A stretch of 64,000 nucleotides of DNA from the NCBI GenBank assembly GCA_034687125.1, contig JAQGBZ010000093.1, positions 62,001-126,000 of the forward strand. Reading direction: 5' to 3'. Positions 1 to 64,000 of the stretch are shown here, piece after piece (the stretch's first letter is position 1; each line of letters starts with the position of its first letter). The notes below the pieces were generated by a model. It worked only from the letters and a program-made list of their open reading frames with translations, made no database searches and had not been told where the DNA came from. Position numbers and translations under genes: made by a program. Source of the stretch: Neelides folsomi. Lineage: Eukaryota > Arthropoda > Collembola > Neelipleona > Neelidae.

Positions 1-3000
1 GTGTTAATGTCTTCCCATAAGGCTATCATGAAATGAGCCAATGAGGTTTTATTTTAGGAGGTGAACGCGTCCTCGGCATGTCAAAGGGCAATTAAAAAGG
101 GGATTATTAGCATTGGAATAAGGAACAGTTCGTGACTGAAAAAAGTTAGACAACTTACATAAATACATGTATTTAACATTAGCTCTATTAACTCTATAGG
201 ATCATTTCGATATTCAATTTATATAGGTACTACATTCAATTTATATTGGGTTATATGAGTACTTATATAATATTGGATTATGTATTTATTAAAATGGATT
301 ATGTATATTGTAATACTTCCCGGCAGTACCTCAAATAACGCCACGCCAACGTGATTGTGAAGAGATCCGCATTTATTTATTATGTAAATCTCCCGGCCAT
401 GACGCACCTTTTTCATATAAATCTCTTGCAGAAATGAACATAAATTGGCTTTTGATCTTCCAACGCCTCATCACATTCAGCGATTCAACAGTTAGAGATT
501 ACATTTACAATATCAAAAATCTCACCTGTGTACTTTCAAAATTTATTTTATTAATTCTGAATTAACTCAATGGCCGATATCATACCAATACAATACATAC
601 ATGTACAAATACATACATAACATAATACATTACAAATAGAAATACATAACATAATATATTGCATTAAAATATATTTGCACATTGCATAAATGTAAAACAC
701 GCTAAATGTAAAACACGCATTATTGGATTTTTTTAATTTATTATAGCGATTTTTTATTTATTAACAAATTGGCCTTGATTGCCATTTGATTCTCAACTGT
801 ATTGAAAAATGGTGCAATGAATAAAATGAATCTCAATTTAAATCTCATTCAAATTCATCCAAATCTTCGTGATTGGTTTGAAAGTGCAAAAACTTGAATC
901 GTTGAATTGTTTATTAAATCTCTCCAACACGCCCAAATGTTCCAAACAACTCCTACAACATTAATGATAATTTACAAGGAAAGAAGTTCGAAGCCTTTTT
1001 GACTTTTGACCTCATGTGGTCCATTGAAGTTCAAAAATTATTTTTATTTCCTTTCTCAATACAAACTTCATTGAATTCATGTACATTTAAATAGAAATGA
1101 ATTGACAGTTGTGAAATCGATCTATCTGAATTTATTCGAATGTGAATCGAACGATCTGAAACATTTTTTATTTAAATCGCATTGATATTTTATTCATTGA
1201 TAAGTTCATATACAGATACATGTTTATGTATAATATAATGTAATGTAAGTGATATCTCCGTGTTAAATTATCAATTTATCATTGGAGTGGAATTGGAATT
1301 CAATTGAATTTCATTTTTGATTTACGCGATTAAACGCCTTGCATTTTTATTCTCAATCAAATCTTCGTGTGTTTGATCTTATTGCAAATTGGTGCTCAAT
1401 CACTTTCAATGCAATTCCTATATTTGTTCATGCAATTACCTTACCAGAATTAAATGAGAAATTGGCAAGTGCAGCACAATTGCAATTACAAAGAATTAAA
1501 TCAACTGCATTTGATTGATTTACAGATCTCTATTTTATTAGTAATCAAATAATTTAATTTCATGGCTCTAAATAACAAATGGACACTTTGGAGGTGAATA
1601 AAATATTTTTAATATTTATTTATAAAGAATATTTTATATATAATATATTGTGTAAAAGATTTCTATTTTGTTATTAAATGTATGTTAATGTTCATTTAAC
1701 TAATGTTTTATGATTTGTAATATTCTTAAAGGTGTGTTATTTTGTTATTGGATGTAAAATGGAGTTTGTGAGTGAAATGGAGAAGTTGGGAGTTTTTTGT
1801 GTCTGTTTGGACCCCATGAGAAGAAAAAGGGCAAATGCCTGGGGATGAATCCATCTTTGACTTCTTTCACATCTGCTCCTGCCTTTTAAAGAAGAATGAA
1901 ACAACTCGGAATACTATCTGTATACAACATTACATAGAGAGGGAATGAGATGAAGATTTTAATAATTCTTATTTGTGATCAATAAAAGGGTTAGGGGGCC
2001 GATCGGACAATTCAAACTCAAACATTTTAATTAAACGCAGTTCGACTTAAATAACTTAATAATAATAACTAAATAACTACTTGTATGATTCATTTTTATT
2101 TAAATCATTTATAGTTAAGAAGTTAAATTCAGATTTTGACATTGTTAACTTTTTTAAGTATGAATCGATCTAAAGAAATTTAACTTTAAATAAAACAAAA
2201 TAATTCTTTAATAGAGTTAAATTAAAAAGCTTTATTCGACTTTAAACTTCTTAATAAGGGAAATTGATGTAACATAATAATTTTAATAATATGAAAAACT
2301 GATATTAAGAACAAATCAGAATGAAATATAAAAAGAAAAAAGATTCGTTTAAAGTTGATTAAAAGAGGAATTAGAAGGAAGTTTGGAATTGGATTTAATT
2401 GAGGAAGTGGCCATTTTTTATTAATTTAACAATTAACGTTAATGATCCTTCCAATTCATCTTCTTTCGCTCTTCTCATTATTAACTTTAAATTTCAATTA
2501 TTAACAATTTTCTCCCATTGAGAGCAATTGAACTCACCATAAAATAAAATAAAATCGTTAAAAGCTGAATTGTTGGAATTGTTATATGGATTTTTATAGT
2601 TTAATGGATTTGATAGATTTAATGAAGTTAATAAATTTATTAGAGTTGACATTTTAATGGAGTTAAATGTATTTAATTGTTTTGAATGGATTTAATGAAT
2701 TTTAAGACGGAGGATTTTCAATTTTGATTCTTAGTCTGAAGGCGTATGTTTTTCCCAATGGCCTCAAAATTTATTGAAATGGGGCGAGTTTTTAAGTGAA
2801 GTGAAGGGAGATGTAAAATGGGAGTTTTGTTCGTCCAAAGGGTCTTTGGATGGATGGAGGAAAAGTAATTTCCCAAATGCCCCTTCCAATTCCATTCTAA
2901 TTTAATGTAATGTTCAGAGCCATTAGCCATTTATTCCTCCCCATCATTTACATCCAACGATCCAACTCAACCAACGAAGGACCCGAAGGAGAAATGGACT

Positions 3001-5407
3001 GGAAATGGCCGCCTTAATCTCCCTCCCTCCACTAAATACAAAAACCATTCAAACCCTTTGACCTTCCCTTCCTTCACAAACTCACAACTAAAAGACTACT
3101 CTTAAAATATTATATTTTATATATAATATATTTTCATAAATATTCCATATATTTCATATACCATATATATATATTGTATACTGTACACTAAATATGTAAG
3201 AATGTCCTATAGAATTTTTCTGTATATTTTTTTATACATTTCTATAAATTTTTCTATACATTTTTCTGTATAGTTTTCATATAAATATTTTTGAGTTATT
3301 TTATCGTGACCTTTTGACTTATCTTAGCCGGCATATTTGAATGAGAATGTTTGGGAAATATTTTGTGAGATATTTTGAAAATGCTAGTGAATTGACTTTA
3401 CTTAACTTTCCGATTTCTTTATCTTTGCATGTGAAAGGGTTTTAAAGGGGGAAAAAGGAAATCGGAGCTTTTGATAAACTTTTGATATTCCGTGGGTGAA
3501 ATTCCAAAGTTTGGCGGATTTAATCTTTCTTTGGTTGATAAATACAAAAGTGCGATGTCAAAGCTAAGATAAACCAAAAAGCCCTAAGTTCTTTTTATGC
3601 TTTGACTTTTAGACTTTCAGAGTTCGGGTGAATTCCTTAAGAGTTCTCTCAAGACTTCTTTTCAACTTTTTCGGCTTACTTATTTTTACGTCCAAGTTAG
3701 TTAGTTTATGAATTCCATTAAGATTTGTTTTTAAGAGTTTCCTTTAAGAGTTATTTAGATTTCCTTAAGAGTTCCTTTATGATCTTTATGCGAGTCGAAT
3801 GGAAATGGGGAAATAAAAGCAAGGGAATAAATTTTGCAAATGGACCGAATGGATTAATGGGGATGAATTCGAACAAGGCGGATTTTCCTATTTGTTTATG
3901 GCTATTAGAGAAAAATTGTAATTTTCCTAGTCGTTTGGTCGTTTTTTAAATGCAAATGGCGGTCGTAACTCACCACGCTCCTCATTCAAATCATCCCCAT
4001 TTGCAAAAGATAATTCCATAATTTAAAGTTTAGTGGGCCGTAAATTACAATTTAAACTATTCCTCCTCAAAGGTAGTTTGGTCATCAAATCCATCAAATT
4101 GGAATTTCCATATGAAACAATGTAAATTCAATTTCTATCCTTCCAATGCTAACTGAATGTAAATGTAATGTAAGTAATGTAAAATGAATGTAAAGTGAAC
4201 TGTGAAGAAATCTGCACGGAGGAATTTCATTGTAAACAAAACTCATCCGTGAAATGGAAATGGGGTTTTACATTAAGGATAATGTTACATTAACAGAGAT
4301 TTATATTTTACTTTCACATTTAACATCAATTGTAAATGTCATTTTGGAATGTGCCAACATTCAAGTCGTTGGCGATTTAATCCATTACGATTTATTATTC
4401 ACTTTGAACATTGTCAAAAGATATTATATTTTTTATATGTTATTATAAACATTTAACTAATATTAAAGTTCCAAACAAATTATTTCCTATTTGTTTAATT
4501 ATAATTTAAATTTATCAACTCTTAAAGAATCTCTCAATCCTAATTATTTATAAACGCGTTTTTGAAATTTTTACAATTTTAACCAACTTTGAACTAATTT
4601 AAAATCTAAAGGTAAAAATGTTATTTTTCTTAGATGCTGCCAATCGATGTGGAAGGAAATTTAAATTGTGAAGAAATTGAAGATTCGTTTTGGTCCAAAA
4701 CTGACATTTTTTGCTGTCTTTGAAAAGGGAAGGTGAATGAGTTAAAAAAATTCCTTGAATGGAGAAAGGAGAGAAAAAAGGTCTAATAAACCCAAAGGAG
4801 TTGGAGATTTTCTCAAGAACTTTTCCCTTTTTAACCCAATTTCCACTCCACAAATCCTTCCCTATCCCAACCATATAAATACCATTAAAGAAATCCAATA
4901 GCTTTTAAAGTCCTTAAAAAAGATTCTTTTCCTTATAACCCTTACAGTTATATAACCTTTATATAACTTATTGTATGGCTCAAAATAGCATATGTACTAA
5001 ATACTATATTACTATACTATATTGTATTGTTTGAATATAACTCTTATAACAATGTATTTTATATCCACAATGTATTTTTCTTTCCACACAATGTATTTCA
5101 TTTTACACAAAAGCTCCTTATTTGTTTCCACATCATTTTTTCATTTTATGACAATTTTTTTGAACTTCTAGGAAAAAGACCTCCATGGCAACCGTCGTCG
5201 TCTTTTCTTATAAAATCCCTCAGTTGACATCTTGAACTCTTCTCGGATGGAACTTGAGATTTCCGACATTGGGGCCATTAAGAGTGAAGTTGGACATTTG
5301 TACTGGACATTTTGGACATTAAGTCTGGACGTTTTCCATTAAGGCAATTAAGAGTTCGCGGTCGTCGTGGATATAAAGTGGTCGTCATGGTGACAGTGAG
5401 GAGTTCC

Positions 5408-5418
5408 AACATGGCGAC
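5408..5418 (+). promoter_or_regulatory. PHO/YY1-like motif
   Basis: AACATGGCGAC fits the YY1/Pleiohomeotic consensus around ATGGC(G/C). PHO sites mark Polycomb response elements in fly Hox clusters. A single site is weak evidence. Confidence 0.3.
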
Positions 5419-8400
5419 TATTGTCATGGAGATTGTGTACGAAATTGTGAGTGTGGGATTACATTGAATAAAATATATTGGACGAAATAAGTGTATACGG
5501 AATATATATAATATATATTGGAATATATTGGAGGAAATAAAAGGAATGAAATAAAGGGAATGCTGGTTAAGTGGATTTGAATATCAAGCGGGCCAATTAA
5601 TTGGATTCATTAAACTCCTTTTTATCTCCTTTTGGGCTGAATGAAGAAAGACACTCCGAGTTTTTATTCCTTTTTATGTGCCACAATTTAAATTGTTGAA
5701 GTTGAAGTGGATTTCCAATGAGGTTCGGATTGTTTCAAACTTCCCGCCCTTATCACTCACTTCAAACTCCATTTGCCAATTTGAATATATTTAAATAGGA
5801 GTTAACGAGGGCCGGTGTGGTTGGAATTGTTGTCCATTGGGCTTATATGGACATTTGTCCTTTTAGATCCGGAATAAATTTAATGGGTTAAAAACCGAGT
5901 TGGTTCGTTCCTATAGAAACTCCCATTTGAATCTCTGAGACTCTTATTCTTATGTTAGCCAGCGTGGTTGGGATGGAAACCGGTTGGGAGGGAGAAGTCA
6001 TTATCATTACCTAGAGATCATATTTATTTGCACGTGTTGGGGTTAATTTACATCACCACCGAGCTGACTGGCGATTACAACCGACATCAGGAATTCAACT
6101 TCACTCCTTATGGACATGGGATGGGCAAAACAAAAAAACAAAAACCAACAACTTTACATTAAAACAATTTACCATTTATTTTAAAGACAAAACATTCTAA
6201 AACAAACATAGAAAATATTTAAAATAACTGTAATTATGTTTAAATGTAATTAATACGGTAATTAACTTTTTAGTAATTCTCCTTGTTAATTTATTATTTT
6301 ATGGATTTTTGTTCCTTTTTCGGTCGATCAATTTGTTAATGGAGGGAGTTAAATTTGTGCGGGGGGCTGAAGGTGAATTGATGTGATTTTGTCATGCAAA
6401 GTCGTAGTTGTCGTAAATTTCATTCCCGCTTTCCATAAATTACAAGTTTGGTTGGGAATTTGATTATTTGAGTTTCGTGAGTGGGGAAAGTAAAATTGTG
6501 TAGATAAAGGCGGAAGGGCGGAGTTTTGAGTTTAAATGTCATTGGGCCGTTAATTGGCTCCAACAGAGGCTTATCTTCCTTGGATAACTCCGGGAGCGAT
6601 AAATAAGAGAGTCCTTTAATTAAAAACTTTGTGGAGGAACCCCGGGGGAAGGTAGGGAGAGATAGGGAAGGACCGCAGTGTAATCTTCCCCTGATTAAAT
6701 CCCTCCTCTCGCCCAAATGCCCGGAATGCCCGAAATGCCCGAATGATTGAATGGGTTGAATCCCGGGCATGCTCCCTCCCTTCATATCATAAATGTCGGA
6801 AGAAGGAAGGAAGAAGAAATTATGCATCCCCTCCACTTTTGTTCCTCTCCATCCGCCTCCAACAGATCAGCACTTTTTTCATCCACAACAAATCAAATTC
6901 AAAAATGATTCTTCAAATCCAAAATTCTCCATTAATTCAATAAAACCTCAATCATAAAAAGAATAAAAACCAGAGGAGTAAAAAGGTAAGGACGTTTAAA
7001 TTAATTTTAAATATTCAAATTATGTTCATTATAATTTTACAATACAGTTTTAATTGATATTAATATAAACATTATAAATTGGGCATATAAATTTATACAT
7101 AGATTATAAATATAAAATAAAATAAAAATTCTATACGTATTATATAAATTGCATTTAAATAAAGAGCATTTCATATTTGAATAAAAATATTAAAACTGAT
7201 TCAATAATTCAATTCAATTTGCTTAAAAAAATACGAAGCTTCTAATTGTAATCTAAATAGATTTACAGGTCAAAAATCACCGTAATTTTACAATAACTAA
7301 AATTACAGATACATGTGAATTAAGGTAAATTTATCTTAAATAGGAATACGCCAAATTGTTTGATATTTAACTTTATATTAAATAGATGTTAATATTAAAG
7401 TTTAGCTTTTAATTTTAAAGTTCAGATCACTGACTTTACTTGTGTAGAAAATGTTAATAATCACATTTAAATGAATTAATTAAGTTTTATTTAATTTAAT
7501 ATTAAGGGAAAATCAAAATAGATTATAAGAAATTTAAAGTTAATTTTGTATAAAGATGAAAAAGAGGAAGATTCTGGGATTTTGGAGATTTTCATTCATT
7601 TGTATGAATTTGAATGTCATCTGGTTAAATTTGTTTTGTGTCGCCATTTTTGTATTGATTTCTCCTTTTAATCCCCCCCTCACCCCTCATCTCACCCGGA
7701 CCATTCAGAGTTGTTGGGACAAATAAACTCAAACCACTCGCCCTAAAATTATTCTCACACTGACAAAAATATTCTCCGTGATATTTTTATCTATTTAACA
7801 TAATTCGGGTTTACTCAACTATCTTAATTAATTCTCTTCTCCAATATTAAAACATTTATTTAATAATTTAAACGAAACTAAAACCTTCACAAATAAGTTT
7901 CTTTCAATATTAAATCCTAGCAATTTCAATGTCAAAATTCAAAGCGAAAACCCTAAAAGTTTAATTTATAATTTCTATAATATTAAATAACTGGTAAAAA
8001 TTAAATAGTTAAAAAGTTCATTGGTGTTTTAAATGTTCTTAAAAGCTTGACTTTAAAAAAAGATAAAAAGAGTGAGTTGAATCTGAAAGGTTGAATTTGA
8101 ATTGGTTGGATTTCCGTTAAGGTAAGGTGTTTTGTGTGACCGTTATTCTTTTCACTTTCCTCTTCATCCCTCTATGAACTAAAAGTAAGAGACCTTCAAA
8201 ACTCCCTTCCTTTCTCACCCCTGAAAATCCCTTAAAGAGTTAAGGAATTCAAAACCCTCAACCTTACCAAAAAACCCTTAAAATCTACAGTTATTTTCAT
8301 AAAAAATTTTCCTTCCTTTTTCTTACAAATACTTACAAATACAATCCAATTGTAATCCAGAAAATCCTCATAAACTCAAATTGAGTATAAGGAAAGAAAA

Positions 8401-9540
8401 ATTAATAATTGACTAAATTGACTAAAATTTTAAAATCTAAAGGCTAAGAAAAGGCTAAGAAAGAGAGTTAAGAAAGAGATAGGAAAAAGATAGGAAAAAG
8501 CTTTAGGTCTGAAGATGATTTTAGTTTTTATTTAAATGATCTCCTGAATGTTTGATCCGTCGTTGGGCGTCTATTAAGTGAAGGAACGAGTGGCCGGGGG
8601 CTTTCTCTGTAGGAGTGGCCATTAAACCATTAAGCCCTATGTATTTCCCCCTCACGACCCTATAAGAATAAAGTATATAACAAATAGATGTAAGAAGAAT
8701 ATAAGTAATACAGATAGTATAAATGTAAAGAATAAGAAATGGATAATGTTGTTTAGAGGTGATCCTATATGCATTACATATCCCATTACTCCAACAAGAA
8801 GATTACCAAGATTCAAATAATATTAACAATCTTCCCATTCTTGTAAATTATATTCACTTCCAGAATTTCATATACTTATACAATATAATAATATATACAG
8901 CATATAATTTTATATAAGTATGGTATATGTAATGTATTAAAGGTAATATGAATTTGGTTTTCGGCCATTGGATTTTTCGAAATGGTGAGTGCGTGTGTGA
9001 TCTCCCTCATGATATCCACATTAGACAAGTGAATTTACGGCCAACTGCCTCATTTATATGCTAATTCACGACCAAATACAAATTCCGAATACTCCTCGAC
9101 TCCGCACAACCAAACCTCCCCCAATCACCAATAATGGATTCCTTCATGACCAAGGATTCCATTAACATTAACATTTTCGATCTTTCAAGCTTCTACAACT
9201 CCATAAGAAAATCTCGTTAAGAAATCAAAACTCTTTAAAAACTCTACAAGAACTCCATGTATTAAATACAAAAAGATGTTTTTATAATTTTATGAAATGC
9301 TATATGTAATATTTATACAATATTGTAGATTATATATTGTATATATTGTTTTACAGAGGTTCATAAGAATTCATAAAAATTATCATCACGAGTTGTGTTT
9401 TAATATTAGTAGACGAATAGTTTGTAAAAGGATGAGGAAGAATAAGAAACAGCTTTAGATGATTTTTTTTAGTTCTTGGCCCTTAAGGAGTTGTTGGGAA
9501 TTTTTGGTATGCAAATAAGACACGTCGTTGATGATCACCT

Positions 9541-9558
9541 TCTGAAGATATCTTCAGA
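9541..9558. repeat. 18-bp perfect palindrome
   Basis: TCTGAAGAT is followed directly by ATCTTCAGA. Isolated and of unknown function; it could bind a dimeric protein or be chance. Confidence 0.6.
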
Positions 9559-10060
9559 CAGATGGGAAATTTATAACTCAAATCCTCATGTTTTATTAAT
9601 TCTTATTTCATTCTCTTTTCTCTTTTTATGTTCGCTCTTAAGGAGCCATTTAATATTCGCTTAGGACCAAAATGGCAATGCCAAATATGTCTTATTTCTT
9701 TTTCGTCTTCTTAAATGACATTTTACCTTTTACAATCACAAAAGCCAAGATGCTTTGAACATCAAATTCAACTTTAAATTCTCTAACTGTTTTATCTTCA
9801 ATTCTGATCACCAAAACTGGGAATTGAAGCATTTATCTATTTTACGACATTAAAGCTAAAAGCATTTTAAGTTTAAGTAGAATTTGCATATTTAAATTAT
9901 CCAACATTTTACGATCGCATTATTTAGGAGTTATTGAGCTAATTACCATTTATTTGATTGTTTTAATTAGATTTTTCAATAGTTGGCATTTTTAAACATT
10001 TTAACATTAAAAACTTAACAGATAGCAAAATTAAGGAAACTGATTAGATTTTGGAATTAA

Positions 10061-10130
10061 ATAATGCGAATAATCTAAACTAATTAATGCGAATAATTGA
10101 ACCTTAATAATGTGAATAATGGAAACTAAA
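10061..10130. repeat. About 22-bp tandem repeat, 3 copies
   Basis: Three copies of a TAATGCGAATAATCTAAACTA-like unit, with the last copy diverged (TAATGTGAATAATGG). Confidence 0.6.
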
Positions 10131-11010
10131 TAATTTAAATAATTTAATGTAAATTTTGTGATTAAAATAATTTAATTGTTTTAATGAATTTAATGAACTG
10201 GAAGGAATGTTATTTCTTGTAAGATTCATGTGAGAAAAAAAGTTCCATGAAGTCGTCGTTTGTATAATTTGGAATGGTTTTTGATTTGGCATTTGTGTTC
10301 ACGAATGCGGTCCCCGTCCTTGAAACCGGAATTGAGAAGTGGTGGACTGAAAAAAGGAGGAGGGTTTGAATGAAGGTAAATTCTCCATTAGCCTTATTCT
10401 AATTACGAAGAAACTGGCTTTTAAATTAAGGGAATCCCATTAGGATAAATCAATTTTTTGCCCCCTACTGGGACAACCAAAGCTCAAATGGATTTCATTA
10501 TTAAACCATGGCAACCGAGTGGATTGGGCCCATCTTTTATTCACTCAACTTACACCCCTTTTTCCTATCTTTTTTCCTATATTTACTTTGCTTTTATTTT
10601 TCCTATGATTCTTTTGCTGGTCTTCTCCTTATAAGATTATTTTTCCTATGATTTTAGTTTAGTTTTGGTTTGGTTTTTCTGGTTTGGGTCTTTTGGTTCA
10701 AACTGGGAGTTTGACGAAGGTGAGGTTCAGAAACGCCCATTAGAAATTCGGGCAATTTCATTAAATTCAAACCACGTAGAACGCGCACTCCTCCCTTTTT
10801 CCTTATCGCACCACAAGGAGATTGAAATTGGAAAGAGTGAGAGTGAAATTTGTCATTAAATCAAACTGTCCTTTAAAATTTCATGACCAATTTCTACAAA
10901 TTCACTCTACAGAGCTCTGATCAATTTAAGACAAATTGCCATACACTTTTTGAAAATCAGCGGGTTATATTGAATAACTATAAGCTGCCAATTTTATCAT
11001 AAATTAAATA

Positions 11011-11086
11011 TACAGGGTGCGTCAAAAGTTGCTTTATTAAATAGAAAATCTGGCAAAAAAGACAGCTACTTTTGACTCAATCTGTA
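11011..11086. mobile_element. 76-bp mariner-like MITE
   Basis: This short element has terminal inverted repeats and no coding capacity. The left end TACAGGGTGCGTCAAAAGTT matches the inverse of the right end, TACAGATTGAGTCAAAAGTA, and both ends carry the TA expected of IS630/Tc1/mariner insertions. The interior is AT-rich. A close relative lies at 28988-29066, which supports a dispersed family rather than a chance hairpin. Confidence 0.75.
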
Positions 11087-12972
11087 TATACAAATTTTTT
11101 TTTAAATAAATACATAAATAAAATTAAAAAAATATAGTTAATCTAAATGCTGAGAGTGGTGGATGAGACTAAAAACTGAGTAGATTTTTTAAATTAAATT
11201 GGTGGGTTTGGGTTATTGCGGGTTTGTCCCAATGCCGGTCTAAATCCTGTGAAAAAGGAAAGAAAAAGGGTTTTCCTCAATGGTTGTCGTTTCTTTATCA
11301 ATCGCCTGGTTGTCTGTGTAAGATAAGACTCCCGGCATTTGGACCCTATTATCTCCAAATGCGGTTTTTTAGCATATTTTTTCCGGGGGAAGAGAGATGA
11401 TTGGTTTCCATGGATGCGCCAGTTGTATGGGAGATGTGTGTGAGTAATGGATTCCACTCGGAGTTGAATGTTATAGTAATGTTTTTTCGTATCGGCTCTT
11501 CCCGGTCCCCAGGCTCAATTCCCCTTAGAAATATTTCGGGGGAGTGGGGGAGCTCAATTTGGGACAAGGGGCCTTCAACGGCCCGAGTAACATGTGGCAA
11601 ATGGGCCAAAGTCTCTTCAGGAATGAGATGGGAAAGTGAAACTCCGTCACCGCATCGGAATTGCCTTCATTTCCTTTTTCCATACAAACTCAATCTGCTT
11701 ACCAATAAAACATAATGGGACCATTTCCCATATTTTCAAAATTTTAAATTCACCCAATCACATTCACAACAAATGGAACTCCCTCGCTTTTTTTATCTAA
11801 CCAGATGTTTCCTCGAATATTCAAATCAAAAACACAGAACTGCTTCCGATTTTATATAAACTTTGTCGCAATATTTAGAAAATTTAGAAAATTTTAACCC
11901 ATTGCTATGGAAGTACAAAATTTGGCCAGTTGCTATGGAAATAACAATTTTAGACTGTTTTTAGGTAATAGGTAAATTTTGTTATTGTTGTTCTGGAGAA
12001 TTCAAATTTTGAGAATATTTGAGGATGGTTGCTATGAAAATTTTGAAAATGTTTCCATGGCAACTAAGTATCTTTCTCTTTCATTAAGAAGAGAGCAGTT
12101 AAAGTAAAGTGAGGAATAAAAGATGAAAACACGGCGGGTCGTTATAAAGAACGAGGAATCTCCTTGGAGATCTTTCCAGTTTCCAAGGGAGAATTAAGAA
12201 GGGGAGTTTGGGAGATGAGTCAAAAGATGAGAGTCAAATGGGGACATTACCTTGACAAACTCCGGTGCTTTCATGTTATGAGATGTGATTCTCCCCGGTT
12301 TAAAACTTCCCTAGCAAATGAGATCCGGTCGGTGGAGGAGAAAATGGGAATTAATAAATTCAACATTCAACCATTCAAACACGCTCCTCATAAATATAAC
12401 CGAAAAACATAATAACATTTTTAATAACATTATTTTTCAAAACCCCAAAATTATTAATTCTCATCCTTTTCACCTTCGACCCCAAATTCTTTTATTTAGT
12501 AATCCATCATTAAATTAAGCAAATTTAGACTAAAATCCACCGTTAAAAGTAAACATTAAATTAACATTAAATAAAACATTTAAAATTAAGAATTTTAGAT
12601 AAATTACAAATTAATCGTAAATTTAAAAAATTAAAACTTATTTTAGTTTCAAGTTTGAATTTGTTTCTGGAGGGAGTTTTGGATTTGGATTCATTTGGGA
12701 AGGTTTTTCGAAATTTGGTGTTTTGTGGAGATAAGGAAAAGGTGGTGGTTTGAATTTGTAAGTTTTTGGTCCCCTCGGTGGGGAGTCGAAATGAGGCAAT
12801 TCTGGCTAATGTAATGTAAAGTAATGGGACTTTGGGTTATTTAGCCTCAGTTGAGAGGGCAAATGGATGGAAGTTTCGTGTTATATGAACAAAATCCCCG
12901 GAATTCTCCTCCTCCATCTCACAATTTTGTTAAAGTTGAGCCGGGAGACAAGCCGGTAAGAGCGGACTTGAG

Positions 12973-13012
12973 CCGGGTAAATATCCTCCGAACCGGGTAA
13001 ATATCTACCGAA
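12973..13012. repeat. 20-bp direct duplication
   Basis: Two adjacent 20-bp units starting CCGGGTAAATATC and ending CCGAA differ at two positions. It lies in a moderate-GC island. CCGGGTAAATAT may be a duplicated factor-binding site. Confidence 0.75.
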
Positions 13013-14228
13013 GGAGGATTGTTCTTTCCCTATGGAGCCCCAGAGAATCTCCATTGGCCCTCAGGCTCAAATTGCCTCCACTTTCCCCCGCCATTTCTCT
13101 TCACGGCTTCCTCCACGACTCCCAAAAGGGCCATTACAAAGACCCAAGTCAAACTTGAGATCCGCAGGAACCAACCGCCGGGTAGACACCCAAAACACAT
13201 GCACCTTCACATTACAACTTTTAATCTTCTTTTCTCATCTCATTTTACTTCATGTGCAAAAGTTAACACAACAAAGTCGATCCATAATACGAAAATGCTC
13301 AAATTGCTTTTAGTAAATATTATTAATAGTATTAATAACAAAATAATTTTTATTAAATAAATCACAAAATAACTTTCATTGAATAAATAACAAAATAAAA
13401 TGAACAAAATTCTATAAATCTAAAATCCATACGAAAATTGTAAAAATAATAAAGTTATTCTTAAATTTGATTAATTTTCCGATCTTTCGTCCACAAAATT
13501 TCGTTAACATTTAAAAATTAATATTTTTATAAATTTATATTGTAATTTAAGTTGATATTAAATATGGTAATTTTAGTTAATCAAAAAATTTAAAAAAATG
13601 TGTAAATATTGCGGTAAAATGAGAAGGGGATGAATGAAGGGGAAAATGAAAAATGTTGTTTGGCTTTAAAGGCATTTGGTGTTTTGGATTTTGTTCGGGG
13701 GAAGGCAAAGGGTTAAAAAAGTGTTTTAGCCGCCCTCTGGAAAGCCCAACGGGGACTTTGGCAACCAATCCAAGTTTTCCTTTTGATCTCATAGGCGGAG
13801 GCGTCGCTTGAAAATTTCCTATACGCAACCAAAAACATACAAACTCCTTCCATACAAAAACAAAGAACAAATCCTAACTTTAAAACTTCTTTAAGTTTTC
13901 TTACTAATTGGAAATTAACTTTAATATTAAATTCAATACAATTTATAGAATGTATTTAAATGTATTTAATTTTATATTTTATTAAATTTAATTTGCCTCA
14001 ACGTTTAAAGAAATATTTATTTATAATAAATATATTAATAAGAATATCTAATATTGTATCTGAAACAAAGTATTTTATTTTAATTCTATTTACCAAAAAT
14101 ATAATTTGTTTAAATATTATATATAAATATTAAATTTTAAAGTTCCTTCGTGAGAATATTTGAGTTAAATTAATTATACTTATAATTCCTATCTGATTAA
14201 ATTAACTGAAAAGAATTTTGCACATAGA

Positions 14229-14262
14229 AAGAAATTTCTTTTTGTAAGAAATTTCTTTTTGT
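14229..14262. repeat. Exact 17-bp tandem duplication
   Basis: AAGAAATTTCTTTTTGT occurs twice head to tail. Each copy contains the palindrome AAGAAATTTCTT. Confidence 0.85.
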
Positions 14263-15049
14263 GTAAAAGAAGACAAGTCAGGAGAATTATAAATTGTGAA
14301 ATGTTCCATGAATCCTTTGGTTGTCTTTTGAATCTCTTCGTTTCTCCTTGTTGACACTTTGACATATTTTTCCTCATTTCCATTTTCTGGGTGTCATTCG
14401 TCTTTGTCTTGGTTTTAATTTAATGAAAAGCGTGAGGAATTTGGACGTTGGTTCTCATTTTGGCAGAATTCCATTAGCGGGCTAATCTCCCTTTTAATCT
14501 CATTTAGGAGGAATTTGAGCGGCCGGGCCGAGGAATGCAAGGTAATTGCTCCGAGTGGGAACAATGGACTTCCATTAATATAAATCCAAACAACCTTCCT
14601 TATACCAATAATATATAAGGAAAATAATATAACATATCTGTCTCTTGGAGTCTTAAGAGTCTTAGTGGTGGGGATTACACAACATTTGTTCAAATCTCTC
14701 TTTTGTTCATTTGGTTCTTCATTTGGTTGGTTCTTGGGTTGTTCTTTTTTGCACGTCTGTCTGAGTCCGTGGAAGTCCAAAAGTCCATAAAGTTGTATTA
14801 GCATTGGTGGGGGATTCATCCCATTTGTTTTTTCTCCCTCGTGGAAACAGGATTGGATAGCACGAACATCTCCAGACTCCTCTCAATGTCAACGGAGGCT
14901 AAAAGCTTCTCTCAATTATGTCACAAAACAACCGAACCTCTTAAAACCAAACAAATAATGGAATTCCCCAATTCCTCCCACATGGACAAATATTTAATCA
15001 CAAAAATACCCTAATTCAAATACACTAATGGAAATTACTCTTAGAACCC

Positions 15050-15236
15050 TAAATATAGCTATTTTAACTATAAAGTAAATATAGCGACATTTTAACCATA
15101 AACTAAATATTGCGACATTTTCCATTAAATATCATTTTACTAAATATATTTTCACTAAACACAGCGACATTTTCACTATATTAATTAGTTATTTACTAAA
15201 TAAGGTGATATTTTGACTAAATATAGCAACATTTTA
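15050..15236. repeat. Degenerate repeat with ACTAAATATAGCGACATTTT core
   Basis: At least five diverged copies of a core like AAATATAGCGACATTTT occur with irregular 30-45 bp spacing. It is an old, decayed tandem array in AT-rich DNA. Confidence 0.6.
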
Positions 15237-15708
15237 AAAAATATAGTAAATACTAAATCCTGATAATTATTTATTTTTATAAGAGCGCGAATATTTAATT
15301 TCAATATTTAATTTTATTTCGTAGTGAGCTGAATGAAGATGAGTTGAATGAATTGAATCTTTTGTATTTCGGGTGAAGGTGGAGAGATTTTCCGTGTCAG
15401 GGTTTAATTGAATCCAATTGGGATCCTTTAGGGAATTCCCGGGTTTATTTTCCCTCAATGTGTTCCATGTCCTCTGTGTGAGACGATGTTTTGGATCGAC
15501 AGAGACGTCGAGAGAGAAAATGGAGAAACTTTTGTCCCTCCGGATGGGTCGAGCCGGGGGAATTGGTCAGACCGGGAAGGAAACTTTGCGACTCTTTTAT
15601 GTCTCAATCATTTACCTTGTTTCAATTCCCTTCCAACCCCAATTACCTTCCTTTACTCGACAAACTCATTTATCAAACACAGACAAAGACAAAAGAATGA
15701 CAAAAAGC

Positions 15709-15804
15709 AAATACAAAGCCAAATACAAAGCCAAATACGAAACCAAATTTGAAACCAAATACGAAACCAAATACAAAACTAAATAAGAAACAAATACTGA
15801 AAAA
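15709..15804. repeat. 12-bp minisatellite, about 8 copies
   Basis: Unit AAATACAAAGCC with variants AAATACGAAACC and AAATTTGAAACC; spacing is exactly 12 bp through 15792, with decay at the right end. Because 12 is a multiple of 3, the array stays open and yields a repetitive K/Y/T/A peptide. I regard that reading frame as a by-product. Confidence 0.9.
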
Positions 15805-18800
15805 TTATATTTATTTACAAAGGTAATGTAAATATTTAAAAGAAACTCTTTTCCTTTACCAAATTAAACCAAAAATAAGAAAGTGTAAGATTAATTTTCT
15901 CTTTAAAGGCGTCGTCCTTAAAATCTTAATTTTTTCATTTTAAATTAAATTCTAAATTAAATTAATTTAGATTTCTTTTCTTTGCATTGTTATAGTAAAG
16001 GAAAAACATTGAAAATTATATTTGTAAACTTTGTATTTGCGCATCTATCTGTTAAGGGGTGACGTTGAGTTTGATCTTTGAAACAATTTTGTCGTTCGCG
16101 CATAGATCGAGCAAACATCTTTCAAACACCAAACTCGGCTCAAAATCCAAACTCCAAAAGCTTCAAACTTCAATGCTCAAAATCCCACCTGGAAATCCCC
16201 CCCTTAACAAATCCCTCAAAAACCATCCAATTCCTTCCAACCATTTTTCTCCCAATTTCTTCTCTCAATTATTCCATCCAATTTTTCCTTCCATTTTCTT
16301 CCAATTTTTTCTCACAATTTTTCTTTCAATATCTTAGAGGAAGAAAAAAGAAGTCGATGACTCGCAAATGCTTTAATTTCAATTTCTTTCCCATTTTCCA
16401 ATTATTTTTTTCAGGAACTTTTCATGACCAGACAAAGAAATTAATAATTTGAAATTGTACACGAATTACATTCTGTATATGGACGAATTTTTTACTTGCA
16501 TGTTTAGTTAAATACATTACATTATATGTTACTTTATAATTTATAAGTAACAAGGATGAAGTCATAAAGTGAATTTTGGCTTCTTGGAATTTTGCATGTT
16601 TTTCATATTCCTAAACTACCTATGTTTATTTGATAAGTATTTTGTATAATGTAATATAAGCAATGGTTATTTCGTATTGGTAAATTTGAGGTGAGTAAAT
16701 TATGTGATTATGAACTAACCATAAGAAATCTTATGTAAGTTCATTTTGCATGTCGGGCCAAAAAGGTAAAAAGAAGGTGAAATTGAAAAATCGTGTCTGG
16801 GTTTGCGAAAACGCCTAATATTTTAAGGATGTTTAAGTTGAATTGCCAATTAAAAAAAGGTTTCGTTGTGAAGTTCCTTGGGATTGATTGAGAGGTAATT
16901 GGTAGGGAGGGAGAAATGGAGTGAATTGGATAATTGGAGGTGGATGAAGGTCGGACCAACTTTGCCCTTGAACATCTCCAAAACATCCAATCCCGAATGG
17001 AAAGCGTCGGCCATCCCTCAGAACACTTTTTTTCCTTTTCGTGCTCAAACTCATTTCAAGACTTCGACCATTTAAACACTAACGTTAAAAGTAAGAGAGA
17101 AATTCAATAGGCACAAAATATTAAATACACAACGTATTACATAGATGTATATGAACAAATCGACGAACAAACAAATAAAATAAAATCATTAAATTTACTA
17201 ATTCAATAATTACAATTAGAACTTGTAAGTAATCAAATTTAAAAAATGCTCAAATACTAAATACTGCTCAAAATATTAAAACTACTTAAATTCAAATTCA
17301 TTATATATTTTCATTTTTGCTCAGAATTTAGTTTAGTTTAGGAGTTTTATACATTTTGGGATTTTTGTGCGTGAGGCTTAAAATGGTTAAGAATGTAAAG
17401 TTGTGTATAATGTAAATGGAAAGGAATTTTTACAACTTTGTTTTATTTTTGTGCAAAAAAGGAGATTTTGGGAAAGGTCGCGTTTATGATTCTCTTTGAG
17501 TCGTTTGAGCCGTTTGAGTCAAAGGGTTTAAAAAGCCACACATTGGAAAATGTCTGAGGTTGGGAATTTGTTGTATTCAATTTGAACTGTTATGACTTAT
17601 CTTATGACGGCTATGCATTTCGGTTACATTGAGCTACATTTGAGTTTAAAGAGTTTAAACCTAAATTAGTCTTTTAAACACTTTCTTTATTATCTCTTTG
17701 TTAAATGACTTAAATGCATTGAAATCACTAAAGGCATAGTTTTGTTACCCAAAGCCCTACATTTGAGTTCTAATGGTTGTAATGTTTAGCGTAATATGCG
17801 GAGAAGTATAAAGGCAATTATGTCAATTTAATTGCTGGTCATAAAAGGTTATATCTTGCACCGGTGAACTTTGGTGGTCGGCATAGAACTCTGTCTAAAT
17901 CCATAGAGGAAATCTCACATGGAAAATCAAAGCGGATTTCAATGGGAATTTCAAAAGGAATTTCAATGTGAATTTGTTAGTTAGCTTTGATTTATAACCT
18001 CAATAATTCCCCAAACACACATTGGAAAAATGTAAAAAAACGATCTTTATTTTCCTCATCATCATTTTGACTAATTTTATGATTTTATTACACAAAGTTT
18101 TTTAAATCCCGAAAAAATGGATTGTAAATTTAACTTCCTCTTTTTTGACAGAACTTGAGACGTTTTTTATTTACCCCACAAAACACACTTTTGCTGTTTT
18201 TGTAATTTGAGATCTTTTTTGTTGTAATTTGAGATTTTCATTTACGGAAATTTTTAAGCCAATTGCTCAATATAAAAGAATGCTAATTTATTTTCCAATA
18301 TGTAACAATAATATAAATATTAATTTAATTTTTAAATGGCTTTCAAAAATGGGAACAAAGCGATTTAAAATATTTTAGATTACAAGTTTTACAAAGGAGC
18401 ATTAAAATGATATAAATGAATATGAATACTGCATATACATTTAATGATAATATAATAAGTATGTAAGTATAATAAGTACAGATGAGTACCTATGGTACGT
18501 GTATGAGTAATATGAATATGTACCATACATACATACTCATATTGTGGTATGTATAGGAATGTATAGGATATGTATAGTAATATATAGATAAAGGATTAGA
18601 GTTGAATAAGAAAAATAGTTTTATGATTTCCATTGCGGATCTTTGGATCCTCCTTCGTATTTTGGTAATGAGGTTTCGTGTTGGATCATTGCTCGCATCG
18701 CAGGTCTCACAGTGGGGGATTTTTTTTACGACCACCTGCCCAATTTCCATCCTCCTCCCTCTCAGAGAAATATGAAAATTAAAAATGCTCCTCGGGGGAG

Positions 18801-19922
18801 ACTAAAAAGGAGGAATCGCCAACAAAAGACCTTCTAATCACCAAAACCTCCCCATTCCTCCTTTTCTCACAAGACACGAAACTTCAATCTGCAAAACTAC
18901 ACAAACAAAGGTATGTGAATTTATAAAAAATTAAATATTAAATACAGAGAAAACATCAAGGTAATTATTGTTAAATTAAAGTAATTATTGTAAAATCAAT
19001 AGATAAATTCAAAATCTTTAAAATTCCCGCTGTTTAGAATTTAGGATTTAACTGTTCAGGATTGAATTTCGCATTTAATAGTAAAATTATCAAAATCCTT
19101 TGTGGTTCCTTTGTGATTTTGAAACAAAGGGAAAAATAATACAAGTTTGGTTCAACTTGGATTTAAAAGCGCAAAGTGAGGTTTTTATGAGAGCGGGCTT
19201 TGTCGTAGCTTTTTGCGTGATAATCGGAAGTTGTAAGTGATGGATTTGACATTGTAAGTGGATTGGTCATAAGGGCCAGGTATTATCTTTATTGCACCAC
19301 TTGGAAATTCCATGGAAAAACCTTTCACTTTTCACTCAAAGACTCAAAATGGATAAAAAACGGAGAGGAATAAAAAAAGGACTGAAGGAACTTTGTCCAT
19401 TTCCTTTAAATACAAACTTAAAAGAAAATGAAATCCTATAAAAATCCATTTTGGTTAACTAAATCTTTTAATTAACTAAACTCTTTTTGTTGAAATGGGT
19501 TAAAAAACTAAATTGATAGCTAAAGTTTTGTTTTTTAGTTTTAGTTTAATTATTAATAATTAAATAATTCTGATATTTAAAATGAGAATCTGCCGTTGGA
19601 CTTTTTTTGTAAAAATTAAAATATTCAATAAAATGAATTTTATTTTGTAGGTTCCTTCAGATTTTAGTTCAATTAAGTTCGTTAATATTTACTTTTAAAC
19701 TTTTAGTTGTTTTAAATGATCATTGATGGAGATTAATCATTAAATCATGATTGTTAAACAAGGATTTTGGTATCTCATTAACACACCTTAAAAGTTGTTA
19801 ATTAAACATTCTGAGTTAAAAAACATTGCGTTAAAACATTCAAACTTTTTAAGCATTGTTGGTTAAAGTCCTTAAAGTTTTAAGGATTTGTTAAAACACA
19901 ATTCTTATTATAAACAGAGTTC

Positions 19923-20000
19923 GTTATAGTTTTAAGCATCGCTATAAGTTTAAGCATAGTTATAGGTTTAAGCACATTTAGTTATAGGTTTAAGAACAGT
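19923..20000. repeat. Tandem AGTTATAGGTTTAAGCA array
   Basis: Four diverged copies of about 18-22 bp with the core TATAGTTTTAAGCA / TATAGGTTTAAGCA. No further role visible. Confidence 0.6.
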
Positions 20001-23000
20001 TGGCTTAAAGTTCAGGGTTGTGTTTAAAAGTGTAGTTTTGGTTTGATTGGACCAATTAAGGTTCTGGTTCTATTTAATCTAATTAGATAATCACCTTCTC
20101 ACATTCACACTTTTAATTGAACACTCATGTAAGATCCAACATTAACACAAAGCATTACATTTTCCCAACCTCGCTCATTTCACCATTAAAACAAAGGAAA
20201 AGTTGTAGTTTGAATCATCTTTTATTTCTTGTATAAAGATTGGGCTTGGAAATGTGTTAGTCTTTCCATTAAAACCCAACACACCCTTTTGAACATTTTT
20301 AATTCCTTGTACAACTCCCCATTAATTCATCCAACCATTCACGTTGAATCTATTCAAATATTCACATTGAATCTGTAACAACAATAGGGCAATGTTTGAC
20401 TTATAAAAGGGCTGTTAATTAAAAGACCGGAAAACGACCATGAAAAATCCAATTAAACAACGGAGAGTTTTCAGTGAAAACTTTTCACATAAGGAATCCT
20501 CATTGAGGATTTTTGACATTTTAAAAATTTTAATTTTGAACTGAATAGGAATAGTAGAATGGAAAGGGCGCGTGTTATAGGATTTTGAATTGTAGGGAGG
20601 GAAAGCTGAATTGTCCCCTTGTGGTTTCAATTTAATGTGATTGTGATTAACTTGGGGGTCTCTTTGGGGGAAAGTTGATATAAAATACAAAATGGGTTTT
20701 ATATCTCTTATATATCTCTTACATCTCTTACATTTTCAAACCCATTTTATAAAGTGAATAGAATAAACATAAAAAACATTCTCATCATTCAAATACACAT
20801 TCTTTTATAGAGTAAACACATTTTATAATACTTAAATTATTTCCATTATGTATTTTAAATAGAAATAAATAAATGCTGGAAATTTTTCTTTGTTAATATT
20901 GGTTAGGTTAGGTAAGTTTATATTAGATGTAAGTTAAAGACAATTTTTAGAACCTGGACAATGGATCATCTATCATATTTTAACAAGGATCGCAATATTT
21001 AATAGATAATTAGCGGTATCCCACGAATTCGTGGATCAGTAAAGGGGTTAAACTCGTCAATAAATTGAAGAGTAAAAAATTAAAGTAGTAATCGTGGTTG
21101 TCGGAACAAACGTCTCCCTTCTTTCCGTTCAGAATATTAAAAAAAGAAATTTGATTAAAAATATTATCATTCAATGGAGTCCATTAGCTACGCGAATAAA
21201 CAAACATTTTATATATATTGATTAAAATTTTAAAATTTGGCTTTATTGTGGAATTGAAAGCTTTTACCATCAAACCATTTCTCTTCCGTTTTACAATGTA
21301 TACCTATTTGAATATACCTAATACGATTTAAATTTTTTTAATACAAATGTTGAGTTTTTATATTTTCATTCTTACACGCGTATGAAGTACTAAATATCCT
21401 TACTAAAAAGTATGTATCTGTATTTTGTATGTATTTTAACAAAGACCCAGAAGTTGCATGATTTTGAATGAAAAAGCGATTCGACACGTGCAGTGAGATT
21501 TGCATATTTAAAATTTATTTTTCAATTAACTTCTTTTTACGCTCCAAACATCTTTCTCCTTTCGAGTCATTTTACACATTGGAACTTATTCACTATAGGA
21601 AATCTCCTTATATACTTCATACAATACATACATACATATGTATACTATACATAATTTAGTTCATCTCTTGTAGTTTAACTTATTCTATAGTCCTCTAATG
21701 AATAGAATCTCCATACATTTATATTGATATAAGTACATGTAGTTACACTTATACTGCAGTTGTATAGTTAATATATGTATTATTATATATTGTATTCTTT
21801 GGTTCGTTAGTCGTCATGAGATGTTTCGTACGTGTTTTAGTTGTGGGGAGAAACCTTGAAAAATGAGTCATTGGGTCCTTGTGTGTGTAAATGTCAAAAA
21901 GGAGATTTTCCCTCTCGTATCATCATTTTCCCCTCTGCCATGGCGGAAAGGGGAAATTTGAATGAACAACGAGGGTTTGACACGAGAGGACCATTACACT
22001 ACAATCCATACATATCATATGTACCATACACTTATTATATTGTTAGTAGAAAACTTCAACCCTCCCACCGAAATTCCGCCTCTGCTCAAACAATCAATTT
22101 ATTCACAAAACACCCAAACACGCCTTCAACAAAGGGCGGGGATTTCAAAGGCCAAAAACTTAAAAATCCTAAATCCTCTGCACGAAACATTTCAAATATA
22201 TCTCTATATTAAATTCATGTATTACTCATAGTTTACCAAATTGGTATATTTGAGTGATATATTGAATTTTTAGTTTCTTACATGAAAGTATCTGTATATA
22301 CATACATAAATGTATTTCTTATATTGTATTTATATTTAAGTTAATATTGAGTGGATATATGTAAGGATGATTATTGTGTTGAATTCCGGGTATTTGTATA
22401 TGTATGGTATCTTGTAGGGAATCCTGGAGGGTTGGATCACCCGGAGGACATTGAAGTTTTGATTGGCCGGAGGAATTGAGTCCTCCGACTTCCACCCGTC
22501 CACTCCCAAAGGAAGCGCGGCCCGGCGGAGGCCCAAAATAGAAACACAACACCCGAATTTCCCTTCCAACTTTGCCCGTCCCTCCCTCACTCCACAAGGA
22601 GATCTCAAACACCGAACAACCAAAAAGTGAACTTCTTCCCTTCAGTCCTTCCCTTCTCTTTTCCCTTAAATTCATCCCATTCCTATTTATTCTCTCATTC
22701 TTTCCTATTCCTTCCCGTTAATTCCAATTCTCTTATTTAATAACTTAAACATTTAAAGACATTCCCATTAAGACACATTAGCGATATTAGAAAGTGATAG
22801 ACCCATAGTGGTAAATTGAGCTATAGATAAGCCTATAAGCGGCTATATTATTAGAGCACATAGGAAAAACACTATAGCCTTGTATATTATCTTTACTCTA
22901 ACTAGGTACACAAATATCTGTATATTGACTATAGTGGTGAAGTCATTTAAACAACCAATAAACATTTAACCTAAGGTTAGTTAATTAGGGTTAAATTTGA

Positions 23001-23012
23001 CAATTAGGATTT

Positions 23013-23155
23013 ACAAAGGTTTAACAAAGGTTTTAACAAGATTAACAGAGGTTTAAATGAAGGTTTTAATGAAGGTTTTAACGAAGGTTTAATGAAGGTT
23101 TAACATAGTTTTTAATGAAGGTTTAACGAAGGGTTTAATGAAGGTTTAACAATGT
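23013..23155. repeat. Tandem GAAGGTTTAA(T/C) array, about 13-bp period
   Basis: About ten copies of AAGGTTTAA-type units, several separated by 12-14 bp, lie 0.4 kb upstream of mir-iab-4. If the iab-4 primary transcript starts further left, it would include this array. Confidence 0.75.
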
Positions 23156-23314
23156 GTTAAAAGCATTTAATTTTTTCTTCATTTATTTCCAGGGGGTTGA
23201 CGGAGGGGGTGAAGAAAAGGACCGACAGTTTGAAGAAGGATGAAAAAGAAGAAAGTGAGTTGTAAAAGAAGGTTGACAGAATTCCTGGAATTGGTCGAAA
23301 GATTTTTTTAGTCG

Positions 23315-23335
23315 TTTGAAGGGCAGCCCTTCAAA
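23315..23335. repeat. Perfect 10-bp-arm palindrome 212 bp upstream of mir-iab-4
   Basis: TTTGAAGGGC and GCCCTTCAAA flank a single A. It is unusually GC-rich for this window and sits in the moderate-GC block that leads into the miRNA. It could be a protein-binding dyad or a small hairpin in the primary transcript. No known motif is assigned. Confidence 0.6.
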
Positions 23336-23546
23336 TGTTGACCTTTAACTTCTTCTTAAACCTTTTTATTCCCTCAAATGATGAGAAATGATGGGAACTC
23401 GTTTTTTATTAATATTCTCGTTTTCTACTTTCTTAACAGAGTCATAACCATAAAAGACCAACAGCTTTTACCTTCAACTCCTTTGGCTCCTTCCGGGACT
23501 TTGGGACAAAGCGGGCGACGACGACGAGGACGAAAACGGCGTTTTT

Positions 23547-23630
23547 TGTCACTTTCCTGAACGTATACTGAATGTATCCTGAGTGTATGTATCTCCGGTA
23601 TACCTTCAGTATACGTAACAGGCGAGGACA
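23547..23630 (+). ncRNA. mir-iab-4: mir-iab-4 microRNA precursor hairpin
   Basis: This is the plus-strand precursor of the Hox-cluster microRNA iab-4. The 5p arm is 23561-23582, starting ACGTATACTGAATG and ending TATCCTGA. The 3p arm is 23596-23619, starting CGGTATACCTTCAG and ending TATACGTAAC. Both match the Drosophila mature sequences over their whole length as I recall them. The stem pairs ACGTATACTGAA with TTCAGTATACGT, then continues outward through CTG/CAG to TGTC/GACA at the ends. The 13-nt segment between the arms is GTGTATGTATCTC and differs from the fly loop. In flies iab-4 represses Ubx. Here it lies about 28.5 kb from the Abd-B stop codon, on the opposite strand. The host transcript's promoter and end are not identifiable. 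Confidence 0.97.
23547..23630 (-). ncRNA. mir-iab-8: mir-iab-8 microRNA precursor hairpin (antisense of iab-4)
   Basis: The same palindromic locus read on the minus strand gives the iab-8 precursor. The 5p arm, 23618-23596, starts TTACGTATACTGAAGG and ends TATACCG, matching Drosophila miR-iab-8-5p as I remember it. The 3p arm starts AGGATACATTCAGTATACGT at 23580 and then has TC where the fly has TT. This strand is the one that encodes Abd-B. In flies a long iab-8 RNA starting just downstream of Abd-B runs through the hairpin toward abd-A, and its miRNA represses abd-A and Ubx. Expression here is inferred from conservation; the sequence shows only that the hairpin can form on both strands. Confidence 0.85.
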
Positions 23631-26600
23631 GATCGACGAATATTTGAAATCTTCGAAATCTCCAAATTCTCCAGACCTGAAATTCTTTCTTTTAAATCGA
23701 TGAAAATTAAATCATAAAAATGTTTTCCATACATGATGAAATAACCATATTAAATAAATCATATTTAAAATATCTTTTCATATAAATCATATTCAAAATA
23801 GTTAATATGCTTCAGTATTGATAATATCATTATAAATTCATCGTTAACTTAAATATCAATTAAAGCATAAATTCATACATGTTTTAACTACATACATTTA
23901 ATTTGAATGTTGCATGCATATAAAACCATTCAAATTAAAAGCATTCATAAATGCGTCATTTTAGATTTATTATTAATATTATATTAATAACATAATTGTT
24001 CATTATTTTAATCAGTTTGATCATCGGGTTGGTTTATCAAAACTAATAAATAAAGATTAAAAAGGAGCTTAACTCAATTAGAACCAAGAAATCATTCATT
24101 TTTAATGCGGTCATAAAAGGAGTAAAGGAATAGGAATGGAAGATTCACAACTCTCTTCATTTTCCAATTATGAATTAAAGGAAAGGATGATTGGAATTCA
24201 ATTTCAATTATCATTATTTATACAACGCATATTAACCAAATTGAACTTATTTCACAACAAAATTAACTACTTTAATATTCTTATGAATTTATGCTTCTAT
24301 TAGATGTGATATGACTGGTATGATATTATACTATTTAGCATAGTATTGTATGTATTTAGCATGGTATTGATTTGACTAAAAGTCAAGCTATACATCCTGT
24401 ATATAGTTAAATAGGCAGAATGGTTTTGATCAGCATGAAGAAAATCATAAAAGGAAATTGGTCATTTAATAATTTGGTTCCTCATGATTGGAAGATTCGT
24501 TTTGCATGATTCGGATATCAACCAGCCGCATCCAAAAACCCCAATTGGAACACAATGAAAGAATACGAGAACGAATATTAGAAAGGATATAAGAAATAAT
24601 ATGAAAATATCATGGCTATACCAATATATGGCTATATTATACAATATATATTAGTATTGTATAGAATAAGATTTAAGGTATTTGATTTCACTGAAGAAGA
24701 TTTAAGTCTTTCATACAAATCCTGGTCTTAACAATCCACAAAATCTCTTTCTCTCTCAACCCACAAAATACTCGTATCTTATATATTTACTGTACCATAT
24801 ACATACATATATACTATATATATTGTATTTAAGTCGATTTCTCTATTCGAATGTCCGAGTCTTTCGAGGTTTGAGATTTGTATGAGGGGAGATGTTGTTT
24901 GGAGATAGGGGAAATTGAGTCTTTTCTCACTCCCTCTTTTTTTCCTCCTCCGCCCGCATTTTTGGTCATCTTCTTTTTTGCTCCGTCCCTTAAGGTCCGG
25001 AAGGGCTGGCTGAGGTCCAGATTGGATGTCAAACTTTTTTGCTCCGTCCGTCCCTTCCACGACCTTTGTCAAACTCCATCCGGCTGTTGCAGATGGGAAA
25101 AAACAATGACAAGTCCGGGCGGGAGAAATCCATTTTTATTTCTCATCACGCGACCCTTCGTCCTTTTTATAACTCCAGTAACTCCATTGCTCCCACCAAC
25201 ACAACATTTAAAATATTCTCCTACTTTTAAACAACAAATTAACCTTAAATAATCTATTAATTAACAGCAGTTAAACCCCAATTAGCGGCAAATTCAAATC
25301 CGGCTAAATTCCGCCCACTTTTTCATTTTACTTCATTTTTACTTCTTTTACGCTCATTTTAACAGTCAATATAAACGCCCTTTAAGAATCTTTCAGCTTC
25401 TTTTAACATCCTTTAACGTTCTTCGACGTCCTTTAACACTCTTTAACATTGTTTAAAACCATTTATCATTTTTAGCATCTTTATACATTTTAACTTAAGC
25501 CATCTTTAATTGATTTTATACAAATATATTGTATTTAGTTAAATAAATAGTTAAACATACTTAAAATCATAAAGCAACATCATTTAAGCTTTGAAGAACA
25601 TTCCAAAAGCAACAAAGGTAATTTAATATTTTTAATTCCAATTAAATTATTTTGTTAATGTTATTAAATTCATTGTTTGGGTAAAATAACTTTGTAGTAA
25701 CAACTTCATGCTTCAAAATTTAATCTAATTAAAGTTAAAGTTAATGTTATTGTAAGTTTAGTTGAGATTATTTGTCTTATGGGATAAATGTGAAAATGTA
25801 GTGAAAGTAATGGAGAATTTAAGCCGGGGATTTAAAGTGTTTTGGCTTGGGTCATTGAATTTGTAGTCTTTTGGCTTTGGATTCGGGGTGGGTTCTTCGG
25901 GTTTTCCCCTTTCTTGGCCCGGGAATCCTGATGAGAGAATTTCATTCCGAAACAATTTCCGAAACTTCCGCCAGCCGTTGGGTTTCTGGTGACTCAACGA
26001 CGTTCGCCGGCTCACTTCACTCCCTCCAAATTTAATTTAATAGAAGATGGAATTTCCATCTACACCATCCAACCCCGCAGTCTGACGCATTGCCCAATCT
26101 CAAAAATATCATTACAAACACTCACCCCCAAAAATTCAATCTTTTTAAAAGGAAATCATTCCAAAAAAACTCCCAAAATTCAATTTAACAAATTGCTCAA
26201 AACCCCGCCTTTTTTCATTAAAATTAATTTAAAAATCCCACCTTCAATTTAAAAGTCGAGCCAAATTACTGCTAAACTCTGCCATTACAATAAATGGCGG
26301 ATTTAAATAGAAATGAATTTGGATGAGTTTAGTTGAATTTTCCAATGCGGGTAAAAAAGCAAGTGATGATAAATTGAGTTTGTTGAATGTCAAAGAAGGT
26401 AAATTTATGAACCCGGCATTTGCGTAACTTTGGATCTTTCAACAATTCTGTTACTTTTCTGGTTTCTCTCATGGGAAGTGTTGAAGTTGGGAAGGAAGCC
26501 GAATTTGTGTGGAAAGAGATAGGGAGGATGTTTTTAGTTCTGAAGATACCGCAGAAGCTCCTTTGGCTCCTCGGCGAAAGAAATATAAAGTAATTTAAAG

Positions 26601-27350
26601 AAACAGAAGGAGATGAGAAATAGGAAAACTAAAGAAATAGGAGATGAGAAGAAATAGGAAGAGACGAATAAAGATGTTAAGTGAGCGAAATGTGTAAAGG
26701 TGTTAAGGAACATTGTCCAATTGAACAATCAACTTTACACCAAAGTTGTTTGTATATAAAAATATCCATTCTCTCAAATCGTCAGAATTGAGCTGGACGT
26801 TTACGGCCCACATTTATGTAAATGCTCTCCATCTCTCTTTTATTTATTGTGCCGTAAAGGGCCTTAATGCTCGCAATGAACTCCTCACATTCATTAGCCA
26901 TCATAATAAAATAGAAACATACATACAATACAAACATTCACACTTTTGTAAAAAATTCACAAAATTACAAATTTCCAAAATTACAATATTACCGAAATTG
27001 CAAAAATTACCCAAAATTCTAATTCTAAATAACACACTTTTTATCAAATTTAATTAAAATTGACAAATTCTCTTTTATAAATCTAAAATATTTAATTTCT
27101 CGTAATAAGCAAATTTTAACAATGTTTGAAAATATTAAATGGCCAAAATGTTTATATATGAAATTATAAGTTGGCCAAATATTAAATATGAAAATATATT
27201 AAATATTAATTGTATGATTCTCCCAAAAGTGAATTGAGCTTTTGTAAGAAACGGAGAGTTTTGTGGTTGTCTGAAGGGGAGAATTGTGTTCAAGTTGGGG
27301 AGAAAATTTCCATCGACCGGGGTGGGAGAATTGTCCCCGATTGGTCGATT

Positions 27351-27364
27351 GGATGGCGGCCATC
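27351..27364. promoter_or_regulatory. Paired PHO/YY1-like motif (ATGGC-GGCCAT dyad)
   Basis: GGATGGCGGCCATC holds two ATGGC/GCCAT cores in opposite orientation, inside a moderate-GC island (27240-27450) between mir-iab-4 and Abd-B. It is one of the better Polycomb-response-element candidates here by motif alone. Confidence 0.35.
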
Positions 27365-28987
27365 ATAAACGGGGCGTTCCTTTCCCACCCTTTACGAATT
27401 CTCCTCCTAAAGGGAAAAGAAGGGGAAGATTCTCCCAATATACATATCTGTACATATACCATACTTATATAACATTACATATAACATTAAATAATACCTC
27501 ACAAACTCACCTTCATTATCCAACACTTCCCTGTGTATTTATATACATATACTTTATATAGACTACATAGATCATACACTTCAGAGCACACTCTAATAAT
27601 CTTCAATATTACTCATATTACATAACAGTTTGGTTATATGGCTCTCTATGATACTTATTAGACTCATTACTTTTAATACACCAAGCATAGAACTCTGTAT
27701 TTATATAGTGTATGATATACAGATTACATGTATACAGATTGTATGTATATATGATATACTATGCTAGAATGTTGCATATAACATATAACCAATTATTTTT
27801 TTGTCGTTTGGATGGGCTTGAGGTTTTTTGTGTTGGGAGGATTTGGATTTTTAGTGAGAAATTAAAATTTTCCATTTCGGCTTGGGTTTTGTAGTTAAAG
27901 AGTGAGAATGGGATTTTTAAACCTCAATAACTTTCACTAATGACCAAATGTCAAATTCACACTTTGTTCAAATATTTCAAATCCCACGCAGACATCTTTT
28001 CATGCCAAATGGATCAACTCCAATCAATTCTTTACAATAAGGTCTTTAATTCCTATCCCAAGTCTCTATCGTTTTATATCCCAACTTTTAAACAATTTCA
28101 GTTCCAATTTTCCAATTCATGGCAATTTATTTTCTTTTTAAATTCATTGAACTCAAATGAATTTCATTACTATAATTTCAATCTCACTAAAAATGCTGAA
28201 TCAGTTAGTACATAGAACGAATTGAAAAATAATAGATAAATATGCTTAAGTCACATTAAATTGATAGGATAAATGAGGAAAAGGACAGTTGGAGAAAATA
28301 AAAAGCTAAATAGCAACATTTAATTTTTAAACTATACCAAAAACATACAAACTAATAAAGATTTTTTTGCTAAATTCAATTGAATTGTAGCATTTTAAAA
28401 ATTTAAATGGGGTTTTACCTTTACTAGAATAATTAATTCAAAAGTTGTTCAAAAAATTATAAAAATGTTAAATTAATAAAATAAAATAAATCAATTAATA
28501 GTTTACTCAATCTTGTCGCTCTTTAATGTTTATACCTATTAGCCTTTCGGGTTTTTAATTAAGAATTAAATTACATTAAAATAGTTAAATTTTGAACAAT
28601 AGTTAAAATATAATTTTGTAAGATGGCTCTGGAAGTTTGAGTTTGTTTTGGATAAATGGAAGGGAGGATTTTAATTGAATTAGTCCTTTTATGGGTTTTG
28701 TGTTCGCCACCGCATTTGGAAATTGTCTTTGTCCTATAGGATTTGTAGACGTCATTTGGATTCCTCTTCTCTGCACGCCTCTCTATCTCATTATGCATAA
28801 ATGATCATTTATCTCTGGAGGTTCCATTAGGGAAAGTGGCGCGGGTAAATAATTGAGAGAATTTATCAAAGGAGCGAATCAAACTTTAATTCCACTTCCA
28901 TTATGCTCCCTGCATTTCTTCTCCTATTCTCACTTCCTTTCCTATGTTTAAAGTCTTCCTATGTTCAGAATCTTCCTATGTTTACTG

Positions 28988-29066
28988 TACAGGGTGGGCC
29001 ATAAGTTGCTCCTTTTTTAAATAAACAATCCTATATAAAATAAAGCAGCTTTTGTCCCACCCTGTA
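28988..29066. mobile_element. 79-bp mariner-like MITE, second copy of the family
   Basis: The terminal inverted repeats are TACAGGGTGGGCCATAAGTT on the left and, inverted from the right end, TACAGGGTGGGACAAAAGCT, both starting with TA. CAGGGTGG-CCATAAGT is a familiar type of mariner-family terminus. Its ends pair better than those of the copy at 11011, so it may be the younger insertion. Confidence 0.8.
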
Positions 29067-31047
29067 AGTCTATATAACATGAATTTGTAGTAGAAGTTGG
29101 AAGTTTGGTAAAATCGGGGAGATAAGATAGGGGAAGTTAGAAGAAGGAAAAAGAAGGGTAAAAGATAGGGCCGAAGGATCGCCGTAGAAGAAAAACCTCC
29201 AACAATTTTCATCCACTTTTTGCCCTCTCTGAATTTAAATGAGGTTCGATCCGTCTGGTGCTTTTGACGCAATTCCACCCCAACATTCTCCCAATTCCAA
29301 TGAGGACAAAACACATTGGGATTGGAGAAGGAAAATGTAATTTTGTTAAAAGCTTCTTATCGCCCAACACACGGCCCCTTTCCAAATAATCCAATACCCT
29401 TTTAACTAAATTTAACAATCTTCAAAATTCCCCCCTTCTGTTTCATAAAATCCCGCTTTCAATTTGTAAATGAAAATGGTGGGAATTTTAATTAATTAAA
29501 TTTTCCATTTTTCTTTATTTATATTGAAATAATGTTATTCTTACATTGTATTAAAATAATGTAAAATTCTTAATTTATATTAAAATAATTTTAAATATGA
29601 ACTTGAGATTTTTGTTTTTGTTAAATGAAGTGAATTTTAGATTTTTGGATTTTTTGGATTTTTTGTAGTTTTGAAAAATAGGAGCAAAAAGTTTGATTTT
29701 TCTTTTGAATTTTCTTCTTCTATCAGAAAGATAGTTTTTTGTATCTTTTGGTTTTTGTCCATTTTTGTAGTCTTTGAACCTTCCTATTCTTTTTCATTCT
29801 CCATTTGGTATCTTTCCCATTCTTTTTCTTATTGTTGGCTCGCGTCCTTTGACTGATCTTTCTTTATCAGTTTCTATAACTTCTCCCATAGGAATACTAA
29901 AAGTCATGTCATAAAGTTCTTTTCTTTAATCTCTTCAATTCCACCGATGATGTCAAATAACCCACAATGATCCCAAAATCATAAAAATGACAAATCTAGA
30001 CAAAATCCACAATTTTTTCTATCTGAACCCGAAAGTGAAACGAAAAGAGGAAAAGACCTCAGGTTTCCATTTCCATTCCAAGAACAAATGAAAGAAGAAG
30101 AAAAGGAAACTGAAAAGGTCACGAAATTTCAATGAAATTTGAAACCTTTTAAAATCTGTTGACTCAACTTTGTGGTTCATCAAAAAGAATCAAAATCCTT
30201 CCATTCTTTTAAATTCAATACAAATTCCACAAAAACTTGTTTCATTATTCATTACACAATTTATACATTCAATTCAATTCAATTTCATCCCAATATATTT
30301 CTATACATTTTCTCATACAGGTCATGCATGTCATACAAGTCCTACATGTATGGTATATTTATTATAACATTTATTATATTTGATCTATTTTACTATTTGT
30401 TCCATTTTAGTGTTCTTATTTGATTTATTCCGATTTGATTTGTTCCTATTTGATTCTATTGAATTTTAAACCAATAAATAAATTATAATTCATATTTAGA
30501 ATTAAAGGTCAAATTATTCTTTTTATTCTCTAAATGTCTTTTATTGTCAAATGTGTGAAATTTTCCTTGAAAGAAGAAGAAAGAAAAGAAGAAAAAAAGT
30601 TTTATTGAAAGCCCGAGTTTTATTAACGAGGAGAAATGAAATTGAATTGGAGGAATTGAAGTTGAATTGACTCAATTTCCAATTCCCCGTAATTGAATGG
30701 GAATTGGGAATTTGTTGAGCCAATTAAGAGCGGATATTCTCCAACTCAAACAACGAGCTCAATTATTTCATTCCCATCCGCTCTATTCAATCCATTTACT
30801 ATATTGCCTTCTTATATTCTATACATTTACCATTATAGTTAAGTTACATAACTACTCTACATGGACCACATACATAGTATACAATATTAATGTAATACAG
30901 ATAGGAAGAATATGCAGAAAATATATTATATGGTACATATACCCTCATTTCTTATCCTTAAGTTGTTTCATGTTGTGAAGTGAAAATGATTTTTTGGGTC
31001 TGCCAATTAACCGCCGTCTTTCAATCGCCCCCCATTTTTGATGGTTT

Positions 31048-31092
31048 GATAAAGAAGGTTCTTCATTCTTCGATAAAGAAGGTTCTTCATTC
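31048..31092. repeat. 24-bp tandem duplication
   Basis: GATAAAGAAGGTTCTTCATTC is repeated with a period of 24 bp, and the second copy is identical over 21 bp. A recent slippage event. Confidence 0.85.
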
Positions 31093-32482
31093 CATGCATT
31101 ATGCAAACAAAAATTTATCTGATCAATCCAACAAACACAAGTTCAATACAAATACAAGGAGAAAACAAAAAGTCACATACACAAAATCTCCTTCATATAA
31201 CAAAATCAAACTTAAACTTACTGTATTATACTCACTAAACTAATACTCATATTCATTTTAACATGGATAAAACTATTAAATAGATAAATTAAATCTTATT
31301 TATTTAAGAAAAAGTTTTAATGCATTTAACTATTTAGTTAAATTTAAAAATGAATTTAAAGGAAGGTTCTGGAAGTTGTGCAATGTTGGCGCATGGAATT
31401 TGGTTTTGAGTCTATCGGGGTCTATGAATTTGTTCCTTGGCGTTTTGTGTTGAGTGTGGGCCTACACGCCACCTTTTTGACTATTCGCCCAATGTTTGGG
31501 AGATCTCTCCATTTCATCTCGCTCCATTATCTACCGGATCATTCACAAAACACTCAAAATATCCCTAGTCATACAATTCATACAAAATTCCCATTTTCTT
31601 TTAATCATTATTTAATCATGCATTAACTAAAACTAGCATTTTTGAATCTGACTAAATTTTTTAATTCCCATGTTTAATAAGAATTGTTTAATAATGGAAA
31701 CTATACTGTATTATATATACATTATATACAAATATAAGAAAATAAAATTTAGCTAAAAATCCAAAGATATATTTATTATATATATTTAATAAAAAGGATT
31801 TTAGATATTACATTTAGATATTATATTTTCATTATGCCATTTTTGTATTATTTGCATTTGCAATTTTTACAAATTGTCATTGATTGATTATGGAAAAGAT
31901 GAAAGAAGTTGAACCAGCAAATGAAAAATATTTTGCCAAGCCGGAAAAGTCAAATAAATCATTTAGGGTTAAAAATAAAGCGAAGGGAAAACGTAGAAGT
32001 TTTTAGTTGATTTTGGACGGGAATCGGGAAATTTTGGATTTATTGGATGTTTGAAATTCTTGGTTTCATATTCTTGGAAATGAACAACTTCATTAAACTT
32101 TGTATGATTTAATGAATGTTGGGATTTTTGGATTTGTGAGGTCTCGCAATTTGTCTCGTCTTTTTTACTTTACGGCTCTCTCTTACTTTTTTTCTTATTT
32201 TCCCCTCTCCCTTGTATTTGTGTGTTATCGGTCTGTGTGTGCCCGGGAGCTTCGACGTGGGATTTGTGTCTTCTTCATTTCATCCAACATTTCCCGTCTC
32301 GGAGGGGCGAAATGGAAAATGAAAGTGTCAGAGCCGTCAGTTTACGACGAAACGCTAAGATCAGGACCAACAAATTTCTCACGGAAATTCCCCCAAGATA
32401 TGAAGGGAAACATTTGAAGACAAAAACACTTTCTCCTTGTTTTTCTTATATGTAATACAAAACCATAGGAAAATCCAAATAT

Positions 32483-32558
32483 CCGGGTGTAAGAATACAT
32501 GTGAAATACCCGGGTTTTATATAAAATAAGTATATATGTGAAAATACCCGGGTATTTT
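32483..32558. repeat. Repeated CCGGGT motifs including an 18-bp perfect palindrome
   Basis: CCGGGT occurs at 32483, 32510 and 32548. The last two lie in a direct repeat of the form TGTGAAATACCCGGGT. The final copy extends to AAAATACCC-GGGTATTTT (32541-32558), a perfect 18-bp palindrome. Function unknown; repeated GC-core sites in AT-rich DNA could be transcription-factor sites. Confidence 0.6.
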
Positions 32559-33256
32559 CTAAATGTAAGGTTGAGCTGAGGGATTTTGAGAGTAAATGAG
32601 ATAGGGAGTTTATTCATACGGGAATTTAATTCGGATGAGAGTTTTTGGTTTGAATTTTGGAGTTTGTTGAGAATGTCCAGGGAAGGGCGGAAATGAGTTT
32701 GTCAACTTCTAAATTAAATTTCATAAACTCAGTTTCCTCTCCCGGGTTTATCGCGCGTCTCCGAATTTCCTCGCCCCTATCTCCAACCATACACAAAAGA
32801 ACCAAATTTCTCTGGGGGATTTTCAAATCATGAATTCAAAATGCAACGCAGTTCCTTATCAAACTCACGTTGATCAAAACCCTCCTTATTTCACTCATTC
32901 ATATTTAATACAAATTTTAATCAAACTTTAAACTAACTTTAATTAAACTCTAATTAAACTTTAATCATATTTAAATTAAACTTTAATTGAAATACAACCA
33001 AAAGTCAAAGCCAAAAAATTAACAAAAACCAAGCCAAGACACATATTAAGTAGTCAATGCAGAAATGAACTCAACTAATAATATTATTATGAATAGAATT
33101 ATTTAATAAACATTATAAAATTAATTATAAGGCTTTTTATTAAATATGTAAATAAATAAATAAATAATATATTATTGTATTAGTTCCAATTAATTAATTT
33201 ATTAATTATTTTTTAATACTTTCTCGATATTTTTAAAAGTTAAATCCAAGAAGTCC

Positions 33257-33299
33257 TTTACTTTTACTCTTACAAGAAGCTTGTAAGAGTAAAAGTAAA
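33257..33299. repeat. Perfect inverted repeat, 20-bp arms, 3-nt spacer
   Basis: The left arm TTTACTTTTACTCTTACAAG (33257-33276) and right arm CTTGTAAGAGTAAAAGTAAA (33280-33299) are exact reverse complements around AAG. The arms are perfect, so the structure is recent or selected. It has no terminal TA motif like the MITEs here, and the 3-nt loop is too tight for a typical Drosha substrate. It may be a snapback duplication or a protein-binding dyad. Confidence 0.85.
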
Positions 33300-33509
33300 A
33301 TTGTAGAACCGAGAAATTTTCTAAATCCAACTTTTTGTGCAAGTATGGCAGAAAAGTATCATTAAAAATATTTTTTTCCTTTCTCTTTTCGGCATTCGGG
33401 GTGGGGGGGAAAGGGAGGGAGCTGAGTGGCATAAAAAAGTTTTTGGGTGAGGAATAAATGGGATGGAACGGGGGCACGTCGTCTCACTCATCTTCAAACA
33501 TCTTTCATC

Positions 33510-33690
33510 TCATCCAATACCAAAACTCCTCAAAACTCAAAAAACTCACCAAAATAAGAAAACTCTCAAAGCTCTCCCAAAACTCCAAAAGACTCCAAAA
33601 GCTCTCCCAAACTCCGAAAACACCGAAAGCTCCCAAAACTCCGAAAGCTCTCCCTAACTCCGATAGCTCTCTGAAAACTCCCCGAAACCC
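33510..33690. repeat. AAAGCTCTCCCAAAACTCC-type simple repeat
   Basis: A C-rich, T-poor repetitive tract with recurring GCTCTCCCAAAACTCC and CCGAAAGCTC words. The plus strand is strongly biased to A and C. It stays open in two plus frames but encodes only a low-complexity K/T/P/S peptide, so I do not call a gene. Confidence 0.65.
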
Positions 33691-33748
33691 CCTAGGAAGA
33701 AGAAAATAAGAAGTGATAGGATGAACTCATGGATGAAAATTCTTATAG

Positions 33749-33817
33749 AAAATCCTTATAGAGAAACTCGGAAAATCCTTATAGAAAAACCCAGAAAATC
33801 CTTATAGGAAAACTCAT
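33749..33817. repeat. 23-bp tandem repeat, 3 copies
   Basis: AAAATCCTTATAGAAAAACTCAG-like units start at 33749, 33772 and 33795 with exact 23-bp spacing. A shorter GATCC-rich repeat follows at 33847-33902. Confidence 0.8.
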
Positions 33818-36800
33818 GAAAGGAGGAAAAGAAGATGAAGAAAATAAGATCCCTCAAAAGATCCACACGATCCAGAAGATCCAAAAAATCCAGAAGATCT
33901 CCAGTAGATGAAAAAGAGGAAGAAAATGAAAAGACGTATCATACATAGAATATATCATATAATATATTTACTGTATGACTGTATGTGACTGTATGTGATT
34001 ATATATGACTGTATATTATATGTATGTGTATGAAGTTATATTATAGGCTTTCTAGGAACTGATATGGATTCTTGAGAAGATGAAGGGAAGGTTCGGAAAT
34101 TGAGGAAAGAAAATATGAGTAGATTGAGACGGAAGTTAGATCCAAACAATTTGTGATGAGAATGAGAGACAAATGTACATCGAGGGAACTCTCTCCAAAC
34201 ACCCAAAAGTAACAAAACTTTTTCCATCTCTCAAACTCACTCAAACAAACTTCTACAGAAAAGATCCAATGAGATCTTTCCCAACTTTTCCTTTTACTTC
34301 CCCCAGCAAAATAACTTGAGGATTTGGGAGATAAGTCCTTTTTTTCATTTCCCCCTTGCAAAAACTTTACAAAACTCAAGAAACTCAAGATAGAACTTTT
34401 ACTTACTTTGCTTAATAAGATTAATAACTAAAAGATTAGAAGTTTATTTAACTAATATTAAAAAATTAATTTTACTGATTTTTTTTACTAATTTTACAGT
34501 ATATGATTTTGTTTCAAATCAATTGTGATTTTGTGATGGAATTTAAAAAGAAAGTGCTTTAAGAACTGAATTATAAAAAATGTACGAAAGTTATTTGAGA
34601 GAGCTTTTTTAAAAGGGGAATCATGTTTTTGGCATGAGGGGAGGGAGGGGGAAAATTTCTCATCCATTATTCAACAGAGCTCCACACTTTGGCAAAATTC
34701 CTTCTGAGCTGTGGAGGAAATGAGTTGGGATATGAAAATGGTAAATTGGAACAGACAGCCGACCAACTTTGCATTTTCTATTACCAAGATGAATCCCCAA
34801 CAACACCGGGTTGGTTAATAAGAAGAATCTCATTAGGAATCCTCCAACCCACTTTCACTTTCACTCCAAAACTCCTTTCTTTCTCTCTCACACAAATTCA
34901 TCAAAAAAGTTCCCTTTAATTTAATAAAACGCTGCAGATGAATTCCAAATCAAACATTCCTTTTTTCTCCACTTTCTTCTCCCTGAAGACAATTTGTTAA
35001 ATGTAATTAAATTATTTAATTTTAATTAAATGTAAAGTAGTTTCTTTTATATTTCTGCAGTTTTTAATTTACATTTAGAATAAAGGAGCAAGCCATTATC
35101 CCTTCTATTAATTTGAAACTCTTTATTATTTAAATTTGAAAATTAAGAATAAAAATTATCGGCTATAATAAATTGAAAAAATTGCTTAATTATCATTTTC
35201 TAATTATTACATTAAATATCAAGATTCTCCCTTCTCATATTATTCGCATATGTAGATATAAAATATTATTTAATGAAATAAATATAATATAGTTGTAATA
35301 TTAAAATACTTTCATTAATAACTATAAATTACATTTATAATATTAGGTCTGTTTAACATTAAAATTCCAAAGGTTTAATATTTTTGATAATCCTTGTTAA
35401 TCCCAAAGAAGCTTAAACGTGCTAAAAGTGCTAACTAAAGTTTATCCAACTGCTTTGGTTTAAATTTCTAATTCCATTTGAAGGACGAAAGCAAGTGAAG
35501 ATTCTTTAGCTTTATTTCATTTCCTCTCCAAATAATTCCAACTGTAGGGGACGAGAAGGACAACAACTCCTATAGGCGTGACTTTGAGTGACAATGAGGA
35601 TCATAAAATTTCCTTTAGCTTAAAATCCTCCTTCAAATCCTCTTCAAATCCTTCTCAAATTCCAAATGTTAGAAAACATCCACCATTGACAATTCATAAA
35701 TTACTCTTCATTTTCTCTCATAAGGATCATAAGTACAAATGGTCAAAATGGTAAAAGAGCCAAAAGCACCAATTGTTAACATAAATTGTGAAATTGTAAA
35801 AAGGAAGTTTTTACATTTTCTATAGTACAATATTTCTTGTATTCATTTTCCCCCCTTTATGAACAATTGTAAAAATGTATCCATAAATCAATCAAATTGA
35901 GCTCAACCTGCTTCAGTTGAAAAATATTGGGTTGGAAAACGAATAGGAAAAAGAATGGGAATGGAAAAGAACGAACGTCGCATGGAAGGAAAATAAAAAC
36001 CCCACGGAGCTCCGCGGAGGGAGAAAAATGTCAAATATCACACACGCAATGTGACATCCTCAAAAACTCATTTCCGGTCTTGGAACTAAACTTCTCATAT
36101 TCCACACATTGCACACATTTGAATAAAATTTAAAAAGCTTTTTTTCATATACATTTTAAACAATACATTTTCTGCATTAGCTTCGGAACTTAACGCAATT
36201 TTGCAAAAATAATAATTTTAATGTTTTTCATCAATCATAAAAATCATAATTTATAAAAATCATAAAATATTTAAAAGTCAGATTTGTTCATAATTTATGG
36301 ATCAAATTCACGTAAGGATTTGGCTCATTTTAGGGAGTTTTATTTTAGTGAGATTTTGAGATTTTGATAATTTAGGGGAATTTTGTGAGGGTTTTTAGTA
36401 ACTGGATGGTTTTTGTAATTTGGACTTTGTTTGACAATTTGTATTGTATTTTCTCTTCTCATTTCTTGCATGATTTGATGAAATGAAGATAAAAAGGTGA
36501 AGGTTTGAAGCGGGCGGAAATGAAGTTAAAACTCTTCGTTTTTGTCCGTTCGGAGTGAGGGAGCGGAAATGGGAGTTTTATCAACAACTTGGTTGTTCCC
36601 CTCAAAGTCTCATTAAGAGATAAGTAAATTCCCCGTTAACATTGTTTCCATTGGTCTGAGTGCAAGAACCTGCCCATTTCTGACCCGGTGTCCAAAACTC
36701 ACAGAACCAAATGACGACAAGCGTCGAGGGAGGGAATTTTTTTCAAATTACTCAAAATCTTAAAAGTGAGATTCAAATCAGGTGAGTGGCTTTGAATGAA

Positions 36801-39800
36801 TTTACCTGCCTTTGCTTTATTTATCATCAACTTCATCTCATTCCAATTTAAGAATAATTCTTACAAAAGTAAAATACAGATTTGATTTAACTGACATTTG
36901 GATTTATTTCGAAACTCAAACTTTTAATAAAATGAAATTTATTCATTTAATAAATATTCTTATAACTTTATATAAATCATTGATAATTACTTCTTTTTAT
37001 TAAAAGTAAAGTACAATCTAAAATACCGTTTTATAATTTGTAATAAAATTTATTAATTATAATTAAACAATATTATTTATTAGTATGAATAAAGTAAATA
37101 GAGTGTTTGAGAGTTTTTGGAGAGTTTGAGTTGTCGTTTTGTATTTAAGGGAGAGGGCGATGGTTCCTCCAAATTTCTCTTTCGCATCTCGCTCTGCTTC
37201 CCACACCGGCGCCCTCAACGCTCAACAACAAACTCCACAACCAAACTCAAAACTCCACAGCCAACTAAACACCCAAAGGACCACAATTTGTTCCATCCAT
37301 ATCTGACTAAATAAATGATTTATAAAAATATGAATATAACTCATATAAAGTATAACTTATATGTAAAAGTAAATATAATTATGTACGATAAATTTTAAAT
37401 AATAAATAATGTATAAAAGGAAATCATAAGAGTTTTGTTTCAATACTCATTTTAATTTAATTTCAATTGTAGTTAAATCATTCATGTCGTACATAAAATA
37501 TACAAAAAAGCTTAATACAGATTCTAATTAAAACTTAAGATTCATCAAATCTCAAAAAATCAAATAATAAAATCTCTTATTAATGAATTTAATCATCTTA
37601 ATCATGAGCATTTATTTAATCTTGTAATTAAAAAATTTCAAGATTCTGATCAATCTAATTAAACATTTTTTAAATTATGTGAGTTTGAATGTTTTGTGTG
37701 GCGTGTTAGGCGAATGCTCCCTTAAAAGAATCGGCAAATGGAGAGGAAAAGAGCAAAGTGAAGGGAAGTGGAAGGGAATTTTGTATGGAGAATCTCATGG
37801 AGTCTCCCAATAATTGATGTGAACTTTCCTTCTCTCCCATTGGCTCTCCCCACACGACAGCCATAAAACCAAAAACCAACCCACCCAATCACAAACACCC
37901 AAAACCCAAAACTCCCCCAATCAAATTCATCCCCATCCAACTCCCCAAAACCCTTCACATCCACACTAAAATAATCCAAACAAACTTCGTATCTTTTTCC
38001 ATACATTTTCATATAATTGATATTTCCATATATTTAGATTTCATATATTAATATTTCATATTTGCATTCAGAAGATTATAATTAAAAATATAAATTATAT
38101 AAGGATGAGATAAATCATTAATTATAATAATAATAATTTACTATCAAAATTTAAGAATTTAGTAATTGTTTGGTTTGGGTAATTTAATATAATAAACGAT
38201 ATATTTATGTATTTGAGATTATGAATGATGTGAATATTTCTTTATTTTGTATTTTGAAGGGGAAAAAAGTGAATGATTGAAGTTTGGCCGAAGCATGAAA
38301 AATTAATTGACATGAAATGGGGACAGAAGTTGTTTTGGATTCCTTATGATTCAAAGGCCCATAAATTTTTATCTTCGGCTCCTTTGAGAAACTCAAGGTG
38401 GAAAAGGAAATAAAATACTCAATTTCTAAGTTGGCTAAACTCCCTTCAAAACGACCTCGACCAAATACAATGCAACATATATTTCCCAAACACATTTAAT
38501 CATACATCACATTAAACCATACAATCATACAACACATTTAGTAAATAGCATTTCTATATAACATAAGTATTTGTAATATATCCAACGTATGTATATCCAA
38601 CTCCAACACATGTGTTCATTCTGTAATTGTACTTTATTAAAGTCTTGAAATTAATGACACGAATCTGCACATTTTTCAGCCGTCCTTCCCACTCAAACAC
38701 ACAAATGGAAAAATGCAATGCCAAATACTTCATTCCATTCAAACTACACTTAAATTCAATTAGCCTTTTTCTATCGCTACTTTTTTATCCTTTGAATAAT
38801 TCCGCTTAAAGATAAAAATCGCAAAAAAATCTTTCAAAAATTCATTAAAAAATCATGAGAAATAGCCGATTAATAAAATTTAAATTCATTTAAATAATAA
38901 ATAATTCAACGATATCAAATACAGTTTGATTGTTCATTAACTATTCTAGAATTTCAAGTAAAATTTTGAATTTCAAGAAAATTTCTGAAAAAGACCGGAT
39001 GCCTTTGGTGATTATTATTTGAATAGAAAAAGGAGTGTTTGGTCATAAAAGTGCAGGAATTGATCGGTTGTGTGAGTGTGAACAATGTGTTTGTCTTCTT
39101 CTCATTCAGAGGAAGATTTTACGAGGCCCCAAAGGGGAGGAACATTCGGGTGAATCCAATTCAAACATTTGAGATTGGATTCAATTTAAACCCCAAGGTA
39201 GAAGAAGAAAAAGATAATGACAAAATGTCTCGTATTTCACTCACACACAAACTCCTTACATTTACAATACAAATACATTGGAAATATATAACAAATACAG
39301 ATCTATACATTAGGAATATAAATATAGCAATTACATAAGTAATATATACATTAGAAATATAAAGCTAAGAATTTTCTATACATTTAAAAAGCATTGAGAA
39401 AAAGGTTGTCAGAGATAGGGAATTTGAACAGATGAGGAAAAAGAGATAGAAATTTTGAAAAGGAGTTGACTTTTATGTTTCCTCACGCCTCCCTTTTTAT
39501 TCCCTTGGAAGTAAAAGGAATACTAAGTGGGGTGTTTTTATCACGAACGCCCGTCTTCTATAAATGGGGGGAGAGATAATAAAGGACCGACATGGACCGA
39601 CTTTACGACCCAAACAGGAAAACTCCCTTAATATCAAAACTCCGCCTCGATCAACCCAAACATCTTGACAAAATGTTAAAGGAAGTCTAGAGGGAAAAAA
39701 TAGACTAAGACTAGACTTTCAAACATTTTGATTCTTATAACATTTTTATTGGAAACTATTTAATTTAATCTACTGTTAAAAGTTTAATTTAAAATTTATA

Positions 39801-42800
39801 TTTATTGTTTTCCGGAGTTTAACAAGGAAATTAACTTTAATTGACAATTGATTTTGATAATTTATTTATTTCAGATTCAAAGATTCGATAATTGAACGCA
39901 GCTTATAAAACCACAACTAAATGAATAAATAATTTCCTTTTAATTCGCAGTTTTATTTAATTCGCTCTTTCATTATAAATTAAGCCAATTGATGTTTTAA
40001 GAGAATTTTATCCGATTAAATCGATAACGGTGAATTTAAATCCAATATAAAAACTTAAATCTCCTTACTTTTAGAAAAGTTGTGAATTTTTTGATGAAAT
40101 AAAACGACGAGTTTTTGGCTGCTTTTGAATTATTTTTCATTCTTTTGAATTCAATTGAAAATAATTAGTCGAATGATGGAAATTGATGTTGGAACTTAAC
40201 ATATTCTGAAATTCCAGTTATCTATTGACCTTAAAATGATTTTTAATTTCCAATCTCTCTACTTTCCAAATAGTTAATTGTGATTAAACTTTAAGAAAAA
40301 GTGTCAATTTTGATTTTTATAACCAGGAGCTAGAAGCTGAGACCTTTAAATGCAAAGTTTAAAATTTATTTTTTGCAACCACACTAATGAATTAAAATTA
40401 ATGCTCAACTATTACTATAATATTAAAAGTACTACAAGTTTAATTTAATATTTAATTTGAAATCAACTCGGAAGTAAACCAGACAAATAAAGTTAGAATT
40501 AAATTCTTTAAATTGGATTTCTTTTCTTGAGCTTTGCCAGATGTTGAGTCGTAGGATTTCTCTAATGAGAAAAATACTAAAAGTCCCGTCCGATTTCATA
40601 GACTTAAATTTAAAACTTGAATTTCGTCTCGACCAAACTCCCAAACGAGTTTTAAGAAGTTTATCAGCTCCAAATCAAATAATTTCCATTTCCAAATCTC
40701 CTAAGGACTTCACATGAACCAAATGGGATTTTTCCGTCTCGGCATATTTCTCCCCTTTGGAGTCTTCAAGTCTTCAAGACGTCGGAGGTTGAAAGTGGAA
40801 GATAAAAAAATCCTAAGTGACATTCGTCCGGTGACATTTATGTCTTTTCCAAATTGGACAAAACCCCCGACATCATTAGAAATAAAAGAAAAATAAAAGA
40901 AATAAAAAGTTTCCAAATCCCATTAGCCCTCTTAACAATTTATCCCTTCACTAAATCCTATCCTAAATCCTTCCTTAAATCTCTTCCTAAATAAGGAACA
41001 AAAATGTTGTTCAAATCAAACCCCATCAATTATCCTTTAATTATAAAACCAATTCCTTTCAACTCGTAAAAATCCATTAAAAATCCAAATTTGGAAAATC
41101 TCATGAAAAAAAGGAAATAAAATCTTTACCAAAAAATCAAGTCAAATCTCCACATTATTTTCACCGTCATTATTTAACAAATTTACATTATTTGTAACAG
41201 TTTTATATAATTTTACACAAATTGTGTAAAAAATGGAAAGTTTAAGCTTTTACGTTAAAGTTTTAAGCCTTTGAGTTAAAGATGAAGAGTTTGTAGGATG
41301 TGTCATATAATCGTTTTAAATTTTAACAATGTGAAGATTCCAAACATCCGCGTTGTTGAGAATGAAGTCATAAAAGCATTGAAAAGCTTTGATTTACGAT
41401 TTTTACAACTTTTGTCCCTGACAGGGATTTAGTCAAATGAAGATAGGAAACTTCCTCAGTTCCATAAAATTCCAGGGGGAACATTTTTGAAAATAAAACT
41501 TGGCTCCCTGCCAGGAAACAAAAACCAAAACTCTTTCCAAACTCCTTCAAGCTCCTTCCAACTCCTTCAGACTTCTCTGTTGAGTTCTTTGAGTTCAATT
41601 GACTTTGAAAGGATTTTTTGAAGTAAATTGAGATTTTCATTTTGTATCTTTTCCCTTCATCTCGGAGTGTCAGAGAGGAAAGAGGAAATCATTTGAACAT
41701 GGACAAGACGTCCCACACAGTTTGTATTCAACTTTAAGTGTTTCCATTATAATGGAAATGTCTTTGGCTCCAGGAGACTCAACAATGTATTGGCTCCATT
41801 ACAACACAAATCCTTTTTCTATAATCACTCAAATGACTCACTTTACACAAAATGGACAAAAAAAATACAAAAAATTTTTTTTCTCAACTTTGAAGACTTT
41901 GAACCACTCTGTATATTCTTATACATTTTCTATGTGATATTTTTCTCATATTCTATGGTGCTTTTTCTCATATACATATAATACTGTATATGATACTTTT
42001 TCTTGTATATATTTATGTATGGTATGTATTATGCTTATATAATCTTTTGTAAGGAACTGAGCATGTGAGGTTTATTAAGACAAGTAGGAAATGAATGACA
42101 TTTTATGAGTGGTCGTAAAAATGAAGAATTGAAGGAAACTCGGCGTTTTTAACTCCTTCACTTACCATTCAATTTATAAGGGTTGGAAAAGTCAAAGTGG
42201 CCCAATTGGAACCATAATAAACCAATGAGTTCATAAATACAACACTCGACAATTTCACAATTAGCCCTCATTGTAAATATCGGAAAGATTGGAATTCAAG
42301 ATTGGAATTATGTTTAATTTATTTATAATTCAAAAATTGCCAATTTTATATCAATATGTTTATAATCTGTGTTTTATATGAATGGAATATGAATTGAATA
42401 TGAAATTGATATATTTTCATGGCGGCGTATTAAATGCAATTTCTCAAAATGTTGCGATTAAAATGAGAAAACTCAATTGCGAAAACATTTTTAAAATTTA
42501 CCTTTTGAAGTGAAGTGAAAATGGGAAAGTGGGAATCTGCGTTTGGTTTGTTTTGAAAGACGGCGTTTTTGAGTTTTGTGTTTTCTTTTCATTGAAAAGG
42601 CCATTTGGAATTTCAACAGTCTGGATCTAATAAAAACATACGGAGTAGATTTAGAAAATGAAAAAACTTCGTTAACGACTCAATCTGTCAATTGCGGTCT
42701 TAAAAATTTTTAAAATAAACTTGGGCTTTTATTTGAAAAATCCGATTTACAGCGCAAGAAGAAAATTAAAAACTAATTTTAAAACTTCTCTCCATCAATA

Positions 42801-43783
42801 AAATGGAAAAGAAAATAAACATTCAAGGGCTTTTAAAATTCAAACAAAAAATAATTCAATACTGATAATTAATTTTATTTAGATAATGAATATAATAATA
42901 ATAATTTTAATTATTAGGCTTTTAACTTTTTCATTATTTCTTGAATTGATTTCAATTTCAATCCATTCAATTCAATCTACTTCTTTCATAAATTGAAGAA
43001 TTTAAATTAATTTAATTTAAAAATTCGACTTACCAATTCAGTGATTTTGACTAAATTTCGGCCCGAATTTGAAGAATTTGAGGAGATTTGACGAGATTTG
43101 CAAGATTTACATAATTTGAAGAGTTTGAAGATATTTGCGAGATTTTTGATAAAATTATTTTACTTTGAGTGATTTCTCTTTTGCGTGTTTCTCATTTGGC
43201 GTTAAACGATTGAGTGAGGGCCGCGAGGGTCCGACCCTTGGCGTGGCGTCACTTTTGCCAAAAAGGGACAAAAGGACAGCTGAAAAATATTCGCCAAGGG
43301 CTTTTGCCAAATCCCTCGCCGCCGCCTTGAACCAACTCTTGGTGTGAAAAGAGAGGGAATAATCGCCGTTTCCAAGAATGAGGTGGAGTTCTCGCAAGGG
43401 CGGAATTCCGACGGCTCCTTTGTTGCAAAACAATTCCAATTGCGAAATTTACCCCCTGGCCCAAAAACAAAATTACAAAGGTTGCTATTGTTAGACAAAA
43501 ATTTCCCTGAAGGATTTCCCCCCCGTTTACCTTAATTAATGAGCGCCGAATTCAAAGCTGAATCCAAAGCTGAAATTCCAGGTAATCTTTTAAGGTAAAT
43601 TGGATATAAAAAGGAAGGTTAAATTAAAAGGGTTTTAATGTAATTAAATTAAATTTAATTTAAATGTTAATTTTGGCTTGAATCTTGTGGAATTTGGGTG
43701 TGAATTGTATGGGGAATTTAAAAAAGGCGTGCGTCACTCGTCAACTCGTATGATGAATGGACGGGGATGGAAATGAGTTTGTG

Positions 43784-43795
43784 ACGCCATTTTGG
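43784..43795. promoter_or_regulatory. PHO/YY1-like motif
   Basis: ACGCCATTTTGG matches the GCCAT(T/N)TT core of PHO/YY1 sites and lies in a moderate-GC island about 8 kb downstream of Abd-B. Confidence 0.3.
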
Positions 43796-44124
43796 TCCAT
43801 CCATTATCTTTTCCTCCCTTTCATATTATTGTGGGTGTTTCGGGCTATTCCGGGGGGTTCGGTTTTTCCCGTTCGCTGTTTCCCTCTTAAACAACTGACG
43901 CAGGATTTCCCTTTGAGCCATCCAAAGGGATGGATTGGTGCAAAAGGAGTTAAAATCTCTTTCTCCCCTCCCGAGAAAAAACATTAAAATACCCCGACCA
44001 AAATTCCACGTACGTCAGGAAATGTGAGACGCCCAAGTTGTGTAATAAACCAAGCCAAAACTTGTATTTATGGACCACCAACCCTTTACCCAACACAAAA
44101 TTCAAAACTATTTATTTAATTAAA

Positions 44125-44169
44125 CTTTAACTTAACCAACTTTAACTTAACCAACTTTAACTTAACTAA
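44125..44169. repeat. 15-bp tandem repeat, 3 copies
   Basis: CTTTAACTTAACCAA occurs three times in perfect 15-bp register; the last copy has one substitution. Confidence 0.85.
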
Positions 44170-46193
44170 CTTGCCTTACAAAGTACAGGCCTATACAAAA
44201 TTCTAAATTATAATTTTGTATCTATGCAGAAAATACGAAAAACAAAATTGCAAATATACAAATACAAAATCCTAAGCAAAATCTCCATACAAAATCCTAA
44301 GCTAAATCTCCATACAAAATAAATATAAATTGCAAAATAATTGGATATTTTTATTTATCTAAAAGTTAATAAGATGGTGATAGACGCAATAAAGTTTAAA
44401 TTTGTGTTGCTAATGGAAACGCTCATTTTGAATATCTTTACTGATTTACATAATATGAATAGTTTTCTATATATTGGGATTTTAATATATTGCGTTTTCA
44501 ATATATTGCAATAGTAAGTATAATAAGTATAGTAAGATTAATGAGTCTGGACTTATAGTAAGTTTTGTTATGTCTATGGTGTCTATTTGGTCTATAGGAC
44601 AACATTATGGTGATTCTGTTCATGAAGGGAAATAAATTTTGTTAGCGCCAGATGCTCATTTTCCAAAACTTCCTTCTCTCCCCATTGAAATGGAAATAAA
44701 TGGAAGTTCGTAAATCTCTCAACATGCCGAGACACTTCAAAATCAAAATATTCATTAAAAGCAAAAATATCCCAAAGCTCAGTTCAAATACAAACAACTT
44801 TTTTTTCTAAACCAAATCTTTTCCTTATCTTTAAATTTATTCATTTATTCTTAAACTATTCTTTAATTCGCATTTAATTTACAATTTACATTAAATAAAA
44901 TACATAGGTAGTAAAATTTGCATCTAAATTAAAATTTTAAATTAAAACTAACCTAATCTAACCTAATGATTATTGTGAATTGTATGGTAGCTTTTAAAAA
45001 TATGGAAAAAGAGACTTGATATAGAAAAAGTGAATGAATTGAATTTTACGAGTTTTGAAGAATTTGCCACAAAATGGTTTTCTCTTATCTTTCGATTTAT
45101 TCGCATGGACGACAAAGCGTGAATGGATTTTTACATTATCTTAATTGGCCAAGAGGTGAATGGGAAAAAAGGGCCGCAACCTCCGCGTTGTATCAAAATC
45201 ATCTTCACGCTTAAAATCTCGCTTTTAACATTTTTCCTTCTTTTACCCTCACAATTCCACAAATGCGATAAAAAGAAGAATGGCTTAAAAGGAATCTTCT
45301 GAATCAAAAAACCCATTTTTCCTTCTTTTTGTCTTTTCAATTTGCTAAAAATCTCAAACCCACATTTCCTTTCTTTTGAGAGATTCGCAATAGTTATCGA
45401 AAAAATGAGATTTATCTTTTCGAGAAATCTCTTGGGTTTAAACTAAGGGTTTAAACGGCCAAATGAAAAATTGTAAATTTTCTTACAAATTGAATGTTTG
45501 TAAAGATTTTGTAGTTGCGAAATATTTTGTATGGCTAATTTTGGTTTCCATTTATTGTTAAAAGTTCAAAAGTCATTTTTGTAAAAGAACGTTAAAAGGA
45601 ATTTTGAAACAAACTTTTGGCATTTGTGAATTTGGCAATTGTGATTTGGCAATTGTGAATTTGTGATTTGTGAAGGAAAATGACATTTGTGTGAAATGGA
45701 AATGATAAATGTTTAAAGTTACAAAGTGTTTGATAATTGGCGTGATTAGGAATTCTTCTCTTTGGTTGAACTTTGCCATTTCTCACACTTTTCTTTTTTG
45801 CTGGAGCTTTTAACTTGAAAGGGCCAAGGGCCAAAGCTCGACTGAGTTCACATTAAAAGTAACCGGGAGAAAAAAGAGGTCGGGTGACCTTTGGCATCGT
45901 CATTTTAATCACATTCGCAATTTTGCCATTTTATTTCCCAAAGGGGTCCTCGAAAGGGTCGAAAGGATGGGAGGCCTTTTGTGAGAGATTTTCCTTTTGT
46001 CCGACGTCCCTTCGCTTCATGAGCCAATGAAATGTTCCCTAACGGCATTCTTCATCTCGTCCCTTCAACCTCCATCAAAATACATCCAATGGCTTCCAAA
46101 CTTCAAACCCTCCAAAATTCATCAAATCCCTCCATTGCTTTTTTATTATTTTAAAGTTCATTACTAGATTATTTATTAAACATAACATTATTT

Positions 46194-46351
46194 AACTTTA
46201 ATTTATACCATAGTTAAAAATACTAACTGTAGTTTATAGCATCGTTAAAAAAAACTAACTTTAGTTAACATGTATGATTAAGAAAACTAACCGTGATTTA
46301 TAGTTATAGTTAAAAAGGCTAACTTTAATTTATGTATAGTTAAAAGAAACT
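46194..46351. repeat. 32-bp tandem repeat, 5 copies
   Basis: Units start AACTTTAATTTATA and end TAGTTAAAAANNACT, beginning near 46194, 46225, 46257, 46289 and 46321. Copies are diverged but the period is steady at 31-32 bp. Confidence 0.8.
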
Positions 46352-49300
46352 AACAGTATAATTAATATTATAACTATTCCTAATATTCGATTTTATATGT
46401 AATAATATAGTTAACGGCAATAAATGGAAAAGTCATTTAATTAAAAAATAAATATTTTAAATATAAGTTATAATCATTATCAATGTTTAGGTTCTAGCTT
46501 AATAAGCTTTTTTCGCTCCCAATAAACGTAAATTATTCTAATGATAAAAATGGATAATTAGTTAGTTAGTAATTTGTTAATAATGTTTAAAAGCTTTTAA
46601 AGAAAGAACAAAGAAAGAAAAGGAAGGGAGTTTGAGTTCTTTTCATTTGTCGTAGATGTCGTTCTCACGAGATTCGCTCTTTACGTAACAAAATTCCCGG
46701 ACCCTCCGGTTCCATCCAAAACCATACAAATCCAAACCATTGGAGTTTCCTATCTCTTTTCTCCCCTCGCTTCGTTTCTTTTCCCGTCCTTCGGGTCCTT
46801 CCATTTCCTTTCGTTTTATTCCTTCAATACAATCTTTATTATTCCTACATTAAATTAATGCCACTTTAAATTTAAAATTATCAAACTGTTGTTAGATATA
46901 AATATGATAAGTATAAAATATAAAAATGTCAAGTCGACATTTAAAGACCAAGAATTAAAAAGCATAGAAATATAAAATTATTGAGATTTGTCAAACTCTC
47001 TTTAACTTACGTTTGTTCATGCCTGGACTTGCATTCTCTGCACAACAATCTTGTACTTATCTATATATTAATGAGCATGACGGAGGGAGAAGCACAACTT
47101 GGGTTGGTTCATAATTGACAATCTCATCCGAACCAAAACTCTCCTTCTTGTAAACACTCACCAAACTCACCAAACTCAACATTACAAGTCAAGTCAACGT
47201 CACATATGAGCTAAAGGCTTTCTATTTAATTTCAGGGTTGGATTCAGAATTGAATTTGTATTTGGATTCGTATTTGAATTGAGAGTTGAATTGAGAGTTT
47301 GGATGTGACATGGGTTGGATTGGTCTTGTGTTGGGATTGTTTGATGAGGAGATGTGAGGAAATGCAATAATGGATAATGTGCATGGAAGTAATCTCGTTG
47401 AAACATCGGGGAGATCTTTGCCCTTCCCTTCATTCACTTCGCCATTCTATTTCTTAGTTCTTAATTCTCAGGGAGATTGAAAGAGATCGTGAGATTTGGA
47501 CCAAATGAAGTGAACAAGTGAAGAAGTGAATAAAGTGAATATGGATTATCCCATTCATTCCATTCAATCCAACTTCACTTAAAGCAACTTAAAACCTGTT
47601 CTTTTATTTTACCATTCACAATCCCACAATCCCACAATTTTGTTTAACGTGATCAGTTTCTTAGCTTAATGCTAATGTTAAAACTCTGTAGTCTTGATCA
47701 ATATAGGAACTCAATATAGCAGAACGTAGAAACTCATTATAGAAAAATAGAAACTCAATTCATCTTGTGAGGTTGAAAAGTTTTTAACAAATTGAGTGAA
47801 TGGATTTGATCTCTTAAAGTTCGCGATTGTTGTAAAAGATCTTAAGATTCAAGAAGTGTGTGAGGTTTAATTTATATTGGACGGATTCATTAACTCATTG
47901 AGACTTTTGATGCCCCGAGGGATCCAAATGGTTTTCTTCAACACAAATTTATTCATTTCTTACCCGCACCCTTCACGATGGCGATCGCCTTCATTTATTC
48001 ACCACCTGCTGGTTAAATCACTTTGATCTGCCATTCGAAAATCCCTCCATGAGAAAATAAATTCTAGTTCATTGTTTTATGCAGTTTTATACTTTTTTCA
48101 TGACAATGCATTTTGGTGCTTTATATGTAAATTTATGGTTTTTGAATAAAATTAAGATTATGCAAAAATTTATGTCAAGGAGTTTTTGAATTTGGTGCCA
48201 AAACTGAATGTGAATTTGAATAATGTGGAAAATAAAGTTAAAATTATGAGAGTTTAAATCATGCGAATTTTTTGAATTTATTTATTTGGTGTGTTTTTTA
48301 CGTGTTTTTTTAAATGTATTTAAATTTTAAATATGAAAAATAAATAAAGTTGATTAAAAGAAATTCTTCAATTTATTTCGACGCTCAAGTTCATACATTG
48401 GTTAAACTGAATGATTATTCTTAAACATTTTATCAACTCACTTTTACACACATTGGCATTTAAAGAGACATTTTTAATGTCGTTTCTACTTTAAAGACTC
48501 GTCGTTGAAGTCTAATTATTAAATGTACAGTTTTAGCCTTTAAGGTCTTCTAAATCTAATTTTAATTATTTTAATTTAATAATTATATATTACATGTATA
48601 GGAAACGGATAATTCGGCATATTCACAAATTCCAGCATTTATTAAATATATAATTATAACACAAAATTGAAAAATAAAAATTTATTGTACATAATGTTAT
48701 ACTTTATCTTTAATTAAAGTACAATTAATTCTAATTACCTAAAATGTCACACTTTTTTTATTATTAAGGGCTCATTTTTACATTTATGAACAGAAGAGAA
48801 ATTGTTTGGAAAAAAGTCGTTAAGTTTTTATTAACTTCCCCGGGGCTGTTTTTAGTTTTCTATTTTAACAAGCTTTGAATAGCACGATCCAAATACAATT
48901 AAAAATTCACAGGGTGACTTTTATTAAAGTTAAATTAAGCGAATCAACTAAATGGCGCGACATAATTTAACACAACCTATACTTAACCATTCTAATTTGA
49001 ATTTGGCTCATAATCTAAATCCCGCGAAACTAAATCCCGCGAATCAACTAAATCTCTAAACTAAATCCTGCGCAAGAACTCTAACAGAGAACTTTAATTA
49101 AAAGAACTAAAACATGCGAAAGAGACAATTGGAATTGTATTGATGGAATTTGAATATTTTATTTAAGTAACAAAGTTAGGCCATTTTGTATTTTAGAACA
49201 TTGGCGGGGGAATTTAAATTTGGAGTGAGAAGTGTAGATTGTGTTTAAAGAGTAAATTAGCACACGAGACAAGATCTTTGATTATATTTAAAACCGGGGC

Positions 49301-50371
49301 GGATTCTGAACGGGTGAAGATTTACAAGTTCCAATTTCACATTCATTCCGCTGTCACTCGACACCAAAAAAACTTTTTTTATCTCTCACAAAAATGTTAA
49401 AACTCTCCTATAGGAATTTAACCCATATATTGTAAATACTTAAAATAAACCCTTATCGCTTCGTTTAGTCAGATAATGAAAAATTAAATATATTTTGCTA
49501 ATTGATATACAATACATTTATTGTATTTAATATATTTAAAATTATTATTGAATTAATAGGAACTTTGGGAAGTTTCCCCAATGTTAAAATAAACCTTCGA
49601 ATGTGAGAATGAATGTTAAAAATAAAGAATGTTATTAATGCAATTAGCAATTAATGTTAATTGAAATTAAGGTACAAGCGCAATGATTCAAATTTTCGAA
49701 ATCCTATATGAATCCTAACATTTAAATTTAGTCTAAATTTAATCTAGTCTTTGAGAGGAAAAGACATTTAAATAATGAAAAGTCATCCAAATGAAATTTA
49801 ACAAAGAATTAAAGATAAATTTAATTAAAAAGTTTGTGAGTTGACCTCCAAAGTTTTCCATTTCCTGGCGGGAATTAAATTTGAATGTGTAGGGGATTTT
49901 GGGTCCGGAGGGAGCCGGAGGAATTTGTGATTCAAAGATTGAATTTAGATAGAGGAATTCTCTCCGACGTCTCTCTCGCTATCTCCGTCTTATTGGATGT
50001 CATGGGAGACGGAGAAGACGTCTATGAGGAAGAAAGATATAGGTTTTATATATGTGGGGATTTGGGCGGCCAAGTGGCACGGAACTCTGTTGATTTTGGC
50101 TCGGGCAAAAGTGAAAAAAACAAACGTGAAGGCGACGGGGAAAAACTTCCTTCACCCACTCCATCAAAATCACCCAAACTCCGCACCTTTCGCCTAATTC
50201 GGACAAAAACAAAATTCGCCCATGGTTTTATGACTCATTTAAATTTACCGCTCCTTCATATCTTGATTAAACTCAGAGTTATGGCCGTAGCTAGATATAG
50301 CCATACAATGTGGGAAACTGGAAAAACGCATAATTTAGTCAAAGAATGTGAAATGGTAAACTTTGGTCAAT

Positions 50372-50504
50372 CGCATTATTTAGTCATAAAATATTCAATC
50401 GCATTAAATAGCCATAAATATCGAATCACATTATTTAGTCATAAAATACTCAAGCGCAATATTTAGTAATAAAATATCAAACCGCATTATTTAGTCATAC
50501 AACA
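50372..50504. repeat. 28-bp tandem repeat, 5 copies, downstream of Abd-B
   Basis: Units beginning CGCATTATTTAGTCATAAAA start at 50372, 50400, 50427, 50455 and 50483. The array lies about 1.6 kb beyond the Abd-B stop codon and accounts for the C-terminal part of a 193-codon open frame on the plus strand. Confidence 0.9.
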
Positions 50505-51202
50505 ATAAAATAAAATAAAAAGGTTTTAATAAATTTTTTTTTAAAAAAACTCACAAAATTTGAATACTTTTTGAGTTAATTACTTTGAAAGTTAATTAAT
50601 AAAATTAAAATTATTAATACAAAAGTTATTTCAACGTTAGTTAAATTTCAAAACTCCCCGCGCCCTTTCGTTTCATTTCTCAATCTCTCACTTATACAAG
50701 AATTATTTTTAACGATAAAAAAATCGAAGCTTAATTTAACAAAATAAAGAGACGTCGTCGAGTTGGCTATTTATTTTAATTTAATTTATTTTTTAAAGTA
50801 CTTGTAAGTTTAATACTGTTGAGATCATAACTCAATTATTATTTTAGTTGTAAAGAGTCGCTATCTTTAGAAACTACGCCTTAACTTTAATTAAACTTTA
50901 ATTAAAATTATTATTTAAATAACTAACCTTAGGTTTATAAACTATCTTTATCTGTGTTTTCTTATGAGTAATAAGAGAGACATCAAAATGTCACATTTAG
51001 CTTTTAACTGTATTTAACTGTATTTAAATGTACTATGATAATTTTTAGTATTTTGCCACCAATTATAATTAAAGGATTTAATTATGAATTTATGAATTCA
51101 TGCTTCTAATCAAACTTGTACAATTATCCAAAATACTTTTTTCCTATAAAATTAACCAAATTCAAATTATACGGTTAGTTATTAATCTGAAGATAACCTT
51201 AA

Positions 51203-51305
51203 GTTAACTAACTTTAGTTAACCATTTAACTTTAGTTAACTATAGTTATCTGTTAGTTAACCTTTGGTTAACTTGTAGTTAACTTTTAGTTAACAATTAG
51301 TTAAC
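51203..51305. repeat. Cluster of eight GTTAAC sites, five in 11-bp register
   Basis: GTTAAC occurs at 51203, 51217, 51235, 51256, 51267, 51278, 51289 and 51300. The last five are spaced exactly 11 bp apart, close to one helical turn, so the palindromic hexamers face the same side of the DNA. The cluster lies 0.8 kb past the Abd-B stop codon. It could be a plain 11-bp minisatellite or a cooperative binding array. Confidence 0.85.
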
Positions 51306-52085
51306 TGTTAGTTATTAATTAAATTATTATTTATGTATTTAATGATACTACACGGTTTACAATTAATTCAAAATGTACATTTAATAATTGTAATTGTGGT
51401 TTAAATATTGATAGGTAAATGAAATACTTTCCAAGTTGGTTAAACCTCATTATTAATATAAGTTTTAATGTTATTGGTGTGCGTGGTGGTTTCATGACAT
51501 ACATTTGATTATTGCTAGATCTATCAATTCTTATAATTTATACGTTAGAAATGAGTAGAAAGCTTTCAATTTACATTTATTATTAAAGTTAATTAAATAG
51601 GAAGTTTTTTGTCAATAAAAAGAATCTGTTTAAATGGCTGTATCTGATTGGTTGCATTTATAATTCATCTTTGCATCTTAACTTATTTCTTAATTGTATT
51701 TAATTACTCTTTGGAATAATGGCAAGCGTCTGCTTGACTCATTTCAAAATCCGCAGGCAAATTTCCCTCTAACTACAATTAAACAATTGCTGCAAATATT
51801 TAAAATCAATTAAATAAAAGCTACAAATATTTAAAATCAATTATTAAAATTAATTAAATAATTCCTAGTTTAAAAATCCTACGTGGTTTTTCCTAATTAA
51901 AAGATGCCAAAGTCTCATTTCGGATTGAAGTGCTTTTGTGTAATTAAATTATTAAGGTAATTAACTTCTAATTAAATTAATTAATTCTATGATTATTAAA
52001 TCTGATTTTACAAGAGATAGAAAACCTGTGAGTCCTTTTTTAATCAAAGCGACTTTGAAGGGGGGAATCTTTAAATAACTAGGAT

Positions 52086-52611
52086 TTACTTTGGGTGAAC
52101 GTGGTGGTCTTGAGCTTGAGACTGAGCCTGTTGGGACGCCTGTCTCTGACTATTCTTCTTGTTCTTCATTCGACGGTTTTGGAACCAAATCTTAACCTTA
52201 AAAAATTAATTTAATTAAAATCGGCCATTAAAAAACACCTGGGTCTTTTAGTGGTTCGCTCCTTTCCCCATTTGAATCATTTTCTTCTGAATTTAATTTA
52301 ATTGGAATTAATCCAAATAAAATAATTGAAAATAATTAAAATATTAAAATGAAAGTTATTTAAGTACAGAGTTTGTCAAATCCAATTTTGCCAAATCTAC
52401 TTTAAATGTAAATTAAATCAAACTTAATTTACCTGTCTTTCTGTGAGATTGAGGTTCCTGGCCAATTCCCATCTTTTCTGTTTTGAAACGTAGGCGTTGA
52501 AGAGGAATTCCTTTTCCAGTTCCAATGTTTGGAATTTCGAGTAGGGCTTCCGCTTCTTCCGAACAGTCACGTTCCCCGTCCACTCCAATGGATTTGAACT
52601 CATCGACACTC
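52086..52611 (-). CDS. Abd-B: Abdominal-B Hox transcription factor, last two coding exons (3' part of gene)
   Basis: This is a homeodomain transcription factor of the posterior Hox class, a nuclear DNA-binding protein that specifies the posterior body. Two exons are visible: 52433-52611 (59 codons after a 2-nt split codon) and 52086-52196 (36 codons plus TAA). The first exon encodes [15 protein letters not shown] and then homeodomain residues 1-44, starting [20 protein letters not shown]. The [19 protein letters not shown] block is diagnostic of arthropod Abd-B. The second exon begins [19 protein letters not shown] and supplies recognition-helix residues V45, I47, W48, F49, Q50, N51 and M54. 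A short Q/A/H-rich tail ([17 protein letters not shown]) ends the protein. The exon at 52611 is entered in phase 1, so at least one upstream coding exon is missing here; the first in-frame ATG within this exon is at 52603-52601. Identity is near certain. The N-terminus and isoforms are unknown. Confidence 0.97.
52197..52432 (-). other. Intron inside the Abd-B homeobox
   Basis: This 236-bp intron separates homeodomain residues Q44 and V45 in phase 0. The donor is GAAAGACAG|GTAAAT and the acceptor is TTTTTTAAG|GTTAAG on the minus strand. Joining the two exons restores the invariant ERQVKIWFQN sequence, which fixes both splice sites. A break at 44/45 recurs in several animal homeobox genes, and from memory it is also the position used in Drosophila Abd-B. 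Confidence 0.95.
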
Positions 52612-52625
52612 CTGGGAAAACATAA
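52612..52625 (-). other. Splice acceptor of the penultimate Abd-B exon
   Basis: On the minus strand the sequence reads GTTATGTTTTCCCAG|GAGTG, with AG at 52613-52612. It precedes [11 protein letters not shown] in phase 1: a G supplied by the upstream exon would complete a GGA glycine codon. The open frame continues 15 codons upstream past this site without an ATG and then meets TAA. That fits intron sequence rather than coding sequence. Confidence 0.8.
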
Positions 52626-53451
52626 CCTAAATTAAGCTCGTAATTAAATAACTTCAATTACAGTAAATTCACATCCATCAATTTCTTATAAATCTGATTA
52701 TGCTAAACTCAATATTCACATTATGCAAAATCACTAAATTTCATCAAATTGGCAAGTTTCATCAAATTGGAAATTTCAATATCATAATTATGATTTTACC
52801 ATTTTTACTAATAATTAATTTAATGACGGCATTTAAATTCCTATCTTAATCAAATTGCATAATTACATCTTCCCAGAAATAATCAAGTATTGTTTATAAT
52901 CAAAATGAGTATTTTTCAATTTATTTAAAAAAGATGAAAAGGCGTTTGAATATATCCAATATATATTGAATATATTTTGGTGGAGAGGAAAAATGGTAAA
53001 AGAGAAAAAGGTTTTGAAGACGGTCCTTCACTTTGCATTACAAAAGAGGGAGAATAAATTTGAGCTGAGTGAGGGAGAGAAATCCTCTCTGAGTTGTCTC
53101 CAAATTCTTCCCCTTCCACACACAGCAGATCTTGACAATGAGACACAATGATTTGATTAGCTCAGCTGGGAATGAGATCAAATCAGCAAATGAAGGAAAC
53201 TCCCTTCAACATTATCACTTTAATTCAAACCCGCCTTATTCTAAAGCTTAGACAATTCTTAAACTTAAACAATTCTTCAATCCAAACTTGTTTAATTTAA
53301 TGGAAAATCCTCCTCATATGATTTAACTTTATCTAACCAATTCAACATTAATTAAGATTACTAAATTAAGATTCCTAAATTAAACCAAAATTAAATAATT
53401 ATCAAAGTTTCAAAATGATTAACTAACCTAACCAAACCTAAGCGATTTAAA

Positions 53452-53543
53452 TTGAGCGGGAATTTTGAAATTGGGGAATTTTGAAATTGAGTCGAATTTT
53501 GAAATTGATTGGGAATTTTGAAATTGAACGGGAATTTTGAATG
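53452..53543. repeat. GGGAATTTTGAAATTGA tandem repeat
   Basis: Five copies of a 16-20 bp unit lie in the presumed Abd-B upstream intron. Confidence 0.8.
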
Positions 53544-56500
53544 TTAATTTTTTTAAATAATTGAGATTTTGGAAGTAAAATGGTTTTTGTGATTGAGTTT
53601 GAATGCTTAGATTTAAAAAGTCGTTCTTTTGATGTTGTTCATAATTGTCGTGTGCGAGGGAGAATATTTTGAATTTAAATTGTGGAATTGAGCGTGGTGG
53701 ATCTCATATCTATTCAGGACGTCGGGTTTTGAAAGTGGGGGCCGATAAAGATAAAAGAGAGGGGCGGTCGGAGTCGAAATCCCATCAGATTGTTCCGTGT
53801 ATTGTCGAAGGCTGAAAGTCATCTGAGTGGATTATTTTCCATCTCCGCCCAGCTGCACGTCCCAAATTCCCTCATCTTCCCAAAGGACTCAAAAATCCCC
53901 TTTTTCTCATCAACTCACAAAATCATCCGAGGAGAAAAAGAGAAATGCAAAAACTTATTCTTTCACCTCCCCACACTTTTCTTTTTAAAAAAATTCCTTC
54001 AGAGTCTTTTCAAATATTCCCTCTTTTATTCTATTTTAAATTAACTAATAAAAAATTAAATTAACTAACAAAATTAAATTAACCAGTCAATTTATTTTAA
54101 TAATTTTATAAAATAAATTAATTTGTAATAATTCATAGTTCATTCCCAAAAATTTAATTGTGATTAAAAATTCTTGTTAAGAAATTTTTAAAATGCTGAT
54201 TAAAAAATTTAAAAAAATTCATTAAATGTTCTAAATTGGATTCATTCTAAAGTTTGGAAGCTTTTTGAACAGAAGGAGTTTAAAAAAGTGTGGCGGATGT
54301 TGGAAGTTTCCTTTAACGAGGTTGATAATCATTTATGGTATTTGTATGGGTCCCTTAATTGCCCTGGAGGTGGTCGGAGAAGGAACGTAGGAACTCCACT
54401 ATGGTTGAATGTATAAGTCTTGTAAGGTGGGAGTGAGGGAGTTGTTATTTGGAATGTGTATGATGATGAGGGTCGTTTCCTTCGACGTCTCCGCTTCTGC
54501 TCCATCATCAAAATGTCCATAAAGAGGAGAAAACCAGGTCATAAATTCTTTTTACATTCACATACACATTACGCCACTTAAAACAAACTCACTCAAAGAA
54601 TCATCGCTCAAAAATCCTAAAGTCTATTAGAATAAAGATATTTAACTAAATAATTCTTATACATCATTCTTATACATTAGATCATTCCTATGAATCCTAT
54701 GTAAATACTATAAGCTATTCCTATATCAATTCTATAGGCTTTTCCTTCCCATTCCCATTCACTCTATAGACCTTTTACAATTCTGACAGTATTCAAAATA
54801 TTCAAATATTCATTTCTCATATTAAAGGATTTGTGGAAGAAAACTAATTAAGTTTAGATTTTATAATTAATTTAATAAAATTATATATTTTAATTAAATG
54901 CCTTCATTTAATAAAAATTTCAATTTGGATACAATTTAACCGATATAGGATTTAGGATTAACAGAATTATTAAAATAAAACTAATGCTGTTGATTTTAAC
55001 AAAAAAGCTAAAGGATCTAAATTGTACGAATGGTTTAAAATTGAGGTAAAGAGCGGGAATATTTGAATTGTGAAGTCTCAACAATGTTTTTAATAGGTGA
55101 ATAAAAAGTTTGAGTGTTGAATGATGGAGGGAGTAAATAAATTATGAATAGTCGAATGGATCTTTCTCCGTTTTTACCTCTTTGCCTCTTTGTTAATAAG
55201 ATGGGGGAAAAGGAAGTTACTTTTTACGATCTCTTATAATTTTATTTCTCCCGATTTCATAGACAATTTTCCAAACACCCAACGGCACTTCAAACATCAA
55301 ACTGCTTCCAATGGACCACAATAATTGGACAAATAACCAACAACCACATTGTAAAAGACCATTAGAAACGGAGTTAAACCACACGCGTATTTAATTCACT
55401 CAACAAAATCCATCTAAACATCATAATAAAATTCTAATAAAATGTCTATAAAACTCCTATAAAATCCCAATAAAAATATTATACAAACATCAATAAATGG
55501 AAATCTTCATTGCAAATCTCCAATGGAAAATTTCCTACATTTATATAAAATGTATCATACATGTAAAATGTATCCATATAAAGTGTATATATAAAACGTA
55601 TAGTAAATGTATAGATAAATTGTATGGTTAATGTAAGAAATAAATTTTGATTTTTCTGATTAATCGGTTAATGTATAATCATTGAGTGATTATTTTGAAT
55701 TGACATCATAAACCTTTTAATCTTGGAATAAAAACGTGTGATTTTGTATATTTAAATTGAAACCTTGAGATTGATTCCAAAACACTGAAAACTCCTAATG
55801 TAAAAGGTAAATAGGCAAAATGTAAATTAAATGAAGAGAGAAGATCAATTACAATATTGGCGACATTTTTTGTTCAGCTTGTGTTGGTCACACGAGGGAG
55901 GTCGAAAGAAATAAAAAAAGAACTTTGTGGTTTTAAATGCACAAAAGTTGTACAATTTTTTTCCTCCCCATCGGGCGGTGTTGGGAAAGATAAGAATCAT
56001 CATATGAAAAATAAATCTCGTTTTTCTCGTTTTACTCCTTCAAACTTCTCCTTATTAACTTTGGAATATTCTGAAGATTCTCATAGGCCCGCCAACATCC
56101 TTCTCACTTCAGTTTCCTTCTCACTAACTGATTAGGAATCTCTGAATCTGATTGAACTGCCCAGGTGAGTCCTAAAGTGGAGAGTGGGAGAGCCGTGAGG
56201 AGAATGGCGGGAAAATTAAGTAAATTAAGGGCGAGTGTTTGTTGTCCACACGGGGCCTTTTAAAGAAGCTTTCAAGATTTAAAGAAGCGGCTCCTTGCTG
56301 TGTCCACCCAGCACCCAAACAACTAATTTATTACCATGGTTACACCAAGATAAACCAAACCTGCATTCAAACTAAAAAATAAATATTCAAACTATAGGCG
56401 CACTCAGTCTTGGTCAGATAGCCATAACAATCAACTTTTAAAAATCACCTAGCAACATGAGAACATGACAAATCTAAAAACTTTTTTATTATCAAACTCA

Positions 56501-56623
56501 TACCAAAATTTAAATATATAGAAACCATGGATACCAAAATTTAAATATATAAAAACCATGGATACAATTTTGCAGAACTATGGATACAATTTAAATATGT
56601 AGAAATCATGGATACAAAAATGG
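56501..56623. repeat. 31-bp tandem repeat containing CCATGG
   Basis: TACCAAAATTTAAATATATA...CCATGGA units start at 56501, 56532 and 56563. Two shorter copies with internal deletions follow at 56585 and 56613. Confidence 0.85.
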
Positions 56624-59204
56624 AAATAATGATTTTAAAAATCCCTCCATTATCATGAATGCTAAAAGCTGGTATTAAGGGCCCCTGGAATAAAATTTTG
56701 GTTCGAAGTGTGGAATAATTTCGGGAATGACTCTGGAGGTTTTCGGATGTCTGTTGTGGGAGCGGAGATGAATGTGGTCGTCCTCATCCCTTGTTGAATA
56801 ATTGATGAGGTTGAAGAAGTTGAGCCCCGGGATCTTCAATTCCACCACCCATTTCAAAATTGTTCAAACTTTCAACTTTCCCTCTATCTCAATGGAAACT
56901 TTCTCCCACATGAAGTGAAGTTTGGCAAAAAAGTGTTTTTCCCTCTGAGTTGGGACACACTTGGGGTTGTATGTTTGTCAATGTGACCTCGCCTGAGTCA
57001 CCCGACTTCAAATGATGGCTACATTGGGAACCATCAATCTCCCAACGCCCTAAACATCCACAAAATACGAAATCCACAAAACCATACATAACATATACTG
57101 TACAATACATACCCGTACATATAATATAATATACATTACATACAGAGAATACAGACTCATACTCATAAGAATAAATATAAATATAAAAAATAAATAAACG
57201 TATAAATATAAAGACCATATCTTAACCATAAGTTTCAAATTGTCACTCACTACGAGTTCTTATAGACCTTAATTTAAATCCTCATATAGGAAACTCAAAC
57301 TGGAGTAAATAGGAATATAGGAATAAATAAATCGTATATGGTGTATGTAGTTATATGGAGAGTTCTTATTTTTACTTCTGTCTCATTTCAATTTATAATG
57401 GAACTGTTTCACTAAATAATTCACAGATTCGCCATCCTTCGCAGAACGAACTTCATTTACTCCATATAACTTTCAATGTTAAATCTGATGTTAAATCCTA
57501 TAGAGTACCTGCATTGATTATTTCAAATGTTAGCAAACAGTGGCATTGTTAAATAATAACAATATTAAAATGATAAATAATTAAAATAGAAGTGTGTTTG
57601 ATTGGAACTTGGATTGGAAAAGAGTTTAAATGAAAATAGTGAAAATGATAATGATAAAAATGATAATGATATTCAGAGTGTGGATTTTGCATTGTGAGTA
57701 AATTCGGTATGATGAATGTAATGTATTTGGTGTCAATCGCGTGTCTGATTGTGTTGATGATGAGAGAAGACGCCCATTGTGGTTTCCCCCTTAGGAGGAA
57801 TTGAACAACGTGAGTTAAAGGACACCTACGGCGAACCACAAGCCAAATAACAGCGGGGAACATCTCAAACCACACACATACTCAAATACAATCACTTATT
57901 TCACCAAGGAATCCATTCTTAATATAATTAAATTAATAAGGAAATTATCCTCCAGAATTAAATAAATTATTAAATTCCCTAATTAAAGAATAATCAATTT
58001 CCAATTATTGAAACCTTCTTGTCCGTCTTAACTAAAAGACTTAATATGAATATTTATTAATTTAATTATTAATTTATTTGACGGCTTAAACAGAAATTAA
58101 AAAGTAAAATTAATCGAAATTAATCTTAATTCACTAAATACTGACCCATTTTGATTTTTAAATAAGTTTTAAGTTGACCGGGAAAATTCAGAAAATTCAT
58201 AAAATTTAGTGAATTGAGTTTTGAGTGAATAAAAAGTTTAAGTATTTGAGTTTGTGAGGGATTTTGTATCTCTATAAAGTGAAGGAGTTTTGAATGAGGT
58301 TGTTTGGGAATATAGACTTCCTTTTTATGACATATAAAATGGAATGTGTGTTTGGGAGTTTGAGGATCTGGAGGTCTGATGGAGTTATTACGAGACTATA
58401 ATGGGACTATTACTAATCTCACATAAACAGTTTAAAAAACCAAAAAACCACACACCTCAAACAAATTACCTTAAATGACTTGAAATATTTTCACAAAACA
58501 TTTTTCAATCAATTGGTCAATTTAAATAGGAAATCTCTCCCAAGTCAAAATTCAATAATTGTCGGTTTCAATCATTTTCAATTGTTCAAGTAATTACAAC
58601 TAATTAATTACTTTTATATTACCTAAATTAATTGACAATTTAAAACACCGCCCGTCAAGGGATCTATTTAATTAATTAATAATTTAAATAATTTAATTTT
58701 AAAAAATATTGTAAATGGATTTCTTTGAGGGTCATTTGGGTCTTTGGTTGTTCTGTGTGGAAATGAATTTTAGTGTTCGTTTTTAGTCCTTCGGCTCCCC
58801 AGACTCCTTCCAGGACGATGAGGAAGAAAAACAAACGGAAGCCACAGCCAACCCGCCATTTATCCCCCCAAAAAACAGTTTATTTTTTCAGTCGGCTAAT
58901 CCAACCCCTTCAACAATCACTTTTTCACACAGGAGACTAAAGACAGTCTTTAAAATACTAAATACATCCACTCCATATACCAATACATACTAATACAACT
59001 GTACCAATATAACTCCACTAATACTGGTTTCTATATCTAAGACTATTATAACTGCTCTAATACTAATATAACTACTGTATATCTCTATAAGACAATATAC
59101 TTTATGTATAATTTAAATGGTTCTTTAAAGTTGAATTTCCCACAAAAACCTCTGGATCTGGAATTTTATATTTGAGCTCATCTACAAATACAATACTTTG
59201 TATA

Positions 59205-59270
59205 AGTACATATATCCCATATATACCATATATGTGTATATTATATAAGTATACATATGGTATATGTACT
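59205..59270. repeat. Imperfect AT-rich inverted repeat
   Basis: The left side AGTACATATATCCCATATA and the inverse of the right side, AGTACATATACCATATGTA, are similar. It could fold as a weak hairpin, but TATA-rich composition makes chance likely. Confidence 0.35.
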
Positions 59271-60223
59271 ATTCTCATGAATTGAATATCTCATAGTTGG
59301 GTTAAGTTTTGGAAGGGGCAACTGTGTATTTTAACAAAAGAGGAATGTTTGAGTATTTGGGCCTTTTAAAAACCCCGAAAATTTATCAATAATATTATTT
59401 GTAAATGAGGGCAAGGGTGGATGATGAATTTTGACGATAAACGTATGGCAGCTTTTTTAATATCCTCGTAAAGCCTCAACACATCACTCTACCCTATACA
59501 TTAGCTCAATACATTTACAATTTCTCATCATTTGGTACTGATAAAGTAAAAGATATCCAGATACACAAAAATATACCATACATAATACATAACCATATAT
59601 GCCATACATATACATATCTGTACATATTTGTATAGTATTACATACTTATATATACAGAATAGAGGTATACTAGTATATATACCTTTTGATAAAAAGTCTC
59701 CTAAATTCCAGGTGAGTTTTTAATCCCCTTATTCCACACCTTGGATCTTTCAACGCTCTCCGACTAATCTTAACTTATGAGTTGGACCAAAAATTGAACT
59801 TGACAGTTTTGAATTGAAATCTCCCGCACGACTAGAAATTAAAGACTAAAAACTTCCTGGGTTTAAATGTAACATTCTGAATGTAAGTGAACATTGGGAA
59901 CATCCAACGCATATTAAAACCCCAAGCCAAAAGATCTCCAAAATGAATGTAATGCAATTTGAATGAATGAAATTGAGCCGGTGAGAAATGAGCGGAACGA
60001 CGGATGTAAAAAGGTCAAATGAATTTTGAATGGAGAGATCAAATGGAAAAATGGAGATTTTCCTTTTCTTCTTCTTCCAGTGGACCAACACCCAAATTTC
60101 AACACCTTTCAATTCCCAAACACCTAAAATCCACTCCAGTGATTTTTCCCTCTCCAGCTGACCCAAATGAGACGTTTTCCACCGCCTTCAAAAAACGAGG
60201 GATTGAAAGAGAAGAATTAAAAT

Positions 60224-60234
60224 CCGCCATTTTG
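60224..60234. promoter_or_regulatory. PHO/YY1-like motif in the Abd-B upstream region
   Basis: CCGCCATTTTG matches the extended YY1/PHO consensus. It lies in a moderate-GC island (about 60000-60300) upstream of the homeobox exons on the Abd-B strand. Confidence 0.35.
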
Positions 60235-60425
60235 TCCGGCGATTGTTGGGAGAAGAAAAGTTTTCCAATGTCCTTAAAGGCAAAATCGTAAAATCGGTTT
60301 GCCCAGTGGGAAATAATGTAAGGAAACGAATTGAGCTTTGATTCTACACAATTCCTCAACAACAACTTTACAATCATTTTGGTCCATTATTTATAAATTC
60401 AGTTCGATCCGGTAAAACCAATATA

Positions 60426-60529
60426 TTTCAATACATCGCATCGGCATTTAATTTCAATACATCGCATTGATATTTAATTTCACTACATCGCATCGATATT
60501 TAATTTCGATACAGCACATTGATATTTAA
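60426..60529. repeat. 26-bp tandem repeat, 4 copies
   Basis: TTTCAATACATCGCATCGGC-type units start at 60426, 60452, 60478 and 60504 in exact 26-bp register. Each carries an ACATCGCAT-like core; the last copy is the most diverged. Confidence 0.9.
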
Positions 60530-62879
60530 CAATTTTAAAATTCATATCCGCCATTAATTTTTTAAATATTATTTTAAAATATTCAAATAAAATTAAATAT
60601 TTAAATAGTTTCATGGTGGTCAACTAGTCTCGTTTGTATTAAGTTTTAATTAAATTCGAATTTGAATTTTCCCACCAATATGGAATCAGAATCAATAGAT
60701 AAATTGTAAATGAAGGATTTTGAATTTCTCAATGGCAGCTTTGTAATTTTTTTCTCATCCTTTCCCTCTGGTTGTGTGAAAGGCTGAAGGAATATTTTTT
60801 ACTTGTGAGATTTTGAAAGATGAAATATACAAAAGTGATCCATCCGCTTGGATGTTTATTTGGGCGTATTTTTAACCCCGACAGAGATTCCTTATAGATA
60901 TTGATAGACAAACAAATGATTTTACGGCTTTCATTTTCCTTTTCTCTGCTTCGACCAATCCGCCAGATCCAAAACACATTTTATAACTTAACTTAACCAT
61001 TATATTCATTATACTCATTATTGTACTCATTATACCATTTTCACTTATTCATTTACCAACATGACCAAAGCGAACCTTAACAAACCACAGGAGGGATTTT
61101 AAACCCTGGGAATTCACACAATCACAAAGATATCCTTATTATTATTATATGTAATATTATATAAAATACATATTCTATATGAAAATATGGTATATGTAGT
61201 TATACAGTACATTGTAAGTATATGGTATATTTTAAGTAAATTGCATGGGTAGGTAAAATAAATGTATTGAGTTAAAATGTTGTTTAAATAGTATTTGGGG
61301 TTGTAATGTTATTTAAGCGTGCGGGTAATGTTAAATAATGTGAAAAAGGGGGAATCGATAATTGGACCACCTTGGGTTTCAAAATCCACCATTCTTCCTG
61401 ACAGACCAAAATCACGGCATTTTACATTTACACCAAAAACCCTCGCATTGACTTTGAGTTTTCATTCTCTCAATTTTATCCACAAACATTTTCTGTTCAT
61501 TTCAACCTCAATTTTATAATTTTGGTGAAAATAAAATATTGTAAATAGAGTTCAATCGCGTCTACACAATAAGAAATAAATTTTAAACTTGTTTAATAAA
61601 ATCATTAAAATTAATAAAAACGGGTTTAAATAAATTAAAAATGAGCTAAAATTGGAGCTTCTGAAATTCGAGCTTGATTTAATTTTAGCTTATTTAACTT
61701 AATAAGAATGTAAAATGTGAATTCCCAAAGGTGCGGTTGAAGGTGCGGTTGAAGAGCCAGAAGGAAAGAATTATTTAAATCCAATAAACATTTAATGGCC
61801 ATTTGATCAACGTGGTTTGGGAATGGCTAATCAACAGGAAAGAATTTACGAGAGCTTCTGCACATTTATTCAATTATAATTAAATTCCTCCACGCGTCCA
61901 CTTACCTACCCCAAATAATTCTTTTACTTTAATAAACATCTACCCTTATTAATTTAACCAATAAAAATCCATTTAACCTCTTTGGAAAATCAATCTGAAT
62001 TACTCACATAAAAATGTCAATTAATTCTCCCAATTTAAAAATTATGCTCCGTTTAATTTTTAAATTATTTTTCTTAATATTTAAATATTCTTTCAAATTA
62101 ATGGTTCAAGTTCAAGATCTTTTTGTTCCTTTCTATCTCATGAGAAAATGGCGTCATTTTAATAATTCAATATTGTTGTTGTATAAATAAAGACTAAAAG
62201 CTGTCAATATTATTTTTGTTCCCCTTCTGTTCTTCTGTCCCTAATGACCTCGAAGCGTGAAAATGTCGTGAGAGTAATGGGGATGATTTCCATCACTACC
62301 ACAAGGTCTGTTCTTAATCGTCATCATCCCCTTGTTACTTTGGGTGGAAAAGGGTAAAACTCATTTTCATCGACCCTTGCGACAGACGGAGTTGTCATTG
62401 GCAGCACAAGTTTCCAAGGGTTAAGAGGCCATTAGGATAATCAAAATAGAAACAACCCATTTCACAAACGAGCCAATCCAAACCAAATAGGAACCTTAAC
62501 ATTAACCAAATAGGAGCCTTAAGCCTTAAGGGCCCTTTGAACCTTCAGTCCTTTACTGAACTTCACTTTCTTTCCTATGGGAACAATTAGAGAGAACTCG
62601 CGCCATTTATGAAAAAAATATTGACCAGTCCAAGTTCAAGAGTTTTCAAAGTTGACCTTAAATTCCTCTCGTGATGGTCCGATTTGAAGAGCGGATGTTG
62701 AAGGCACGTGAATGCATGGAATCGATTATCTTAGTAGTGAATCAACCTAAAAACTCCCTTCAATTATTTATTCCTTTCTTATATGAACAATCCAATGGCT
62801 ATAATCAACTATAATGTTTAATCCAATTCCAACAATCGTATTTAATAATATAAAATTCCTACCTATTATGTACATAATT

Positions 62880-63060
62880 ATCCAAGCCTATTAACTTTAA
62901 GCCTATTAACTCAACCTTAATAATACAAAGGCTATTTTTCTTATATTAAGCCTATTTATCGTATAATGGCTATATAATGTCTATTGTATCTTATATTAAC
63001 CTATTATAAGCCTATTTATCTTATAAGATAATTTATCATATAATAAGCCTATTTAACTCT
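62880..63060. repeat. Degenerate AAGCCTATTTATCTTATA repeats
   Basis: Several scattered copies of AAGCCTATT(T/A)A with TTATAT spacers; irregular, low complexity. Confidence 0.55.
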
Positions 63061-63583
63061 GCTGGAGACTTTCTAATAGATTTAATTCCCAAATAATCTT
63101 AATATCAGACTTTGAATGTAATTTGGTAATTTCTATGTATAGAAAGAAAGAAGGAATTTGGGTTGGATTTTGTTTTGTGTGGACATTAAGGGTTTTTGGA
63201 GTGGCTGTAAGGAAACGATAAATTTGGATCCAATTTGATTCCCGCACCTTCACCGGATGTCTCTTTTTAATTAACCCCCTTCCCAACGCCTTGTTTCAAT
63301 TTCACTCCTCAAACACTTGAAGTGAAAACGGCTTTAATTGCAACCTTGAATTCACTTCACCATTAAAAGGAAAATTCCCTGAACTAAAACACAAAATAAC
63401 AATTAAATTTATAGACATTATATTACATAAATTATAATTTATAAATTGTAGACCTCTACAAATAAAAATATATACATACATATAAATACAGTATATGTAA
63501 TATAAATATCATATTTACAAATACATTTAAATTCCAACACTCAAATTTGTTGCTTTAATATTGATATTATGACTGTAAATTCT

Positions 63584-63602
63584 TATATATATATATATAT
63601 TA
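63584..63602. repeat. (TA)n microsatellite
   Basis: About nine TA dinucleotides in a row. Confidence 0.9.
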
Positions 63603-64000
63603 TTTATATGATATTTTCTATTGGTCATTGTTGCGTAAAAAGGTTTTTATGGTTTTGCTATTTAATAATAAAAATGAATGAATATTTATGAAGTATCATA
63701 TATCTCTGTTGAAGGATTTTGAATGAGCATATTATCATATATCTGAATATTGTGAATATGATATTGAATATATGATTTTGAATACTAATACTATATCATA
63801 CATATTATGCACTCTACATATTATGTATGGTATCTGTATGAATATAAGTATATGGGGTTTTGATAGGTGAAGGGTATAATTTGTATTGGGGGTTTGTCCG
63901 AGGGAGAATCTCCATCGACCAGACGGAGGTCTGAAAGAGAAAAAGTATAAGAAAGAGATGCGTGTGACAAAAGGGGATTTCTTTTCTGCGACAGCTGTGT

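Follow-up and report, generated by a model that had tools for sequence, protein, structure and literature searches.

The iab-4/iab-8 hairpin and its mature arms

The window, by which we mean the whole 64,000-nucleotide stretch of Neelides folsomi DNA analysed here (C93:62001-126000), contains a hairpin matching the Rfam family mir-iab-4 at C93:85554-85624. Both arms of miR-iab-4 can be read from its plus strand and both arms of miR-iab-8 from its minus strand. The reference letters for the four mature arms (iab-4-5p, iab-4-3p, iab-8-5p and iab-8-3p) are presumed to be accurate. The features are listed below in window coordinates.

23547..23630, both strands: pri-miRNA hairpin, from folding and a shuffle test
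23554..23624, minus strand: match to RF00725 (mir-iab-4), 83.5 bits against a gathering threshold of 73, E 1.1e-17, model positions 1-71 of 71
23561..23582, plus strand: miR-iab-4-5p, no mismatch with the fly reference sequence; string also in PMC2834634 and PMC2824724
23596..23619, plus strand: miR-iab-4-3p, no mismatch with the fly reference sequence; string also in PMC5751329 and PMC2824724
23593..23618, minus strand (5' end 23618): miR-iab-8-5p, 25/26 bases, final base mismatched; beetle and silkworm forms in PMC5751329 and PMC2824724
23561..23580, minus strand (5' end 23580): miR-iab-8-3p, no mismatch with the reference sequence; the beetle form has 19 nt (PMC5751329)

These arm matches bear out the coordinates and the strand assignment (iab-4 on plus, iab-8 on minus) of a preliminary description of the sequence, as well as its claim that both iab-4 arms agree with the fly arms, with no mismatch in 5p and none in 3p. 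The same claim for miR-iab-8-5p holds for 25 of 26 bases and fails at the last one. The beetle form of this arm has the 3' end GAC (PMC5751329), so the final base is variable in nature. Identical mature strings are in print for mosquito (PMC2834634), beetle (PMC5751329) and silkworm (PMC2824724). Mismatches in the seeds, which the description had named as evidence that would tell against it, were looked for, and the alignment contains none. The two strands carry different seeds, as had been proposed: nucleotides 2-8 are CGUAUAC in iab-4-5p and UACGUAU in iab-8-5p. This difference arises because the two predicted 5p products would begin two bases apart on nearly identical arm sequence.

Comparison with the RF00725 consensus revealed differences in 9 of 71 columns, namely loop columns 34-36, column 32 (the final base of iab-8-5p) and columns 2, 4, 65, 68 and 71 in or beside the lower stem. 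A diverged loop had been described beforehand; columns 34-36 do differ from the consensus, but the difference is modest. Columns 6-31 and 37-64 (n = 54), which make up nearly all of both arms, are identical to the consensus, so that 0 of 54 arm columns are changed versus 9 of 17 other columns (Fisher 3e-7). The stem pair of columns 4 and 68 has gone from G-C to C-G, with both sides changed and pairing kept.

Folding on both strands, also part of the preliminary description, was confirmed with MFE values of -37.1 and -37.0 kcal/mol and z scores of -5.91 and -7.48, and none of 200 shuffles for each strand was as stable. Among 12784 windows of 84 nt (step 5), the hairpin has the lowest MFE on each strand, but narrowly so, at -35.5 versus -35.3 on plus and -37.1 versus -36.6 on minus (gaps of 0.2 and 0.5 kcal/mol). 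Next in rank come an inverted-repeat element at 28986 on plus and, on minus, a G+C-rich stretch at 22456. The element, at 28980-29075, is palindromic over about 80 bp with inverted ends and has at least 75 other matches in the assembly when both orientations are included, 40 of the 291 candidates having been scored; it reads as a MITE-like family. Drosha motifs are present at the hairpin (CNNC at +15 on plus and +20 on minus, UG at -14 and -12), and they were left out of the evidence because motifs so short are frequent by chance.

RF00725 is the only Rfam match above a cut-off in the window, and the best listed places for iab-4-5p outside the hairpin in the 64 kb have six mismatches. In plus orientation, the hairpin site scores 34.6 with RF00725; the model is in the iab-8 orientation, and therefore the Rfam strand is uninformative on which product is made. 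The 75.1-Mb assembly (840 contigs) contains the hairpin at one place according to the DNA search, and the RF00725 search, whose scoring covered 65 of the 5282 first-look candidates, also reported one place; a second iab-4/iab-8 locus was reported by neither.

The Hox neighbourhood

The hairpin sits between abd-A, about 70 kb to its left, and Abd-B, about 29 kb to its right. The homeodomain query sequences for both genes are assumed to be correct. The Abd-B exons are given in window coordinates and abd-A in contig coordinates:

52430..52564, minus strand: exon with part 1 of the Abd-B homeodomain, 97.8% identity over 45 aa to the reference Abd-B homeodomain, E 5.4e-25; PF00046 E 1.8e-12
52152..52199, minus strand: part 2 of the Abd-B homeodomain in the terminal exon, whose stop codon ends at 52086; PF00046 E 2.4e-4, 21.3 bits, slightly below the curated 22.9
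C93:15302-15508, minus strand: abd-A homeodomain, 69/69 residues identical to the fly reference sequence

On the contig, the Abd-B homeodomain occupies C93:114152-114564 on minus. Because abd-A and Abd-B both lie on minus, iab-8 is on the Hox-sense strand. In fly, the iab-8 RNA and abd-A are transcribed in the same direction (PMC8629391), and the placement of iab-8 on minus is consistent with that direction because abd-A is also on minus. A Pfam search of 6 of the 60 listed open reading frames of at least 90 aa, together with the two Abd-B exons, gave matches in the Abd-B exons only.

Contig C20 carries eight Hox-like homeoboxes, all on plus, within 285 kb (C20:97236-382119). From their order and letters, we take them to be Ubx, Antp, ftz-, Scr-, Dfd- and Hox3/zen-like genes and two more. 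The Hox set is compact, with these eight within 285 kb and about 100 kb from abd-A to Abd-B. Two mir-10-family matches on C20 are above the cut-off, at C20:286709-286785 (+, 54.7 bits) and C20:317175-317254 (-, 49.3 bits). One mir-10 match is located in the gap between the Scr-like and Dfd-like homeoboxes. The match at C20:317175-317254 is flanked by the Dfd-like and Hox3/zen-like homeoboxes and runs on the other strand than the Hox genes. A published paper places mir-993 between Dfd and zen, and judged by position the latter match may be mir-993. Elsewhere in the assembly, contig C742 is a 4.3-kb mitochondrial piece containing cox1 and cox2 with tRNA-Leu between them, TGA being read as Trp, in the gene order I,-Q,M,W,-C,-Y,cox1,L,cox2,K,D. 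Its tRNA order agrees with what we presume to be the ancestral pancrustacean order.

Seed sites downstream of the Hox genes

Candidate target sites were defined as 7mer-m8 or 7mer-A1 matches in sense orientation downstream of the stop codon, and stretches of 5000 bases for abd-A, 5000 for Abd-B, 4871 for Ubx and 4928 for Antp were scanned. Sites for iab-4-5p number six at Ubx and eight at Antp, with none at abd-A or Abd-B, and sites for iab-8-5p number six at abd-A, one at Ubx and four at Antp, with none at Abd-B. The expectation per stretch, derived from both strands of C93, is 0.2 for iab-4-5p and 0.3 for iab-8-5p. Five of the six iab-8-5p sites at abd-A are full 8-mers, and of the 24 iab-8-5p sites that C93 has on its two strands, 6 are located in the 3-kb sense stretch downstream of this gene. 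All six iab-4-5p sites at Ubx contain TATACGA and lie 2.6-4.3 kb past the stop codon, with none in the first 2 kb; seven of eight at Antp lie 2.3-3.2 kb past it. To contain their sites, transcripts of Ubx, Antp and abd-A would have to extend 4.3, 3.2 and 2.8 kb beyond the stop codon, respectively. In a longer scan of about 10 kb, iab-4 sites ended by 5 kb, Antp and Abd-B each gained one iab-8 site at 5-6 kb, and no iab-4-5p site was found within 10 kb past the abd-A stop. The 3p arms (iab-4-3p and iab-8-3p) showed no excess, with 0 to 2 sites per stretch, close to expectation. On the antisense strand, iab-4-5p has no site across the four stretches, and iab-8-5p, whose site is near-palindromic, has two at abd-A and two at Ubx.

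As controls, we used pseudo-seeds matched for composition and CpG count, 179 for iab-4 and 59 for iab-8; some of them reproduce the real seeds in shifted form, which makes this control less than fully independent. The iab-4-5p total of 14 at Ubx plus Antp was reached by none of 179 pseudo-seeds (maximum 5), nor did any of them reach its count at either gene alone. For iab-8 at abd-A, the count of six was equalled in raw terms by 2 of 59 pseudo-seeds and by 0 of 59 relative to their own C93 background. The iab-8 counts at Antp and Ubx were matched by 8 and 24 of 59 pseudo-seeds, respectively; these sites are not evidence because they fall within chance by this control. With 7mer-m8 sites only, the counts become two at Ubx and five at Antp for iab-4 and six at abd-A for iab-8, which were reached by 4/180, 1/180 and 1/60 of the sets when the real seed is included. 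A further 16 homeobox loci, together 26,745 bases, have three iab-4-5p sites and one iab-8-5p site, but these loci span only about 1.6 kb each and are a weak match for far-out sites because they are shorter than the Hox stretches. The split between abd-A and Ubx plus Antp is 0 versus 14 for iab-4-5p and 6 versus 5 for iab-8-5p (Fisher 0.0026; removal of two of the three Antp sites linked to the repeat gives 0.0008).

A 24-nt tandem repeat follows Antp (L043 918-983), and its unit holds most of the iab-8-5p site. Three of the four iab-8-5p sites at Antp are in or beside this repeat, and the Antp iab-8 sites were set aside as support on account of it. Homothorax was considered as a fourth target gene and dropped. 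The query used did not find this gene in the assembly, the best TALE match being PKNOX/Prep-like, a label that we give presumptively to the homeodomain at C543:30494-30649 and nearby; the 10-kb stretch downstream of this locus has no iab-4-5p and one iab-8-5p sense site. Given the missing homothorax, the assembly may be incomplete.

Probable two-strand output and comparison with known systems

We consider it very probable that the locus is a two-strand Hox microRNA gene, yielding iab-4 from plus and iab-8 from minus, each of which represses more forward Hox genes. The miR-iab-4 hairpin would be part of a transcript from plus, antisense to the Hox genes, and the miR-iab-8 hairpin part of one from minus, the strand that also carries abd-A and Abd-B. 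Processing of both by Drosha and Dicer is to be expected on the basis of orthology and the strand-specific target sites. In the animal, miR-iab-4 would then repress Ubx and Antp and miR-iab-8 would repress abd-A, the predicted targets being Hox genes that act further forward than the locus. The seed-site counts suggest that the products of both strands act.

It could be argued that a functional microRNA gene exists on one strand only and that the other folds merely since near-perfect hairpins do. Good hairpins generally fold on both strands, several other windows do nearly as well, and the iab-8 excess at abd-A is equalled in raw count by two pseudo-seeds. We nevertheless regard a one-strand gene as very unlikely, since sites for the two products are in excess at different Hox genes (the Fisher value of 0.0026 above), a quarter of the C93 iab-8-5p sites (6/24) fall in the 3-kb sense stretch after abd-A, and silkworm and beetle express both strands (PMC2824724, PMC5751329). 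It is scarcely credible that the locus is a fossil whose hairpin sequence is kept without transcription or processing here, given the 54 unchanged arm columns against nine changes in the other 17, the stem pair altered on both sides and the clustering of the target sites.

A two-strand gene would also be compatible with another explanation of the seed-site clusters at Ubx, Antp and abd-A, by which they are due to chance or to protein-bound DNA motifs and the microRNA identity stands. This explanation is unlikely, though it deserves more weight than the other two: the pseudo-seeds failed to reach the iab-4 total in 179 attempts, antisense iab-4-5p sites are absent from the four stretches and the sense sites fade past 5 kb, whereas the distance of the Ubx and Antp sites from the stop codons, in putative 3'UTR, and the near-palindromic iab-8 site with its antisense occurrences at abd-A and Ubx would fit it. 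For the two-strand Hox microRNA, we advance only tentatively, as falling a little short of likely, that the strands share out the Hox genes, with iab-4 directed at Ubx and Antp and sparing abd-A, iab-8 directed at abd-A, and Abd-B free of both, repression being exerted via long 3'UTR isoforms. Such isoforms would be needed because the Ubx and Antp sites lie, with one exception, at least 2.3 kb downstream. Repression that depends on a long 3'UTR has been reported for fly homothorax in neurons. The target-site split by strand is an argument, from the genome alone, that both strands function in Neelides folsomi, and it predicts which gene each product should repress.

The locus, its position, its two-strand output and its Hox targeting are already in published papers, and the present locus adds one further genome to a known family. 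A 2012 paper describes the iab-4/iab-8 locus as present in all sequenced arthropods (PMC3290615), and another counts it among four conserved Hox microRNAs and as missing in Tetranychus (PMC4862073). Mitten crab has two copies of mir-iab-4/8 (PMC8062507), in contrast to the one reported place here. Small-RNA counts are printed for both strands in silkworm (PMC2824724). For most insects, iab-4 is described as a regulator of Abd-A and Ubx, and iab-8 as one of Abd-A and Abd-B (PMC8062507), which disagrees with the site pattern found here. The millipede assay, in which iab-8 down-regulated abd-A and abd-B (PMC7523956), also disagrees with it, Abd-B having no sites in 5 kb. The finding in PMC3290615 that a Hox gene with predicted sites showed no major response to iab-4-5p in the embryo is a strong caution on reading predicted sites as repression.

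The likeness to fly is closer. Targeting of forward-lying Hox genes agrees with a fly review (PMC3394115), which puts the number of potential sites in the Ubx 3'UTR of fly at seven, compared with six iab-4 sites and one iab-8 site here. As in fly, abd-A has iab-8 but not iab-4 sites (PMC7523956). Unlike the fly Antp site, which lacks canonical seed pairing (PMC3290615), the iab-4 sites at Antp are canonical seed sites. Tribolium shares the two-strand locus, but both of its products bind abd-A (PMC7523956), whereas the 10 kb after the abd-A stop contain no iab-4-5p site here. This comparison with fly and Tribolium bears on the age of the sparing of abd-A by iab-4, which may be old or may have arisen more than once.
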